From contig JAIOJF010000049.1 of assembly GCA_019911965.1 (NCBI GenBank), positions 37,535 through 101,534 of the forward strand: 64,000 bases of DNA, written 5' to 3'. Each line of letters begins with the position of its first letter. Position 1 is the first letter of the stretch. Below the pieces are notes generated by a model. The model searched no databases. It was not told the DNA's origin and was given only the letters and a program-made list of their open reading frames with translations. The stretch is from Paracoccaceae bacterium. Its GTDB lineage: Bacteria > Pseudomonadota > Alphaproteobacteria > Rhodobacterales > Rhodobacteraceae. This document shows, in pieces, positions 1-64,000 of the stretch. The translations under genes and the position numbers were made by a program.

Positions 1-105
1 AATTCCAGACTCGAGGTCTGATGCAAGCAGACAGACCCTGCCGAAGCAGAACGACTGAAACTCTACGCCGCGATTGTTACCAAATCGTTGATCCGACCGG
101 CGCGA

Positions 106-456
106 TCAGGCGGCGCTCCAGACCGCCAACTCGTAGCCGTCCGGATCGCTGAAATGAAACCGCCTGCCGCCGGGAAAATCGAATACCGGCTGCGTGATCC
201 GGCCACCGGCATCCTTTACCGCCTTGGCCAGTTCCGCCAGATCGTCGCCATACAGCACCACCAGCGGCCCGCCAGCGGGGCGCACCGGAACGGAAGCGTC
301 AAAGCCGCCTTTCATGTGGCCGTCATCAAACTCGCAATAGGTCGGGCCGTAATCGGTGAACCGCCAGCCGAAAGCCGCGCCATAGAACGCCTTGGCGCGC
401 GCGATATCGGATACCGCGAATTCGATGTAGTTTATCCGCCGGTCCGTCTGTTCCAT
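106..456 (-). CDS. VOC (glyoxalase/bleomycin-resistance fold) family protein
   Basis: A 116-residue single-domain protein with the vicinal-oxygen-chelate pattern: an N-terminal YIEFAVSD strand, the FYGAAFGW helix-turn typical of the first beta-alpha-beta-beta-beta half, and a C-terminal DPDGYELAVW strand. One VOC protomer is usually 115-130 residues, so it looks complete and probably acts as a dimer. VOC members do isomerisation, dioxygenation or drug sequestration, and the sequence does not tell which. It is read leftward, divergent from gltX, and ends about 105 bases inside the window. Nothing is recognisable in bases 1-105. Family call is secure; substrate unknown. Confidence 0.85.
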   Translation of the reverse strand: MEQTDRRINYIEFAVSDIARAKAFYGAAFGWRFTDYGPTYCEFDDGHMKGGFDASVPVRPAGGPLVVLYGDDLAELAKAVKDAGGRITQPVFDFPGGRRFHFSDPDGYELAVWSAA

Positions 457-578
457 GCCTTGGCCTTTCCTGTTTCCACCGGCATCAGCTTAGCGGCAGG
501 AACTTCAATTGGCATCCGGCAAAAAACCGACTAGGAAGCGGCAGAACCCTGACTTTCCTCAAATCTGGCCCTGATCGT

Positions 579-1907
579 ATGACCGTCACCCGCTTCGCCC
601 CGTCGCCCACCGGTTACCTGCATGTCGGCAATCTGCGCACCGCGCTGTTCAACTACCTGATTGCCCGAAAGGCGGGCGGGCAGTTCATCCTGCGGCTGGA
701 CGATACCGACCCGGAGCGCTCCAAGCCGGAATATGCGGACGGTATCCGCGAGGATCTGGAATGGCTGGGCCTGACCTGGGACCGGCTGGAGACCCAGTCT
801 TCGCGTCTGGATCGCTACGCTGCGGCAGCAGATCAACTGCGCGGCGCCGGGCGGTTCTATGAATGCTTTGAAAGCCCGGTCGAACTGGACCTGAAGCGCA
901 AGAAGCAACTGAACATGGGCAAACCGCCGGTCTATGACCGGGCGGCGCTGGCTTTGTCCGAAGCGGATCGTGATCGCCTGCGCGCCGAGCGCGGCGGCTA
1001 TTGGCGTTTCAAGCTGGATCTGGACCGGATCGAATGGTCCGACGGCATCCTTGGCGATATCTCGATCGATGCCGCCAGCGTGTCCGACCCGGTGCTGATC
1101 CGCGCCGATGGGCAGGTGCTGTATACGCTGGCCTCGGTGGTGGACGATATCGAGATGGGCGTGACCCATATCGTGCGCGGCTCGGATCATGTCACCAACA
1201 CCGCGACGCAGATCCAGATCATCGAGGCGCTGGGCGGCACCCGCCCATCCTTCGCGCATCACTCATTGCTGACCGGTCCGCAGGGCGAGGCCCTGTCGAA
1301 GCGTCTGGGCACGCTGGCGCTGCGCGATCTGCGCGCTGCCGGGATCGAGCCGATGGCGCTGTTGTCTCTGCTGGCACGGCTCGGATCGTCCGATCCGGTC
1401 GAGGTTCGCGGTTCGCTCGACGAGCTGATCGCGGGGTTCGATCTGGCGCATTTCGGCTCGGCCCCGACCAAGTTCGATGTCGAGGATCTGAAACCGCTGA
1501 CCGCGCGGGTGGTATCGGGGCTGTCGGCGTCGGACATGGCGAGTGCAATGGACGCAGCGGGCGTGCCGGGTGACCTGGCCGCCGATTTCTGGGATGCGGT
1601 GCGCGAAAACTGCGCCACCCGCGCCGATGTTGCAGGCTGGTGGGCGATGTGCCGCGATGGGGCCGAGCCGCTGGTGGCGGATGAGGACAAGGCGTTCATT
1701 GCCGAGGCGATGGCGCTGCTGCCCGAAGGCCCGCTGGACGGCGAAAGCTGGGGGGCCTGGACAAATGCGATCAAGGCCGCCACCGGGCGCAAGGGGCGGG
1801 GTTTGTTCATGCCGCTGCGCAAGGCGCTGACGGGGTTGGAGAACGGCCCGGATATGGGCCGGCTTCTGCCGCTGTTGCAGGTGATCCGGGCGCGCGATCT
1901 GGCCTGA
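579..1907 (+). CDS. gltX: Glutamate--tRNA ligase
   Basis: Class I aminoacyl-tRNA synthetase that charges tRNA-Glu in the cytosol. The 442-residue protein opens with the catalytic signature PSPTGYLHVGN (HIGH-like motif at residues 15-18) and has the KMSKS-like SKR at residues 240-242, followed by the helical anticodon-binding region. It is shorter than the E. coli enzyme (471), as is usual in Rhodobacterales. Many alphaproteobacteria carry two GltX paralogs, one of which can misacylate tRNA-Gln for later amidation. Which paralog this is cannot be settled here. The ATG at 579 puts MTVTRFAPSPTG at the N-terminus, as expected for the family. Confidence 0.95.
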   Translation: MTVTRFAPSPTGYLHVGNLRTALFNYLIARKAGGQFILRLDDTDPERSKPEYADGIREDLEWLGLTWDRLETQSSRLDRYAAAADQLRGAGRFYECFESPVELDLKRKKQLNMGKPPVYDRAALALSEADRDRLRAERGGYWRFKLDLDRIEWSDGILGDISIDAASVSDPVLIRADGQVLYTLASVVDDIEMGVTHIVRGSDHVTNTATQIQIIEALGGTRPSFAHHSLLTGPQGEALSKRLGTLALRDLRAAGIEPMALLSLLARLGSSDPVEVRGSLDELIAGFDLAHFGSAPTKFDVEDLKPLTARVVSGLSASDMASAMDAAGVPGDLAADFWDAVRENCATRADVAGWWAMCRDGAEPLVADEDKAFIAEAMALLPEGPLDGESWGAWTNAIKAATGRKGRGLFMPLRKALTGLENGPDMGRLLPLLQVIRARDLA

Positions 1908-2063
1908 GGCACGTCAGTGGCGGAACCGCCTTGTTCGGCATCTGATGATACTGTTCCAAGCTGAGGGCCGCGCGCGAGCCTGGGAGGGCGTTCGCAGCGG
2001 TTGCGCTTGGCAATACCTTCACGAAAACGACTATATTTCCGCTACTTGCTGCTTCACAAAGCG

Positions 2064-2080
2064 GCCTCCCGTGGGGAGGC
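2064..2080. terminator. Hairpin downstream of gltX
   Basis: A perfect 7-bp stem (GCCTCCC / GGGAGGC) with a GTG loop lies about 155 bases past the gltX stop codon. There is no T-run directly after it, so intrinsic termination is uncertain. It could equally be an RNA-stabilising 3' hairpin. It sits just upstream of a dispersed GC-rich repeat. Confidence 0.35.
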
Positions 2081-2105
2081 TCACCTCTCGGCGATTGCAA
2101 GCAAC

Positions 2106-2151
2106 CGCCTGTCGGCCAGCGGGGCGCGGCCCGGGGGTTCCCCCCGTGCCA
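2106..2151 (+). repeat. Dispersed GC-rich palindromic repeat, copy A
   Basis: About 46 bases beginning CGCCTGTCGGCCAGCGGGGC and ending in CCCCCCGTGCCA. The last third folds as a hairpin (CGGGGG-TTC-CCCCCG). A nearly identical copy in inverted orientation lies at 20268-20312, differing by about one insertion and one substitution in the hairpin loop. Both copies are intergenic and each has a separate short hairpin on its 5' side. This resembles REP/BIME-type extragenic elements. The 276-base gap between gltX and the next gene holds nothing else I recognise. Confidence 0.6.
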
Positions 2152-2183
2152 AAGAGGGAGCAGGATTGGATTGCAAAAGCCCG

Positions 2184-2753
2184 CTAGCGGCGGAACCGCC
2201 TGACGCCCAGAGTATCAAGCGCATTGTCCACAAGTACACGCTCGTGCTTGGTCGGCTTAACCGCCCGGGGATAAACCGGGGCATTGCGATCATCCAGCAC
2301 CGGTGACTCCCAGCCATCCGTGGTGGTGAAGAACCGTTCGGCACCCTCGGCCCCGAACACGTTCAGATACCCGGCAATCACCGTGTCGATATAGCTCAGC
2401 AGGATCGGATGCCGCACCGTGGGCGGCGCGTCGTTACCGCTGCGGGTGCGGTACATCTGGACCACGATTTCAACCGGATGGTCGTGATCCACATGTTCGC
2501 GCGGCAGGTGCAACCGGTCATAGGCGGCCTCGCGTTCATCCAGCGCCGCCCAGTCACCACCCGGCACCGCCGCGATCAGCCCGTCGATGGCATGGCCCGG
2601 GGCCTCGGCTACCGTCAGATAGGCAACCTCGCGCAGCGAAGTATGCCGCCATTGCCGCCGCCAGCCCTTCACGCGGGCCGGGCGGGTTTCATCGAAGCTG
2701 TGGGTGCGGCGGTTCACCAGCGAACCGTAGCCGAAGAAATGCGGATGCGTCAT
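2184..2753 (-). CDS. Gamma-glutamylcyclotransferase-like (GGCT fold) protein
   Basis: 189 residues starting MTHPHFFGYGSLVNRRTH. The FGYGSL glycine loop near the N-terminus is the substrate-binding signature of the gamma-glutamylcyclotransferase/AIG2/ChaC fold, which releases 5-oxoproline from gamma-glutamyl peptides or glutathione. The start at 2753 is chosen because the FGYGSL motif falls within the first 12 residues, as in the family; an upstream extension would run into the glycine riboswitch region. The exact subfamily and substrate are not clear. It is divergent from the gcv operon. Confidence 0.7.
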   Translation of the reverse strand: MTHPHFFGYGSLVNRRTHSFDETRPARVKGWRRQWRHTSLREVAYLTVAEAPGHAIDGLIAAVPGGDWAALDEREAAYDRLHLPREHVDHDHPVEIVVQMYRTRSGNDAPPTVRHPILLSYIDTVIAGYLNVFGAEGAERFFTTTDGWESPVLDDRNAPVYPRAVKPTKHERVLVDNALDTLGVRRFRR

Positions 2754-2847
2754 GGTTGGCTCCGTGCCCTGCCGGGACAGGTCTAATCGCCCGCCGATGT
2801 GCAAACAAGCCGGTTGATTTGCCATTTTCGGTATACTAACGTCCACC

Positions 2848-3015
2848 GCACCAGCATCGGGAGAATCTGGATATTCCAGTGCCGAAGGAGCAACCGCCCC
2901 GGAAACTCTCAGGCCCCAAGGACCGGTGCAGGCGACAACACTCTGGAGAGACCCCGGATCAGGTCCGGGGCGCCGAAGGGATAACGATCTCAGGCGAAAG
3001 AACAGAGGGGGCATC
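2848..3015 (+). promoter_or_regulatory. Tandem glycine riboswitch upstream of gcvTHP
   Basis: Two consecutive glycine-aptamer signatures precede gcvT. Aptamer 1 (about 2851-2950) has CGGGAGAATCTGG, GCCGAAGGAGCAA and GGAAACTCTCAGGC. Aptamer 2 (about 2951-3012) has CGCCGAAGGGATAAC, ATCTCAGGCGAAAG and CAGAGGGG. The tandem arrangement and the position in front of the glycine-cleavage operon match the known gcvT-motif riboswitch, which turns expression on when glycine is high. A TATACT hexamer at 2832-2837 is a plausible -10 element just upstream. The expression platform lies in the roughly 85 bases before the gcvT start. Confidence 0.93.
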
Positions 3016-3098
3016 GCTGCGTGGATGATTTCCGCCGCGCCAAAGACGATGCCGGACGATTTGCCTGACGCAGACCGGCCAGAGACAAAGGAACGGTC

Positions 3099-4229
3099 AT
3101 GTCCGGGTTGAAGCGTACCGCACTTCACGATTCGCATATCGCGCTGGGGGCGAAGATGGTGCCCTTCGCCGGCTACGAGATGCCGGTGCAATATCCCGCG
3201 GGCGTGCTGAAGGAACATCTGCATTGCCGCGCCGCCGCCGGGCTGTTCGATGTCGGCCATATGGGCCAGGTGATTGTACGGCCGCGCTCGGGCAAGCTGG
3301 CAGATGCCGCGTTGGCGCTGGAAACGCTGGTGCCGGTCGATCTGCTGGGGCTTGGCGGGAACCGCCAGCGCTACGGGTTTTTCACCGATGACAATGGCGG
3401 CATTCTGGACGACCTGATGATCGCAAATCGCGGCGATCATCTGTTCGTGGTGGTGAACGCCGCCTGCAAGGATGCCGATCTTGCCCATATGCAGGCGCAT
3501 CTGGGCGCGAGTTGCGAGGTTGAATTGATCGAAGGCCGCGCTTTGGTCGCGCTGCAGGGGCCGATGGCGGAAACCGCGCTGGCGCGGCTGGTGCCGGGCG
3601 TGGCGGCGATGCGCTTCATGGATGTCGCAACCTTCGGCTGGCAGGGCAACGGGCTATGGGTATCGCGCTCGGGCTATACCGGCGAGGATGGCTATGAGAT
3701 TTCGCTGCCCGACAGCGCAGCCGCCGCCTTCGCAAGCGCGCTTGTGGACATGGACGAGGTAGAGCCGATCGGCCTCGGCGCACGCGATTCGCTCAGGCTG
3801 GAGGCGGGTCTATGCCTGTATGGCAGCGATATCGACACCTCGACCTCGCCAATCGAGGCCGGTCTGAACTGGGCCATCCAGAAAGTCCGCCGCACCGGCG
3901 GCGACCGCGCGGGCGGCTTTCCGGGCGCGGAGCGGATCCTGCGCGAACTGGCCGAGGGTACGGCGCGACGGCGCGTTGGCCTCAGGCCCGAAGGCCGCGC
4001 CCCGATGCGCGCCCATACGCTGCTGTTCGGTGAACCCGATGGCGGTGCGCCGATTGGCGAAGTCACCTCGGGCGGCTTCGGCCCCAATATCGAAGGCCCG
4101 ATGTCGATGGCCTATGTCGCCACGGCGCAGGCGGCCATCGGAACCAGTATCTATGCCGAACTTCGCGGCAAGCGCCTGCCGGTAACGGTAACGGCCATGC
4201 CCTTCATCCCCGCAAACTACAAACGCTGA
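3099..4229 (+). CDS. gcvT: Aminomethyltransferase, T-protein of the glycine cleavage system
   Basis: 376 residues. The T-protein takes the aminomethyl group from lipoylated H-protein and makes 5,10-methylene-tetrahydrofolate and ammonia. It has the GcvT N-terminal fold (LHDSHIALGAKMVPFAGYEM), the conserved NGGILDDLMI folate-site strand, SRSGYTGEDGYEI, and the C-terminal barrel ending GEVTSGGFGPNI. It is first in gcvT-gcvH-gcvP, directly after the glycine riboswitch, and the ATG at 3099 follows GGAACGGTC. Length is normal for the family. The shared lipoamide dehydrogenase (L-protein) is not in the window. Confidence 0.97.
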   Translation: MSGLKRTALHDSHIALGAKMVPFAGYEMPVQYPAGVLKEHLHCRAAAGLFDVGHMGQVIVRPRSGKLADAALALETLVPVDLLGLGGNRQRYGFFTDDNGGILDDLMIANRGDHLFVVVNAACKDADLAHMQAHLGASCEVELIEGRALVALQGPMAETALARLVPGVAAMRFMDVATFGWQGNGLWVSRSGYTGEDGYEISLPDSAAAAFASALVDMDEVEPIGLGARDSLRLEAGLCLYGSDIDTSTSPIEAGLNWAIQKVRRTGGDRAGGFPGAERILRELAEGTARRRVGLRPEGRAPMRAHTLLFGEPDGGAPIGEVTSGGFGPNIEGPMSMAYVATAQAAIGTSIYAELRGKRLPVTVTAMPFIPANYKR

Positions 4230-4247
4230 ACAACAGGAGACCTGCAC

Positions 4248-4607
4248 ATGAAATTCACCGAAGAACACGAATGGCTGGAAGAAGACGGCGATCTGATCAT
4301 CGTCGGCATCACCGATCACGCCGCCACGCAGCTTGGCGATCTGGTCTTCGTCGAACTGCCGGAACCCGGCACGGTCGTCAGCAAGGATGATGAAGCCGTG
4401 GTGATCGAAAGCGTCAAGGCCGCCTCGGACATTCTGGCCCCGATTGACGGCGAGATCGTCGAGGTGAACGAGGCGCTGGTGGATAACCCGACCCTGGTCA
4501 ACGAGGATGCCCTGGGTGCCGGCTGGTTCTTCAAGATCAGGCCGAGCGATCCTTCGCAGCTTGACGATCTGCTGGACGAAGACGCCTACAAGGCGCTGAT
4601 CGCCTGA
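4248..4607 (+). CDS. gcvH: Glycine cleavage system H protein
   Basis: 119 residues, a lipoyl-domain carrier that shuttles the aminomethyl group between P- and T-proteins. The lipoylated lysine is K57 in the conserved context ESVKAASD, and the N-terminal EEHEWL is the usual start of H-proteins. It follows gcvT after 18 bases with an AGGAGA ribosome-binding site, so it belongs to the riboswitch-controlled operon. Confidence 0.97.
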
Positions 4608-4681
4608 TCCGACACCCGGAGAATCCCGCACGGGATTCTTCGCCCCGAACCTGATGTCCAGTGATGCCACGGAGCGCAATC

Positions 4682-7528
4682 ATGTCCTTCACCCCGACCG
4701 ATTACCTGCCTTATGATTTCGCCAACCGACGCCATATCGGCCCCTCTCCGGCTGAAATGGAGGCCATGCTGGACCTGCTTGGCCAGCCCTCGCTGGACGC
4801 GCTGATTGATGCCACCGTACCGGCCGCGATACGCCAGAAGGTGCCGCTGCAATGGGAACGCGCCAAATCCGAACGCGAGGTCCTGTTCCACATGCGCGAG
4901 GTGGCCAAGAAGAACCGCCACATGGTCAGCCTGATCGGCCAGGGCTATTACGGCACGGTGACGCCGCCTGCGATCCAGCGCAACATCCTGGAAAACCCGG
5001 CCTGGTACACCGCCTACACGCCTTACCAGCCGGAAATCAGCCAGGGCCGGCTGGAGGCGTTGCTGAACTTCCAGACCATGATCAGCGATCTGACGGGGCT
5101 GGAGATCGCCAATGCCTCGCTCCTGGACGAGGCCACCGCCTGCGCCGAGGCGATGACGATGGCTGAGCGGGTGGCGAAATCGAAGGCCAGGGCGATTTTC
5201 GTTGACCGTGACTGCCATCCGCAGAATATCGCGGTGATCCGCACCCGCGCGGCCCCCCTGGGCATCAAGGTGATTGTCGGCAATCCGGCGCGAATGGATG
5301 CGACCAAGGTGTTTGCCGGGCTGTTCCAATATCCCGGCACCTACGGCCATGTCAGCGATTTCACCGCGCAGATTTCCGCGCTGCACGAACAGGGCGGCAT
5401 CGGCATCGTTGCCGCCGATCTTCTGTCGCTGACCCTGCTGAAGGAACCGGGAGCGATGGGGGCGGATATCGCCGTCGGCACCACCCAGCGCTTCGGCGTG
5501 CCGATGGGCTATGGCGGTCCGCATGCCGCCTATATGGCGACGCGCGATGCCTATAAACGCTCGATGCCGGGGCGGATCGTCGGGGTGTCGATCGACAGCC
5601 ACGGCAACCGCGCCTACCGGTTGAGCCTGCAAACCCGGGAACAGCATATCCGCCGCGAAAAGGCCACGTCGAATGTCTGCACGGCGCAGGCCTTGCTGGC
5701 GGTGATGGCCTCGTTTTACGGCGTGTTTCATGGCCCCGAGGGGCTGAAGGCCATTGCCCAGCGCATCCACCGCAAGACGGTGCGGCTGGCGCGCGGGCTG
5801 GAAGAAGCGGGCTTCAAGGTTGATCCCAAGGCGTTCTTCGACACGATCACAGTCGATGTCGGCCCGTTGCAGGCGGCGGTGTTGAAATCGGCGGTGGATG
5901 AGGGGCTGAACCTCCGGAAAGTCGGCGAGCGCCGGGTTGGCATCTCGATTGACGAAGCCACCCGCCCGGCGGCGATCGAGGCGGTCTGGCGGGCCTTCGG
6001 CATCACGCGGCGAGATCAGGATTTCCAGCACGAATACCGGGTGCCGGATGCGATGCACCGCACCAGCAGTTACCTGACGCATCCGGTGTTCCACATGAAC
6101 CGCGCCGAAAGCGAGATGATGCGCTACATGCGTCGGCTGGCGGATCGCGATCTGGCGCTGGACCGGGCGATGATCCCGCTGGGGTCCTGTACGATGAAGC
6201 TGAACGCGGCGGCGGAAATGATCCCGCTGTCCTGGCCGGAATTTGCCCATATGCACCCGTTCGTGCCGGAAGATCAGGCGCAGGGCTATGGCGAGATGAT
6301 CGACGATCTGTCGGCCAAGCTGTGCCAGATCACCGGTTATGACGCGATCTCGATGCAGCCCAATTCCGGGGCGCAAGGCGAATATGCCGGGCTTTTGACC
6401 ATCGCCGCCTATCACCGCTCGCGCGGCGACAAGTCCCGCGATGTCTGCCTGATCCCGATGTCGGCGCATGGCACCAACCCGGCCTCGGCCCAGATGGCGG
6501 GAATGCAAGTGGTGCCGGTCAAGACGGCGGCCAACGGCGATATCGACGTGGCCGATTTCCGCGCCAAGGCGCAGGCCAATGCCGCGCGGCTGGCGGCCTG
6601 CATGATCACCTATCCCTCGACCCACGGCGTGTTCGAGGAAACCGTGATCGAGGTTTGCGCCATCACCCATGAATTCGGCGGCCAGGTCTATATGGACGGG
6701 GCCAACATGAACGCGATGGTCGGGCTGTCCCGGCCCGGCGATATCGGCTCGGATGTCAGCCATTTGAACCTGCACAAGACCTTCGCCATTCCGCATGGCG
6801 GTGGCGGGCCGGGCATGGGGCCGATCGGCGTCAAGGCGCATCTGATCCCGTTTTTGCCAGCCGATCCGCGCCTGCCCGATGGCGGCGCGGTGTCGGCGGC
6901 GCCATACGGCTCGGCCTCGATCCTGGCGATCTCGTGGTCCTATTGCATGCTGATGGGCGGGCCGGGCCTGACTCAGGCGACCCGGGTGGCGATCCTGAAT
7001 GCCAACTACATCGCCAAGCGGCTGGAGGGCGCGTACGACGTGCTCTACAAGGGCCCGAAGGGCTTCGTGGCGCATGAGTGTATTTTGGACACGCGGCCCT
7101 TGAAGGACAATGCCGGGGTCACGGTGGATGACATCGCCAAGCGCCTGATGGATTGCGGCTTTCACGCCCCCACGATGAGCTTCCCGGTGGTCGGCACGCT
7201 CATGATCGAGCCGACCGAAAGCGAGACCAAGGCCGAACTGGACCGGTTTTGCGATGCCATGCTGGCGATCCGCGAGGAAGCCCGCGATATCGAGGAAGGC
7301 CGGATGGATGCGCAGAACAATCCGTTGAAGAACGCACCGCATACGGTCGAGGATCTGGTCAGCGACTGGGACCGCCCCTATAGCCGCGAACAGGCCTGCT
7401 TTCCGCCGGGCGCGTTCCGGGTGGATAAATACTGGCCGCCGGTCAACCGGGTGGACAACGCCTTCGGCGACCGCAACCTGGTCTGCATCTGCCCGCCGAT
7501 GGAGGATTACAGCGACGCCGCCGAGTAG
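4682..7528 (+). CDS. gcvP: Glycine dehydrogenase (decarboxylating), P-protein
   Basis: 948 residues, the PLP-dependent P-protein as a single fused chain (N-half plus C-half), as in most proteobacteria. It decarboxylates glycine and loads the aminomethyl group onto H-protein. The PLP lysine is K699 in [18 protein letters not shown]. Other family markers are the N-terminal [10 protein letters not shown] and [13 protein letters not shown] prefer the start at 4682 ([13 protein letters not shown]) over an in-frame ATG 21 bases upstream because of homologous N-termini. A 74-base gap separates it from gcvH. Confidence 0.97.
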
Positions 7529-7533
7529 CGGCG

Positions 7534-8118
7534 ATGCGCTGTTTCATCGCCCTGCCGCTGCCGGACCCGGTTTGCGACCGGCTGGAGGAGGTCCAGCAGG
7601 TGCTGCGCGCCGGGCGGCCGGTTCCGCGCGAGAACCTGCACCTGACGCTGGCGTTTCTGGACGATCAACCAGCCGCGGTGCTGGAGGAATTGCATGACGG
7701 CCTGTCGGCGATCCGGGTGCCGCCGTTCGATCTGAGGCTGGCGGGGCTGGGGGTGTTTGGCGGCAGTCGCCCGCGCGTGCTCCACGCCGAGGCCGAGGCC
7801 AGCCCGGCGCTCGGCGGCCTTCATCGCCGGGTGCGGGCAGCGGCGCGTATGGCCGGGATCGAGTTGCCCCGCGAGCGCTTCCGCCCGCATGTCACGCTGG
7901 CCCGGTTTGGTCCGTCCGAGGCCGGGGTGGCAAGTGCCGTGGCCTGGGCGATGCGGGTTCATGGCGCATTTACGGTTGCGCCGTTCACGATACGGGAATT
8001 CGCGCTTTTCGGCTCAACCCTGATGCCGGATGGTCCGGTCTACGAGATTCTTGCAGACTATCCGCTGGCGTTTCAGCCGAGCGCCGAGTGGGACAACCGT
8101 GCGCCCGAGGACGTCTGA
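7534..8118 (+). CDS. thpR: RNA 2',3'-cyclic phosphodiesterase (2H family, LigT/ThpR)
   Basis: 194 residues with the paired HxTx motifs that define 2H phosphoesterases: H36-L-T38 and H119-V-T121. These enzymes open 2',3'-cyclic phosphates and can ligate 2'-5' in vitro. N-terminal MRCFIALPLP is typical. It starts 5 bases after the gcvP stop, so it is likely co-transcribed with gcvTHP, although no functional link to glycine cleavage is known. It converges on the flavoprotein gene at 8147. Confidence 0.9.
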   Translation: MRCFIALPLPDPVCDRLEEVQQVLRAGRPVPRENLHLTLAFLDDQPAAVLEELHDGLSAIRVPPFDLRLAGLGVFGGSRPRVLHAEAEASPALGGLHRRVRAAARMAGIELPRERFRPHVTLARFGPSEAGVASAVAWAMRVHGAFTVAPFTIREFALFGSTLMPDGPVYEILADYPLAFQPSAEWDNRAPEDV

Positions 8119-8146
8119 CGCGCGGTGCCGTTCGGGCGCACAGGAA

Positions 8147-9319
8147 TCACCGCCCGAACAGCGGGCGCAGCCATCGCCTCGGATCGAGCAGACGCCAGGC
8201 GAAGCGGCGCTCCAACTCGCGGTAGGTGCTCAGACCGTCCAGCAGATCGAAAAACGCCAGCCGCAATTCGGGTGAATGCTGCAACCGCGCCCTGAAGCGC
8301 GCCTCCAGCCTTGGTGAAAACGCATAGCGCCGCAGCCGCACTGACCGGGACAACTCGTCATGGATCGCGGCCAGACTGCGCCGGTAAAATTCCAGCGCCT
8401 GCCCGGTTTGTTGCGCGGCGATAGCCCGGGCCGCCGCCCCGGCAGCCAGCCGGCCAGAATCCAGCGCATGCGCGATGCCTTCGCCGGTCAGCGGATCGAC
8501 CAGCCCCGCCGCATCTCCCGCCAGCAGGATGTTGCCGCGCCCGGGATGCGCCCGAAAATCGCCGAACGGGATGAAATGCCCCTTGATCCGGGCCGCCGCC
8601 GGATCGACGCCGCCGGCACTGAGCAAGGCCTTCATCCGCGCCTGCATGTCGGGATTTTCGCAATGCAGACCGCCCAGCCCGATGGTGCGCCCGTGACGTT
8701 TGGGAAAGGCCCAGCCATAGCCCCAGTCCACCGCGCGAAAATCAATCTGCATCACCGGCGGCAATGCCGGTGAATCCGTCACTTCGGTTTCCAGGGCAAA
8801 CCCGATCCGCGCGGGATCGAAGGCACGCCCGAACAGGCTGCGGGCCACCTGGCTGTTGACGCCGTCCGCACCGATCAGCACGCCATAGCTGAACCGCCCG
8901 GGATCGCCGGTGACAAGGTTCTGCTCAGGCTCGATCGTGGCCAGCCGCGCGCCCTCGAATACCTCCACCCCGGCGGCGACGGCGTGGCGCAGCAAGTGGT
9001 GGTCGAAATCGCGGCGCATGGTGAAATGCAGATCGCGCGGGGCGTCGAACTCGGCCAGCACCTCGCCTGCGAAGGCAAAGCATGTGCGCCGCGCGGCCAG
9101 GAAATCCGCCCCGGCATCGGGCGAGCCGAACAGCTCCGCCAAGATACGCCTGCCCCGCCCCGAGACCAGCCCGCCGCACAGCTTGTCGCGCGGGAAAGCC
9201 GCCTTGTCGATCAGCGCAACGCTCAGGTTGGCCCGCCGTGCGGTGATCGCCGCCGCACTCCCCGCCGGGCCGCCGCCAATGACGACGACATCGAAATGTC
9301 TGTCCCTTGTCTGCCGCAT
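8147..9319 (-). CDS. FAD-dependent oxidoreductase, geranylgeranyl reductase family
   Basis: 390 residues. The N-terminal dinucleotide fold has VVVIGGGPAGSAAA (residues 11-24), then the family signatures CGGLVSGRG, LIGADGVNSQVAR and the C-terminal FAD-binding NILLAGDAAGLVDPLTGEGI. This is the geranylgeranyl-reductase-related group (TIGR02032 type), which saturates polyprenyl double bonds or acts on related hydrophobic substrates. No photosynthesis genes are nearby, so this need not be bacteriochlorophyll-related BchP. Divergent from trxC across about 160 bases. Substrate unknown. Confidence 0.8.
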   Translation of the reverse strand: MRQTRDRHFDVVVIGGGPAGSAAAITARRANLSVALIDKAAFPRDKLCGGLVSGRGRRILAELFGSPDAGADFLAARRTCFAFAGEVLAEFDAPRDLHFTMRRDFDHHLLRHAVAAGVEVFEGARLATIEPEQNLVTGDPGRFSYGVLIGADGVNSQVARSLFGRAFDPARIGFALETEVTDSPALPPVMQIDFRAVDWGYGWAFPKRHGRTIGLGGLHCENPDMQARMKALLSAGGVDPAAARIKGHFIPFGDFRAHPGRGNILLAGDAAGLVDPLTGEGIAHALDSGRLAAGAAARAIAAQQTGQALEFYRRSLAAIHDELSRSVRLRRYAFSPRLEARFRARLQHSPELRLAFFDLLDGLSTYRELERRFAWRLLDPRRWLRPLFGR

Positions 9320-9481
9320 TGCCTGCTGCCTTCATCTGAACCGGTGCGACTGCATCAGGTTCGGCCCCGATGGGCAAGCCGGAACCGGCTGAACCGGGGC
9401 AAAACCGGCCGCATTCTTGAAATCCGCACCGGTCGCGACGATATGGCGGGGCAGACGGAAACCTGATCGGAGGGCGCGGAC

Positions 9482-9928
9482 ATGCCCGAAGCCAAGAAGC
9501 TGACATGCCTGGAATGCGGCGGCGTGAACCGGGTGCCGGTGGCGAAACTGACCGCCGGACCGAAATGCGGCGTGTGCGGCGCGAAACTGGCCGATGGCAA
9601 GGTGCGCGAGCTTGATCCGCAAACGCTGGCCAAGGCGACGGCGAATGACGAGGTGCCGCTGGTGGTGGATTTCTGGGCGCCGTGGTGCGGGCCGTGCCGG
9701 ATGATGGCCCCGGAATTTGCCCGCGCATCGCAGGCAATGTCGCCAAATGTGCGCTTCGCCAAGATCAACACCGAGGATTTCCCGCAAGTCTCGCAGAAAT
9801 TCGGCATTCGCGGCATTCCCCTGCTGATCGTGTTCCACAAGGGGCGCGAGATTGCCCGGCAGGCCGGGGCCAATCCGGCCTCGGTGATCGAAAGCTACGT
9901 GCGGGCCAAGACCGGCGTCAATGTCTGA
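9482..9928 (+). CDS. trxC: Thioredoxin 2 with N-terminal zinc ribbon
   Basis: 148 residues. Cytosolic protein-disulfide reductase with two parts: an N-terminal zinc ribbon with cysteines C9, C12, C29 and C32, and a thioredoxin domain whose active site is W-C69-G-P-C72. The zinc ribbon distinguishes TrxC from TrxA, and in other bacteria it responds to oxidation. Usual length is 139-148 residues. It is followed by two tRNA genes on the same strand. Confidence 0.93.
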
Positions 9929-9976
9929 CACCCGCCCTTGACAAGTCGGCGATCCGGGGCCAGATAAGCGCCCCAA

Positions 9977-10052
<76 letters not shown>

Positions 10053-10102
10053 AATCCCGCTTGAAGCCATGTCGCGCAGTTGCTATGCAGCCCGAGGATC
10101 GG

Positions 10103-10176
10103 GCGGGCGTTGTGTAATGGTAAGACCTCAGCCTTCCAAGCTGATGACGCGGGTTCGATTCCCGCCGCCCGCTCCA
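10103..10176 (+). tRNA. tRNA-Gly, anticodon TCC
   Basis: 74 bases with acceptor GCGGGCG paired with CGCCCGC, anticodon loop CTTCCAA (anticodon TCC, reads GGA), T-arm CGGGTTCGATTCCCG and encoded CCA. It lies 50 bases after tRNA-Ala, so the two are probably co-transcribed. Confidence 0.95.
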
Positions 10177-10297
10177 AAACCTTCCTTATCAGCGATACGC
10201 GCCGAAAATCCGGCGTTTCGCGTCGGTTTTGGGGCTGTTTCCGGGACAGGGCGGCGATTAGGATTTCGCCAGGTCAACCCGTACAGGACACCCGCCC

Positions 10298-11800
10298 ATG
10301 CGCCCGAACATCCTTTTGATCATGGCCGATCAGCTTGCCCCGCAATTTACCGGCGCTTATGGCCATCCGCTGGTAAAAACCCCGAATATCTCGGCCCTGG
10401 CGGCTCGCGGCACGCGGTTTGATGCCGCCTATTGCAACGCGCCACTATGTGCGCCGTCGCGGTTCAGTTTCATGTCGGGGCAATTGGTGACGCGGATTGC
10501 GGCCTATGACAATGCCTCGGAATTTCCCGCCACGGTGCCAACCTTTGCGCATTACCTGCGTGCAGCGGGCTATCGCACCTGTCTGGCGGGCAAGATGCAT
10601 TTCGTCGGCCCCGATCAGTTGCACGGGTTTGAAGAACGTGTGACCACCGATGTCTACCCGTCCGACCATGCCTGGACGCCGGATTGGGAAGCCCCGGACG
10701 AGCGGATCGACAAGTGGTATCACAACATGGATTCGGTGCGCGAGGCCGGCCCCGCCGCCACCACTTTCCAGATCGAATATGACGACGAGGTGGCGTTCTT
10801 CGCCCGCCGCCGGATTTTCGATTATGCCAAGGCAAACGTGCAGCCGTTCTGCATGGTCGCCAGTTTCATCCATCCGCATGATCCTTATGTCGCGCGGCCG
10901 GAATGGTGGAACCTCTACGACGATGCCGAGATCGACATGCCCGATACCGACTATTCGGTCGATCCGCATACCGCCCGCCTCAGGCACGGGATCGAGGCGG
11001 ATGTGGTCGCGGTATCCGATCAGGATATCCGCAACGCCCGCCACGGCTATTTCGCCAATACCTCGTATTTCGACAGCAAGGTCGGCGAGTTGGTGCAGGC
11101 GGTGGACGAGGCCGGGATGCTGGACAATACCATCGTCATCGTCACCTCGGATCATGGCGACATGCTGGGCGAGCGTGGTCTTTGGTACAAGATGAACTTC
11201 TTTGAGCATTCCGCGCGGGTGCCGCTGGTGATTGCCGGGCCGGGGATCGCGCAGGGCATATCGGGCAATCCGTGTTCGCTGGTGGATATCTTGCCGACGC
11301 TTCTGGATATCGCAGGAATCGATGACAGCGCGCTGGGGATGCCGGTGGATGGCCGATCATTGCTGCCTGCGGCCCGGGGCGAGGGCGATACCGGCGACGA
11401 GGCGATCGGGGAATATTGCGCCGAATGTGCCAGTGATCCGATCTTCCTGATCCGCCGCGGGGATTGGAAATACATCCATTGCGACGCCTACCCGCCGATG
11501 CTGTTCAACATCGCGGACGATCCCGCCGAAAAGGTCAACCTGGCGACGGATCCGGCCCATGCCGACCGCGCCGCCGCCTTTGCCGCCGAGGTTGCCACCC
11601 GCTGGGACAGTGCGGCCATCAAGACGCATGTCATCGCCACCCAGAAACAGCGCCGCGCCGTGCATGAGGCGATGCAGTCGGGCAAGCTGGTCAGTTGGGA
11701 TTACAACCCGCCGCGCGATGCCGCCAATGAATATGTGCGCAACCACATGGACTGGACCGAGGCCGCCGAACGCAACCGTTTTCCGCCCTTCCGGCGGTAG
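10298..11800 (+). CDS. Type I sulfatase, choline-sulfatase (BetC)-like
   Basis: 500 residues of the formylglycine-dependent sulfatase family. The active-site cysteine C51 lies in CAPSR (C-x-P-S-R), which is modified to formylglycine. Metal ligands are visible in the N-terminal MADQ stretch and in TSDHGDMLGERG. Overall architecture, length and C-terminal part (WKYIHCDAYPPMLFN) fit choline-sulfatases, but no betAB, betI or choline transporter is nearby. Instead it leads a set with an SDR, MFS carrier, FAD dehydrogenase and GntR regulator, so another sulfate ester is possible. No signal peptide, so cytoplasmic. Confidence 0.8.
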   Translation: MRPNILLIMADQLAPQFTGAYGHPLVKTPNISALAARGTRFDAAYCNAPLCAPSRFSFMSGQLVTRIAAYDNASEFPATVPTFAHYLRAAGYRTCLAGKMHFVGPDQLHGFEERVTTDVYPSDHAWTPDWEAPDERIDKWYHNMDSVREAGPAATTFQIEYDDEVAFFARRRIFDYAKANVQPFCMVASFIHPHDPYVARPEWWNLYDDAEIDMPDTDYSVDPHTARLRHGIEADVVAVSDQDIRNARHGYFANTSYFDSKVGELVQAVDEAGMLDNTIVIVTSDHGDMLGERGLWYKMNFFEHSARVPLVIAGPGIAQGISGNPCSLVDILPTLLDIAGIDDSALGMPVDGRSLLPAARGEGDTGDEAIGEYCAECASDPIFLIRRGDWKYIHCDAYPPMLFNIADDPAEKVNLATDPAHADRAAAFAAEVATRWDSAAIKTHVIATQKQRRAVHEAMQSGKLVSWDYNPPRDAANEYVRNHMDWTEAAERNRFPPFRR

Positions 11801-11890
11801 CGGCGCGGGGCAGGTGCCGCGCCCGGCACCGGCTTGACTCGCCCCTGTCTCGCGTTAGCGTTGCCCTGAACGGGCAGCGGGAGGGGCAGT

Positions 11891-12631
11891 ATGCGCATCA
11901 GGGACAAGGTTTGCATCGTAACCGGCGGCGCGGTGGGGATCGGGCGCATCTATGCAAGCGCGCTGGCCGCGGAAGGCGGGCGGGTGGCGATCCTTGATAT
12001 CGCCGATGGTGAGGGCCTGGCGGCAGAGCTTGGCGGCATATACCTGAAAACCGATGTCAGCGATGCCGAACAGGTGCAGGATGCGGTTGCGGCGGTGAAG
12101 GCCAGGTTCAGGCGGATCGACGTGCTGGTCAACAATGCGGCGCTGTTCTCGGCCCTGCCGCTGGCGCGGTATGACCAGATCGCCCCCGATTTGTGGGATC
12201 GGGTGATGGCGGTAAACCTGCGCGGCGCATTCCTGATGATCCGCGCCGTCGGCCCGGTAATGGAGGCGCAGCAATCAGGGCGGATCATCAACATCACCTC
12301 CGGCACCACCTACAAGGGGATGCCGCAGATGCTGCATTACGTTTCGTCCAAGGGCGGGCTGGTGGCCATGACGCGCTGCTTATCGCGTGAATTGGGGGCC
12401 AGCAATGTCTGCATCAACAACCTGTCGCCCGGCCTGATCCTGAGCGATTCGATCAAGGCCAATGCCGAGCATGTGGACATGGCCTCGGACCGGGTGATTG
12501 CCAGCCGCGCGCTGAAACGCCACGGCTATCCCGAGGACCTGATCGGTGCGCTGTTGTTCCTGGCCAGCGACGACAGCGCCTTTGTCACCGGCCAGACAAT
12601 TGCCGTGGATGGCGGATCGGTCAATACCTGA
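11891..12631 (+). CDS. SDR family NAD(P)-dependent oxidoreductase
   Basis: 246 residues of the classical short-chain dehydrogenase type: TGGAVGIG cofactor loop at 11-18, NNAA strand, catalytic S137, Y150 and K154 (YVSSK), and the usual C-terminal GQTIAVDGGS. Asp in ILDIAD after beta-2 suggests NAD(H) preference. It follows the sulfatase on the same strand after about 90 bases, with AGGGGCAGT before the ATG. By context it may oxidise the alcohol released by the sulfatase; that is inference. Confidence 0.88.
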   Translation: MRIRDKVCIVTGGAVGIGRIYASALAAEGGRVAILDIADGEGLAAELGGIYLKTDVSDAEQVQDAVAAVKARFRRIDVLVNNAALFSALPLARYDQIAPDLWDRVMAVNLRGAFLMIRAVGPVMEAQQSGRIINITSGTTYKGMPQMLHYVSSKGGLVAMTRCLSRELGASNVCINNLSPGLILSDSIKANAEHVDMASDRVIASRALKRHGYPEDLIGALLFLASDDSAFVTGQTIAVDGGSVNT

Positions 12632-12694
12632 CGCCCTTAAACCCGCAACTCAAGCGGGCTGCGGGCGCGGCGCAAACAGCATTGGACAATCCCG

Positions 12695-13936
12695 ATGGCC
12701 GCCTCTAGCGTCCTGCGGATGATCGCCTCCGCGCAACCTGACAGTGCCTATTCCTGGCTTCGGCTTCTGGTCACCCTGCTGATCGCGGCGGTGGCCAATG
12801 TCGGCATCTGGGCGATCATCGTGGTGATGCCGGCGATCCAGTCCGATTTCGATACCGACCGTTCCGGCGTGTCGCTGTCCTATACCGCGACGATGATCGG
12901 CTTCGGGCTGGGCAATCTGGTGATCGGCCGCGCGGTGGACCGCTTCGGCGTGACGGCATCGCTGATCATGGCATCGCTGATGATCGGGGCGGGGTTCGCG
13001 CTGGCGACGATCAGCCCGACATTGCCGATCTTCGCCGCCATGCAATTCGTCGTCGGCTTCGGCACGGCAGTCGGGTTCGGCCCGCTGATCGCGGATATCT
13101 CGCACTGGTTCGAGCGCCGCCGCGGTATCGCCGTCGCGATCACCGCCAGCGGTAACTACATTTCCGGCGCGATCTGGCCGATGGTGCTGTCGGGTATTCT
13201 GGCGGATCAGGGCTGGCGCATGGCTTATCTGATCATCGCCGGAACCGTGGTGGTGGTGGTGGTGCCACTGGCGCTGCTGCTGCGGCGGCGGATCGGAACC
13301 GAGGCCGAGACCGGCCCGTCCGGCCAGCCGCGACGCCCGGCGATGCAGATCGGCTTCACCCCGAGGCAATTGCAGATGCTGCTGGCGCTGGCCGGGGTGG
13401 CCTGCTGCGTGGCGATGTCGATGCCGCAGGTGCATATCGTGGCGCTCTGCGTCGATCTCGGCTTTGGCCCGGCGGCGGGGGCCGAGATGCTGTCGCTGAT
13501 GCTGTTGGGCGGTGTGGCCTCAAGGCTGGTATCGGGGATGCTGGCGGACTGGCTGGGCGGGGTGCGTACGCTGCTGATCGGCTCGGTGCTGCAGGGGGCT
13601 GCGTTGTTCCTGTACCTGCCGTTCGACGGGCTGGCCTCGCTTTACATCGTGAGCCTGGTGTTCGGTCTGTCGCAGGGCGGCATCGTGCCCTCCTACGCGA
13701 TCATAGTGCGCGAATTCCTGCCGGCCCGCGAGGCCGGGGCGCGGGTGGGGCTGGTGATGATGGCCACCGTCATCGGCATGGCGCTGGGCGGCTGGATGTC
13801 GGGCTGGATCTTCGATCTGACCGGGTCGTACCAACTGGCCTTCCTGAACGGGATCGCGTGGAATGCGCTGAATATCGGCATCATTCTCTTGCTGTTGTTC
13901 AAGGGTCGGCGGCGGTCTTCGCTGGTGCCGGCCTGA
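12695..13936 (+). CDS. MFS transporter
   Basis: 413 residues, about 12 hydrophobic segments in two six-helix halves (roughly 20-200 and 225-405), joined by a charged loop near residue 200 (RRRIGTEAETGPS). The D-R-F-G type loop after TM2 (GRAVDRFGVTAS) and its counterpart in the second half (ADWLGGVRTLL) are MFS signatures. The general look is that of organic-acid carriers (monocarboxylate/OFA-like). Its position between an SDR and a 2-hydroxyacid-type dehydrogenase suggests uptake of the substrate of this gene set. Confidence 0.85.
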   Translation: MAASSVLRMIASAQPDSAYSWLRLLVTLLIAAVANVGIWAIIVVMPAIQSDFDTDRSGVSLSYTATMIGFGLGNLVIGRAVDRFGVTASLIMASLMIGAGFALATISPTLPIFAAMQFVVGFGTAVGFGPLIADISHWFERRRGIAVAITASGNYISGAIWPMVLSGILADQGWRMAYLIIAGTVVVVVVPLALLLRRRIGTEAETGPSGQPRRPAMQIGFTPRQLQMLLALAGVACCVAMSMPQVHIVALCVDLGFGPAAGAEMLSLMLLGGVASRLVSGMLADWLGGVRTLLIGSVLQGAALFLYLPFDGLASLYIVSLVFGLSQGGIVPSYAIIVREFLPAREAGARVGLVMMATVIGMALGGWMSGWIFDLTGSYQLAFLNGIAWNALNIGIILLLLFKGRRRSSLVPA

Positions 13937-14043
13937 GCCGCGCCGCGCGTTTTTTCCGAACAATGTGAAGGTGGGCTGCTTTGTCACTGTTCAAGCGGCG
14001 GGCGCGTGGCTAGCCTGCCGGACAGTGATTGCGGAGGATGGAC

Positions 14044-15480
14044 ATGGGCGATCTGATCAGGGAGTTGAAGGGCATTGTCGGCGCGGGAAATTGCCTTGCG
14101 GGGGATGATGACCGGGCGCGCTACGAGGCTGACGTGACACGCCAGCATGTCGGCAAATCGCTGGCGGTGGTGCGTCCGGGGTCAACTGCCGAGGTGTCGG
14201 CGGTGATGCGGCTGGCCAACCGCACGCGTACGCCTGTGGTGCCCTTGTCGGGCAATACCGGGCTGGCCGGTGGTGGCTATGCCGGGAACGGCGGCGATAC
14301 CATCATCCTGTCGCTGGAGCGGATGAACCGGGTACTTTCGATCAATACGGCCAGCCGCCTCGCGCGGGTCGAGGCCGGGGTAATCCTGGCCGATCTGCAA
14401 GCCGCCGCCGAGGCCGAGGGGCTGGTATTTCCGCTGATGTTCGGCGCACGCGGGTCCTGCATGATCGGGGGCAATCTGTCGACCAATGCAGGCGGCTCGA
14501 ACGTGGTGCGCTACGGCAATACCCGGTCGCTGGTGCTGGGGCTTGAGGCGGTGCTGCCTGATGGCGAGGTGCTGGACCTGATGTCGGAATTGCGAAAGGA
14601 CAATACCGGCTACGATCTGAAAGACCTGTTGATCGGGGCGGAGGGCACGTTGGGCGTGATCACCGGCGCGGTGGTGCAATTGTTCGCGCGGCCCAAGGCC
14701 TATGCCACGGCGATGGTCTCGGTGCCCGATATCGCGGGCGGGTTGCAGATACTGCACCGCCTGCAATCGGCCAGTGGCGGCGGGGTCGAGGCGTTTGAAT
14801 ACATGCCGCGCGAATATTTCCGCAATCTGCGCGTGGTCGATCCGAAAACACCGGTGTTTATCCCCGAAGATGCCGAAGTGGGCATCATGATCGAAATCGC
14901 CGCCACCTCGGACCGCGACGCGACGCCGGATGCCGATGGATCGGTGCCGGTTGCCGAGGTGCTGACCGGCGTTCTGGGCGAATTGATGGAAAGCGGCGCG
15001 GTGCTTGATGCCACCGTGGCACAGAATGAAACGCAGCGCGCCCAGATGTGGAAGCAGCGCGAGATGGCTTTCATGGCGTCGGTGCATCGCGGGCCGGTGA
15101 TCTCGACCGATGTGGCGGTGCCGCTGGACCGGGTGGACGAATTCCTGCACCGCGCCGATGCCGCCATCCTGGCGAAACTGCCGAATGCGGAATTCATCAA
15201 CGTGGCGCATCTGGGCGACGGCAATCTGCATTATACGATCCTGCCCGATGCCAGTGCGCCGGGGGCGATTGACGAGGCGGTCGAGGACATGGTTCACACC
15301 ATCGTCGAGGATGTGGTGGCGGACCTTGGCGGTTCGTTTTCGGCGGAGCATGGCATCGGGCTGCACAAGTTGGGGACGATGCGGCGGCGCAAGAACCCGG
15401 TGGCGTTGCAGGTGATGCGGGCGATCAAGGCGGCGCTCGATCCCAACAACATCATGAATCCGGGCAAGACCATTCCCTGA
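14044..15480 (+). CDS. FAD-binding oxidoreductase, D-2-hydroxyacid dehydrogenase (GlcD/D2HGDH) type
   Basis: 478 residues. A PCMH-type FAD-binding domain (PLSGNTGLAGGGY, then MIGGNLSTNAGGSNVVRYGN) is followed by the C-terminal FAD-linked oxidase domain with HLGDGNLHYTI and SAEHGIGLHKLG. This family oxidises D-lactate, D-2-hydroxyglutarate or glycolate and passes electrons to a carrier. I choose ATG 14044 because GGAGG at 14033-14037 lies 6 bases before it; ATG 14038 abuts that site. Probably co-expressed with the MFS gene and the GntR regulator. Confidence 0.85.
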   Translation: MGDLIRELKGIVGAGNCLAGDDDRARYEADVTRQHVGKSLAVVRPGSTAEVSAVMRLANRTRTPVVPLSGNTGLAGGGYAGNGGDTIILSLERMNRVLSINTASRLARVEAGVILADLQAAAEAEGLVFPLMFGARGSCMIGGNLSTNAGGSNVVRYGNTRSLVLGLEAVLPDGEVLDLMSELRKDNTGYDLKDLLIGAEGTLGVITGAVVQLFARPKAYATAMVSVPDIAGGLQILHRLQSASGGGVEAFEYMPREYFRNLRVVDPKTPVFIPEDAEVGIMIEIAATSDRDATPDADGSVPVAEVLTGVLGELMESGAVLDATVAQNETQRAQMWKQREMAFMASVHRGPVISTDVAVPLDRVDEFLHRADAAILAKLPNAEFINVAHLGDGNLHYTILPDASAPGAIDEAVEDMVHTIVEDVVADLGGSFSAEHGIGLHKLGTMRRRKNPVALQVMRAIKAALDPNNIMNPGKTIP

Positions 15481-15502
15481 AGCCATTGCCGAACCGGCCG
15501 CA

Positions 15503-15537
15503 TTTGGTATATTTGGGGCTGATCTAAATATACCAAA
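15503..15537. promoter_or_regulatory. Perfect 12-bp inverted repeat before the GntR gene
   Basis: TTTGGTATATTT at 15503-15514 and its exact complement AAATATACCAAA at 15526-15537 are separated by 11 bases. The right arm ends 9 bases before the GntR start codon. It is AT-rich and without a T-run, so an operator is more likely than a terminator. GntR/FCD regulators bind palindromes and often repress themselves. The site could govern gntR alone or the upstream catabolic genes if repeated elsewhere. Confidence 0.6.
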
Positions 15538-15546
15538 AGGGCCGCA

Positions 15547-16188
15547 ATGGCTGCGCAATTGTCGGAAATCCAGGTCTATGTGCTGCGCGAGATCGTCGAG
15601 GGACGTTTGTCGCCCGGCGACCGCATCGACGAGGCGGCGATTGCATCGCGGTTCGGCGTGTCGAAAACCCCGATCCGCGAGGCGATCCTGCAACTGGAAG
15701 CGCGCGGCGTGGTCGAAAAGCGCCCTCGGGCCGGTGCGGCGGTTGCAGGGCTGACGCCGGAAGAACTGATCGAGTTTCTGGAACTGCATTCCGAACTGGA
15801 AGGTGCCGCAGCCTATCACGCGGCACGGCGGGCGACGCCATCGCAATTGCAAGCGCTGGAAGATGCCGCCGGGGCCTATGAAGCGCAGGTCGCGGCCGGG
15901 GCGCAGGGGACCTATGATCTGAACCTGGCCTTTCACCTGGCGGTGTTCGCCTGTTGCAACAACAACGCACTGCAACTGGAACTGAACATGACGGGTGTTC
16001 GCCTGGTCGCCTATTTCCGTGCGCAGGAAGGGTTGCGGACGGGCACCGGCACGGCGGTCGATGAACACCGCGACATCGTCCGGGCCATCCGCGAAGGCCG
16101 GGCCGATGACGCCCGCGCCGCGATGCGCCAGCATGCCGAGATTTCATCGGATATCCTGCTGGATGTGCTGGCCCTGATGAAGGCCTGA
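15547..16188 (+). CDS. GntR family transcriptional regulator, FCD subfamily
   Basis: 213 residues. The N-terminal winged helix (LREIVEGRLSPGDRIDEAAIASRFGVSKTPIREAILQLEA motif region, residues 14-53) is the classic GntR DNA-binding domain, and the C-terminal half is an all-helical FCD ligand domain with metal-type ligands in FHLAVF and DEHRDIVRAI. FCD regulators respond to small carboxylates. It sits just downstream of the dehydrogenase, with a perfect inverted repeat in front. It abuts the convergent MarR gene (stop codons adjacent). Confidence 0.9.
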   Translation: MAAQLSEIQVYVLREIVEGRLSPGDRIDEAAIASRFGVSKTPIREAILQLEARGVVEKRPRAGAAVAGLTPEELIEFLELHSELEGAAAYHAARRATPSQLQALEDAAGAYEAQVAAGAQGTYDLNLAFHLAVFACCNNNALQLELNMTGVRLVAYFRAQEGLRTGTGTAVDEHRDIVRAIREGRADDARAAMRQHAEISSDILLDVLALMKA

Positions 16189-16620
16189 TCAGGTAATCCG
16201 GTCAAGCAGTTGCAAGAGCAACGCCGCCTCGGCCTGGCTGAGCGGGGCCAGTGTTTCGGCGGTGATGTCATGCGCCCGCGCCGCCAGATCGCGGTAAGCC
16301 GCCCTGCCCTCGGGGCTGAGATCGACGATGGTGCGGCGGCGGTCCACCTTGTCGCGCCCGGTGGTCACGAGGCCACGCTTCACCAGACGGTCAACCACAC
16401 CCTTGACGGTGGCCGCATCCATCGCCGTCAGCCGCCCCAGCGCGTTCTGCGATAACGGCCCCGTGTCACACAGCTTGGCCAGCACGGCGAACTGGGTCGG
16501 CGTCAGGTCGCCGATGCGGGCGGAAAAGATCGCCAGATGCCGCTGCGTTGCCCGGCGCAGGACAAAACCGATCTGGTCGTCCAGTCGGTAGGGTGCAGGT
16601 TTGTTCGGGTTCGGTTTCAT
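16189..16620 (-). CDS. MarR family transcriptional regulator
   Basis: 143 residues with the MarR winged-helix pattern: LTPTQFAVLAKL, LSQNALGRLTAMDAATVKGVVDRLVKRGLV, then the wing GRDKVDRRRTIVDLSPEG. Start at 16620 gives MKPNPNKPAPYRLDDQIGFVLR; a longer reading frame to 16689 would overlap the presumed operator. Divergent from the molybdenum-hydroxylase operon, so it probably controls that operon and itself, with release by the aromatic substrate, as in nicotinate and hydroxycinnamate MarR systems. Ligand is inferred. Confidence 0.88.
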   Translation of the reverse strand: MKPNPNKPAPYRLDDQIGFVLRRATQRHLAIFSARIGDLTPTQFAVLAKLCDTGPLSQNALGRLTAMDAATVKGVVDRLVKRGLVTTGRDKVDRRRTIVDLSPEGRAAYRDLAARAHDITAETLAPLSQAEAALLLQLLDRIT

Positions 16621-16646
16621 CGCTCGTGACGGTGTCGCAAAATGGA

Positions 16647-16692
16647 TTGACAGTAAAGGACCTTGACCGCAAAATCCATTTGTACACAAATG
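16647..16692 (+). promoter_or_regulatory. Putative promoter and MarR operator of the Mo-hydroxylase operon
   Basis: CATTTGTACACAAATG at 16677-16692 is a 16-base inverted repeat (7-bp arms, 2-base centre), the size typical of MarR sites. TTGACA at 16647-16652 is a good -35; a -10 (CAAAAT) falls at 16670-16675 with 17-base spacing and is weak. The operator would overlap the start of transcription. It lies 24 bases before the FAD-subunit start codon. Confidence 0.5.
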
Positions 16693-16715
16693 AATTTCCG
16701 GATTGGAGCCTTCTC

Positions 16716-17555
16716 ATGGCTTATCATCGCCCGCGCCAATTGTCCGAGGCGCTGTCGCTGTTGCATTCGACCAATGCCGTGGTGCTGGCCGGTGGCAGCG
16801 ATCTGTACCCGGCCATATCGGCGCGGCAATTGCCCGGGGATGTGCTGGACCTGACGGCGATTGACGCGCTGTGCGGGATATCGCGCGACGATGCTGGCTG
16901 GCGGATCGGAGCGACGACCACATGGTCCGCGATTGCCCGCGCCGATCTGCCACCCGCCTTTCGTGCCCTGCAACAGGCGGCGCGCGAGGTCGGAGCGATC
17001 CAGATCCAGAATTCCGGCACGATCGGCGGCAATCTCTGCAACGCCTCGCCTGCTGCGGACGGGGTGCCGCCGCTTCTGGTGCTGGACGCCGGGGTCGAAC
17101 TGGCTTCGGCGCTTGGCAGCCGGCGCCTGCCCCTGGCGGAGTTTATCACCGGCGTGCGCCGCACCGCGCTGCAACCAGGTGAAATCGTGACGGCGGTACA
17201 TGTGCCGACCAGTGCGGCAAATGGCGTGGCCGCCTTCGGCAAGCTGGGGGCGCGGGCCTATCTGGTGATCTCGATCGCGATGGTGGCGGTAAGGCTGGAA
17301 CTGGAACAGGGGCGGATCAGTGCCGCAAGGGTCGCGGTCGGCTCATGCAGCCCGGTTGCCACGCGGCTGACCGGGTTCGAGGTGGCACTGATCGGCGGCA
17401 AAGCGGATCAGCCCGCGCTCTGGCGTGATGCTTTGGCCGAGGACATTTCGCAAAGGCTGACGCCGATTGACGATATCCGCGCCGATGCCGCCTATCGCCG
17501 CGAGGCGGTGGAAGAACTTGTCATCCGCGCCCTGGCGCAGGCGGTGGCGGCATGA
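16716..17555 (+). CDS. Molybdenum hydroxylase FAD-binding subunit (CoxM/CutM-like)
   Basis: 279 residues of the xanthine dehydrogenase family FAD subunit: VVLAGGSDLYP and the FAD-contacting TIGGNLCNASPAADGVPPLL, plus a C-terminal CO-dehydrogenase flavoprotein domain. It passes electrons from the Fe-S clusters to an acceptor. Start ATG 16716 has GGAG eight bases upstream; a longer frame would extend through the operator. Its last four bases overlap the next gene (ATGA). Together with the fused Fe-S/Mo protein it makes a two-polypeptide hydroxylase. Confidence 0.9.
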   Translation: MAYHRPRQLSEALSLLHSTNAVVLAGGSDLYPAISARQLPGDVLDLTAIDALCGISRDDAGWRIGATTTWSAIARADLPPAFRALQQAAREVGAIQIQNSGTIGGNLCNASPAADGVPPLLVLDAGVELASALGSRRLPLAEFITGVRRTALQPGEIVTAVHVPTSAANGVAAFGKLGARAYLVISIAMVAVRLELEQGRISAARVAVGSCSPVATRLTGFEVALIGGKADQPALWRDALAEDISQRLTPIDDIRADAAYRREAVEELVIRALAQAVAA

Positions 17556-20233
17556 GCCGGGACATAACACAAGTGCGGTTTCGCCTGAACGGTATGGATC
17601 AGGCGCTGGAAACCGCGCCCTCGCGGCGGCTGAGTGCGGTTCTGCGCGACGATCTGGGCCTGACCGGCACCAAGATCGGCTGTGACGCTGGCGATTGCGG
17701 TGCCTGCACGGTGCTGGTGGACGGACGAGCGGTCTGTTCCTGCCTGATGCCGGTGGCACAGGCGGACGGGGCCGAGATCACCACGGTCGAAGGCCTGGCC
17801 GATGCCGGCTTTGCCGCCTTGCAGCAGAGTTTCCTGCGCCACGGCGCGGCGCAATGTGGCATCTGCACGCCCGGTATGCTGACCGCCGGGGCGGCGCTTC
17901 TGGCGACCACGCCACAGCCGACACGCGCCGAGGTCGAGGACGCCTTGGGCGGGGTTTTGTGCCGCTGCACCGGCTATGCCAAGATTGTCGATGCGGTGAT
18001 GCAGGCCAATGTGCCGCAAGCCGCCCCGGCCCTGGTGCCGGTGGGCAGCGCGGTGGGCGCGCGGGTGGAACGGCTGGACGGTGCCGCCAAGGTGGCCGGG
18101 TCCGAGGTTTTCGGCGCGGACGAATACCGCAGCGATGCGCTTGAGGTGCGCGCGATCCGCTCGCCGCATTATCACGCCGCCTTCGGCTTTGGCGATCTGG
18201 CGGGCTGGCAGGCATCGCATCCCGGTGTGGTGGCGGTGCTGACTGCCGCCGACATTCCCGGCCAAAACTGCTTTGGCACCATTCCGGCCTTTGCCGATCA
18301 GCCTATGCTTGCCGAGACCACCGTGCGGATGCGCGGCGAGGCGGTGGCGCTGGTGGTGGGCGAGGCGGAGGCGATCCGCGATCTGAGCCTCGATCTTTTT
18401 CCCGTCACCTGGCAGGCCCTGCCGCATGTGCTGGATACCACGCCCGCACTGGCCCAAGACGCGCCGCAACTTCATGCCAGCCGAACCGGGAACGTGATGA
18501 CCAGCGGGCTGGTGCGCAGCGGTGATGCCGAAGCGGCGCTGCGCGAGGCCGCCCACAAGGCCAGCGTCAACTTCCGCACGGCTTACGTCGAACATGCCTA
18601 TATCGAGCCCGAGGCCGGTATCGCCTGGCTGGACGGCGACATGCTGGTGATCCAGGCCTGCACCCAGGCGCCGGTGATGGACCAGGAAGAAACCGCGAAA
18701 CTGCTGGGCCTGCCCAAGGATCGGGTGCGGATCATTCCATCGGCCACCGGCGGCGGCTTCGGCTCGAAACTGGATGTCTCGCTGCAACCGCTGATCGGGC
18801 TGGCGGTGCTGAAGACCGGGCGGGCCTGCCGGATGGTCTATTCGCGTCAGGAATCCATGACCTCGACCACCAAGCGGCACCCTTCGCAGGCGGTGGCGCG
18901 GGCGGGGTGCGATGCCGAGGGGCGGATCACCGCGCTGCATTATCGCGGCGATTTCAACACCGGGGCCTATGCCTCGTGGGGGCCGACAGTGGCGGGCCGG
19001 GTGCCGGTTCATGCCTCGGGTCCGTACCGGGTGGCGAATTACGATGCCGAGGCGCGGGCGATCCATTCCAACGGCCCGATCTCGGGTGCGTTCCGGGGCT
19101 TCGGCGTGCCACAGGCGGCGCTGGCACAGGAAATGCTGTTTGAGGATCTCGCACTGGCGGGCGGCTGGGACCGGCTGGAGTTTCGCCTCAACAATGCGCT
19201 GCGCGACGGTGACAGGGCGACCTTCGGGCAGGTTCTGCGCTCGGTCGGGATCGCCGATTGCCTGACGGCGTTGCAGCCGCACTGGCAGGCCCTGCTGGTG
19301 GAAACCGCTGCCTTCAACGCCGCCAATGCGAACCGCAAGCGCGGCATCGGCGTGGCGTCCTGCTGGTATGGCTGCGGCAATACCGGCCTGTCCAATCCAT
19401 CGACCATCCGCGCCGGGGTAACCCATGCGGGCCGGGTGGTGCTGCACCAGGGGGCGACGGATATCGGCCAGGGTGCCAATACCGTCATCACCCAGATCTT
19501 CGCCGATGCGGCGGGCCTGTCGCTGGCGGATATCGATCTGATCGGAGCCGATACCTCCCTGACGCCCGATTGCGGCAAGACCTCGGCTTCGCGCCAGACC
19601 TTCGTGACCGGGCGGGCGGCGGAAAAGGCGGGCCGTGCGTTGCGGGCCAAATTGTCCAATTCCGGCGAAGGGGCGGCGTGGCGCAGGCTGGTGGCGGACA
19701 TGCCGGCGGATGCCCTTGGCTACGCGATCTCGGTCGAGGAAACATATGATCCGCCGACCAAACCCCTGGATGCGAATGGCCAGGGCGAGCCTTACGCGGT
19801 TTACGGCTATGGCGCGCATCTGGCCGAGGTCGAGGTGGATATGCGGCTGGGCAATGTGAAGGTCCGCCAGTTGATCGCGGCGCATGATCTGGGCCGCACC
19901 ATCAATCCTTTGCTAGCGGAAGGCCAGGTCGAAGGTGGCGTGGCGCAGGGGCTTGGTCTGGCCCTGATGGAGGAATACGTGCCGGGGCGCACCGAGAACC
20001 TGCACGATTACCTGATCCCGACATTCGGCGACATGCCGCGCATCACCTCGATCTTCATCGAAAAGCCCGAGCCGGAAGGCCCGTTCGGCGCAAGGGGGCT
20101 GGGCGAGCATGTGCTGATCCCGACCGCACCGGCGATCCTGAACGCCATCCGCCACGCCTCGGGCGCGCGGCTCACGCAAGTGCCGGCGCTGCCCTATCGG
20201 GTGCTGGCGGCGATCCGGGAGGCTCGGACATGA
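17552..20233 (+). CDS. Molybdenum hydroxylase, fused [2Fe-2S] and molybdopterin subunits
   Basis: 893 residues. Residues 1-155 carry two [2Fe-2S] clusters: plant-ferredoxin-type C44, C49, C52, C64 and the helical pair C102, C105, C137, C139. From about residue 165 a full molybdopterin cytosine/aldehyde-oxidase-type large subunit follows, with TGGGFGSK, GAFRGFG and the active-site base E852 in GLGEH. This family hydroxylates N-heteroaromatics, purines or aldehydes with water. The Fe-S/Mo fusion resembles the layout of Desulfovibrio aldehyde oxidoreductase, but here a separate FAD subunit is encoded upstream. Next to a 6-hydroxynicotinate-reductase-like gene, an N-heterocycle hydroxylase is likely. 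Confidence 0.88.
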   Translation: MSRDITQVRFRLNGMDQALETAPSRRLSAVLRDDLGLTGTKIGCDAGDCGACTVLVDGRAVCSCLMPVAQADGAEITTVEGLADAGFAALQQSFLRHGAAQCGICTPGMLTAGAALLATTPQPTRAEVEDALGGVLCRCTGYAKIVDAVMQANVPQAAPALVPVGSAVGARVERLDGAAKVAGSEVFGADEYRSDALEVRAIRSPHYHAAFGFGDLAGWQASHPGVVAVLTAADIPGQNCFGTIPAFADQPMLAETTVRMRGEAVALVVGEAEAIRDLSLDLFPVTWQALPHVLDTTPALAQDAPQLHASRTGNVMTSGLVRSGDAEAALREAAHKASVNFRTAYVEHAYIEPEAGIAWLDGDMLVIQACTQAPVMDQEETAKLLGLPKDRVRIIPSATGGGFGSKLDVSLQPLIGLAVLKTGRACRMVYSRQESMTSTTKRHPSQAVARAGCDAEGRITALHYRGDFNTGAYASWGPTVAGRVPVHASGPYRVANYDAEARAIHSNGPISGAFRGFGVPQAALAQEMLFEDLALAGGWDRLEFRLNNALRDGDRATFGQVLRSVGIADCLTALQPHWQALLVETAAFNAANANRKRGIGVASCWYGCGNTGLSNPSTIRAGVTHAGRVVLHQGATDIGQGANTVITQIFADAAGLSLADIDLIGADTSLTPDCGKTSASRQTFVTGRAAEKAGRALRAKLSNSGEGAAWRRLVADMPADALGYAISVEETYDPPTKPLDANGQGEPYAVYGYGAHLAEVEVDMRLGNVKVRQLIAAHDLGRTINPLLAEGQVEGGVAQGLGLALMEEYVPGRTENLHDYLIPTFGDMPRITSIFIEKPEPEGPFGARGLGEHVLIPTAPAILNAIRHASGARLTQVPALPYRVLAAIREART

Positions 20234-20267
20234 GGGCGGGTGATCTGGCCTTCCATCGCGGCCATTC

Positions 20268-20312
20268 TGGCACGGGGGGCACCCCGGGCCGCGCCCCGCT
20301 GGCCGACAGGCG
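20268..20312 (-). repeat. Dispersed GC-rich palindromic repeat, copy B
   Basis: Inverted copy of the element at 2106-2151, sharing CGCCTGTCGGCCAGCGGGGC and the following GC-rich hairpin almost base for base. It lies in the 126-base gap inside the molybdenum-hydroxylase/reductase gene set. Confidence 0.6.
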
Positions 20313-20320
20313 ATCCTCCG

Positions 20321-20342
20321 AGGGCAGGCAGGTTGCCCTTTT
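20321..20342 (+). terminator. Intrinsic terminator-like hairpin inside the cluster
   Basis: AGGGCA-GGCAGGT-TGCCCT forms a 6-bp stem followed by TTTT, on the + strand, directly after repeat copy B and 18 bases before the next start codon. It would reduce read-through from the hydroxylase genes into the reductase gene, or serve as a 3' stabiliser. The stem is short. Confidence 0.4.
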
Positions 20343-20359
20343 CACAAACCCCAACCCGG

Positions 20360-21838
20360 ATGGCACAGATGACTGACAGCCGCGACACCCGCCCAGAGAA
20401 AATCCGCTGCGATGCCTGCCCGGTGATGTGCTACGTTGCCGAAGGCAAGGCCGGGGCCTGCGATCGCTACGCCAATGAAGGCGGGAAGATCATCCGCTGC
20501 GATCCCCTGACCATCCTCGACGCCCGCATCAAGGCCGGTGACGAGGTGAAGCCTTTTCTGAAGGCCGACTGGGACGGCTCGATCGTCGAGACCGGCCAGA
20601 GCTTCGTCAGTGCCATCGGGTCCGGCACCACCTATCCCGATTACAAGCCCGCGCCCTTCATCGTCAGCCAGATGATCGACGGCGCGGATATGGTGACGGT
20701 GGTGACCGAAGCGATCTTTTCCTATTGCGGTGCCAAGGTGAAGATCGACACTGACCGGCACCTTGGCCCGGAAGCGGCAATGGTCCGGGTGGACGGCGAG
20801 GCCATCGGCCATGTCATGACATCGGAATACGGCAGCCAGATGCTCTCGCTCGGCGGGGTGGATCACCTGACCGGCGGCAGCAAGGCCGAAGGCCGGGTGA
20901 CCTGCGATGCGCTGATGCGGCTGTGCAACCGCGAGGCGGTGGAGATGTCGGTGGATAACGGCTCGACCGTGGTGGTGCAGGCCGGCCAGCCGCCTATCGT
21001 TGATGGCAATCTGGAACACCGGATGCGGGTCGGCTGCGGGTCGGCCACCATCGGCATGTTCGCCTCGCAATGGCGCGGGCTGGTGGACGAGGTGGTGGTG
21101 GTCGACGATCACATCACCGGCGTGGTCAGCGAACATCAGGCCGGCAAGGTGCTGGGCTGGGAAGATACCGGCATCAGGATCCTCGGGCGGCGCTCGACCC
21201 CGGGGCGGTATTTCCAGGTGGCCGATCCGGGGCTGGGCTGGGGCGGTACGAATATCGAGGACCCGCTGGCGATCCTTGGTGCGTGGAACCCCAAGAAGGG
21301 TGCGCGGCCCGGCCTGACGCTGCTGATGGTCTCGACCACCGGCGAGCAATTTGCCTATTACCGGCTGGACGATAACCTTGATCCGGTGAAACTGCCGCTG
21401 CCCGACAGCCTGCGCCGCTCGGTCGACCTGATCGACGAAAACTGCGAGCCGGCCTTGTGTTCGGTCCTGTTCATGGGTGGTGCGGGCGGCAGCCTGCGTT
21501 CGGGCGTGACACAGAACCCGGTGCAACTGACACGCTCGGTCAAGGCGCTGGGAACCCGGGTGACCTGCGGCGGAGCGCCGGTCTATGTCTGGCCGGGGGG
21601 CGGGATCACGCTGATGGTGGATGTGCTGGCGATGCCGGAAGGCTCGTTCGGCTATGTGCCGACCCCGGCGATTGTGGCACCCCTGGAATTCACCATGAAG
21701 CAGGCGGAATATGCGCGGCTGGGCGGGCATATGGCCTCGATCCGCACAATGGCGGATGTGCTGGAAAGCGGCGGCGAATATGGCCACGATATAAGGGGCA
21801 TTGCACCGGAGAGGGGCGATCTACCGTGGCGGCGATAA
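20360..21838 (+). CDS. 6-hydroxynicotinate reductase-like iron-sulfur protein
   Basis: About 492 residues. The N-terminus has a cysteine-rich patch (C17, C20, C24, C34, also C47: IRCDACPVMCYVAEG) suited to an Fe-S cluster. The rest is soluble with glycine-rich stretches such as GCGSATIGMFA and FMGGAGGSLRSGV. I recognise it as the family annotated 6-hydroxynicotinate reductase, after the Eubacterium barkeri enzyme that reduces 6-hydroxynicotinate to a tetrahydro-oxo product. That identification rests on memory of the family, not a search. Its place after a molybdenum hydroxylase fits hydroxylation then reduction. ATG 20360 and ATG 20369 are both possible starts. Confidence 0.62.
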   Translation: MAQMTDSRDTRPEKIRCDACPVMCYVAEGKAGACDRYANEGGKIIRCDPLTILDARIKAGDEVKPFLKADWDGSIVETGQSFVSAIGSGTTYPDYKPAPFIVSQMIDGADMVTVVTEAIFSYCGAKVKIDTDRHLGPEAAMVRVDGEAIGHVMTSEYGSQMLSLGGVDHLTGGSKAEGRVTCDALMRLCNREAVEMSVDNGSTVVVQAGQPPIVDGNLEHRMRVGCGSATIGMFASQWRGLVDEVVVVDDHITGVVSEHQAGKVLGWEDTGIRILGRRSTPGRYFQVADPGLGWGGTNIEDPLAILGAWNPKKGARPGLTLLMVSTTGEQFAYYRLDDNLDPVKLPLPDSLRRSVDLIDENCEPALCSVLFMGGAGGSLRSGVTQNPVQLTRSVKALGTRVTCGGAPVYVWPGGGITLMVDVLAMPEGSFGYVPTPAIVAPLEFTMKQAEYARLGGHMASIRTMADVLESGGEYGHDIRGIAPERGDLPWRR

Positions 21839-21839
21839 G

Positions 21840-22688
21840 ATGAGCGCGCCCGCGATGCGGATGCTGGATGCCAAACGGCTGCACCTGCAACACGGCCCGA
21901 TCGACCTGATTGTCGAGGTCTGGGGGCGCGACCGCGAGGCCGCGCTGCGACAGGCGGCGGTACGGTTCGAGACCGTGCTGGCGGAACTGGTGGACGAACT
22001 TGCAATCCTGCGCCAGCCACTGCGCAAGGGGCAAGGGCCGAGCGGTGCAATTGCCCGCCGGATGGCCGATGCAGTCGCGCCGTTCGATAGCTTCATCACG
22101 CCGATGGCAGCGGTTGCCGGGGCGGTGGCGGACGAGGTTTGCGCCGCGATGGTGGCGGGCATGCGGCTGGACCGGGCCTATGTGAACAATGGCGGCGATA
22201 TCGCGGTCTGGCTGGCCGAGGGGCAGCAACTGACGGCCCTGATCCATGATCGCGGCGATGCCGGGCGGGTGGTGCTGCGCCACCGCGACCGCGCGCGTGG
22301 CATTGCCACCTCCGGGCGGGGCGGACGCAGCCACAGCCTCGGGATCGCCGATGCGGTGACGGTGCTGGCGGGCAGTAGTGCTGCGGCGGATGCGGCGGCG
22401 ACGCTGATTGCCAATGCGGTCGATCTGCCCTTGCATCCCGGTATTGACCGGGTGCCGGCCTCGGATCTGTCACCCGACAGCGATCTTGGCACGCGGCTGG
22501 TAACGCGCCATGTTGCAGGGCTGACCGCTGGCGATGTCGCACAAGCGCTGGATGCCGGGCGGCGCGTTGCCGACAGGATGCTGAAACAGGGTCTGATCGA
22601 AGCGGCGACGCTGTTCTTGAACGGGGAAACGCGGCTCTCGGGCGCATTCCCGCAAACCGAACCCAGGGAGATGGCCAATCATGCCTGA
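21840..22688 (+). CDS. UPF0280 family protein (ApbE-like fold)
   Basis: 282 residues recognisable as UPF0280, a family distantly related to the FAD:protein FMN transferase ApbE. Visible features are the N-terminal LQHGPIDLIVEVWG, the ...FITPMAAVAGAVADEV segment and YVNNGGDIAVWL, which matches the ApbE-type NNGGD core. No biochemical function is established for UPF0280. It starts one base after the reductase gene's stop codon and overlaps the next gene by 8 bases, so it is part of the same transcript. A cofactor-attachment role for the neighbouring reductase is conceivable but untested. Confidence 0.75.
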   Translation: MSAPAMRMLDAKRLHLQHGPIDLIVEVWGRDREAALRQAAVRFETVLAELVDELAILRQPLRKGQGPSGAIARRMADAVAPFDSFITPMAAVAGAVADEVCAAMVAGMRLDRAYVNNGGDIAVWLAEGQQLTALIHDRGDAGRVVLRHRDRARGIATSGRGGRSHSLGIADAVTVLAGSSAAADAAATLIANAVDLPLHPGIDRVPASDLSPDSDLGTRLVTRHVAGLTAGDVAQALDAGRRVADRMLKQGLIEAATLFLNGETRLSGAFPQTEPREMANHA

Positions 22689-23262
22689 CTTCAGACTGCG
22701 CAAGACGATGCTGTTCATCGAGGATATCCACCATGACGGCGGCCCGGTCGCCGAGCATCCGCGGCAAAGGGCGGCCATGCTGGCGCTGGTCTCGAACCCC
22801 TTCGCCGGGCGGCACGAGGGTGATCTGCAATCGGCGATGGACGATCTGAAACCCTTGGGCCTGATGATGACCGACCGGCTGATCGCGGCCTTGGGCGGGA
22901 TTGACGGGATTGACGGCTATGGCAAGGCGGGCCTTGCGGGCGAGGGTGGCGAGCTGGAGCATACCGCGCTCTGGCATGTCCCCGGCGGCTACGCGATGCG
23001 GGCGCGGCTGGGCGAGGCCAGGGCAATCGTGCCATCGGCCATGAAGGTCGGCGGCATGGGCTGCCGTATCGACATACCGCTGGGCCATATCAACGCCGCC
23101 TATGTGCGCAGCCATTTCGACGCGATGGAGGTCGGCGTACCGGATGGCCCGAAAGCCGGCGAATTGCTGTTCGCACTGGCGATGACCAAAGGCCCGCGCA
23201 TCCACAGCCGCATGGGCGGGCTGGAAAGCTGGCAGGTGAAGGGCGAAGACGGGTTGCGTTAA
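22681..23262 (+). CDS. Amino acid synthesis family protein (DUF1185/AA_synth)
   Basis: 193 residues beginning MPDFRLRKTMLFIEDIHHDGG. The pattern of NPFAGRHEGDL, HTALWHVPGGYAMRARLGEA and IPLGHINAAYVRSHFDAMEV fits the AA_synth (DUF1185) family, found with catabolic amidohydrolase or heterocycle gene sets and without an assigned reaction. It overlaps the UPF0280 gene by 8 bases. It could supply the ring-opening or a tautomerising step after the reductase, but no catalytic residues can be named. Confidence 0.7.
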   Translation: MPDFRLRKTMLFIEDIHHDGGPVAEHPRQRAAMLALVSNPFAGRHEGDLQSAMDDLKPLGLMMTDRLIAALGGIDGIDGYGKAGLAGEGGELEHTALWHVPGGYAMRARLGEARAIVPSAMKVGGMGCRIDIPLGHINAAYVRSHFDAMEVGVPDGPKAGELLFALAMTKGPRIHSRMGGLESWQVKGEDGLR

Positions 23263-23286
23263 CGATGCCACGACGCCTCCGGCGGG

Positions 23287-23308
23287 AGTATTTCCGCTAA
23301 AAAAGAAG
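23287..23308. repeat. GAGTATTT...AAAAAGAAG intergenic element, copy 1
   Basis: AGTATTT followed after 5 bases by a run of A and AGAAG, preceded by GCCTCCGGCGGG, in the 47-base gap between two convergent genes. A matching element lies at 29590-29611, also between convergent genes. Read leftward the A-run becomes a T-run, which could help terminate truA's minus-strand neighbour side; read rightward the CGCCTCCGGCG hairpin precedes it. Confidence 0.5.
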
Positions 23309-23309
23309 G

Positions 23310-24077
23310 CTACGCGAATGGGTCGTCGGGGTAGGTGACACCGGTAAGGTACAGGCCATGCGGCGGGCAGACCGGGCCGCAGGCGGCGCGGTCGCGGGCG
23401 GCAAGCGCGGTTTTCACCTGGGCGGGTGGCCAGTTTCCGGCACCTACCCGCTCCAGCGTGCCGACGATGCTGCGGACCTGGTTATGCAGGAACGAACGTG
23501 CCGCAAGGGTAAAGCGGTACTCGGTGCCGTATGGGCCTCTGATTTCCTCGATCTCCAGCCTGTCGAGGGTCTTGACCGGCGAAGTCGCCTGGCATTGCAC
23601 CGCGCGGAAGGTGGTGAAATCGTGCTGGCCGGTCAGGTAGCTGGCCGCCGCGCGCATCGCGTCGACGTCCAGATCATGGCCGACCTGCCATAGAAGGCCG
23701 CGTTCCAGCACCAGCGGAGCGCGGCGGCTGATCAGGCGGAACAGGTAACGTCGCCCGGTGGCCGAGAACCGCGCGTGGAAATCGCCGGGCACAAGAGCGG
23801 CGGCCAGAACCGCCACCGGGGCGGGTTTCAAATGGAAGTTCAGCGCCTGTGACAGACGAAACGGGTCCCAGTCGCGCTGCATATCGCAATGCACCACCTG
23901 GCCTGTGGCATGCACACCGGCATCGGTGCGTCCGGCAGCAGCGATGGACGGCACGTTTGCATCCAGCTTGCGCAAGGCTTCTTCCAGCGCCTGCTGCACG
24001 GATGGATGCGCCTGCTGGCGCTGCCAGCCGCAGAACGGCGATCCGTCATATTCCAGTTTGAGGGCATAGCGTGGCAT
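23310..24077 (-). CDS. truA: tRNA pseudouridine(38-40) synthase
   Basis: 255 residues. Converts U38-U40 of tRNA anticodon stems to pseudouridine. The catalytic aspartate is D52 in [10 protein letters not shown]-terminal [21 protein letters not shown] and C-terminal [17 protein letters not shown] are family signatures. I set the start at 24077 for the [13 protein letters not shown]-terminus; an upstream ATG in frame adds 19 unlikely residues. Convergent with the DUF1185 gene. Confidence 0.95.
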
Positions 24078-24176
24078 GGCGCGAGCGATAGCGAAACCCG
24101 CGATGCTTTTCCAGCCCCCTGTCAATTCCGCCAAAAACCCTTATCTGGGGGTCAGGAGATCGGAAAGGTTTGAGAA

Positions 24177-25598
24177 TTGGGACTGGCGGATATTGCCGAC
24201 GACATCACGCGCAGCATCGGCGATGCCGCCGGGCAATTGTCGGGCGCTCTGTTCGATCCGGTGATCCGGCTGGGGGTGACCGGCCTGTCGCGGGCGGGCA
24301 AGACTGTGTTCATCACCTCGCTGGTGGCGAACCTTCTGGATCGCGGGCGCATGCCGCAATTGCTGGCGGCATCCTCGGGGGCGATTCAGGCCGCGTGGTT
24401 GCAGCCCCAGCCCGACGATACCGTGCCGCGGTTTGAGTACGAAACGCATCTGGCCGCCCTGATGGACCCGGAGCCGCACTGGCCGCAATCGACCCGGCAG
24501 GTCAGCCAGTTGCGCCTGTCCTTGAAGGTGCAGCCTGCGGGCCTGCTGGCCGGTCTGTCGGGGCCGCGCAATGTGCATATCGACATTGTCGATTATCCGG
24601 GCGAGTGGCTGCTGGACCTGCCCTTGATGGATCAGGATTACGCGGCCTGGTCCGACGAGGCGCTGGCGCTGGCGCAGGGGCCGGCCCGGCAAGCGGCGGC
24701 GGTGAATTGGCTGGCTGCGCTGGCGGAAGCCGATGCGGACGCGCCTTATGATGAGGTGGCGGCACAGGCGCTGGCGGCGGCGTTTACCGCCTATCTGGCG
24801 GCTTCCCGCGATCTGGGGTTTTCCGCCTGTGCGCCGGGGCGGTTCTTGATGCCGGGTGAACTGGCCGGCTCGCCCGCGCTGACCTTCGCGCCTCTGCCCG
24901 GAACGGGGCGCGGGCCGCGCGGCAGCCTGCGGCGCGAATTTGCCCGCCGCTTCGATGCCTACAAATCGAAGGTGGTCACGCCGTTCTTCCGCGATCACTT
25001 CTCGCGGGTGGATCGCCAGATCGTGCTGGTCGATGCGCTGGGCGCGATCCATGCCGGCCCGCCCGCGGTCGAGGATCTGCGGCAGGCCATGGCCGGTGTC
25101 CTGAAGGCATTCCGCCCGGGGCGCAATTCCTGGCTGTCCTTCCTGACCGGGCGGCGGGTGGACCGCATCCTGTTCGCCGCAACCAAGGCGGATCATCTGC
25201 ACCATTCCCAGCATGCCAAATTGACCGCGATCATGGAGGCGCTGCTGCGCGACGCCCGCGACCGGGCCGATTTCGCCGGTGCTGAAACCGCTGCGATGTC
25301 GATTGCCAGCCTGCGCGCCACGGTCGAGGAAACCCGCGATCACGGTGGCCGCAAGCTGGATTGCGTGCGTGGCACGCTGGAGAACGGCAAGAGCGCGGCC
25401 TTCCATCCCGGCGATCTTCCTTCCGATCCCGGTGCCCTGCTGGCCCCGGCGCGGCGGGGGGCGGAGAAGTGGCTGGACGAGGATTACCAGGTGATGCAAT
25501 TCGCGCCCGCACGGCTGGTGCTGAAGCCGGGCGAAGGGCCGCCGCATATCCGGCTGGACAAGGCGGCGGAGTTCTTGCTGGGGGATCGTTTCCGATGA
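24177..25598 (+). CDS. YcjX family P-loop protein (DUF463)
   Basis: 473 residues with an N-terminal P-loop, GLSRAGKT at 36-43, followed by YPGEWLLDLPL and a C-terminal FLLGDRFR. YcjX proteins are GTPase-like and, in enterics, lie in the phage-shock regulon with ycjF; the same pair is present here. Probable start is TTG 24177 with AAAGG eight bases upstream, because no ATG precedes the P-loop region suitably. The stop overlaps the next ATG (ATGA). Cellular role in alphaproteobacteria is not established. Confidence 0.85.
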   Translation: MGLADIADDITRSIGDAAGQLSGALFDPVIRLGVTGLSRAGKTVFITSLVANLLDRGRMPQLLAASSGAIQAAWLQPQPDDTVPRFEYETHLAALMDPEPHWPQSTRQVSQLRLSLKVQPAGLLAGLSGPRNVHIDIVDYPGEWLLDLPLMDQDYAAWSDEALALAQGPARQAAAVNWLAALAEADADAPYDEVAAQALAAAFTAYLAASRDLGFSACAPGRFLMPGELAGSPALTFAPLPGTGRGPRGSLRREFARRFDAYKSKVVTPFFRDHFSRVDRQIVLVDALGAIHAGPPAVEDLRQAMAGVLKAFRPGRNSWLSFLTGRRVDRILFAATKADHLHHSQHAKLTAIMEALLRDARDRADFAGAETAAMSIASLRATVEETRDHGGRKLDCVRGTLENGKSAAFHPGDLPSDPGALLAPARRGAEKWLDEDYQVMQFAPARLVLKPGEGPPHIRLDKAAEFLLGDRFR

Positions 25599-26593
25599 CC
25601 ACGAAAAAAGGGCCGGTCCTGATCGAACTGGACGATATGCCCGAGATGAACCCGGCCACCGCACCTTTGGTGCCGGACGATCAGCCGGACATGCCGGACG
25701 GTCAGGCGATCCGCACGCTGGCGGTGCTGGCGGCGCGGCGGCCCTCGGTGCTGTGGCGCCTGTTCTGGGGGCTGGCGCTGGGCCTTTTGCTTGCAGTCCT
25801 GTCGGTGGCGGCCTGGGATTTCGTGACCGGATTGCTGGCGCGCAATATCTGGCTGGGCCGAGCGGTATTCGCCGCAATCGCCGCCTTCCTGCTGGCCGGT
25901 TTGGGCCTGGCCCTGCGCGAATGGCTGGCACTGACACGCCTGCGCCGGGTGGACCGCTTGAAAGAGGCGGTGGAACGGGCGCTGGAATTTGGCGATCTGG
26001 AGGATGCCCGCGCCGTAACCGCGCGGCTGGAGCGGCTCTATCGCGGGCGCGACGACATGCAATGGGCGCTGGGCAATCTCGCTCAGCGCCGGGCAGACGT
26101 GCTGGACGGTGACGCGCTGGTCGATCTGGCGGAACGCGAATTGATGACACCGCTCGATGCCGCTGCACGGCGCGAGGTCGAGGCGGCGGCGCGGCAGGTG
26201 GCGACGGTAACCGCCATCGTGCCCCTGGCGCTGGCCGATGTGGTGGTGGCGCTGGCGGCCAATCTCGGGATGGTGCGCCGGGTGGCCGAGATTTACGGCG
26301 GGCGGGCCGGTGCCTTCGGGTCGTGGCGGTTGCTGAAGACGGTGATGCTGCATCTGGTGGCGACGGGTGCGGTGGCGGTTGGCGACGATCTGATCGGCTC
26401 GGTCATGGGGGGTGGATTGCTGTCGAAAGTGTCGCGCCGGTTCGGCGAAGGCGTGGTCAATGGTGCGCTGACGGCGAGGGTCGGCGTGGCGGCGATGGAG
26501 GTTTGCCGCCCGATGCCGTTTCACGCGCTGGCGCGGCCCCGGGTGACGGCGCTGGTCTCGTCGGCGCTGGCGGGGTTGTTCGCCAAGGGCTGA
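25595..26593 (+). CDS. YcjF family membrane protein (TIGR01620/DUF697)
   Basis: 332 residues. An acidic N-terminus (to about residue 50) is followed by two transmembrane helices (roughly 55-80 and 88-110), a helical cytosolic region rich in charged residues, and a C-terminal hydrophobic DUF697-type part (VTAIVPLALADVVVALAANLGMVR and onward). It overlaps ycjX by ATGA, so the two are translationally coupled. Likely a membrane partner of the YcjX P-loop protein. Confidence 0.82.
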   Translation: MTTKKGPVLIELDDMPEMNPATAPLVPDDQPDMPDGQAIRTLAVLAARRPSVLWRLFWGLALGLLLAVLSVAAWDFVTGLLARNIWLGRAVFAAIAAFLLAGLGLALREWLALTRLRRVDRLKEAVERALEFGDLEDARAVTARLERLYRGRDDMQWALGNLAQRRADVLDGDALVDLAERELMTPLDAAARREVEAAARQVATVTAIVPLALADVVVALAANLGMVRRVAEIYGGRAGAFGSWRLLKTVMLHLVATGAVAVGDDLIGSVMGGGLLSKVSRRFGEGVVNGALTARVGVAAMEVCRPMPFHALARPRVTALVSSALAGLFAKG

Positions 26594-26661
26594 CGCGGGC
26601 GGGCTTGCAATCCGCTGCAATCGGCCACAGACTTTCGCCAACAACAGGCAGGCGGTGATAC

Positions 26662-27054
26662 ATGGATCTGATGGATGCGGCAAAGGCGGTGCAGGCAAAC
26701 GCCTATGCACCCTATTCGAAATTCCGGGTCGGGGCGGCGATCCGCACCGCCTCGGGCGCGATCTTTGCCGGGTGCAATGTCGAGAATGTCGCCTATCCCG
26801 AAGGCACCTGTGCCGAGGCCGGGGCCATCGCCGCAATGGCAGCCGCGGGCGAGCGCGAGATTGCTGAGGTGGCGGTGATCGCCGACGGCGACGATCCGGT
26901 CACGCCCTGTGGTGGCTGCCGCCAGAAGCTGGCGGAATTTGCCGCGCCTGATGTGGTGGTCACGATGTCCGGCAAGGGCGGCAATTCCGTCACCATGACC
27001 ATCGCCGATCTGCTGCCGGGGGCGTTTTCCACCCGGCATCTGGACAGCGCATGA
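26662..27054 (+). CDS. cdd: Cytidine deaminase
   Basis: 130 residues. Deaminates cytidine and deoxycytidine to uridine forms. The catalytic pair C50-A-E52 lies in PEGTCAEAGAI, and the other zinc cysteines are C83 and C86 in PCGGC. N-terminal APYSKFRVGAA binds the nucleoside. First of cdd-deoA-deoB, a nucleoside salvage/catabolism operon; its last 4 bases overlap deoA. Confidence 0.95.
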   Translation: MDLMDAAKAVQANAYAPYSKFRVGAAIRTASGAIFAGCNVENVAYPEGTCAEAGAIAAMAAAGEREIAEVAVIADGDDPVTPCGGCRQKLAEFAAPDVVVTMSGKGGNSVTMTIADLLPGAFSTRHLDSA

Positions 27055-28361
27055 TGGATGCCCGCAGGATCATTGCCGCAAAGCGGGATGGCCGCGCGCT
27101 GAACGCTGCCGAATTGCAGTGGTTTGCTGGCGGGTTGGCCTCGGGCAGTATCACCGATGCGCAGGCGGGTGCTTTCGCGATGGCGGTGCTGTTGAACGGC
27201 ATGGACGAGGCCGAGCGCGTGGCGCTGACGCTGGCAATGCGTGACAGTGGCGAGGTGCAGGCATGGGACATGCCGGGGCCGGTGCTGGACAAGCATTCGA
27301 CGGGTGGCATCGGCGATAATGTCTCCTTGTTGCTGGCGCCTGCGCTGGCGGTTTGCGGGGCCTATGTGCCGATGATCTCGGGCCGCGGGCTGGGCCATAC
27401 CGGCGGCACGCTGGACAAGCTGGACGCGATCCCCGGTTATCAGAGCGAAGTGAGCGCGGAGGACATGCGCCGGGTGGTGGGCGAGGTCGGCTGCGCGATT
27501 GTCGGCGCGACCGGTGGCATCGCACCGGCGGACAAACGCCTTTACGCGATCCGCGATGTGACCGGCACGGTGGAAAGCCTCGATCTGATCACCGCGTCGA
27601 TCCTGTCAAAGAAGCTGGCGGCTGGGCTGGAGGGGCTGGTGCTGGATGTGAAGATCGGCTCGGGCGCGTTTCTGAGCGGCGCGGATCAGGCCGGAGCATT
27701 GGCCGAGGCGCTGGTGGGTGTGGCCAACGGGGCGGGGTGCCGCACAGCGGCGCTGATCACCGACATGAACGAACCGCTGGCCGAGGCTGCGGGCAACGCG
27801 CTGGAAGTGCGCAACGCCATCGGTTTCCTGCGCGGCGACGAGATCAACAGCCGCCTGTGGGATGTGACGGTGGCGCTGGGCGGTGTGGCGCTGGAGCTGG
27901 GTGGCCTGTGCGAACGCGCCGCCGAGGGCCAGGCGATGATCGAGGCGGCGTTTCAAAGCGGCCGCGCAGCGGAGCGGTTCCAGGCGATGGTAACAGCCCT
28001 TGGCGGCCCTGCCGATCTGATCGAGCGGCCCGGTGATCATCTGCCGCGCGCGCCGCTGGTGGACGAGGTGCAGGCCCCGAAATCCGGTTTCGTGGCCGGA
28101 ATCGACGCCCGCGCGCTGGGCTTTGCGGTGGTCGATCTGGGCGGCGGGCGCAAGGCCGGCGGCGATGTGCTGGACCTGTCGGTGGGGCTGGACGATCTGG
28201 CCCCGCTCGGCATTGCGGTGATGCAGGGCGATCCGCTGGCGCTGATCCATGCCCGCGATGAGGCCGGGCTGGAAGCCGCCCGCGCGGCGGTGCTGGCGGC
28301 CTACCGGATTGATGCGACGCCATCGGATGAACCGCCCCTGATCACAAGGCGGATCGGCTGA
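27051..28361 (+). CDS. deoA: Thymidine phosphorylase
   Basis: 436 residues. Phosphorolysis of thymidine/deoxyuridine to base and 2-deoxyribose 1-phosphate. Signatures: KHSTGGIGDNVSL and SGRGLGHTGGTLDKLDAIPG (phosphate and pyrimidine site), KLAAGLEGLVLDVKIGSGAF region. ATG overlaps the cdd stop, and its own stop shares a base with the deoB start, so the three are tightly coupled. Confidence 0.96.
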   Translation: MMDARRIIAAKRDGRALNAAELQWFAGGLASGSITDAQAGAFAMAVLLNGMDEAERVALTLAMRDSGEVQAWDMPGPVLDKHSTGGIGDNVSLLLAPALAVCGAYVPMISGRGLGHTGGTLDKLDAIPGYQSEVSAEDMRRVVGEVGCAIVGATGGIAPADKRLYAIRDVTGTVESLDLITASILSKKLAAGLEGLVLDVKIGSGAFLSGADQAGALAEALVGVANGAGCRTAALITDMNEPLAEAAGNALEVRNAIGFLRGDEINSRLWDVTVALGGVALELGGLCERAAEGQAMIEAAFQSGRAAERFQAMVTALGGPADLIERPGDHLPRAPLVDEVQAPKSGFVAGIDARALGFAVVDLGGGRKAGGDVLDLSVGLDDLAPLGIAVMQGDPLALIHARDEAGLEAARAAVLAAYRIDATPSDEPPLITRRIG

Positions 28362-29560
28362 TGGCGCGGGCGTTTCTGATCGTGCTGGATTCCGCCGGTT
28401 GCGGCGGCGCACCGGATGCCGCCGAATTTGGCGATGAAGGGGCCAACACGCTGGGCCATATCGTTGCGGAATGCGCTGCCGGGCGGGCCGATCAGGGCCG
28501 GAAGGGGCCGCTGGCGGTGCCGAACCTCGATGCCTTGGGGCTGGGGGCGGCGATCCGCCTGGCCTCGGGGATCGCAACGCCTGGGCTGGCGGCTGAACCG
28601 CAGGGGCGCTGGGGCGCGGCAACCGAGATCTCGCGCGGCAAGGACACGCCCTCGGGGCATTGGGAAATCGCGGGCCTGCCGGTGCCCTGGAACTGGACTT
28701 ATTTCCCCGACACGCAACCCGCCTTTCCGCCCGAGGTGACGGCGCGGGTTTGCGAGCTGGCCGGAACCGACGGCATACTCGGCAATTGCCATGCCTCGGG
28801 CATTCCGGTGATCGCGGAACATGGTGCCGCGCATATGCAGAGCGGCTGGCCGATCTGCTATACCTCGGCGGACAGCGTGTTCCAGATCGCCGCGCATGAA
28901 GAAACCTTCGGGCTGGAGCGGTTGCTGACGCTTTGCCGCGATCTTGCGCCGATGCTGCACGAGATGCGGGTGGGGCGGGTGATTGCGCGACCCTTCCTTG
29001 GTGATGCCAAGGCCGGGTTCCGGCGCACCCCGAACCGGCGCGATTTTGCCATTGAACCGCCTTTCGATACGCTCTGCGATTACGTGGCGCGGGCCGGCGG
29101 GCGGGTGCGGGCGGTCGGCAAGATCAACGACATATTCTCGGGGCGTGGCATTCTCGACCACACCAAGGGCAAGGGCGATGCCAGCCTGTTTGACCGGCTG
29201 GTGGACCTGGCGGACGAGGCGGCGCCGGGCGATCTGGTTTTCGCCAATCTGGTGGAGTTCGACACGCTTTACGGCCATCAGCGCGATGTTGCCGGCTATG
29301 CGCGCGCGCTGGAATGGTTCGATGCGCGGCTGCCGGAATTGCTGGGCCGGCTGGGCAAGGGCGACATTGCCATCTTCACCGCCGATCACGGCAATGATCC
29401 GACCTTTCGCGGCACCGACCATACCCGCGAGCGGGTGCCGGTGCTTGTTGCCGGGGCCGGTGCGGGCAAGATCGGCCTCTGCGCCTTTGCCGATATCGGG
29501 GCCAGCGTGGCGGCGCATCTGGGGGTCGGGTTCGGACCGGCGGGGCGGTCATTTCTGTGA
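28361..29560 (+). CDS. deoB: Phosphopentomutase
   Basis: 399 residues, alkaline-phosphatase-superfamily mutase that turns (deoxy)ribose 1-phosphate into the 5-phosphate for entry to the deoxyribose 5-phosphate aldolase route. The metal sites are visible as FLIVLDSAGCGGAPDA at the N-terminus and FTADHGNDPTFRGTDHTRE near the C-terminus; DTPSGHWEIAG holds the phosphorylated threonine. deoC and deoD are not in the window. Confidence 0.95.
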   Translation: MARAFLIVLDSAGCGGAPDAAEFGDEGANTLGHIVAECAAGRADQGRKGPLAVPNLDALGLGAAIRLASGIATPGLAAEPQGRWGAATEISRGKDTPSGHWEIAGLPVPWNWTYFPDTQPAFPPEVTARVCELAGTDGILGNCHASGIPVIAEHGAAHMQSGWPICYTSADSVFQIAAHEETFGLERLLTLCRDLAPMLHEMRVGRVIARPFLGDAKAGFRRTPNRRDFAIEPPFDTLCDYVARAGGRVRAVGKINDIFSGRGILDHTKGKGDASLFDRLVDLADEAAPGDLVFANLVEFDTLYGHQRDVAGYARALEWFDARLPELLGRLGKGDIAIFTADHGNDPTFRGTDHTRERVPVLVAGAGAGKIGLCAFADIGASVAAHLGVGFGPAGRSFL

Positions 29561-29589
29561 CGCCGGGGTGAACTGAGCAACCAAGGAAC

Positions 29590-29611
29590 GAGTATTTGAA
29601 CCAAAAAGAAG
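29590..29611. repeat. GAGTATTT...AAAAAGAAG intergenic element, copy 2
   Basis: GAGTATTTGAACCAAAAAGA, matching the element at 23287-23308 apart from the variable central bases. It fills the gap between the convergent deoB and sirtuin genes. Confidence 0.5.
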
Positions 29612-29612
29612 C

Positions 29613-30320
29613 TCAGGTGGTTTTGAGGATTTCGCCCACCCAGGCCGGGACAATATCGGTGGCCTTGCCGTGGCGGGCGGTGTCGAAATCGCTGATCACG
29701 GCGGAAGGTTCCAGATTGATTTCCAGCGTCTCGGCGCCACAGGCGGCGGCGTTGCGCACGAAATCTGCCGCCGGGTAGACATTGCCCGAAGTGCCGATGG
29801 CGACGAACAGGCCGGCGGTTTGCAGCCGCTGGTGGATCGCCTCCATCAGGTAAGGCATTTCCCCGAACCAGACGACATCGGGCCGCGTGGCGGTAGTGCC
29901 GCAGGCCGGGCAGGGATCGCGCGGGCGCATCCTGTCGGGCGCATCCCAGCGATGTCCGCAGGCGGCGCAAAGGGCGCGGTTCAACTGGCCGTGCATGTGC
30001 CAGACATGGCGCGAACCGGCGCGTTCATGCAGATCATCGACATTCTGCGTGACGATCAGCACCTTGCCCTGATACCCGGCTTCCAGCCGCGCCAGTGCCT
30101 CATGGGCGGCATTGGGCGCGGCAGCGGCGCAATTGGCGCGGCGGGCGTTGTAAAACTCATGCACCAGATCGGGGTTGCGTGCGAAGCCTTCCGGCGTGGC
30201 AACCTCGTTCAGATCGTATTTCGTCCACAAACCGTCGCGGTCGCGGAAGGTGCCAAGGCCGCTTTCGGCGGAAATCCCGGCCCCGGTCAGGATGACGATA
30301 TCGCCAAACCTGCCCATCAC
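29613..30320 (-). CDS. cobB: NAD-dependent protein deacylase, sirtuin (CobB type)
   Basis: 235 residues. Sir2 fold with LTGAGISAESGLGTFRD, TQNVDDLHERAG, the catalytic histidine in HMHGQL, and zinc cysteines in CAAC and CPAC. Y57 and R60 (FYNARR) match the Y-x-x-R pair that lets class III sirtuins and E. coli CobB remove succinyl as well as acetyl groups from lysine. Its start codon overlaps the puuD stop (ATGA), so it is translated from the urate-hydroxylase transcript, an unusual pairing. Name CobB is for the sirtuin, unrelated to the B12 genes nearby. Confidence 0.92.
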   Translation of the reverse strand: MMGRFGDIVILTGAGISAESGLGTFRDRDGLWTKYDLNEVATPEGFARNPDLVHEFYNARRANCAAAAPNAAHEALARLEAGYQGKVLIVTQNVDDLHERAGSRHVWHMHGQLNRALCAACGHRWDAPDRMRPRDPCPACGTTATRPDVVWFGEMPYLMEAIHQRLQTAGLFVAIGTSGNVYPAADFVRNAAACGAETLEINLEPSAVISDFDTARHGKATDIVPAWVGEILKTT

Positions 30321-31549
30321 CCGCCGGTTGCCTGACGATACCAGGCGATGATCTGGCGGCGCGGTTCATCATCCATGTCGATGGCGTTTGGCGGCGGCAT
30401 GGCATGGCTGATCCCGGCCTGCAGGTAGATCTGGTGGGCGTGGCGGGCGATATCGGCCTCGGTCTCCAGCACCACGCCCTTGGGTGGTTGGTTCATGCCG
30501 TCCCAGGACGGCTCGCGGGCATGGCACATCGAGCAATTGCCGATTACGGCGTAATAGGCATCCTCGAACCCGGCGACATCGGCGAATTTCTGTTCTGCGG
30601 GCGTCAGGGCGCGGGCTTCGGATTCGTCAACACTGTCCATGCCGGAAAAGCCCGACAGCCAGGCGATCAGCAGGAAGATCAGCACCGTCACCACCCAGGT
30701 CCAGGCCGGGCCCTTGCCGGTGGCGTGCATGGTGTTGAAGTAATGGCGGATCGACACGCCGGTCAGGAAGATCAGGCTGGCGATGATCCAGGAAAACTCG
30801 GTCGCGAAGGCCAGCGGGTAGTGGTTTGCCAGCATCAGGAACACCACCGGCAGGGTCAGGTAATTGTTGTGGGTCGAGCGCAGCTTGGCGATCTTGCCGT
30901 ATTTCGCATCCGGTACGCGCCCGGCCTTGAGGTCGGCAACGACGATCCGCTGGTTCGGCATGATGATGAAGAACACATTCGCCGTCATGATCGTGGCTGT
31001 GAAGGCCCCGAGATGCAGCAGCGCGGCGCGTCCGGTAAATATCTGGTGATAGCCCCAGGACATGATGACGAGGATGATGAACAACAGCAGCATCAGCGCG
31101 GTCGGGCGCGCGGCCAGTTTCGATCTGCACATGGCGTCATAGGCCAGCCAGCCGATCGTCAGCGACCCGCCGGAAATCAGAATGCCCTGCCAGAGCGCCA
31201 GTTCAACCTTGCCCGGATCGAGCAGGAACAATTCCCCGCCGACCCAGTAGACCATCATCAGCAACGCCGCCCCTGACAGCCAGGTCGTGTAGCTTTGCCA
31301 TTTGTGCCAGGTCAGGTGCTCGGGCATCCGTGCCGGGGCCACCAGGTATTTGACCGAGTGATAGAAGCCGCCGCCATGCACCTCCCATTCCTCGCCATAG
31401 GCCCCGTCGGGCAGGGCGTCGTTCGGCTTCAGCATGAGATCGAGCGCGATGAAGTAGAACGATGCGCCGATCCAGGCCATCGCCGTGATGACATGCAGCC
31501 AGCGCATTGCGAATTCCGCCCAGTCCCACAAGATCGCCAGATCAATCAT
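30317..31549 (-). CDS. puuD: Urate hydroxylase PuuD, membrane protein with C-terminal cytochrome c
   Basis: 410 residues. About eight transmembrane helices from the N-terminus (WLHVITAMAWIGASFYFIALD onward) form the urate-oxidase N domain (PF06181), followed by a cytochrome c domain with C339-S-M-C342-H343. PuuD oxidises urate to 5-hydroxyisourate and passes electrons to the respiratory chain rather than to oxygen. Start 31549 (MIDLAILWDW). It heads the leftward transcript with cobB and is divergent from the LysR gene, next to the other uricolytic genes. Confidence 0.92.
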   Translation of the reverse strand: MIDLAILWDWAEFAMRWLHVITAMAWIGASFYFIALDLMLKPNDALPDGAYGEEWEVHGGGFYHSVKYLVAPARMPEHLTWHKWQSYTTWLSGAALLMMVYWVGGELFLLDPGKVELALWQGILISGGSLTIGWLAYDAMCRSKLAARPTALMLLLFIILVIMSWGYHQIFTGRAALLHLGAFTATIMTANVFFIIMPNQRIVVADLKAGRVPDAKYGKIAKLRSTHNNYLTLPVVFLMLANHYPLAFATEFSWIIASLIFLTGVSIRHYFNTMHATGKGPAWTWVVTVLIFLLIAWLSGFSGMDSVDESEARALTPAEQKFADVAGFEDAYYAVIGNCSMCHAREPSWDGMNQPPKGVVLETEADIARHAHQIYLQAGISHAMPPPNAIDMDDEPRRQIIAWYRQATGG

Positions 31550-31611
31550 CCAATTCCTCCTGTCGCGCCGCCTGTCGCGCCTTTGGCGCGGATAGCCTAG
31601 GCGAGACTGCT

Positions 31612-31663
31612 TTATTCTGGTATTGCCGGTAAAGACCAAGCAGCATCAAAAAAACCGGAATAA
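31612..31663. promoter_or_regulatory. Imperfect inverted repeat between puuD and the LysR gene
   Basis: TTATTCTGGT at 31612-31621 and ACCGGAATAA at 31654-31663 are complementary with one mismatch, 32 bases apart. The right arm reaches the LysR start codon. LysR regulators usually bind in a divergent spacer like this one (113 bases between starts). No T-N11-A box is obvious in the arms themselves, so the call is tentative. Confidence 0.35.
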
Positions 31664-32580
31664 TGTCATATCTCGATAATATCCGCACTTTCGTGCGTGT
31701 CTACGAGTTGGGCAGCATGTCCGCCGCCGGGCGCGATTTGCGGATTTCTCCGGCGGTCACCTCGTCGCGCATGTCGCAGCTTGAGGAACATCTGGGCGTG
31801 CGATTGTTCCAGCGCACCACCCGCAGCCTGACGCCGACCGAACAGGGCAAATCCTTCTATCGCGGGGCAACCGCCATTCTGGCGGCGGTGGAAAGTGCCG
31901 AGGCGCAGATCGTCAACATCACCGAGAACCTGAAGGGCTCGCTCTATGTCGCGGCTCCGCTTGGGGTGGGGCGGCGCCTGATCGCGCCTTTGGTGCCCGG
32001 GTTTCTGGCGCAGTATCCGGAGGTTCGGGTGCGCCTGCGGCTGACCGACCGCAAGGTTGATCTGACGACCGAAGGGCTGGACCTGGCGTTCTTTCTCGGC
32101 CAGCCCGAGGACAGCAACCTGCGCATCCGCAAGATCGCGGATGTCGAGCGTATCCTGTGCGCCGCGCCTGACTATGTAGAGCGGCGCGGCATGCCGGCCA
32201 CCGGCGAGGATCTGGTCTCGCAAGCCCATGAATGCCTGATCCTGCGCTTTCCCGGCGCGACCGAGTTTCAGTGGCGCTTGTCCACCCCGGACGGGCCGAA
32301 ACGGTTCCGGGTGTCGGGGCGCTACGAATCGGATGATGGCGACGTTCTGACCGACTGGGCGCTGGCCGGGCATGGCATCGCCATGAAGCCGGTATTCGAG
32401 GTGGCGGGGCATCTGCGCTCGGGCGCGCTGGTGCCGGTGGCGATTCAAACCCCGCCCGAGCCGATCCAGATGGCCTGCCTGTTCACCCATCGCCGCCATC
32501 AGGACCCGAAAACGCGGTTGTTCATGGAATTCATGATCGACCGGATCGGCGCGTCCGTGAAGGATGCCACGACGCTCTAG
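31663..32580 (+). CDS. LysR family transcriptional regulator
   Basis: 305 residues: N-terminal winged helix ([42 protein letters not shown] region, residues 8-50) and a type 2 periplasmic-binding-like effector domain. Divergent from puuD and convergent with uraH, whose stop codon it overlaps. Context points to control of urate catabolism, with a purine intermediate as effector (inferred). Confidence 0.88.
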
Positions 32581-32930
32581 CTTCCGCGATAGGTGGAATA
32601 GCCGAAGGGCGATAGCAGCAGCGGCACATGGTAATGCGTGGTTTCCGACATGCCGAAGCGCAAGGGGATGATATCGAGGAATCGCGGGTTTTCAGCCGGT
32701 ATCCCGGCCTGATCCAGATAGGACCCGGCATGGAAGATCAGTTCGTAAGTGCCGGTCTGGAACCGCTCGGCGGGCAGGATATGCGCATCGGTGCGCCCGT
32801 CGGAATTGGTGACAAGCGTGTTCAGCAATGCACGGTCGGACCCCTCGATCCGGAACAATTCGATCTTTAGCCCCGCCGCCGGGCGACCGCTTGCGGTATC
32901 GAGAACATGGGTTGTCAGATATCCGGGCAT
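32577..32930 (-). CDS. uraH: 5-Hydroxyisourate hydrolase (transthyretin-like)
   Basis: 117 residues. Hydrolyses 5-hydroxyisourate, the PuuD product, to OHCU. Family signatures: N-terminal [20 protein letters not shown] and the C-terminal tetrapeptide YRGS in YSTYRGS, which separates HIU hydrolases from true transthyretins. Start 32930 chosen for the [12 protein letters not shown]-terminus. Divergent from the puuE-uraD gene; its last 3 coding bases overlap the LysR stop. Confidence 0.95.
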
Positions 32931-33080
32931 TGCCGCCGCTCCTGTTGCTGTGCATTGTTTATGCCGCAAGCCCGATTGCAGGCATAGCATCGGCGGCAAA
33001 AGGGACCTTTTCGTATTATTTGAAAAAACTATAGGATTTTCTGGAATATACACCATCAGACTGACCCAAGGGCATGTAAA

Positions 33081-34493
33081 TTGATACGCTACCCGCGAGA
33101 TATGGCCGGCTATGGGGCAAGGCCCCCTTTTGCCGATTGGCCGAACGGCGCGAAGATCGCCGTGCAGATCGTGCTGAACTACGAAGAAGGCGGTGAAAAC
33201 AACATCCTGCACGGGGATGCGGCGTCCGAGGCGTTCCTGTCCGAGATTACCGGTGCCCAGCCCTGGCCGGGGCAACGCCACTGGAACATGGAATCGATCT
33301 ACGAATACGGCGCGCGGGCCGGGTTCTGGCGGGTTCACCGGTTGCTGAAGGACCTGCCGATCACGGTGTTCGGCGTTGCTACGGCGCTGGCGCGGGCACC
33401 CGAACAGGTGGCGGCGATGAACGCGGCAGGCTGGGAGATCGCCAGCCACGGCCTGAAATGGATCGAACACAAGGACATGTCGGCGGACGAGGAGCGCGCC
33501 CAGATCGCCGAGGCATTACGCCTGCATGCCGAGGTGACGGGCGCAGCACCGCGCGGCTGGTATACCGGGCGCTGTTCGATGAACACGGTCGAACTGGCAG
33601 CGGGTGCAGGGGAATTCGCCTATATCGCCGACAGCTACGCCGATGACCTGCCCTATTGGGTGAAGGCTGGTGGCAAGGATCAGTTGATCGTGCCCTACAC
33701 GATGGATTGCAACGACATGCGCTTCGCCATTCAGGCCGGGTTTACCACGGGCGGGCAGTTTGAAAGCTATCTGAAAGACAGTTTCGATGTGCTCTACGCG
33801 GAAGGCGTGGAGGGTGCGCCGAAGATGCTGTCGATCGGCCTGCATTGCCGGTTGGTCGGGCGTCCGGGCCGGGCAGCGGCGCTGGCGCGCGTGCTGGACC
33901 ATTTCAAGGCGCATGAGGGCGTGTGGTTCGCCACCCGCGAGCAGATCGCCGATCACTGGGCGCGCGTGCATCCGCCGGTGGCTAGGCAGCACCCCTCGCA
34001 GATGGACCGCGATACCTTCGTGGCCGAATTCGGCGGCATTTTCGAGCACAGCGCCTGGATCGCCGAAGGCGCATTTGCCCTTGAACTCGGTGCCACCCAT
34101 GACAATGCCATCGGCCTGCACAATGCGCTGGCGCGGGTGTTTCGCGCCGCCTCGCCGGATCAGCGCCTTGGTGTTCTGAACGCGCATCCCGATCTGGCCG
34201 GCAAGCTGGCCGCCGCCAAACGGCTGACGGCGGAGTCGACGGCGGAACAGGCCTCGGTCGGGCTGGATGCGCTGACCGATGCGGAGCGCGCCGCCTTTGA
34301 ACAGCAAAACGCCGCCTATACCAAGAAATTCGGCTTTCCCTTCATCATCGCGGTGCGGGATCATTCCAAGGCGTCGATCATGCAGGCGTTCCAGCGCCGC
34401 ATCGGCAATGACCGCGATGCGGAATTTGCCGAAGCCTGCCGCCAGGTGGAGCGTATCGCGCTCCTACGCTTGCAGGAGAAACTGGGCATATGA
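33081..34493 (+). CDS. puuE: Bifunctional cofactor-independent allantoinase (PuuE) and OHCU decarboxylase (UraD)
   Basis: 470 residues, two enzymes in one chain. Residues 1-300 are the NodB-like allantoinase PuuE ([31 protein letters not shown]), which opens allantoin to allantoate. Residues 305-470 are OHCU decarboxylase (catalytic His in [11 protein letters not shown], then [12 protein letters not shown]), which makes S-allantoin. So it performs steps three and four of urate breakdown. Start is TTG 33081, because the conserved [10 protein letters not shown] begins there; ATG 33102 would cut it. Its stop overlaps allA by ATGA. Confidence 0.92.
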
Positions 34494-35011
34494 GCGTTAC
34501 TATTCGCCCCAGGCCGCTGAGGGCGGTGGATTTCGCGCCCTTCGGCGATGTGCTGGACATTTCCGGCGATCCCGACGTCATGATCAATCAGGGTATGTGC
34601 GGGCGCTATCACGACCGTGCGGCGCTGGATTTCCAGGGTGGCCGCGCCGGGATCAGCCTGTTCAAGGCCCGCAAGCGCAGCCTGCCGATGGAACTGGATC
34701 TGGTCGAACGTCATCCCCTTGGCAGCCAGGCCTTCCTGCCGATGAGCATGGGCCGTTTTCTGGTGGTGGTCGCCCCGGACGAGGGCGGTGTGCCCGGCCA
34801 GCCCAACGCATTCATTACCGCGCCGGGACAGGGCGTGAATATTCACCGGGGCACCTGGCACGGCGTTCTTGCGCCACTGTCGGAACCCGGTCTGTTTGCC
34901 GTTGTCGACCGGATCGGCAGCGGTGCGAACCTGGAAGAGCATTGGTTCGCAACCAGGCCTGTCATCGAAAGTGATGCAGGTATGCCGGACGATGACCCGG
35001 CAAAACAATAA
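34490..35011 (+). CDS. allA: Ureidoglycolate lyase
   Basis: 173 residues, cupin-fold AllA family, splitting ureidoglycolate into glyoxylate and urea. Signatures: RPLRAVDFAPFGDVLD at the N-terminus, LVERHPLGSQAFLPM and NIHRGTWHGVLAPL, where H and the following residues line the metal-independent pocket. Coupled to puuE-uraD by a 4-base overlap. The allantoate-hydrolysing enzyme needed between PuuE and AllA is not encoded in the window. Confidence 0.93.
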   Translation: MSVTIRPRPLRAVDFAPFGDVLDISGDPDVMINQGMCGRYHDRAALDFQGGRAGISLFKARKRSLPMELDLVERHPLGSQAFLPMSMGRFLVVVAPDEGGVPGQPNAFITAPGQGVNIHRGTWHGVLAPLSEPGLFAVVDRIGSGANLEEHWFATRPVIESDAGMPDDDPAKQ

Positions 35012-35034
35012 CAAGCAACAGGGAAGGACTACCA

Positions 35035-36459
35035 ATGGTTGACGCATCAATCGGAACGCCGGAGCAGCTCCGCGATCCGGACTTCATGCCACCGCTGTCC
35101 AAGGCGGTGCCGCTGGGTATCCAGCATGTTCTGGCGATGTTCGTGTCGAACGTCACCCCGGCCATCATCATCTGTGGCGCGGCGGGTTTCGGCTTCGGCT
35201 CGAACAGCCCGGATTTCCCGCAGATGATCTACATGATCCAGATGTCGATGTTCTTTGCCGGCATCGCCACCTTGTTCCAGACTATCGGCTTAGGCCCGGT
35301 CGGTGCGCGGCTTCCGGTCGTGCAGGGCACCAGCTTTGCCTTCATTCCGATCATGATCCCGCTGGTTGCCGGCAAGGGTGTCGATGCCATGGCCGTGGTG
35401 ATGGGCGGGGTGTTCATCGGCGGATTGTTCCATGCCAGCCTTGGGCTGTTCATCGGCAAGATCCGCTTTGCCCTGCCGCCGCTGGTCACCGGCCTTGTGG
35501 TCACGATGATCGGTCTGGCGCTGGTCAAGGTCGGCATTCAGTATGCCGCCGGTGGCGTGCCTGCGATGGCCAAGCCGGAATACGGCTCGTTGCTGAACTG
35601 GTCGATGGCGGGGGTCGTGATCGTGGTCACGCTGGGGCTGAAATTCTTCACGCGCGGCATGCTGTCGGTTTCGGCGGTGCTGGTCGGTTTGCTGGCGGGC
35701 TATGTGTTTGCCTTCTTGATCGGCGAGGTCAGCCTTGGCAGCGTAGGCCGCGCCGCCTCGTTCGCGTTGCCCAACCCGTTTCATTTCGGCATGGAATTCT
35801 CGGTTGCCGCCATCATCGGCTTTTGCCTGATGGCGATTGTTTCGGCGGTTGAAACCGTCGGCGACGTGTCGGGGATCACCAAGGGCGGTGCCGGGCGCGA
35901 GGCGACCGACAAGGAAATCCAGGGCGCGACCTATGCCGATGGTCTGGGCACGGCGGTGTCCGGCCTGTTCGGTGCGTTGCCCAACACCTCGTTCAGCCAG
36001 AATGTCGGCCTGATCGCCATGACCGGCGTGATGAGCCGGGGCGTCGTAACCATCGGTGCGGTATTCCTGATCCTCTGCGGGCTGGTGCCGAAAATCGGCG
36101 CGGTCATCTCGTCGGTGCCGATCGAGGTTCTGGGCGGCGGTGTGATCATAATGTTCGGCATGGTCGTGGCTGCCGGTATCTCGATGCTGTCGGATGTGAA
36201 CTGGAACCGGCGCAACATGGTGATCTTCGCCATCGCGCTGTCGCTGGGCCTTGGCTTGCAACTGGAGCCGAATGCGTTGCAATATCTGCCGGCGACGATC
36301 AAGGTTCTGGCCACGTCGGGCATCCTGCCGGCGGCGCTGATCGCCATCGTGCTGAACCTGATGCTGCCGGACGATCTGTCGGACGAGGCGACCGAAGAGG
36401 TTTCGGGCGGCATGGCCGGGCACGGGCTTGGCTCGATCAACAAGGACGATCACGTCTGA
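35035..36459 (+). CDS. Nucleobase:cation symporter-2 family permease (xanthine/urate/uracil)
   Basis: 474 residues with about 14 hydrophobic segments. NCS2 markers: N-terminal AVPLGIQHVLAMFVSNVTPAI pattern, VVQGTSFAFIPI in the first repeat and NTSFSQNVGLIAMTGVMSRG in TM10, which contains the substrate-specifying positions. Placed 23 bases after allA, it probably imports urate or xanthine for the pathway. Exact substrate cannot be decided. Confidence 0.9.
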   Translation: MVDASIGTPEQLRDPDFMPPLSKAVPLGIQHVLAMFVSNVTPAIIICGAAGFGFGSNSPDFPQMIYMIQMSMFFAGIATLFQTIGLGPVGARLPVVQGTSFAFIPIMIPLVAGKGVDAMAVVMGGVFIGGLFHASLGLFIGKIRFALPPLVTGLVVTMIGLALVKVGIQYAAGGVPAMAKPEYGSLLNWSMAGVVIVVTLGLKFFTRGMLSVSAVLVGLLAGYVFAFLIGEVSLGSVGRAASFALPNPFHFGMEFSVAAIIGFCLMAIVSAVETVGDVSGITKGGAGREATDKEIQGATYADGLGTAVSGLFGALPNTSFSQNVGLIAMTGVMSRGVVTIGAVFLILCGLVPKIGAVISSVPIEVLGGGVIIMFGMVVAAGISMLSDVNWNRRNMVIFAIALSLGLGLQLEPNALQYLPATIKVLATSGILPAALIAIVLNLMLPDDLSDEATEEVSGGMAGHGLGSINKDDHV

Positions 36460-36505
36460 TCGCCCCTGCGGAGGTGCAACCGCACCGCCGCGGATATTCA
36501 AACCA

Positions 36506-36536
36506 TGAAGCGGCGTGCCCCAGGTGCGCCGCTTCA
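36506..36536. terminator. Hairpin between the permease and TSUP genes
   Basis: TGAAGCGGCG at 36506-36515 pairs perfectly with CGCCGCTTCA at 36527-36536 across an 11-base loop. No T-run follows, so it may be a weak terminator or 3' end protector at the end of the purine operon. Confidence 0.45.
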
Positions 36537-36559
36537 CGCTGTAACGGAAGGGCCGCAAC

Positions 36560-37312
36560 GTGCTGGAATACTTCATACTCGCACTGGCCGGATTCGGGGC
36601 CGGGATGGTCAATACCATTGCCGGCGGCGGAACCTTCCTGACCTTTCCGGCACTGATCTGGGCCGGTGTGCCGCCGGTTACCGCCAATGCCACCAGCACG
36701 GTCGCGGTTTTTCCCGGCTATCTGGGCGGGGCGCTGGGTTATGTGGCGGAGTTGAAAACCCTGACCCGCGCGCAAGTGATCCGGCTGACCGCGATCACGC
36801 TGGCGGGCGGGCTGATCGGATCGCTGCTGCTGCTGGTCTCGTCCAACGCGGCGTTTTCGGCCATCGTGCCGTTCCTGTTGCTGTTCGCCACCACGGCGTT
36901 CCTGTTCGGGGACAAGCTGAAAACCTGGGCCGAGGCGCAATCGAGGGGCCTGCGCCCGGAAGGCGCGATGGGCCTGTTCCTGGTCAGCCTTTATGGCGGC
37001 TATTTCAACGGCGGCCTTGGCATCGTGCTGCTGGCCCTGTTCGCACTATGGGGCTGGCGGAATATTCACCTGATGAACGGGGTGAAAAGCGGTCTGTCTT
37101 TCGCCTTGTCGGCTATCTCGGTCGTGACCTTCGCGGTGGCCGGGCTGGTGGTCTGGCCGCTGGCGCTGCTGATGATGGTATCGGCGATCATCGGCGGCTA
37201 TGCCGGCGCGCGCGTTGCCAAGGCCATCCCGGTATCCGTGGTACGCGGCATCGTCGCCCTTATCGGCTATTCCATGAGCGCGGTGTTTTTCGCGCGCCTG
37301 TTCGGGGCCTGA
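36560..37312 (+). CDS. Sulfite exporter TauE/SafE (TSUP) family membrane protein
   Basis: 250 residues, seven to eight transmembrane helices in two repeats, with AGFGAGMVNTIAGGGTFLTFPAL in the first and the partner repeat GGYFNGGLGIVLLALFAL. TSUP proteins move sulfite, sulfoacetate or other small organosulfur anions. Start GTG 36560 with GGAAGGG about 8 bases upstream. It ends 18 bases from the convergent cobO. Substrate unknown. Confidence 0.85.
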   Translation: MLEYFILALAGFGAGMVNTIAGGGTFLTFPALIWAGVPPVTANATSTVAVFPGYLGGALGYVAELKTLTRAQVIRLTAITLAGGLIGSLLLLVSSNAAFSAIVPFLLLFATTAFLFGDKLKTWAEAQSRGLRPEGAMGLFLVSLYGGYFNGGLGIVLLALFALWGWRNIHLMNGVKSGLSFALSAISVVTFAVAGLVVWPLALLMMVSAIIGGYAGARVAKAIPVSVVRGIVALIGYSMSAVFFARLFGA

Positions 37313-37330
37313 CCGGCAAACGCCGCCGCC

Positions 37331-37966
37331 TCAGTATTCCACCCCAATCTGCGCCTTGATGCCCGAGCGGAAGGGGTGCTTCACCAGTTCCATCTCGGTC
37401 ACCAGATCGGCAATCTCGATCAGGTCGTCATGCGCGTTGCGCCCGGTCAGAACGACATGCGTCATCTCCGGCTTTTCGGACTTCAGGAAGGCCACCACCT
37501 CGGTGATATCGACGTAATCGTAGCGGATGGCGATGTTGATTTCGTCCAGCAGCACCATCTTGTTGGCCGGATCGCGAATCAGCTCCTTGGCCTTGGCCCA
37601 GGCCGCCTGCGCCATCTCGGTATCGCGGGACTTGTCCTGGGTTTCCCAGGTGAAGCCTTCGCCCATCGTGTGAAATTCGCAGATGTCAGAGAACCGCGAC
37701 AGGATCAGATCACGCTCGCCGGTGGACATGCCACCCTTGATGAACTGCACCACGGCGCATTGCATGCCATGCGCGATGCAGCGGAAGATCATGCCGAACG
37801 CCGCCGACGACTTGCCCTTGCCCTTGCCGGTATGGACAATGATCAGGCCCTTCCGGTCGGTCTTGGTCGCCATGATCTTGTCGCGCGCGACCTTCTTCTT
37901 GGCCATCTTCATCGCGTGGCGGTCAAGGTCCGGGCCCGTGTCAGGGTTGCTGTCGTCGGTCATCAT
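37331..37966 (-). CDS. cobO: Cob(I)yrinic acid a,c-diamide adenosyltransferase
   Basis: 211 residues of the BtuR/CobO family; transfers adenosyl from ATP to cob(I)yrinic acid diamide. The P-loop-like GKGKGKSS lies at 47-54, followed by QFIKGGMSTGERDL and LLDEINIA. It starts 4 bases after the GFA gene, so both share a transcript. Later and earlier B12 genes (cobN, cobW) are in the next leftward operon. Confidence 0.95.
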   Translation of the reverse strand: MMTDDSNPDTGPDLDRHAMKMAKKKVARDKIMATKTDRKGLIIVHTGKGKGKSSAAFGMIFRCIAHGMQCAVVQFIKGGMSTGERDLILSRFSDICEFHTMGEGFTWETQDKSRDTEMAQAAWAKAKELIRDPANKMVLLDEINIAIRYDYVDITEVVAFLKSEKPEMTHVVLTGRNAHDDLIEIADLVTEMELVKHPFRSGIKAQIGVEY

Positions 37967-37970
37967 TCCC

Positions 37971-38363
37971 TCATTTCCGTTTCAGATCGTCGCCCAGCGT
38001 GATCCAGTCTACCTGTTCGTCGGAATGGACATGCACCGTGGGCGTGTAATGCTTCTGGTCATCCAGACTCGCCGCGAAGAAGTGGATTTCACCCGCATAG
38101 CGATCCGCCTGATAAGCCATCTGCGACCCGCAATTCGCGCAAAACGAACGTACCACACCGTCAGACGAGGCATAAGTTTGCGGCGCGGCCCCGGTCCAGC
38201 GCCATTTGCCGTCCGGCACGCCGAAATAGCTGGTGAATGCTGCCGAGGTTGCCCGCCGACAGCTTTCGCAATGGCAATGCGCCATCCAGTTTTCCGGGCC
38301 GTCATAGGCGTAGGCGACGGCACCGCACAGGCAGCGCCCGGTTTTTGTGGCTGGGCCGGTCAT
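37971..38363 (-). CDS. GFA (glutathione-dependent formaldehyde-activating) family protein
   Basis: 130 residues with the GFA zinc-cysteine pattern: CLCGAVAY, HCHCESCRR and FCANCGSQMAY. The CENP-V/GFA fold holds two zinc ions. Members range from Gfa to proteins of unknown role, and the label implies no proven formaldehyde activity. It precedes cobO by 4 bases. Confidence 0.85.
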   Translation of the reverse strand: MTGPATKTGRCLCGAVAYAYDGPENWMAHCHCESCRRATSAAFTSYFGVPDGKWRWTGAAPQTYASSDGVVRSFCANCGSQMAYQADRYAGEIHFFAASLDDQKHYTPTVHVHSDEQVDWITLGDDLKRK

Positions 38364-38433
38364 TTCACAGGATTCCGCTGGTTCGTTCAGCGGTCAGCTT
38401 ATCGTTTGATCGTCGGGGCGTACAGCCTGCGGC

Positions 38434-38464
38434 AAAGAAAAAGGCAGGACCATTGGGTCCTGCC
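38434..38464 (-). terminator. Strong intrinsic terminator
   Basis: GGCAGGACC at 38443-38451 and GGTCCTGCC at 38456-38464 make a perfect 9-bp stem with a 4-base loop; on the minus strand it is followed by TTTTTCTTT (38442 down to 38434). It lies about 70 bases before the GFA start codon and 210 bases past the end of the cobN-GNAT genes. Confidence 0.85.
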
Positions 38465-38546
38465 AGGTGCGGGGGTCAAGCCCCCTCAGGGAAGTTCATG
38501 ATCCGTGGTCAAATCCGTAGGGAGGACGGAGATAACCGCAAAACAC
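38434..38546 (-). ncRNA. Candidate FnrL-dependent small RNA
   Basis: Read leftward from about 38546. Upstream is a perfect FNR box (38581-38594) centred about 41.5 bases from this point and a -10-like AAGAAT at 38558-38553. The transcript would contain a small hairpin (38514-38530, stem TCCGT/ACGGA) that exposes the loop CCTCCCT, an anti-Shine-Dalgarno sequence, then a GGGGG/CCCCC hairpin (38471-38485), and end at a perfect 9-bp terminator hairpin followed by TTTTTCTTT. About 113 bases, no coding potential beyond a 7-codon frame. All of this is inference from sequence; no homolog was recognised. It could instead be the leader of the GFA-cobO transcript. Confidence 0.5.
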
Positions 38547-38580
38547 TTAAGCATTCTTGAAAATGAATGATGCTTCAGCC

Positions 38581-38594
38581 TTGATCCAGATCAA
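38581..38594. promoter_or_regulatory. FNR/FnrL binding site
   Basis: TTGATCCAGATCAA is a perfect match to the FNR half-site consensus TTGAT-N4-ATCAA. Only leftward transcription is served, because the gene on its right ends there. FnrL is the oxygen-sensing regulator of Rhodobacterales. Confidence 0.75.
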
Positions 38595-38675
38595 ATTCCG
38601 GAAATTTTTTCCAACTGGTTAGGTTTTGCATCGGCGCCGGTATTGCGCCCGCGGCAGACAGATATCCGGATCCGC

Positions 38676-39152
38676 TCAAAACTGATCCAGATGCAATCGC
38701 ATGGTGATGCTGGTCGGGCGATCAAAGCCGGGATGGGCGGTTTGTCCGGTCTGCCTGAAACCCAGTTTGCGGAACGCCGCATGGTTCTCCACCAGTTCCA
38801 CCCGTGTCTGAAGTTCCAGCGCCACCAGCCCTTGATCCCGTGCGCGACCAGCCGCCTTGGCAACCAGCGCACGGGCGATGCCATGACCGCGCCAGGGTTC
38901 AGCGACGGCCAGTTTACCAAGATACAGCGCATCACCCTTGCGGCTGAGAAACAGGCAGGCCACCGGTTCTGCCGCGATCTCGGCAATCCAGATCTCGCCG
39001 GTCACGGCAGCGGCTTCAATCGCTTCGCCCGTCAGGCGATGCACCGACGAAGGCGGGTCGATCCGGCCGTCCATATAGGCGAAGGCCGTGCCGATCAGGT
39101 TCGCCAGCATAGCCAGCACCGGATCGCCGGGCAGCGCCTGTCGCAGCCTCAC
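38676..39152 (-). CDS. GNAT family N-acetyltransferase
   Basis: 158 residues with the acetyl-CoA site in LYLGKLAVAEPWRGHGIARALV (core pattern R-G-H-G-I-A) and the GNAT fold ending LELQTRVELVENHAAFRKLGF. I set the start at GTG 39152, which overlaps the cobN stop as GTGA. An upstream in-frame ATG would lie inside cobN. It closes the riboswitch-led B12 operon. Substrate unknown. Confidence 0.8.
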   Translation of the reverse strand: MRLRQALPGDPVLAMLANLIGTAFAYMDGRIDPPSSVHRLTGEAIEAAAVTGEIWIAEIAAEPVACLFLSRKGDALYLGKLAVAEPWRGHGIARALVAKAAGRARDQGLVALELQTRVELVENHAAFRKLGFRQTGQTAHPGFDRPTSITMRLHLDQF

Positions 39153-42100
39153 CGCAGCGCCTCGATCAGCGCGCGGGCCGAGTTGGATTTCGGCTGCCAA
39201 AGGCCGCGCTCGATCGCCTCGGCCAGCCGCTCGGCGATTTCGCGCAAGGCGGGGGCGTTGTGGTCGGCGATGAATTGCCGGGTTTCGTCATCTTCCAGAA
39301 AGGCGGCATGGACCAGATCGAAATGGTGGTTGCGCACCGCGCCGGTGGTGGCGGCGAAGGCGAACAGGTAATCGACCGTCGCGGCCATCTCGAAGGCCCC
39401 CTTGTAGCCGTGGCGCTTGACCCCGTCGATCCATTTCGGGTTGACCACGCGCGAGCGCACGACGCGGCCGATCTCGTCATCCAGGGTGCGGATCAGCGGG
39501 CGTTCGGGGCGGGAATGGTCGTTGTGATAGATCGGGCGGTCGCGGCCCTGCAACGTGCTGACCGCCGCCGCCGCCCCGCCTTCAAACTGGTAGTAATCGT
39601 CGCTGTCCAGCAGGTCATGCTCGCGGTTATCCTGATTCTGCACCACCGCCTCGGCCTGGCCAAGCCGGGCCTCGAAGGCGGCGCGGGCGCGGGTGCCTTC
39701 CGCCTTGCCGCCATAGGCATAGCCGCCCCAGTCCAGATAGGCATCGGCCAGATCGGCCTTCGAGGCCCAGAGCCGCTCGTCGATCATCGCCTGCAACCCG
39801 GCACCATATGCTCCGGGTTTGGAGCCGAACACCCGGAATTGCCCGTCCACCCCTTCGGCGGCGGCGCGGGCGGCGGCGGGGTTCATGTCGGGCGGTTCAT
39901 CCAGCGCCATCACGGCGCGGGCGGCGCTGTCGATCAGATCGATCTGCGCCGGGAAGGCATCGCGGAAAAAACCCGAGACACGAAGCGTCACATCCACCCG
40001 AGGCCGGTCCAGCACAGACAGGGGCAGGATTTCAAAGCCGGTGACGCGGCGATTGGCGCTGTCCCATTGCGGCTTCACCCCCATCAGCGCAAGCGCCTGC
40101 GCGATATCATCGCCGCCGGTGCGCATGTTGGCGGTGCCCCAGGCGGTCAGCAACAATGCGCGCGGCCAATCGCCTTCGCTCTGCAAATGCTTTTCAATCA
40201 GCAGGTTGGCCGATTTCCAGCCCAGGGCCCAGGCGGTTGGTGTGGGAATGGCGCGGCTGTCGACGCTGTAGAAATTGCGGCCGGTCGGAAGTACGTCAAG
40301 GCGGCCGCGGGTCGGCGCACCGGATGGTGCCGGGGCGACGAACTGCCCTTTCAGGGCGGTGAGAAGGCCCGCCCCCTCGTCCCTGCCGCAGGCGGCCAGA
40401 ACCGGCGCGACCACGGCTTCGATTTCCGCCATGACGGCGCCCGAGGCATCGCCGGGCGGTGTCGCCCCGCCGTCCAGCAGCGCCGCTGCCAGCAATTCCA
40501 GCCGTTCGACGGTATCGCCGGTACTGCGCCAATGCGCCTGCGAGATATCTGCCAATGCGTCTGGCCTCGGCCCGGCCCAGGCCGCTGCCATGTCGCAATC
40601 CAATGGGTCAAACGCCAGACCGAAATCCAACGCTAATGCGCGCGGCAGCGAGGCATTGCCGCCCTTTCCGTCGCTGCGTGGAATGCGGGTCAGTGCCAGC
40701 AGCAGATCGCGCGCCAGACGGCCCTCGGGGGATATGCCGAAAACGTGCAGGCCGTCCCGGATCTGCGCCTCTTTCAACTCGCACAGATAGGCATCCAGCC
40801 GCGCCAGATCGCCGGCCTCGTCGGTTCCCGACATGCCGACATCCTCGGCCAGCCCGGTGGCCGAACTCAACGCCAGAATCTCGCCGCGCAGATGCGCCAG
40901 ACGGCGGGGATCGACCCCGGCGGCCTCGTAATATTCATCGACCAATGCTTCAAGATCACGCATCGGCCCGTAGCTTTCCGCCCGCGTCAGGGGCGGTGTC
41001 AGATGGTCGATGATCACCGCCTGTGCGCGGCGCTTGGCCTGCGTGCCTTCGCCCGGATCATTGACGATGAAGGGATAGACATGCGGCATCGGGCCAAGGG
41101 CGGCCTCGGGGAAGCATTCTTCGGACAAGGCTACCGATTTGCCCGGCAGCCATTCCAGATTGCCGTGCTTGCCCATATGTACGATGGCATGGGCGCGGAA
41201 CTGGTGGCGCAGCCAGAAATAGAACGCCAGGTAATTATGCGGCGGCACCAGATCGGGGGAATGGTAGGTTTCGGACGGGTCGATGTTATAGCCACGCGCC
41301 GGTTGCACCCCCACGACGACATTGCCGAATTGCAGCACCGACAGCGCGAAATGCCCGCAATCGACCTCGCCGGGGCTGTAGAACGGATCAGCCTCGGGGC
41401 GGCCCCAGCGAGCCTCGATCCGCTCGCGCAGGGCCAGCGGCAACTGGCCGTAATCAATCTGGTAATCGGCCATCGACATCTCGACACCGCCGGTCCGCGA
41501 CGCCCGGTCGGTCAGCCAGTTGGTCGGCCCGGCCAGGATCGCCTGCATCAGCGCATCCGCGTCCTTCGGCGGATCGGTCAGCCGGTAGCCTTCGGTGGCC
41601 AGCAGGTTCAGCACATGAATGGTCGCCGCCGGGGTATCCAGCCCGACGCCATTGGCCAGACGTCCGTCCTTGTTGGGATAATTCGCCAGCACCAGCGCCA
41701 CCCGGCGATCCGCCTCGGGGGTCTGGCGCAGTTTTGCCCAGTTGGTTGCCAGATCGGCGACGAAATCAATCCGGTCGCCGCGCGCGCGATAGGCGGCGAT
41801 GGGGCATTGGGTGGCCTCGTCGAAAAACGCCTCGCCCTTGAAGCTGACGGCGCGGCTTAGGATCCGGCCATCGACCTCAGGCAGGGCCACGTTCATGGCG
41901 ATGTCGCGTGCCGACAGGCCGGATGGCCCCTCGGCCCAGGAGGCTTCGGATGATCCCGCCAGGACCACCTGGAACACCGGCGCGTCATTAGCGGCGGCGG
42001 CGTTCAGCGGGTTGTCCGGGGCGTTATCGCCCTGATGCGGCGAGCCGACGGCGAAGGCGGTGCAATTCAGGATCACCGAAGGCGGCGCGGCGGCAAACAG

Positions 42101-42859
42101 CGATTGCAGGGTTGCCGCCGAAACCGGGTCTTTCAGCGAGGCCACGAATACCGGCAAGGGGTTCAGCCCGCGCCGCAGCAGCGCCTTGACCAGCCGGTTG
42201 ACCGGATTGAGGCCCGCGCCCTGCACCAGTGCGCGGTAAAACACCAGCGGCACCACCGGCGCGCCATCTGTCCAGTGCGCGCGGAGGCTGGCCAGGTCCG
42301 GTGCCTCGCTTCCGGGCCAATACAGGCCGGCCCGCAGCAGCGGGCGGGCGGTTTGCGGACGCTCCGTGCCATCCAGCATCGCCTTGCCGTAACGCAGGAA
42401 ATTGCCGGCGTTTTCCGGCCCGCCCTCCAGCATATAGGCCCAGAGGTTCTCCCAATCGTCGCGCGGGATGGTCGACAGGCGGAACAATTCCTCGTCCGGC
42501 TTGTCGTCGCCGGGCAGGGCGGCGAATGGCACGCCGGCCTGTGCCAGCCGGATCGAGTATTGCTCCAGCCCGTATTTCCAGTAGCCCGCGCCGCCCAGCA
42601 CCCGTGCGATCACCAGCCCCGATCTCGTGGCGCAGGTATCCAGATGCAGATCGACCGACATCGGGTGTTGCAGGTGGATCAGGCTGGCCAGCCTCAGCGA
42701 CGGCGCATCTGCACCGAGTTCGCCGCGGGCCTCCGACAGGGCGGCCAGTTCGGTATCGGCGGCGGAGATGACGACGATTTCCGCCGGGCTTTGCCCCAGA
42801 TCGACCGGCTCGGCCCCGTCGTCAATCGTGCCGGGTTGGGCGGCCAGAAGATGCATCAA
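39149..42859 (-). CDS. cobN: Cobaltochelatase subunit CobN
   Basis: 1236 residues (1235 if the second Met is used). Large subunit of the aerobic ATP-dependent cobalt chelatase (CobN-CobS-CobT), which inserts cobalt into hydrogenobyrinic acid a,c-diamide. Family markers are MHLLAAQPG at the N-terminus, VHMGKHGNLEWLPGKSVALS in the middle (metal/porphyrinoid binding) and RSRVVNPKWIDGVKRHGYKG near the C-terminus. cobS and cobT are not here. It lies in the cobalamin-riboswitch operon, 51 bases after a GNAT gene. Confidence 0.96.
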   Translation of the reverse strand: MMHLLAAQPGTIDDGAEPVDLGQSPAEIVVISAADTELAALSEARGELGADAPSLRLASLIHLQHPMSVDLHLDTCATRSGLVIARVLGGAGYWKYGLEQYSIRLAQAGVPFAALPGDDKPDEELFRLSTIPRDDWENLWAYMLEGGPENAGNFLRYGKAMLDGTERPQTARPLLRAGLYWPGSEAPDLASLRAHWTDGAPVVPLVFYRALVQGAGLNPVNRLVKALLRRGLNPLPVFVASLKDPVSAATLQSLFAAAPPSVILNCTAFAVGSPHQGDNAPDNPLNAAAANDAPVFQVVLAGSSEASWAEGPSGLSARDIAMNVALPEVDGRILSRAVSFKGEAFFDEATQCPIAAYRARGDRIDFVADLATNWAKLRQTPEADRRVALVLANYPNKDGRLANGVGLDTPAATIHVLNLLATEGYRLTDPPKDADALMQAILAGPTNWLTDRASRTGGVEMSMADYQIDYGQLPLALRERIEARWGRPEADPFYSPGEVDCGHFALSVLQFGNVVVGVQPARGYNIDPSETYHSPDLVPPHNYLAFYFWLRHQFRAHAIVHMGKHGNLEWLPGKSVALSEECFPEAALGPMPHVYPFIVNDPGEGTQAKRRAQAVIIDHLTPPLTRAESYGPMRDLEALVDEYYEAAGVDPRRLAHLRGEILALSSATGLAEDVGMSGTDEAGDLARLDAYLCELKEAQIRDGLHVFGISPEGRLARDLLLALTRIPRSDGKGGNASLPRALALDFGLAFDPLDCDMAAAWAGPRPDALADISQAHWRSTGDTVERLELLAAALLDGGATPPGDASGAVMAEIEAVVAPVLAACGRDEGAGLLTALKGQFVAPAPSGAPTRGRLDVLPTGRNFYSVDSRAIPTPTAWALGWKSANLLIEKHLQSEGDWPRALLLTAWGTANMRTGGDDIAQALALMGVKPQWDSANRRVTGFEILPLSVLDRPRVDVTLRVSGFFRDAFPAQIDLIDSAARAVMALDEPPDMNPAAARAAAEGVDGQFRVFGSKPGAYGAGLQAMIDERLWASKADLADAYLDWGGYAYGGKAEGTRARAAFEARLGQAEAVVQNQDNREHDLLDSDDYYQFEGGAAAAVSTLQGRDRPIYHNDHSRPERPLIRTLDDEIGRVVRSRVVNPKWIDGVKRHGYKGAFEMAATVDYLFAFAATTGAVRNHHFDLVHAAFLEDDETRQFIADHNAPALREIAERLAEAIERGLWQPKSNSARALIEALR

Positions 42860-42910
42860 CCTGCACCCTGACGGTGACGGATATGTCGGGCGAGGATGTG
42901 CATGGCCGGC

Positions 42911-43369
42911 TCAGATGCGCTTTTCCATGAAGATCGACAATGGATCGTCGGGATAATCCCCGAACGGGCCGCGCGGCTCGTAGCCCTGCGCCTTGTACAG
43001 GCGATGTGCCGCCGCCAGCGTATTGCCGGTTTCCAGCCTCAGGATCGTCAGGCCCTCGGCGCGGGCCTCGTCCTCGATCCGGTCCAGCAGCCGCTTGCCC
43101 AGCCGCGCGCCACGTTTGGCCGGGTCAACAAACATCGACTTCAATTCGCCATAGCCGTCATGGATCGCCAGCGCGCCGCAACCGGCGGCGATACCGTTCA
43201 GATCGGCGATGAAGAAGCGGATATTGTCGGCCTTCAGCGCCTCGATTGAAAGGTAGTGGTTGGATTCCGCCGGGAACAGCGATTGCATCAGCGCATGGCT
43301 GGCCTCAAGCAGGGCGCGGGCACCGTCCTCGGCCGGATCGCCGAGGCGGATATTGACATCGGCGGTCAT
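42911..43369 (-). CDS. GNAT family N-acetyltransferase
   Basis: 152 residues: MFVDPAKRGARLGKRLLDRIEDEA is the acetyl-CoA-binding region (R-G-x-x-L-G), followed by LRLETGNTLAAAHRLYKAQGY. ATG overlaps the cobW stop (ATGA). It resembles the small GNAT proteins often found in metal- or cofactor-related operons, but no substrate is known. Confidence 0.82.
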   Translation of the reverse strand: MTADVNIRLGDPAEDGARALLEASHALMQSLFPAESNHYLSIEALKADNIRFFIADLNGIAAGCGALAIHDGYGELKSMFVDPAKRGARLGKRLLDRIEDEARAEGLTILRLETGNTLAAAHRLYKAQGYEPRGPFGDYPDDPLSIFMEKRI

Positions 43370-44421
43370 GCCAATGCCCGTTCGATGGCGGCACGGTCCA
43401 ACCCGGCCTGACCGATCACCACCAGCCGGGCGCGGCGCGCCTCGTCCGGCCTCAGGGCGCGGTCGAAATAGGTCTCGATGCGCGGGCCGACCGCCTGCAG
43501 CGTCAGGCGCATCGGCTTGCCGGTGACGGCGGCAAAGCCTTTCAGCCGCAGGATATCGTGATCGCGGATCACCTCGGCCATCACTGCGGCAAAGGCCGCC
43601 GGATCGGCGATCTCGCCGCGTTCAACGACGAAACTTTCAAATTCGTCGTGGCCGTGTTCGTGTTCGTGATCGTCGTCCTCATCGTCGTCGTGATGGTGGT
43701 GATGCAGTTCCGCGCGCGCCTCCAGATCGGATTCCGCCGCCGCCGAGCGGCCCAGCAGAACCTCGACCGGCAGCGCCCCCATTGCGGTTTTAACCACCTG
43801 CACACCGGCGCGTGCGCCCGTGCCCAACCGGGCAACCAGCGCATCGGCATCGGGCGCGGACAGAAGATCGGTCTTGTTGACCACGATCATGTCGGCGCAG
43901 GCGATCTGGTCGTCGAACAGTTCCGACAACGGCGTTTCATGGTCCAGATTGTCATCCGCCATGCGCTGCGCATCAATCGCCACCAGATCATGGGCAAATC
44001 GCCCCTCTGCCACCGCCTTGGCATCGACCACGGTAACCACGCCATCGACCGTGACCAGAGTCGAGATCGCGGGCCAGTTGAACGCCCGCACCAGCGGTTG
44101 CGGTAGCGCCAGGCCGGAGGTTTCGATCACGATATGATCGGGCCGGTTGTCCCGCGCGAGCAGCTTTTCCAGCGTGGGGATGAAATCCTCGGCCACGGTG
44201 CAGCAGATGCAGCCGTTGGACAATTCCACGATATCATCTGCCGAACAGGTGGCATCGCCGCAGCTTTTCAGGATTTCGCCATCGACCCCGAGATTGCCGA
44301 ACTCGTTGATGATCAGCGCGATCCGCCTGCCGTTCGCATTGGCCAGAAGGTGGCGGATCAGCGTGGTCTTGCCCGCGCCAAGAAAGCCGGTCACGACAGT
44401 TGCGGGGATTTTCTGGGCCAT
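43366..44421 (-). CDS. cobW: CobW family metallochaperone GTPase
   Basis: 351 residues. G3E GTPase with the P-loop GFLGAGKT at 12-19, the metal-binding CxCC motif C71-I-C73-C74, NKTDLL as the G4 motif, and a long His/Asp stretch (about 240-262, HHHHHDDDEDDD and HEHEHGHD) that can hold metal. It probably supplies cobalt to the chelatase or handles the cobalt imported by CbtA/CbtB. Located between cbtA and cobN in the riboswitch operon. Confidence 0.95.
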   Translation of the reverse strand: MAQKIPATVVTGFLGAGKTTLIRHLLANANGRRIALIINEFGNLGVDGEILKSCGDATCSADDIVELSNGCICCTVAEDFIPTLEKLLARDNRPDHIVIETSGLALPQPLVRAFNWPAISTLVTVDGVVTVVDAKAVAEGRFAHDLVAIDAQRMADDNLDHETPLSELFDDQIACADMIVVNKTDLLSAPDADALVARLGTGARAGVQVVKTAMGALPVEVLLGRSAAAESDLEARAELHHHHHDDDEDDDHEHEHGHDEFESFVVERGEIADPAAFAAVMAEVIRDHDILRLKGFAAVTGKPMRLTLQAVGPRIETYFDRALRPDEARRARLVVIGQAGLDRAAIERALA

Positions 44422-44459
44422 GTCGCATCCTCGGTCAGGGCAGGTTCACGCGCACCGTA

Positions 44460-45209
44460 TCAGGCCGCGTCCTGCCGGTGGAAATAGGCCGATCCGAGGC
44501 CAAGTACAACCCAGGCCACCAGCCCGACCGCCAGCGTCCGCGCGGCATAAAGCGCGGCCAGTTCCGGCGGTGCCGATCCCCAGTGTTCCGACGGCATCGG
44601 TGCGCCCCACAGATGCGGCAGCGCGATCAGAACCACGCCCGCCAGCACCCTGGCTGCATTGCCGCCAAAGGCGATCTGCCAAAGCCCGAAACCGGTCAGC
44701 GCCACGGTGGCGAACCACCAGTATTGCCTGAGCGTGATATCGGCGGCGGCATTGCCCGGCAGTTCCGGGGCCAGCCCGAAGGCGGGGGCAAACTGCACGG
44801 TGACGAACCCGGCAATACCCCAGAGCAATCCGTGCCCGGGCTTGACCGGCACACCGCGGTCACGCGCCAGCACGATCAGCGCGCCAAGGATCAGGCCATA
44901 GCCGACATAGGTGAAGACCGAGAACACCACGCTGAGGCCATCGCGCACGAGGTCGATACCGCCCTCGCGCGCGCCGTGGTCGTGGCTGGCATGATCGTGG
45001 CCATCCGCCTGGGCCGGCTGTGCCGCAGGGGCGGCTGCGTGATCGTGCCCGCCGCCCGATGGCATGGCGCTGAAATGCGTGACATGGCCGGATTCATACC
45101 GCTCGGCTTCCAGAAGAAGACGATTCACAAATGCGAATTGCAGCAGGACGGCGACCAGCCCCGCGGCAAAGCCGGCGAACAACGCCCCGGCCAACATGTT
45201 CTTCAGCAT
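44460..45209 (-). CDS. cbtA: CbtA family cobalt transporter subunit
   Basis: 249 residues with about six transmembrane helices starting MLKNMLAGALFAGFAAGLVAV, and a His-rich loop (about 52-78, GGHDHAAA and HDHASHDHG) fit for cobalt. Found downstream of B12 riboswitches and predicted from comparative genomics to import cobalt together with CbtB. Start 45209 is one base beyond the cbtB stop region. Transport itself is predicted, not shown here. Confidence 0.93.
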   Translation of the reverse strand: MLKNMLAGALFAGFAAGLVAVLLQFAFVNRLLLEAERYESGHVTHFSAMPSGGGHDHAAAPAAQPAQADGHDHASHDHGAREGGIDLVRDGLSVVFSVFTYVGYGLILGALIVLARDRGVPVKPGHGLLWGIAGFVTVQFAPAFGLAPELPGNAAADITLRQYWWFATVALTGFGLWQIAFGGNAARVLAGVVLIALPHLWGAPMPSEHWGSAPPELAALYAARTLAVGLVAWVVLGLGSAYFHRQDAA

Positions 45210-45210
45210 T

Positions 45211-45381
45211 TTAGTGGCAGGGGAACCCGGCAGTATGCCGAACGTCGTGGGCCGCGTCATGCAGCGCGGCGGATTGCGCGTGGCCGGCCAGGAACACCAT
45301 GCCGGCACCCAGAAGGGCGACAAAGGCGATGGTCAGGGTCTTTTGATTGACGGCGGCGGCCGTGCGGATTGCGATTGCCAT
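45211..45381 (-). CDS. cbtB: CbtB family cobalt transporter subunit (56 residues)
   Basis: A short gene of 56 residues: MAIAIRTAAAVNQ, one transmembrane helix (about 15-33), and a C-terminal histidine cluster HDAAHDVRHTAGFPCH (His41, 45, 49, 56 and Cys55), the diagnostic cobalt-binding tail of CbtB. AAAGGA nine bases upstream of the ATG is a good ribosome-binding site. First gene after the cobalamin riboswitch and 1 base from cbtA. Confidence 0.93.
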   Translation of the reverse strand: MAIAIRTAAAVNQKTLTIAFVALLGAGMVFLAGHAQSAALHDAAHDVRHTAGFPCH

Positions 45382-45424
45382 TATTCAAGTCCTTTCCCGT
45401 CACACCCGACGGATTGATTGCACT

Positions 45425-45627
45425 TCCTGCAAGGCCGGTCTCCTGACTCGCGGGTCAAAGCGTTCCGTCGGCCTTCCCGGGGCTGGCCCAGTGGCGTGTT
45501 CGACGGGCGCTCACCGCATACAGTCGCGGGGGCGGTTGCGGTTTCAGGCCCCGGATATCGGTCGGCCCTGTCCGCATTCCCATTTCATCCCCGACCGCTT
45601 GGCGGCCTGACGGGGAACCTTACGGGG
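45425..45627 (-). promoter_or_regulatory. Cobalamin (AdoCbl) riboswitch
   Basis: On the minus strand all hallmark boxes appear in order: GACAGGGCCGACC, CCGCGACTGTATGCGGTGAGC-like P6 region, GCCACTG (45489-45495), CCGGGAAGGC, and the highly conserved GAGTCAGGAGACCGGCC (45433-45449). It precedes cbtB by about 45 bases. The known effect is repression by adenosylcobalamin. It controls cobalt import, CobW and CobN together. Confidence 0.96.
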
Positions 45628-45704
45628 GCTATTTGACAGGCAAGACGCCTCGCGGTCAAGGCGGATTGCGACCGGGGATGGCCGGATCGCGTCGGGGCTG
45701 CGGC

Positions 45705-45758
45705 AAGAATTTTCCTGAAAATTCTTCACGCGGGAATATTTTTTACCGAAAAATATTC
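45705..45758. repeat. Two adjacent perfect AT-rich inverted repeats
   Basis: IR1: AAGAATTTTC (45705-45714) and GAAAATTCTT (45717-45726), 2-base gap. IR2: GAATATTTTT (45734-45743) and AAAAATATTC (45749-45758), 5-base gap. They lie between the riboswitch and the end of the tlpA-like gene, in otherwise GC-rich DNA. They could be operators of the cobalt operon's promoter, or a terminator for tlpA (U-rich on the minus strand). Confidence 0.55.
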
Positions 45759-45793
45759 GGGGGTGGCGCGATTGCGTGTAACGAATCGCTCGC

Positions 45794-46402
45794 CTATTCG
45801 CCGGTGCCAAGCGCGATCACCGCTTTCAGGAACGCCAGTGTTTCAGGCGCGTGCCAGTCGGCTTCGCCCTGCACCCGCGCAATCTCGCGCCCCTCGCGGT
45901 TCAACAGGAGCGTCACCGGCAGGCCCGGCACCGCCATCGCCGCAGCCGCCTTCTGGCGTGGGTCCAGCAGGGTTTCCAGCGTTTCGATCCCGGCCTGGGC
46001 AAAGAACGTGTCGATCGCCGGGGCCGGGTTGAGGCCGGTGGCGATCAGCACCACCTCGAAATCCTCACCCCCAAGCTCGCGGTTCAGCGCATCCAGCGCC
46101 GGCATTTCCTTGCGGCAGGGCGCACACCAGGTGGCCCAGAAGTTCAGCACCACCACCTTGCCCTTGTAATCCGACATGCGCACCGCTTCGCCTTGCCGGG
46201 TTTCAACCGCCACATCCGGCAGCGGTTTGGCCGCCCGGTGCAGCGCCAGCTTCTGCATTTCCCCGACCCTCAGGCTGTCCAGCACGGCCAGATCGGCTTC
46301 CGGAATGGGAGTGTTTTGCGCCTGCCCCCCCAGCCAGACAAAGCCGACCAGAGCAATTGCACCAAGGCCGAGGGCCGTATAAACCAGCGCGAAACGTGAC
46401 AT
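45794..46402 (-). CDS. TlpA-like thiol:disulfide oxidoreductase
   Basis: 202 residues. N-terminal hydrophobic anchor (about 5-25, [19 protein letters not shown]) and a periplasmic thioredoxin fold with active site W-C-A-P-C ([18 protein letters not shown]). TlpA proteins reduce cytochrome c apoproteins or copper-binding partners. Divergent from argH, with only 26 bases between start codons. Confidence 0.9.
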
Positions 46403-46428
46403 GGACGACCCTTCCGAAAGGCGGCGAG

Positions 46429-47820
46429 ATGAGCAACAAGACCTCGAACCAGATGTGGGGTGGCCGCTTCGCCGCCGGGCCCGATGCGATCATGGAGGCC
46501 ATAAACGCCTCGATCGGGTTCGACAAGCGGTTGGCGGCACAGGATATCGCCGGCTCAAGGGCCCATGCCGCGATGCTGGCGGCGCAGGGCATCATCACTG
46601 ATAGTGACGCCGAGGCGATCAGGGAAGGGCTGCTCACCATATTGTCAGAAATCGAGGCGGGCACGTTTGAATATTCAACCGCGCTGGAAGACATCCACAT
46701 GAATGTGGAGGCGCGCCTGAAGGACCTGATCGGCGAGGCGGCGGGGCGCCTGCACACGGCGCGGTCGCGCAACGATCAGGTGGCGACCGATTTCAAGTTA
46801 TGGGTGCGCGATCAGTTCGACGCCGCGATTGCCGGGTTGCAGGCGCTGCAATCGGCATTGCTGGCTCAGGCCGAGGCCGGGGCCGACATGGTGATGCCGG
46901 GCTTCACGCATTTGCAGACAGCGCAGCCTGTGACCTGGGGCCATCACATGCTGGCCTATGTGGAAATGTTCGCCCGCGATGCCAGCCGGATGCGCGACGC
47001 CCGCGCGCGGATGAACGAATGCCCGCTGGGCGCGGCGGCGCTGGCGGGTACTTCGTTTCCGATCGACCGGCAGGCGACGGCGGCGGCCCTGGGCTTCGAC
47101 CGGCCCGCGGCAAATTCGCTGGATGCGGTCAGCGACCGGGATTTCGCGCTGGAATTCCTGTCGGCTTCGGCCATCGCCGCGATGCATCTCAGCCGCTTTG
47201 CCGAGGAACTGGTGATCTGGTCATCGGCGCAATTCCGGTTTGTCACACTGTCGGACCGGTTCTCGACCGGTTCCAGCATCATGCCGCAGAAGAAGAATCC
47301 CGACGCGGCCGAGCTGATCCGTGCTAAGGTCGGGCGGATCACCGGTTCGCTGGTGGGGTTGCTGACGGTAATGAAGGGGCTGCCGCTGGCCTATTCCAAG
47401 GACATGCAGGAGGACAAGGAACAGGTGTTCGATGCCGCCGACAGCCTGATGCTGGCACTGGCGGCGATGACCGGCATGGTGGGCGACATGGTGCCCAACA
47501 AGGAGGCACTGGAACGCGCCGCGTCCAGCGGATTTTCCACCGCCACCGATCTGGCCGACTGGCTGGTGCGCTCGCTGAACATGCCGTTCCGCGAGGCGCA
47601 TCACGTCACCGGCGCGCTGGTGAAAATGGCCGAGGATCAGGGCTGCGATCTGCCCGACCTGACGCTTGCGCAGATGCAATCGGTCGCCAAGGGCATCAAT
47701 TCCGACGTTTACGGTGTGTTAGGGGTTTACAACTCAACCAAAAGTAGATCAAGCTATGGCGGAACGGCGCCGTCTCAGGTCCGCGCTCAGATCGCCCGCT
47801 GGAAGGAGGCGCTGGCATGA
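46429..47820 (+). CDS. argH: Argininosuccinate lyase
   Basis: 463 residues. Fumarase-superfamily lyase making arginine and fumarate, last step of arginine synthesis. Signature loop [12 protein letters not shown] with the catalytic serines at 282-283, N-terminal [11 protein letters not shown]. Start ATG 46429 ([14 protein letters not shown]) has GGCGAG before it. Its stop overlaps the small lipoprotein start (ATGA). Confidence 0.97.
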
Positions 47821-47918
47821 CCCGGATACTGGCATTGGTGTTGTTTGGCATGTTCACTCTGACGGCTTGCGGCATCGACGGCGAGCCGTTGACACCGCCG
47901 GCGAAGGCCTCGCAGTAA
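47817..47918 (+). CDS. LptM-like minimal lipoprotein (33 residues)
   Basis: [20 protein letters not shown] followed by DGEPLTPP. A signal peptide ends at the lipobox LTAC (Cys18), leaving only about 16 mature residues. CG-I-x-G-x-PLxxP after the lipid-modified cysteine matches the core of LptM (YifL), which in E. coli helps LptD mature. LptM genes are often next to lysA, and lysA is three genes away here. Overlaps the argH stop as ATGA. Shorter than E. coli LptM (67). Too short for most gene finders. Confidence 0.65.
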
Positions 47919-47953
47919 CTTTGGGGCCAAGCGGCATAACAAGGGGGCTGAAA

Positions 47954-48520
47954 ATGACGAAATTCCTGGAAACACTGCGAATCCTCACGCTGACCGCCGG
48001 GGTCGCGCTGGGGCTTGTGGCCGCCGCATCGGGCGGGGCGCTGGCCGATTGCCCGGTCCTGCTGACCGTCACCGGCAAGCTGGACAACCCCAACCGCGGC
48101 GGATTCGATGCCGAGGCGGACAAGTTCTTCGGCCATTACGATGTCGAGTTCGACAAGGCGCGGTCGTTCTCCTGCGTCGATCTGGAAAAGCTGACGCCGG
48201 TTACCGTGCGCGCCGATTTCCCTGCCGGCAAGAACGTCCACACCTATGATGGCGTGCTTCTGGCCGATGTGCTGGCCGCCGCCGGCGCGACCGGCGACAA
48301 GGTGACGGTGCAGGCGCTGGACGGCTACGCGGTCGAGGTATCGCTGGCGGACATGATTGCCAGGGGTGCCGTGGTGGCGCTGAAGCGCGACGGTGAATCC
48401 TTCGGCATCGGCGGCTTCGGGCCGACCCAGATCGTGTTCCCGCGCGCGGAACGCGATGACCTGAAAGACATGAACGACGATTGGTGGGTCTGGTCGATAT
48501 TCCATATCCGCGTGGAATAG
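47954..48520 (+). CDS. Periplasmic protein with a sulfite-oxidase-like molybdopterin fold
   Basis: 188 residues. Cleavable signal peptide (LRILTLTAGVALGLVAAASGGALA, mature from about 32). The rest shows the weak pattern of the oxidoreductase molybdopterin-binding (SUOX) fold: VHTYDGVLLADVLAAAG, LDGYAVEVSLADM and GGFGPTQIVFPRA. The molybdenum-ligand cysteine of true SUOX enzymes is not evident, so it may be a non-catalytic or cofactor-free relative. Expressed with the DUF2834 gene downstream. Confidence 0.6.
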   Translation: MTKFLETLRILTLTAGVALGLVAAASGGALADCPVLLTVTGKLDNPNRGGFDAEADKFFGHYDVEFDKARSFSCVDLEKLTPVTVRADFPAGKNVHTYDGVLLADVLAAAGATGDKVTVQALDGYAVEVSLADMIARGAVVALKRDGESFGIGGFGPTQIVFPRAERDDLKDMNDDWWVWSIFHIRVE

Positions 48521-48550
48521 TCTAAAGCCGCTTCCCAGCAGGGGGCGGCA

Positions 48551-48868
48551 ATGTCGGTACTTCGGATGATCTATCTGGCACTGGCCATCATCGGGGCAAT
48601 CGTCCCGATGATGTATTTCGTGCCTTGGGCGCTGGCAGGCGAGGCCAGCCTCGCCACCCTGATTGCCGCCTGGAAGACCAACGACGCGACCACCGGCCTG
48701 TATTACGACATGCTGATCGCAGCGCTGGCGCTGAATGTCTGGGTGCTGGCGGAAACCTACGTTCGGCGCGACTGGTGGGTGCTGATCTGCCTGCCCGCGA
48801 CCTATCTGATCGGCCTGTCCTGCGGGCTGCCGCTGTTCCTGTTCCTGCGCTCGCGACCGGTGATCTGA
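48551..48868 (+). CDS. DUF2834 domain membrane protein
   Basis: 105 residues with three predicted transmembrane helices (about 5-25, 50-70, 78-100) and the family look of DUF2834, including the WKTNDATTGLYYDMLIAALALNVWV region. Function unknown. It ends 3 bases before lysA and so is probably co-transcribed with it. Confidence 0.72.
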   Translation: MSVLRMIYLALAIIGAIVPMMYFVPWALAGEASLATLIAAWKTNDATTGLYYDMLIAALALNVWVLAETYVRRDWWVLICLPATYLIGLSCGLPLFLFLRSRPVI

Positions 48869-48871
48869 CCC

Positions 48872-50137
48872 ATGGACCATTTCGACTACAAGGATGGCAT
48901 CCTGCATGCCGAGGACGTGGCGGTGGACGAGATCGCCCGCGCCGTCGGCACACCGTTCTATGCCTATTCCGCCGCCACTTTCCGCCGCCATTTCCAATTG
49001 TTCCAGGAGGCTCTGGCGGGCATGGATCATCTGATCTGTTACGCCATGAAGGCCAATGGCAACCTCGCGATCCTGAAGCTGATGGGCGATATGGGGGCCG
49101 GGATCGACGTGGTGTCGGGCGGCGAATACCTGAAGGCGCGCGCCGCCGGGGTGCCGGGCGAACGCATCGTGTTTTCCGGCGTCGGCAAGACGCGAGCCGA
49201 GATGGCGCTGGCGCTGGAGGGTGGCATCCGGCAGTTCAACGTCGAAAGCGAACCGGAATTGCTGGCGCTGAACGAGGTGGCCTGCGGCCTTGGCAAGGTC
49301 GCACCCGTCACCGTCCGCATCAACCCGGACGTGGATGCCCGGACCCATGCCAAGATCGCCACCGGCAAGTCGGAAAACAAGTTCGGCATCCCGATTGCCA
49401 AGGCGCGGCTGGTCTATGCCGAGGCCGCCGCCCTGCCGGGGATCGAGGTAGTCGGGATCGACGTGCATATCGGCTCGCAACTGACCGATCTGGACCCGTT
49501 CCGCGCCGCCTTCGACAAGGTCGCGCATCTGACGGGCCTTTTACGCCAGGATGGCCACGACATTCGCCGGCTGGATCTGGGCGGTGGCCTTGGCATCCCT
49601 TACGAGCGTTCAAACATGGCACCACCGCTGCCGCTGGATTACGGCGAGGTGATTCGCCAGACCGTCGGGCATCTGGGATGCGAGATCGAGATTGAGCCCG
49701 GTCGCCTGATCGTCGGCAATGCCGGGATCATGGTGGCTTCGGTGATCTACCTCAAACACGGCGAGGGGCGGAATTTCCTGATCCTTGATGCCGCGATGAA
49801 CGATCTGATCCGCCCGGCAATGTATGACGCGCATCACGATATCGTGCCGGTGCGGCAGGTGGCACCGGGCACCGAGATGTCAGCGGTCGATATCGTCGGG
49901 CCGGTCTGTGAAACCGGCGATACCTTTGCACGCCAGCGCAACATGCCGCCGCTTGGCGATGGCGATCTGGTCGCCTTCCGCTCGGCGGGGGCTTATGGCG
50001 CGGTGATGGCCTCGGAATACAACATGCGCCCGCTGATCCCGGAAGTGCTGGTCGATGGCGATCAATTTGCCGTCATTCGCCCGCGTCCGAGCTTTGACGA
50101 AATGATAAACCGCGATAGGGTTCCGGAATGGTTATGA
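48872..50137 (+). CDS. lysA: Diaminopimelate decarboxylase
   Basis: 421 residues. PLP-dependent last step of lysine synthesis. PLP lysine is K60 in YAMKANGN, the glycine-rich phosphate site is GGGLGIPYE, and the substrate-binding GPVCETGDTF is near the C-terminus. Last gene before the TIGR02302 gene on the same strand. Confidence 0.96.
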   Translation: MDHFDYKDGILHAEDVAVDEIARAVGTPFYAYSAATFRRHFQLFQEALAGMDHLICYAMKANGNLAILKLMGDMGAGIDVVSGGEYLKARAAGVPGERIVFSGVGKTRAEMALALEGGIRQFNVESEPELLALNEVACGLGKVAPVTVRINPDVDARTHAKIATGKSENKFGIPIAKARLVYAEAAALPGIEVVGIDVHIGSQLTDLDPFRAAFDKVAHLTGLLRQDGHDIRRLDLGGGLGIPYERSNMAPPLPLDYGEVIRQTVGHLGCEIEIEPGRLIVGNAGIMVASVIYLKHGEGRNFLILDAAMNDLIRPAMYDAHHDIVPVRQVAPGTEMSAVDIVGPVCETGDTFARQRNMPPLGDGDLVAFRSAGAYGAVMASEYNMRPLIPEVLVDGDQFAVIRPRPSFDEMINRDRVPEWL

Positions 50138-50165
50138 CCTTGCCAGCCCTGGCTGCGGGAGCGTG

Positions 50166-52739
50166 ATGCCCAAAGCGAAACCGCAGATCGAGATTTCCAC
50201 CAGCCGCGCGATGCACCGCTCGCGGGTGCTGAAAGGGCTGCGCCGCCCACTGGTTCTGACCCGTGCCGGAATGGTGACCGAACGGCTGACCCGCGCGTTC
50301 TGGCCGCTCTGGTCCTGGGGTTTCGCAGTCTGGACGGCGCTGGCCTTCGGGTTGCTGGATCATCTTGGCGTCGAACTCGCCTATGTCGCGGCTTTGATCG
50401 GGGCGGGCGGATTGCTGCTGTTTCTGGTGATGGGGCTGCGTGCCTTCCGCTGGCCAAGCGTTGCCGAGGCGGCGGCGCGGCTGGACCGGTCGCTGCCGGG
50501 GCGTCCGTTGACCGCGCTCTGGGACAATCAGGCGGTCGGGGCAGGCGATGCCGCCTCGGTCGCGGTCTGGCAGGCGCATGTTGCGCGGATGGCCGAAGTG
50601 GCAGCGGGCGCGCGCGCGGTCGAGCCTGATCTCAGGATTTCGGATCGAGACCCTTTCGGCTTGCGCTACGTCGCAGCAACCGCGCTGGTGGTTGCGCTGT
50701 TGTTCGGCGCGGCAAGCGACCGGCGTGGCCTGATCGCGGTTCTGGCACCACCCGCCGGGCCGGCAATTGCCTCGGGGCCGGTCTGGGAAGGCTGGATCGA
50801 GCCGCCGCGTTATACCGGGCTGCCGACGATCTATCTGAACGACGTGTCCACCGATACACGCCTGCCGGTGCCGGAAGGTGCACGGGTGACGCTGCGGCTT
50901 TACGGCCAGTCGGATGCGATCCGGCTGGAAGAAACCGTTTCCGGTGCGCCGATGCCGGAAGCAGGCGAAACAGCCCGGACCGAGTTTGACTTTACCATCG
51001 CGCAAAGCGGCACGATTTCCGTGACCGGCGGCACCGACTGGCAGATCGAGATGATCGCGGATGTCGCGCCGCTGGTCGCAGTCACCGGCCCGGTGGATCG
51101 CAGCCCGAACGGTGAAATGCTGCTGACATTCGAGGCCGCCGACGATTACGGCGTCGAATCCGGTGAAATCACCATCAGCCTCGAACTAGAGGCGGTGGAT
51201 CGCCGCTATGGTCTGGCCGCCGATCCCGAACCGCGCCCCGATATCGTGCTGGACCTGCCGATGCCGTTCAGCGGCGATCGCCGGGACTTCACCGATACCA
51301 TAGCTGAAAACCTGGCAGAACATCCCTGGGCGGGCCTGCCGGTTACCCTGCGGCTGCGGGCGGTGGACGCGATCGGCCAGACCGCTTCGGCGGAACCCGA
51401 AAGCATCCTTCTGCCGGGCCGCCGCTTCTTTGATCCGCTGGCCGCCGCCGTGGTCGAGATGCGCCGCGATCTGTTGTGGCAGCGCGGCAATGCCGGGCGG
51501 GTGGCGGAGGTGCTGCGCGCCGTCTCGATCCACCCCGAGGACGTTTTCGACAACCAGACCGCGTTCCTGGTGCTGCGCTCGGCCCTGCGGCGGATCGAGT
51601 ACAACACCATCGGCGGTTCTGCCCTGGACGACGCGGCGCTGGCCGATATCGCCGATCTGTTGTGGCAGGTTGCGCTGTTGATCGAGGATGGCGATCTGTC
51701 GGATGCTGCCGAACGCCTGCGCCGCGCCCAGGAACGCCTGTCGGAGGCGCTGGAAAACGGTGCCACCGAGGAAGAGGTTGCCCGCCTGACCGAGGAATTG
51801 CGCCGCGCTATGCAGGAATATCTGCAACAGATGGCCCGCGAAGCCGAACAGAGCGATGACCGCGATCAGGCGCAAAACGGCGAGCGGCGCGAGATCACCG
51901 CCGATCATTTGCAGCAGATGCTGGAACGGATCGAGGAATTGTTCCGCGAGGGGCGCAACGAGGAAGCCCAGCAATTGCTGCAGCAGTTGAACGAGATTCT
52001 GGAAAACATGCAGGTGACGCGCAGCCAGCGCAGCGATGGTCAGGGCCAGCAGGCGATGCGCGACATGCAGGAAACTTTGCGCAAGCAGCAGGACCTGTCG
52101 GACGATTCGTTCCGCCAGTTGCAGGATCAGTTCAACGGCCAGCGGCAGGGGCAATCGCAGCCCGGCCAGCAGGGCACACCACAGGCCCGCCCCGGCCCGG
52201 GGTCTGAAAACAATGGCGAGGTGCAGCCCGGCGCCCCGCGCGAGCGCGATCTGGCCGAGCGACAGGAAGCCCTGCGCGACATGCTGGAAGAACAGCGCCG
52301 CAACCTGCCCGCCGCCGACAGCGAGGAAGGCCGCGCCGCCCGCGAGGCCCTGCGCCGGGCGGAACGCGCGATGGGCGATGCCCGCGATGCGCTGAACCGG
52401 GGCGATCTGCCGGACGCGCTCGACAATCAGGCCGAGGCGCTGGATGCCTTGCGCGACGGGCTGGATAATCTGGGGCGCGAGATTGCCCGCAATCAGAATG
52501 AAAACATGGGCCGTCAGGGCGATCAGGCGGGCAGCCCCGATCCCGATGCCAGCCGCGATCCCCTGGGCCGCCAGACCGGCACGATCGGGCGGATCGGTAC
52601 GGATGACAGCCTTCTGCCTGGCAGCGATCAATACATGCGCTCACGCGAATTGATGGATGAAATCCGACGCCGCTCGGGCGATCGTTCGCGGCCAAGGATC
52701 GAACTGGACTATCTGGAGCGACTGCTGGACCGGTTTTAG
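50166..52739 (+). CDS. TIGR02302/DUF4175 family membrane protein
   Basis: About 857 residues. Three hydrophobic segments near the N-terminus (about 45-62, 70-92, 165-183) anchor it, followed by a periplasmic beta-rich region and, from about residue 450, a long Gln/Glu/Arg-rich coiled coil and low-complexity tail (QNGERREITADHLQQMLERI onward, then QGQSQPGQQGTPQARPG). The family is confined mostly to alphaproteobacteria and has no assigned role. GTG 50163 immediately precedes ATG 50166, so the start is uncertain by one codon. Convergent with the MJ0042 gene. Confidence 0.8.
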   Translation: MPKAKPQIEISTSRAMHRSRVLKGLRRPLVLTRAGMVTERLTRAFWPLWSWGFAVWTALAFGLLDHLGVELAYVAALIGAGGLLLFLVMGLRAFRWPSVAEAAARLDRSLPGRPLTALWDNQAVGAGDAASVAVWQAHVARMAEVAAGARAVEPDLRISDRDPFGLRYVAATALVVALLFGAASDRRGLIAVLAPPAGPAIASGPVWEGWIEPPRYTGLPTIYLNDVSTDTRLPVPEGARVTLRLYGQSDAIRLEETVSGAPMPEAGETARTEFDFTIAQSGTISVTGGTDWQIEMIADVAPLVAVTGPVDRSPNGEMLLTFEAADDYGVESGEITISLELEAVDRRYGLAADPEPRPDIVLDLPMPFSGDRRDFTDTIAENLAEHPWAGLPVTLRLRAVDAIGQTASAEPESILLPGRRFFDPLAAAVVEMRRDLLWQRGNAGRVAEVLRAVSIHPEDVFDNQTAFLVLRSALRRIEYNTIGGSALDDAALADIADLLWQVALLIEDGDLSDAAERLRRAQERLSEALENGATEEEVARLTEELRRAMQEYLQQMAREAEQSDDRDQAQNGERREITADHLQQMLERIEELFREGRNEEAQQLLQQLNEILENMQVTRSQRSDGQGQQAMRDMQETLRKQQDLSDDSFRQLQDQFNGQRQGQSQPGQQGTPQARPGPGSENNGEVQPGAPRERDLAERQEALRDMLEEQRRNLPAADSEEGRAAREALRRAERAMGDARDALNRGDLPDALDNQAEALDALRDGLDNLGREIARNQNENMGRQGDQAGSPDPDASRDPLGRQTGTIGRIGTDDSLLPGSDQYMRSRELMDEIRRRSGDRSRPRIELDYLERLLDRF

Positions 52740-52751
52740 GTTCGCAAGACT

Positions 52752-53681
52752 TCAGCCAGCAATCAGGTCACGCACCATCACGACCAATTTGTCAACCGAA
52801 CTGGCCAGACCATGCCGCGCCACATCGACCAGCGCGGTATATTGCTCCAGCACCGGCGCGGCTGCGGGTATTGCGCCGACGATCTGCGCCTCCAGCGCGT
52901 AGACGGCCACCAGCACAAGGCACAGAAGGATCGCCAGGTAATGTCCGAACCGCCCGCCGCCGCCGCGTATCTGATCTTCGTAATCCTCGTCTTCGTCGTC
53001 TTCCGGGGTGTCCTCGCTGGCGATTGCGGTGCGCAACGAGGATTTCAGGGCATCGACATCCGGTCGCCCCGGCCGGTCCCCGGCAGGGCGGGCGGGCCGT
53101 TCGGGCCGCTTTGGCGCGACGGGTGCATCTGGTGCGGGCGTGTCTTCCTCGCCAGCGGCGGACAGGTGCAGGCGGCGGCCACGCTCACCGGATTCTGCGA
53201 CCGGGGCGCGAATGCTGCGGGGGCGCGAAACCGGCGCTTCGTCGTCCGCCTCGGCGCTGGATTGATGCATGAGGTCCGGCTGTTCCTCGACCAGATCATC
53301 GTCATGATCGGTGTCCGTGATTTCACCGCGCCGGACGGCGGCATCATGCTCGGCTTCGCGGCGCAGGATATCCAGAACCGAGGGATCGGCGGCGGCGGCC
53401 TGTGGCCGGGCCGGGCGGCGCGGATCGGGTTCCTCGTCGTCAGGATCGGACGCGTCCCATTGCGGGGCGGGATCGCGCTGGTCGTCCTCGTCCTCGTATT
53501 CGTCTTCATATTCAGGTTCGGGCGGAGGTGGCGGTGCGGCATGTTCCTTGCGCAAGCCGGTGACGCGCTTTTGGAACCATGTATTGCCGCAGCTTGCGCA
53601 TTGCACATCGCGGCCCGCCTCGGGGATGGCGCTGCTGTCCACTTCGTATTGTGCCGCGCATTTCGGGCAAACCAGACGCAT
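52752..53681 (-). CDS. Zinc-ribbon (MJ0042) domain membrane protein
   Basis: 309 residues. N-terminal zinc finger with C5-C8 and C29-C32 spacing (CPKCAAQY and CASCGNTW), a long acidic, proline-rich disordered centre (EPEYEDEYEDEDDQRD and similar), then one transmembrane helix (about 250-270, HYLAILLCLVLVAVYALEA) and a short C-terminus. Such proteins occur next to ftsE in alphaproteobacteria. Divergent from ftsE; function unknown. Start 53681 is set by the MRLVCPKC N-terminus. Confidence 0.75.
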   Translation of the reverse strand: MRLVCPKCAAQYEVDSSAIPEAGRDVQCASCGNTWFQKRVTGLRKEHAAPPPPPEPEYEDEYEDEDDQRDPAPQWDASDPDDEEPDPRRPARPQAAAADPSVLDILRREAEHDAAVRRGEITDTDHDDDLVEEQPDLMHQSSAEADDEAPVSRPRSIRAPVAESGERGRRLHLSAAGEEDTPAPDAPVAPKRPERPARPAGDRPGRPDVDALKSSLRTAIASEDTPEDDEDEDYEDQIRGGGGRFGHYLAILLCLVLVAVYALEAQIVGAIPAAAPVLEQYTALVDVARHGLASSVDKLVVMVRDLIAG

Positions 53682-53863
53682 CCGACCTCCCTTTCGAGGA
53701 TTGGTTCCGCTCGTATTCCGGGCGATTCGACCTGAAAGCCGACCGCCGCTCCAACCCCTTGTAGCGGGGCCAGCGCAGCATTCCAAGTATCTGGTATTCC
53801 AGTCAGAGATTGCAACCAGCGCGCTGCTGGGTGAATAATGCCCAAGATGAATCGGAGCACGCG

Positions 53864-54541
53864 GTGATCGAACTGGAAAGTGTCGCCTATTCGTATGGCG
53901 GCGGCGATATCCTGTCGGATGTGAACCTGCGCCTTGCGCCGGGCTCGTTCCACTTCCTGACCGGCCCGTCGGGATCGGGCAAGACCACGCTTCTGCGGCT
54001 TTGCTACATGGAGCTTCTGCCCAGCGTCGGCACCGTGCGTATCCTCGATACGGATGTGCGCGACATGAGCCGGGACCAGGTGGCGGCGACGCGGCGGCGG
54101 ATCGGCATCGTGCATCAGGATTGCAAGTTTCTGGATCATCTGGACCTGCAGGAAAACATCGCGCTGCCGCTCAGCGTTGCCGGGCGCGATATCGAGGGTG
54201 AGCGCGACAATCTGGAAGAACTGATGTCCTGGGTCGGGCTGACCGGGCAGAAACACAACCGCCCGCCGCAATTATCGGGCGGCGAGCGTCAGCGTGCGGC
54301 GCTGGCCCGTGCGGTGATCATGTCGCCCGATGTCATCATCGCGGATGAACCGACCGGCAATATTGACTGGGAAATGGCGCTTCGGCTGCTGAAACTGCTG
54401 GTCGAGTTGAACCGCATGGGCAAGACCATCCTGATCGCCACCCATGACATGAACCTGATCCGAAACGCCAAAAGCCAGACGGCGGCGCGGGTTCTCAGGC
54501 TGCATAACGGCCGGTTGCAACTGGCGGGTGCGGATTTGTGA
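53864..54541 (+). CDS. ftsE: Cell division ATP-binding protein FtsE
   Basis: 225 residues. ABC ATPase: Walker A GPSGSGKTT at 34-42, signature LSGGERQR, Walker B VIIADEPTGN. With FtsX it controls peptidoglycan hydrolases at the division site. I use GTG 53864, with GGAG at 53854-53857 six bases upstream; the in-frame extension to 53810 lacks support. Overlaps ftsX by GTGA. Confidence 0.93.
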   Translation: MIELESVAYSYGGGDILSDVNLRLAPGSFHFLTGPSGSGKTTLLRLCYMELLPSVGTVRILDTDVRDMSRDQVAATRRRIGIVHQDCKFLDHLDLQENIALPLSVAGRDIEGERDNLEELMSWVGLTGQKHNRPPQLSGGERQRAALARAVIMSPDVIIADEPTGNIDWEMALRLLKLLVELNRMGKTILIATHDMNLIRNAKSQTAARVLRLHNGRLQLAGADL

Positions 54542-55443
54542 GGGCGATTCTGGAAATGCTGCGCACGCTTCTGGCCGGGGACCGCAAGGCCGACCGGGTG
54601 GTGCCGCCTTCGGGCTACACGGCGCGGCTGACCACCTTTACCGCCGGTGCGATGGCGTTCCTGGCGGTGTTCGCGCTGGCGCTGTCGCTGGCGACCGGGC
54701 GGCTGGCGGACCGGTGGTCCGATGAACTGGCGCGCACCGCCACGGTGCGGATTTCCGCGCCGCAGGGGCAGATGGAGGCCCAGGCACAGGCGGTGATGCG
54801 GGTGCTGGACACCACGCCCGGAATCAGTGCCGCGCGGATGCTGAGCGACGAGGAACAGCGCCGCCTGCTGGAACCCTGGTTCGGCCCCGACCTGCCGCTG
54901 GACACTTTGCCGATCCCGCGCCTGATCGAGGTGATCGAGGATGGCAACGGCCCGGATATCGACGGCCTGCGCCTGCGCCTTGCCGCCGAGGCCCCCGGCG
55001 CGGTGTTCGACGATCACACCCGCTGGCGGCGACCGCTGGTCGATGCGGCAACGCGCCTGCGCCTGCTGGCGGCGGTATCGGTGGCGCTGATCGCCCTGTC
55101 CACCGCCGCGATGATCACGCTGGCCGCCAATGCCGCATTGTCGGCCAATGCCACGGTGATCACGGTGCTTCGGCTGGTTGGCGCGCGTGACTCCTATATC
55201 GCCCGCGCCTTCGTCAGGCGCTTCACCCTGCGCGCCTTTGCCGGTGCCGCCATCGGCACAGGCGCGGCACTGGTGGGCGTGATGCTGCTGCCGTCCGCCG
55301 CCGCCGAGGGCGCGTTCCTGACCGGCCTTGGCTTTCGCGGCTGGCACTGGCTGCTGCCCCTCCTGATCCCGCCCCTGTCGGCCATCGTCGCCTTCTGGTC
55401 GACCCGCGCTGCCGCTTTCCGTGTGCTGAAAGGACTGACCTGA
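54538..55443 (+). CDS. ftsX: Cell division protein FtsX
   Basis: 301 residues. Four transmembrane segments (about 35-55, 180-205, 225-250, 265-290) with a periplasmic loop between the first two, as in FtsX. GTG start overlaps the ftsE stop. Its stop overlaps the acyltransferase start (TGATG). Weak sequence conservation is normal for FtsX. Confidence 0.9.
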   Translation: MRAILEMLRTLLAGDRKADRVVPPSGYTARLTTFTAGAMAFLAVFALALSLATGRLADRWSDELARTATVRISAPQGQMEAQAQAVMRVLDTTPGISAARMLSDEEQRRLLEPWFGPDLPLDTLPIPRLIEVIEDGNGPDIDGLRLRLAAEAPGAVFDDHTRWRRPLVDAATRLRLLAAVSVALIALSTAAMITLAANAALSANATVITVLRLVGARDSYIARAFVRRFTLRAFAGAAIGTGAALVGVMLLPSAAAEGAFLTGLGFRGWHWLLPLLIPPLSAIVAFWSTRAAAFRVLKGLT

Positions 55444-56189
55444 TGCGCTATGCCCTGCAATACTGCCTTTCGCTGATCTTCATCGGACAGATGTATGTGA
55501 TGATGCTGCTGATGGGGATATTCTTCTTTCCGCTGGCGGTGATCTCGCGTGAAAACGCGGTCTGGGGGGTGCATACCTATACGCGCTGGGTGCGCTGGAC
55601 GGCATCCTGGATGATCGGCCTGAAATCCGAGGTTCGCGGGCCAGTGCCGGACGGCGAGGTGATCGTCTGCCCCAAGCACCAGTCGTTCTTTGACATCATC
55701 ATCATCGTTTCGGTTCTGCCGCGCCCGCGCTTCATCATGAAGGCGGAACTGAAATGGGCGCCGATCCTTGGCTATTTCGGGTTTCGCATCGGCTGCGTGC
55801 CGGTCAACCGGGGCAAGGGGGCCAAGGCGATCAAGCAGATGGTGGACGGGGTCGAGAAGATGCGCGATTTCCCCGGCCAGTTGATCATCTATCCGCAAGG
55901 CACCCGCGTCGCGCCGGGGGTGAAGAGAACGTACAAGATCGGTTCGGGCGTGCTGTATGAGGGGCTGGGCCAGCCTTGTGTTCCGGCGGCCACCAATGTC
56001 GGCGTGTTCTGGCCCCGCCACGGCATCTATCGCCGCCCCGGACTTGCGGTGGTCGAGTTCCTGCCGGTGATCGAACCGGGGCTGGCGGTTGAGGCCTTCA
56101 TGCAGCACCTGGAAGAGGTGGTGGAACGCCATTCCGACCGGCTGATGCAGGAGGCCGGTTTCGACGTGGAAAACGCAAGATGGCCGTGA
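55443..56189 (+). CDS. 1-acyl-sn-glycerol-3-phosphate acyltransferase (PlsC-like)
   Basis: 248 residues. Signature H79-x4-D84 (KHQSFFD), PVNRGKG and YPQGTR are the four-motif pattern of lysophosphatidic acid acyltransferases, which make phosphatidate. One or two N-terminal membrane helices (about 5-35). Overlaps ftsX by one base and the next gene by 10 bases, so it belongs to the ftsEX transcript. Confidence 0.9.
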   Translation: MRYALQYCLSLIFIGQMYVMMLLMGIFFFPLAVISRENAVWGVHTYTRWVRWTASWMIGLKSEVRGPVPDGEVIVCPKHQSFFDIIIIVSVLPRPRFIMKAELKWAPILGYFGFRIGCVPVNRGKGAKAIKQMVDGVEKMRDFPGQLIIYPQGTRVAPGVKRTYKIGSGVLYEGLGQPCVPAATNVGVFWPRHGIYRRPGLAVVEFLPVIEPGLAVEAFMQHLEEVVERHSDRLMQEAGFDVENARWP

Positions 56190-56800
56190 AATACCTGGAC
56201 GACCTCGCTGAACTGGAGGCGATTTACGGTGCGCCGGTGCCCGCGTCTCTGGTCAAGGTCGCGGATCACCTGACGCCGGAATACCGCGCCTGGATCATGG
56301 CGTCGCGGTTCTGCATCCTGTCAACCGTCGGCCCCGACGGCACCGACGCCACGCCGCGCGGCGATGACCGGCCGGTAGTGGCGGAACTGGACGCGCGCAC
56401 ATTGGCGCTGCCCGACTGGGCCGGTAACAACCGGATCGACAGCCTGCGCAACCTGATCGCCGATCCGCGCTGCTCGCTTCTGTTCATGGTGCCGGGGTCC
56501 AACAACGTGGTGCGCATCAACGGCAGCGCCCGGATCACCGCTGATGAGGGATTGCGCGACCGCTTCGCCAGGGCCGGCAAACGCCCCCGCTCGGTTCTGG
56601 TAATCGCGATTGCGGAGGTCTATGTGCAATGCGCCAAAGCGCTGATGCGCTCGGGACTGTGGGAGGGCGGAGCCAACGCGCCGGATGTGCCGAGCGTCGG
56701 CACGATCCTGAAGGCGATGTCCGGCGGTACCGAGGGCGGCGCGGAATACGACAAGGGCTATGCGGCGCGGGCGGCAAGGCAATTGTGGGTGCGTGAATAG
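56180..56800 (+). CDS. FMN-binding pyridoxamine 5'-phosphate oxidase-like protein
   Basis: 206 residues with the split-barrel PPOX fold: FCILSTVGPDGTDATPRGD, LALPDWAGNNRIDSLRNLI and SLLFMVPGSNNVVRINGSARI. The pattern matches the MSMEG_1061-type FMN-dependent group rather than PdxH. Reaction unknown. Starts inside the end of the acyltransferase gene. It is the last core gene before a 257-base gap (56801-57057) in which I see nothing recognisable. Confidence 0.8.
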   Translation: MAVKYLDDLAELEAIYGAPVPASLVKVADHLTPEYRAWIMASRFCILSTVGPDGTDATPRGDDRPVVAELDARTLALPDWAGNNRIDSLRNLIADPRCSLLFMVPGSNNVVRINGSARITADEGLRDRFARAGKRPRSVLVIAIAEVYVQCAKALMRSGLWEGGANAPDVPSVGTILKAMSGGTEGGAEYDKGYAARAARQLWVRE

Positions 56801-57057
56801 GACTGCAAAAGGTCCGGAAACATGAAGGCCCGCCGCTGATATCCTTGATGGCCGCCCTCACTGAAACTGCACAGAAGGCGAACCCCGGGCCAAAAAACGC
56901 CATTGTCAGCGCGGTCCTGGTTCGCTCGCAACAAATCGACCCAGCAAACCGGCCTGAGCAATAAACTTGCTCGCGGCTCGAAACGGCGTCAGACTGCTGC
57001 GGGAACCAGTCCATGATCGGATAATCCGATCTGAATTGAACCGCAGGAGGGAACATC

Positions 57058-57438
57058 ATGTCGAAACTTGTGAAGATTGTTTTGGTTCTTGTCATTCTGG
57101 GTCTGGGTGCCGGTGGCGCCTATTTCTGGAGCCAGGGCCAGAGTGGCGAAGGCTCGCAGGCGGCCAATTCCATGACTATCCAGTTTGGCAACAATTCATA
57201 TGATGCCCTGAAGTCGGTAAGGATTTCACCGGCAGGAGCCGACGCGTTCGTGGACATACCGTTGCCAAACGGGACGCTCGGGGCCGGCGAGTTTTATGCC
57301 CACACAATTGCGGATGGGAGGACGATCTGTAACTACGATCTCCACGCCACAAAGGAAAAAGGACCTTCCGCAAAGTTCAATAACGTCAACCTGTGCGAAG
57401 AGACCTTTTATCACTTTGAGGATGTAGGATACGAATAA
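57058..57438 (+). CDS. Hypothetical small membrane-anchored protein
   Basis: 126 residues. One N-terminal hydrophobic helix (about 5-25, IVLVLVILGLGAGGAYFW) then a soluble part exported by inference, with two cysteines (in TICNYDLHATKEKG and NLCEETFYHFEDVGYE). It has a good ribosome-binding site (AGGAGGG 5 bases before ATG). No family recognised. It is the last gene left of the tRNA-Pro fragment. Confidence 0.6.
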   Translation: MSKLVKIVLVLVILGLGAGGAYFWSQGQSGEGSQAANSMTIQFGNNSYDALKSVRISPAGADAFVDIPLPNGTLGAGEFYAHTIADGRTICNYDLHATKEKGPSAKFNNVNLCEETFYHFEDVGYE

Positions 57439-57535
57439 GTCCTCACGCCGTTACAAGCTTTATCAGCCAGGCGTCGGCATCGGCTTGAATCACTGCGGCT
57501 GGTTTTCGGGAGAGGCAGAGAGGGCCTTGTTTCAT

Positions 57536-57583
57536 TGGTCGGAGTGAGAGGATTCGAACCTCCGGCCCCTGCCTCCCGAAGGC
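57536..57583 (-). other. 3' half of a tRNA-Pro gene, probable att site
   Basis: Read leftward: GCCTTCGGGAGGCAG (3' side of an anticodon arm; loop TTCGGGA, anticodon CGG), variable loop, T-arm GGAGGTTCGAATCCTCT, acceptor strand CACTCCG, discriminator A, encoded CCA at 57538-57536. The D-arm and 5' acceptor strand are absent; upstream sequence does not fit a tRNA. This is what an integrase leaves as the distal direct repeat when it uses the anticodon-to-3' half of tRNA-Pro. The sequence on its right is AT-richer than the core. Confidence 0.7.
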
Positions 57584-57939
57584 GAGTTCCTTGGTAAGAA
57601 CCCAATAAAATATGGCTCCTAAAAGTAAGTTGACGCTTAATAACGACTGCTACTGGCAGAATAACGTTGCGGTTTCATTGCGGACAGATCGCGCAAAACG
57701 CCCTTACTAATTTTTGGATATGACCATTTTTGTGAAGTGGGTTGCCACTGCTTCATCGCTGGGCCGGGGCTAGTCGCAGAGCGTGCGGAACTAATTCGCA
57801 TGCGCAGCAAATACTGCTACTTGCGCGTCGATCTGGGTAACGTGATCCATGATTTGGTCCCATGCTTGCATGAACTAGCCCGCCCTTTCGACCGGACACT
57901 CGGGCATAAGCAAGGAGGCGTAGGGATAACCCAAAGCAC

Positions 57940-58290
57940 GTGCCCATATCTGAGACTGAGATCATCATCGATGGCAGCCGTCTGCGCCGCTGGGCCTCCA
58001 CTGAAAGGCTGCGGATCGTGGAGGATACGTTTGACGACCGAGCTAGTATTTCGGTTATCGCTCGCCGCAATGACGTCGCCCCCAACCTGCATTATCGTTG
58101 GCATAGGCCTATGCTTGAAGGATGAAGTGTTGCCGTGCCCGAGGACGATGACGTCACCAGCAACAAGGTTGTCCGCCAGATGGAGGACTGTATCCGCGAG
58201 TTCGAACGCATGCTTGGCCGCAAGACGTTGGAGGCCGAGATCCCGCGGGAGGCGCTGGATACGTTCTCAGGGCTATCCTGCCCTGTCTAG
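57940..58290 (+). pseudogene. IS3-family transposase OrfA, interrupted and truncated
   Basis: A GTG-led frame gives a helix-turn-helix (PF01527-like) sequence: RLRRWASTERLRIVEDTF, ASISVIARRNDVAPNLHYRW, then MLEG. A TGA stop at 58123-58125 follows where OrfA proteins usually have glycine; the same frame then goes on with SVAVPEDDDVTSNKVVRQM and IREFERMLGRKTLEAEIPRE, the leucine-zipper end of OrfA. It ends at 58290, and no OrfB follows. A nonsense mutation plus loss of the remainder makes it inactive. Confidence 0.7.
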
Positions 58291-58501
58291 AGTTCATCGC
58301 ATCTGTGGCTTGGAAGGCAATAAACTTGTTGCATCAATCAATGAAAGGCAAAACCTGAACGTCTAGAAGATATCGTTACCACAATCGACCCCAAGAGATG
58401 CCAAGCTAGATAATTCGTGGACTATTCCCAGCCAATCCAAGCCCCATCCTTGCCTTAAAATCATTGGTGAAATTCCCTGGTCGGAAACTCGGCGAGCCGA
58501 C

Positions 58502-60688
58502 TCACTGCAATGGAAATGAAATTAAGAACTCTGTGCCTGTTGTGGGGTCAGATTTGAATCTAATTGTTCCGTTTTGGCCCTCAACCAAAGACTTGGTAAT
58601 TGCTAGTCCCAAACCGGCCCCACCTGCCTTTCGCGTGTTGGAGCTATCCTCTTGGGCAAATCTGTCAAACAAACGTGGTTTAAACTCATCCGAAATACCC
58701 GGTCCGAAGTCCTTTACAGAAAAAGTTCCCCACCCATCTTCAGAGAAACACGAGAGTTCAACAATAGATCCATCTGGTGAAAATTTTACTGCATTAGAAA
58801 TTAGATTTGCAAAAGCTTGATTCATTCTATTTCTATCAACCAAAACTTCAAAATCGCACCGCCTGGGGGCCAATACCAGGGTTGACTTTTTTCGGCTTGC
58901 GAATTGTTGATTCAAATTTAGTGCCTCAGTCAAAATTTCAATTGCAGATTCCAAATTTAGATTAAAAGTAATTGAACCGGATTCAAGTTTTTCGATATCC
59001 AATATATCGTTTATCAACATCAGCAAGCTGTCAGCATTCCTTTTACCGATGTCCAGTAGATTTAATATCCTTTGATTGACCTCGCCCAGAACTCCGGAGC
59101 GGATAAGATCAATCGCGCCAACAATTGATGTGAGGGGAGTTCGCAATTCGTGATTCATTGTGCTGATGAATTCACTCTTAATAATGTCAGAACGCTTCTG
59201 CTGATCAATATCGACAAGCGATCCGAACCATGTTTCATTGCCTGATTCATTTTCCTTGACACCACAGGAGCGCACCCAGATATCTTGACCAGTTGCCTTC
59301 ATTATCCTGAAATCGAGACAATAATTCGTGCTAGATTCAAACGCGTCGGTGATGGTTCTACTAACAGTATCTCGATCCTCTGGGTGTATTACGTTCAGAA
59401 AATTCTCCAATGTCGGATCAATCGACCTTGGGGGAATGCCAAGTAATGTATAGATACTGTCAGACCATACGGATTGCCCGGTTTTTGACGAGGTTTCCCA
59501 CACGCCTACGCCAGCTTGTTTCGTTGCTATTTCAAAACGGTGTTCCCCGAGTTTAATATCATGGATGTCGGAAACGACCTGCAAGGTGCTGCCATCCTGT
59601 AACTTATTGAATGAAAGGGAGTTCCAGCGCTGGTTACGAATAATTTCTAGTGAACCGTTGGGATTTCTGAATTCCTGCAATCGTTCAGAAATCCAGTCTT
59701 CTGGACTTAACCTTTCGGGTATAGGTATCACATCGTGCTCCAAAAGAGTAGCCAGCCACTGCTCCAGTTTCATTCCTATTCGCAGTTTCTTTCCGGCTAG
59801 TCCGGATCTTGTTCGGAAGAACTCATTGCATACCAGAAGCTTCTCATCCCTATCCCACAAAGCCAACGCAACGGTAAGCTGATCAATAGCATCAAAAAAG
59901 CGGTTATTGATTCCTTCAATCTCAACAACGTTAGTGATATTTGTTGAAATTCCGCGGTAGCCCGTGAAGGTTCCGTCTTTGGCAAAGACCGGTCGACCGC
60001 TCATCGAAAACACTTTCCTGGCGCCATCGGACCCCACTACTCCGTATCGAAAATTTCTAAAAGGGCGGTGAGCCTTGAGGTCGGCAATATGGCTAAGCCA
60101 GTGCTCATCGTTTTCGATGTCAATATCGAGAATCTGCCATAGTGTTTTTCCTTTATTGTGAGAAAAGCGATCTTTCAGATACTCGTTTTCGGAAAATGTC
60201 TGGATATTTTCATATCTGAATTTGTGGTCAATCTCCCAAAACCAGTCGGCTCCTGCATGAGCAAAATCCCAAAATCGTGAAACCGCCTCCTCTAGATCGA
60301 TCTCGACCATTTTCTGATGTGAAATATCTGTCCAGTATCCAATCAAACTGTCGGGGTCTCTGTCATGTTCATAGGACGCCAGATACAGGTCGCGGCGGAA
60401 CCATTTATAGGTCCGATCCTTTATCAAGAAGCGAAATTCGCTGGCATGATGACCCTTCGCGCGCAGCTCTTCGAGGACCGTGCTGTCCGGCACGATGTCA
60501 TCCGGGTGAATCTTGGTTGTTCGAAACTCGGGGTGGTCAATGAATTCGGTGGGCGAGTAGCCAAGTATTTCTTTAACATTGGGGGAGATCCAGGTGGTCC
60601 TGTATCCCTCAGCCAGGCTGCCTGTGAACATGATGTTCGGACCAGCAGACATGGCGGACAGAATAGTCTTCTGTGCTACACGTTTCAT
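58502..60688 (-). CDS. Soluble PAS-domain sensor histidine kinase
   Basis: 728 residues, no transmembrane segment. Four PAS-like modules by pattern (about 20-125, 130-245, 250-375, 380-495), then HisKA with phosphoacceptor H513 in MNHELRTPLTSI, and a HATPase_c domain with N-box N632 (NLISNAVKFSP), G1 D660-F-G-P-G and G2 GGAGLGLAI. A cytoplasmic sensor for an unknown signal. No response regulator is next to it. Divergent from the larger kinase 399 bases away. Confidence 0.88.
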   Translation of the reverse strand: MKRVAQKTILSAMSAGPNIMFTGSLAEGYRTTWISPNVKEILGYSPTEFIDHPEFRTTKIHPDDIVPDSTVLEELRAKGHHASEFRFLIKDRTYKWFRRDLYLASYEHDRDPDSLIGYWTDISHQKMVEIDLEEAVSRFWDFAHAGADWFWEIDHKFRYENIQTFSENEYLKDRFSHNKGKTLWQILDIDIENDEHWLSHIADLKAHRPFRNFRYGVVGSDGARKVFSMSGRPVFAKDGTFTGYRGISTNITNVVEIEGINNRFFDAIDQLTVALALWDRDEKLLVCNEFFRTRSGLAGKKLRIGMKLEQWLATLLEHDVIPIPERLSPEDWISERLQEFRNPNGSLEIIRNQRWNSLSFNKLQDGSTLQVVSDIHDIKLGEHRFEIATKQAGVGVWETSSKTGQSVWSDSIYTLLGIPPRSIDPTLENFLNVIHPEDRDTVSRTITDAFESSTNYCLDFRIMKATGQDIWVRSCGVKENESGNETWFGSLVDIDQQKRSDIIKSEFISTMNHELRTPLTSIVGAIDLIRSGVLGEVNQRILNLLDIGKRNADSLLMLINDILDIEKLESGSITFNLNLESAIEILTEALNLNQQFASRKKSTLVLAPRRCDFEVLVDRNRMNQAFANLISNAVKFSPDGSIVELSCFSEDGWGTFSVKDFGPGISDEFKPRLFDRFAQEDSSNTRKAGGAGLGLAITKSLVEGQNGTIRFKSDPTTGTEFLISFPLQ

Positions 60689-61087
60689 TTTTCTCGCTCT
60701 GTCAGTGCAAGAGTATTGGCCATGCCTGCCGTGCTGTCAAACAGCTATCCAGAAATGCGTTGCAAGTCAGCAAGGATGGGTCCAGATGCGCTCCAAGCGT
60801 CGCTTTCTATCTGTTGGCTTCTCAGTATAGGAGGTGCGGCGGGTCTTTTACAAGCAAGGTTTGAGGTATCCAGGCGGCGAAAATCAGCTACGGAACTCGG
60901 CCATAAGTTGCTTCCAGGTTGGAGGGTCACCTGAAGGAAAACTGATCATCCATTACATGTCGTTGTTTCCCGGAAGAGACCTTGAAGTCGATTCCGGACC
61001 ATATTGGTTCCATATTCTGAACACAAAGTTTTTGTAGATGCTGGCAATCAGGCCAACCCGGTTTGTTCCGGTTTTAGGTGGGAATCA

Positions 61088-64000
61088 ATGGACGGCAACG
61101 TATTTGAGCAGATGGACCTGATCGCAGGTCAAAGTCTAGAGCATAGCTTCCAGATAAGTGCAATTAACGCACATCTGGCGGTCGGGGTGACGGATGCTCA
61201 CGGCGTGTTTATTTATGCCAACGAGTTGTTTCGAGAAACCTCGGGATATAGTGAGGATGAGTTAATCGGAAAATCAACTAGAATTCTGAACTCCGGATAT
61301 CATCCGCGCTCGTTCTTCCGCGAGCTTTGGCTCCAGATCAAACGCGGAGAAACGTGGGTTGGCGAGGTGCGAAATCGAAGGAAGGATGGGACATTTTATT
61401 GGGACAAATCTACTATTATTCCATATTGCGACGAAAGTGGAAAAGTAACGAAGTTTTTGAACATCCGTTCCGATATTACTGCACTCAAGGATGCCAATCA
61501 GAGGGAGAAAATGAGCTCTTCTTTCGACTTCCTTCATGACGAAGTCTATATCTTCTGGCCTCACAATTTCGAGGTTGTTTATCTGAATCATGCAGCTCTT
61601 GCAAGAACCGGTTGGCGTAAGGACGAGTTTGCAGGAAGAACGATATTTGATGTCAACGCCTCATTTGACATTTGCCAGGAAAACTTCCGATATGAACAAT
61701 TGCAGGTTCTGGTTCAAGAACTGACTCTGGGGCATAGGGCTTCGATCACTTATGAATTCACTGGCAATGAAGGACGGACCTTCGAGGTGATCATGCAGAT
61801 CGCGCAGCCTGAAAATGAAATGCAACGCGTGGTCGTCATGTTCAAGGATGTTACGGAACGTATCACCGCTGAACGCGTCGCATCGCAACACGGTTTGACA
61901 CTGGATTTGATTAAGAATGAAGTCTATGTTTTTGATCCCGATACTCTGAAGTTTCAGTATGTAAATCGTGCAGTAAGCACAAAGCTTGGCTGGTCGAAGG
62001 CGGAGATGATTTCAATGTCGCCACTTGATTTGAAACCTAGCCTTGGCGAAGACGAATTCCGGTCCATGATTCAGCCCCTTTGCGACGGAGAGATTGAATC
62101 GCTCCATTTCGAATCCATTCACGTCGACAGGGCAGGACGGCACCATCCGGTAGACATTCAGATGGAATATGTGTGCAACCCCGGAGAGCCGCCGAGAATT
62201 GTTTCTATTCACCAGGATCTGAGTTCTAGGGAGGCGGCCAATTTCGAGATTCAACACCTGCAGTCCAGTTTGGACCTCGGGCAGCATGAAGTATACGTAT
62301 TCTGGGCTGACACGCTCAAATATATCTACATGAACAAGTCCGCGCGAATTCGAACGGGATTGGTCGATCAAGCCTATGGCGGCACCTCGCCGCTCGATCA
62401 CATGTCGGAAGTTAGTGTTGCACGCTTTCGAGAACGCGCGGCACCCCTTTACGAGGGCCAGGCCGATACCTGTGAATTCGACGTATATGACAAATCGCGC
62501 GGACAGACCTTGAGTGTGATGCTTCAACTCATCAAGCCGTCCGGTCAGCGGCCACGGTTTCTGGCCATTTACCGGAACGTTACCGAACAACGCAAGATCC
62601 AGAGCGAGATACGTGAACTCAAGACCACGCTGGACTTGCTGGAATACGAGATTTTCGTTTACCGGCCCGAAAGCCTGAAGTTCATTTATCTGAACCACGC
62701 GGCATTGAAGCGGATGGGCTGGCGACATTCCGATATTCCGAATAAGTCTCTTCGAGATATCAGCCCGAAATTCAACGAAAGACGTTTCCAACATCATATC
62801 GCACCGTTGCTTTCCGGTGAGGTCGATACGATTATCTATGAAACAAAAAGCGAATTAGGTGAAGATATCGAGATAACCGAGCAATTGATCGAAAAGAAGG
62901 GCGAGGAACCCAGAATAGTATCAGTCGTTCGAAACATCACAGAATTGAAAGTCGCTGAACGGGAAATCTCCAAGTTCAAACGAACTCTGGACTTTACCCG
63001 AGATCCAATCTTCATGTTTCATCCAGACAGTCTCAAGTTTTCCTATCTGAATCATGCTGCCAAAAAACTAACAGATTGGTTTGGGAGTGAAATAGAAAAC
63101 CATGATGTTGCAGAAGTAGCCAAAAAATTTGATCTGGTAAAGTTTCGGAAACTGACCCAACCACTAGTTTTTGGGTTGCGGGATTCAATCGTAACAGAAT
63201 CCTATGATATGATGGATCGGCCTTACGAAACCAGCCTTCAACTGATCGAATTTGACGATGGCTCGGCCAGATTCATTGCTGTTTGTCGCGACATTTCCGA
63301 GCGAAAACAGGCCGAGGAGCTTAAGCATCAATTTGTCTCCACAGTGAGTCACGAACTGCGAACTCCGCTGACATCCATCAAGGGTGCGCTCGGTCTCATT
63401 GAGGCTGGTGCGGGAGGTGATCTGTCGAAAAAGTCAAGAGACTTGATAGGTATCGCTCAAAAGAACAGTCAACGGCTGCTGCTTTTGATCAATGATATTC
63501 TCGACAGTGAGAAGTTAGATTCTGGCAAAATGGTCTTCGCTATGGAGAGGGTCGACCTAAATGTCTTTCTTGGGGAAGCGGTGGAAGCGAACGCGCTATA
63601 TGGTGAAGGTCTAGGCGTTGCTTTCAAGTTCGTGTCAAATGCCAGCGCCGCGTTTTCCGATGTCGATCCCAACCGGCTGATGCAGGTCATTGCGAATCTG
63701 ATGTCCAATGCCGCGAAGTTTTCGCCTTCAGGTGAAACGGTGACTGTGCGACTTACGTCGACTGATTTGCACAATATCATATCCGTGGTCGACCAGGGCA
63801 TAGGCATACCTCCATCTGCTCGGGGCCGGATATTCGAGCGTTTCACACAGGTTGATTCGACCGATACCCGCGCCAAGGGTGGGACAGGTCTTGGGCTGAG
63901 CATCTCGAAGTCAATTGTCGATCATCTGGGCGGAAACATCTGGATCGAAAATGATACCGGACCCGGGACTACGTTTTCCGTTTCTTTGCCGGTTAGCAGC
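61088..64000 (+). CDS. Multi-PAS sensor histidine kinase, truncated by the window end
   Basis: 971 codons without a stop, so the gene continues past 64000. Start ATG 61088 follows GGTGGGAATCA. One canonical PAS (about 20-145, with NSGYHPRSFF and VRNRRKDGTFYW), then four related PAS units beginning at residues 152, 278, 401 and 521 plus a diverged fifth at about 640, each opening with the pattern E-V/I-Y/F-V/I-F and F/Y-x-Y-L/M-N-H. Then HisKA with H755 (VSHELRTPLTSIKG) and HATPase_c with N870 (NLMSNAAKFSP) and GGTGLGLSIS. No membrane helix. A receiver domain could follow beyond the window. Confidence 0.9.
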   Translation, partial: MDGNVFEQMDLIAGQSLEHSFQISAINAHLAVGVTDAHGVFIYANELFRETSGYSEDELIGKSTRILNSGYHPRSFFRELWLQIKRGETWVGEVRNRRKDGTFYWDKSTIIPYCDESGKVTKFLNIRSDITALKDANQREKMSSSFDFLHDEVYIFWPHNFEVVYLNHAALARTGWRKDEFAGRTIFDVNASFDICQENFRYEQLQVLVQELTLGHRASITYEFTGNEGRTFEVIMQIAQPENEMQRVVVMFKDVTERITAERVASQHGLTLDLIKNEVYVFDPDTLKFQYVNRAVSTKLGWSKAEMISMSPLDLKPSLGEDEFRSMIQPLCDGEIESLHFESIHVDRAGRHHPVDIQMEYVCNPGEPPRIVSIHQDLSSREAANFEIQHLQSSLDLGQHEVYVFWADTLKYIYMNKSARIRTGLVDQAYGGTSPLDHMSEVSVARFRERAAPLYEGQADTCEFDVYDKSRGQTLSVMLQLIKPSGQRPRFLAIYRNVTEQRKIQSEIRELKTTLDLLEYEIFVYRPESLKFIYLNHAALKRMGWRHSDIPNKSLRDISPKFNERRFQHHIAPLLSGEVDTIIYETKSELGEDIEITEQLIEKKGEEPRIVSVVRNITELKVAEREISKFKRTLDFTRDPIFMFHPDSLKFSYLNHAAKKLTDWFGSEIENHDVAEVAKKFDLVKFRKLTQPLVFGLRDSIVTESYDMMDRPYETSLQLIEFDDGSARFIAVCRDISERKQAEELKHQFVSTVSHELRTPLTSIKGALGLIEAGAGGDLSKKSRDLIGIAQKNSQRLLLLINDILDSEKLDSGKMVFAMERVDLNVFLGEAVEANALYGEGLGVAFKFVSNASAAFSDVDPNRLMQVIANLMSNAAKFSPSGETVTVRLTSTDLHNIISVVDQGIGIPPSARGRIFERFTQVDSTDTRAKGGTGLGLSISKSIVDHLGGNIWIENDTGPGTTFSVSLPVSS

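Follow-up and report, generated by a model that had tools for sequence, protein, structure and literature searches.

Does the 312-base gap between the cobN side and the GFA gene hold a small RNA gene of its own, switched on by FnrL when oxygen is low, and which part of such an RNA would act on target mRNAs? Enterobacteria have well-known sRNAs under FNR control; in the available portions of the literature covered, the low-oxygen RNA layer of Rhodobacterales is described on the basis of Cereibacter sphaeroides. The question came from a first-pass annotation of the window (the whole stretch of 64,000 nucleotides analysed here), in which an FnrL-controlled sRNA with an anti-Shine-Dalgarno loop had been proposed. 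Here the locus was examined by folding, by comparison with other genomes and with known RNAs, and by inspection of candidate targets.

A predicted small RNA gene in the window

The gap (38364-38675) is enclosed by a GNAT ORF on the cobN side (38676-39200) and a GFA ORF (37971-38363), both on the minus strand; the identities GNAT, GFA, CobO and CobN come from profile matches. The gap of 312 bases, the FNR box, the hexamer AAGAAT, the CCTCCCT loop and the 9-bp terminator of the first-pass annotation were all found in place. All features of the element lie on the minus strand. Its FNR/FnrL box is the palindrome TTGATCCAGATCAA (38581-38594), predicted to act as a class II activator site with its centre at about -41.5, and AAGAAT (38553-38558), the -10-like hexamer, begins 22 nt past the box as the best TATAAT match at offset 22-23. 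The predicted sRNA of about 113 nt extends over 38434-38546, its start being deduced from the box and its end from the terminator. By folding, it begins with a 5' stem-loop domain (38498-38546) that differs among genomes and that exposes CCUCCCU in its loop (38519-38525). This domain is followed by CUUCCCUGA (38486-38494), an anti-Shine-Dalgarno-like sequence proposed as the seed from its invariance in six genomes and its unpaired probability, by a small hairpin GGGGG-CUUGA-CCCCC (38471-38485) supported by folding and by the family alignment, and by an intrinsic terminator (38434-38464) recognised by a terminator scan and by compensatory changes, with a 9-bp stem (38464-38443) and a U-rich tail.

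Folding of 38546-38434 gave an energy of -46.6 kcal/mol, compared with -30.4 +/- 3.05 for shuffled sequences (z = -5.3; none of 200 as good). A generic terminator scan of 37900-39200 returned two sites against 1.0 expected; the terminator alone is therefore not significant, and the case rests on comparison. It is mainly conservation that sets the element apart from chance. A sigma-70 scan found no -35/-10 pair at the locus, and an Rfam search of the window gave four matches at gathering score, all of them away from the gap. The window also holds a cobalamin riboswitch (45416-45637, minus strand) and a glycine riboswitch (2848-2935, plus strand), both ordinary and well over the Rfam thresholds. 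A coding reading of the element was dropped by eye, given that the predicted 69-nt RNA of one relative (G007) has no start codon ahead of the terminator.

Relatives of the element within the genus

Plain sequence search is too weak for this element. When 101 genomes were searched by BLAST, the gap matched its own genome alone, and a distant plasmid search gave no match. The exact pattern CTTCCCTGAGGGGN{2,7}ACCCC was present in two of 394 genomes, the window's own and G408, and in two viral contigs as well; the match in G408 is located inside an HsdM-type methylase gene and was counted as chance. One comparison set consisted of 80 cobO loci from named genomes. Among them, L015 has the sequence CTTCCCTGAGGGG in the interval from cobN to cobO, followed there by a hairpin and a terminator; TTGACCCAAGTCAA lies upstream. 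A covariance model (R1) was built from two sequences, that of the element in the window and that in L015. On the 80 cobO loci its sole strong match was L015, and L020 reached 21 bits (E 0.011). FNR-like boxes found in L020, L069 and L071 were set aside, as by eye they precede apparent protein-coding starts.

When R1 was run on 293 genomes, 145 were matched at E <= 0.5, mostly weakly, as is expected of a model that bears a terminator. Strong matches were obtained within the genus in G000 (the genome of the window), G001 (the same contig as L015), G008, G002, G005 and G007, with E values from 1.6e-22 to 1.5e-6. Two of these genomes had been used to build R1 and four are independent; the element is thus present in six of the ten genus genomes, the model-building two included. 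The first-pass annotation had recognised no homolog, a statement overtaken by these homologs within the genus. True and false matches cannot be told apart by model score alone, since G106, a genome outside the genus, scores 38.0 bits with R1, above the 37.6 bits of G007. The match in G106 (L112, 1501-1566, minus strand) reaches 30.4 bits with RF00519 and lacks an FNR box; it follows an ORF that by eye looks like an ammonium transporter gene, and is possibly a 3' UTR RNA. Seven R1 matches, several of them equal in score, were found in G172, where locus L116 consists of TTCCCTG..AACTTTGTGGCTGGGCC plus a terminator and looks like a multicopy sRNA or a repeat.

No R1 match was obtained in the other four genus genomes (G003, G004, G006 and G009), and neither CTTCCCTGA, which is invariant among the six carriers, nor the box was found in the stretches read. 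In G006 and G009 cobO lies close behind cobN, and in G003 some 150 bases behind it; in G004 the genes that come next, across a short gap, are GNAT and GFA. The assemblies of G004 and G009 are incomplete (77% and 83%), yet their cobN-downstream junctions were seen. No account of this RNA was recognised in the open-licence literature, subscription journals being outside the scope of that search.

Predicted promoter and regulator

The exact sequence TTGATNNNNATCAA occurs once in the 64 kb, at the box itself, and with one mismatch allowed it occurs twice (1.01 expected). TTGAYNNNNRTCAA precedes the element in each of the six carriers, the five relatives included, and in none of 13 among the non-genus matches listed. 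In each of the six genomes, a hexamer with four of the six TATAAT letters is found 22-23 nt past the box. The summed -10 match at this offset is 24/36, the next best offset reaching 19; among 20,000 shuffles of the sequence after the box none reached 24 at the same offset, and one did when the near-copy G008 was left out. G005 has in addition a better -10-like match (5/6), two to three bases closer to the box. In class II FNR promoters the box is centred at about -41.5, and the spacing between box and -10 hexamer, judged from sequence, is that of such promoters in all six genomes. Each of the six also encodes an FNR-type regulator: FnrL (NF045989, cut-off 300) reaches 421.5 bits in the window's own genome and 403.7-422.8 bits in the other five, and an N-terminal cysteine cluster was read by eye in all six proteins.

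Conserved 3' core and variable 5' part

For comparison among genomes, RNA starts were predicted from the box centre plus 41.5, and 3' ends were placed by hand in the U-tract. The resulting lengths are 113 nt in G000, 240 in G001, 237 in G002, 236 in G008, 140 in G005 and 69 in G007, and the seed starts at positions 53, 177, 175, 174, 75 and 10, respectively. The part 5' of the seed therefore measures 9 nt at its shortest and 176 nt at its longest. A CCTCCCT domain is missing from the RNA predicted for G007, and different C/U-rich runs are present in the other four relatives. Folding of the whole RNAs was no better than that of shuffles in G001 (z -0.93) and G002 (z -1.00), and better in G005 (z -2.71) and G007 (z -3.11).

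The order of the 3' part is the same in the six genomes: CUUCCCUGA, which is invariant and complementary to ribosome-binding sites, then the small hairpin, then the terminator with compensatory changes. Structure statistics were taken from an alignment of the six sequences fitted to a covariance model, in which 93.6% of the cells are paired. Two-sided changes occur in six of 13 pairs, all in the terminator (6/9 stem pairs), a count reached by 4 of 500 shuffles. The covariation score was 0.436 against 0.223 (0/500 shuffles), and slid structures gave at most 0.200. Further pair types were not unusual (140/500 shuffles), and the small hairpin has 91.7% of its cells paired and no two-sided change. 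The mean unpaired probability of CUUCCCU is 0.87 in G000, 0.65 in G001, 0.58 in G002, 0.75 in G008, 0.86 in G005 and 0.97 in G007, the overall mean of the six RNAs being 0.42-0.54. Given the variation of the 5' part, the conserved pairing element is CUUCCCUGA (38494-38486) and not the CCUCCCU loop. Thus, of what the first-pass annotation had expected to be conserved among relatives, the covariance search bore out the box and the terminator in six of ten genus genomes and turned against the anti-Shine-Dalgarno loop, whose place is taken by the invariant CUUCCCUGA.

Gene neighbourhood

The carboxy end of CobN lies upstream of the element on the same strand in all five relatives; in the window cobN is followed by GNAT and then by the element. 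This position behind cobN in six of six genomes would fit an element that merely terminates the cobN operon and forms its 3' end, the FNR box being there by chance and any 3' fragment being a by-product, and terminators are common, R1 matching weakly in 145 of 293 genomes. Against that explanation, which we consider unlikely, a terminator would not require the conservation seen in the box, in the -10 spacing and in the unpaired CUUCCCUGA, and in the window the GNAT gene separates cobN from the element.

The next gene, also on the same strand, is GFA in the window and cobO in three relatives (G001, G002 and G008); in G005 and G007 it encodes a rhodanese-domain protein. The element could instead be seen as a leader or attenuator that belongs to the GFA-cobO genes downstream and is read through under certain conditions: these genes share its strand, GFA starts 70 bases on, and cobO follows the element in three relatives. 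However, the very change of the next gene from genome to genome argues against a leader, and a terminator with compensatory changes closes the element in 6/6, making this explanation improbable.

That an FnrL-type sRNA gene exists here is highly probable. The proposal of a stand-alone FnrL-type sRNA gene in the first-pass annotation has held as regards the box, the -10 spacing, the 3' module and the terminator, kept together in six of ten genus genomes with FnrL encoded in those six, and its claim about the loop has been given up. The element is likely a conserved, FnrL-controlled sRNA gene, of a kind already known.

Comparison with known small RNAs

The alphaR8 family (MmgR, SisA-D; RF00519) is described, in the available part of its source, as having an open C/U-rich seed before an intrinsic terminator and siblings with unrelated promoters (PMC12559287). 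The new element could then be a divergent member of that family, one sibling among several with a promoter of its own. It shares the plan of an open C/U-rich seed ahead of a terminator with the family as outlined there (PMC12559287), RF00519 scores 23.7 bits on L107 and 19.7 on L110, and model R2 weakly matches eight of the ten alphaR8-like loci of the genus (13.1-23.4 bits). However, the RF00519 gathering score of 41 is exceeded in none of the ten genus genomes, each of which has its best match at another locus; the 10-mer UUUCCUCCCU is absent, with UCCUCCCU alone present, in the variable 5' loop; and an additional hairpin stands between seed and terminator. In the RNA of the window it is CUUCCCUGA, not UUUCCUCCCU, that precedes the last two hairpins. 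Of the marks of the family, the 3' intrinsic terminator was found, and a gathering-level score and a single-stranded UUUCCUCCCU before the terminator were not. The element also differs by its FNR promoter, and the genus holds better-scoring alphaR8-like loci elsewhere. In plan the new RNA is similar to alphaR8, yet it fails the tests of that family, and we regard membership as very unlikely.

Nine of the ten alphaR8-like loci of the genus were read: CCTCCCT precedes the terminator in all nine, and the core CACCTCCCTGTTGGACTTAA is present in eight, namely L181 (G000:C47:49778-49844), L178-L180, L182-L184 and L186, all below the Rfam cut-off. A CTTGAT..CCCTAA-like motif is present upstream of these loci, which we take to recall RpoH promoters. 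An identity of this alphaR8-like RNA with StsR (RSs0827) was not confirmed, the motif being absent from the 36 kb of C. sphaeroides examined.

One of the closest known RNAs is PcrZ, the FnrL-dependent photosynthesis-control RNA of C. sphaeroides. A homology with PcrZ would agree with its origin in the same bacterial family, its similar size (136 nt) and its low-oxygen induction requiring FnrL, as given in the available portions of the sources (PMC6238624, PMC8139620). Model R2, however, finds nothing at the published position of PcrZ (L214:7821-7956), its best match in that 16 kb being elsewhere (7.7 bits, E 1.6); CTTCCCTGA is absent at the PcrZ locus, and the neighbours of PcrZ are a DEAD-box helicase gene and a cytochrome b561 gene, not cobN. 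Homology was rejected at the level of both sequence and synteny, and is extremely improbable. Both belong to the same family of bacteria; PcrZ has a PrrA site, and its FnrL control may be indirect, according to the part of the source available (PMC8139620). An FNR-type box, TTGATGCGGATCAA, is present just downstream of PcrZ at about 8007-8020 of L214 (C. sphaeroides chromosome 1), where it separates the published position of PcrZ from a small ORF whose ATG is at about 8090. In G060, SorX was found at C4:2598225 and a SorX-family match at 1632636, positions a few bases from those given for SorX and SorY of C. sphaeroides 2.4.1 in the portion of the source available (PMC6238624). Two other C. 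sphaeroides RNAs, RSs0019 (Pos19) and RSs2461, have FnrL ChIP-seq sites in their putative promoters, as mentioned in the available part of PMC4263372.

E. coli FnrS is described in the same part of that source as an FNR-activated sRNA that represses mRNAs at low oxygen (PMC4263372). The likeness of the present element to FnrS lies in low-oxygen activation of FNR type and in mRNA repression, both predicted here; the two were compared by the Rfam search alone, which found no family at gathering score in the gap and covers FnrS only if FnrS is in the library. Presumably, the seed and the genomic place of FnrS differ from those of the element.

Candidate targets

The sequence CAGGGAAG, followed by an ATG 3-10 nt on, occurs 50 times in the six genomes, compared with 9 times for the reversed pattern; this excess is weak as evidence because it is expected of any motif resembling a ribosome site. 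Of these 50 sites, two fall within the element, on its opposite strand (in the window's own genome and in G005), and the ATGs of 37 open at least 40 codons. For the recurring groups of candidate targets, one member each was identified by profile and the rest by BLASTP. The complement of the seed lies at the ribosome site of the gene for the oxygen-dependent coproporphyrinogen oxidase HemF in G001, G002 and G008, and in the latter two it is a 10-nt perfect complement (UCAGGGAAGA). Sites at the genes for PaaZ and a universal stress protein recur in the same three genomes. A peptidoglycan-binding-like protein (below its cut-off) carries a site in two genomes, as does, internally, a gene read by eye as asd. 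Single sites belong to cytochrome oxidase subunit III (cox3) in G007, CysE in G005 and UppP in G001. The window's own genome has sites at the genes for a PhyH-family dioxygenase, a xanthine permease and a sulphur transporter-like protein and at three paralogous genes, for which we know of no link to oxygen. The xanthine permease gene (pbuX family) lies within the window (35035-36459, plus strand), and its ribosome site (35019-35037) includes CAGGGAAG at 35019-35026, complementary to eight seed bases. RNAduplex energies of the whole RNAs with candidate leaders were given no weight, as internal structure is ignored and the leaders had been preselected by the seed complement.

Proposed role

In the mechanism that we propose, low oxygen would lead FnrL to switch on the class II promoter of the element, and the predicted sRNA would be transcribed from about 38546 to 38434. 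The seed CUUCCCUGA would be open in the cell, possibly with help from Hfq, and would pair with ribosome-binding sites, so that translation of target mRNAs would be blocked. We infer the transcript, its activation by FnrL, the open seed and the help from Hfq. The joint reading, a stand-alone FnrL-controlled sRNA gene whose seed pairs with ribosome-binding sites to block translation, is on balance probable. The target assignments are the most tentative part: with hemF, paaZ, cox3, the PhyH-family dioxygenase gene and pbuX as targets, the RNA would correspond to FnrS of E. coli. The candidate sites suggest such a role, as a hypothesis whose oxygen theme was noticed post hoc. A bolder version, which we put forward as speculative, is an independently evolved alphaproteobacterial FnrS with a fixed promoter and a 3' core of about 60 nt, a freely replaced 5' domain, and a 9-nt seed that silences HemF, cytochrome oxidase subunit III, PaaZ and dioxygenases at oxygen depletion.

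If this is true, the genus would have an FnrL-type RNA unrelated to the known ones, with a defined seed and a comparative set of six genomes with it and four without, and it would offer the case of an sRNA that keeps its promoter and 3' core while swapping its 5' half. The RNA arm of the oxygen switch would then become directly testable.
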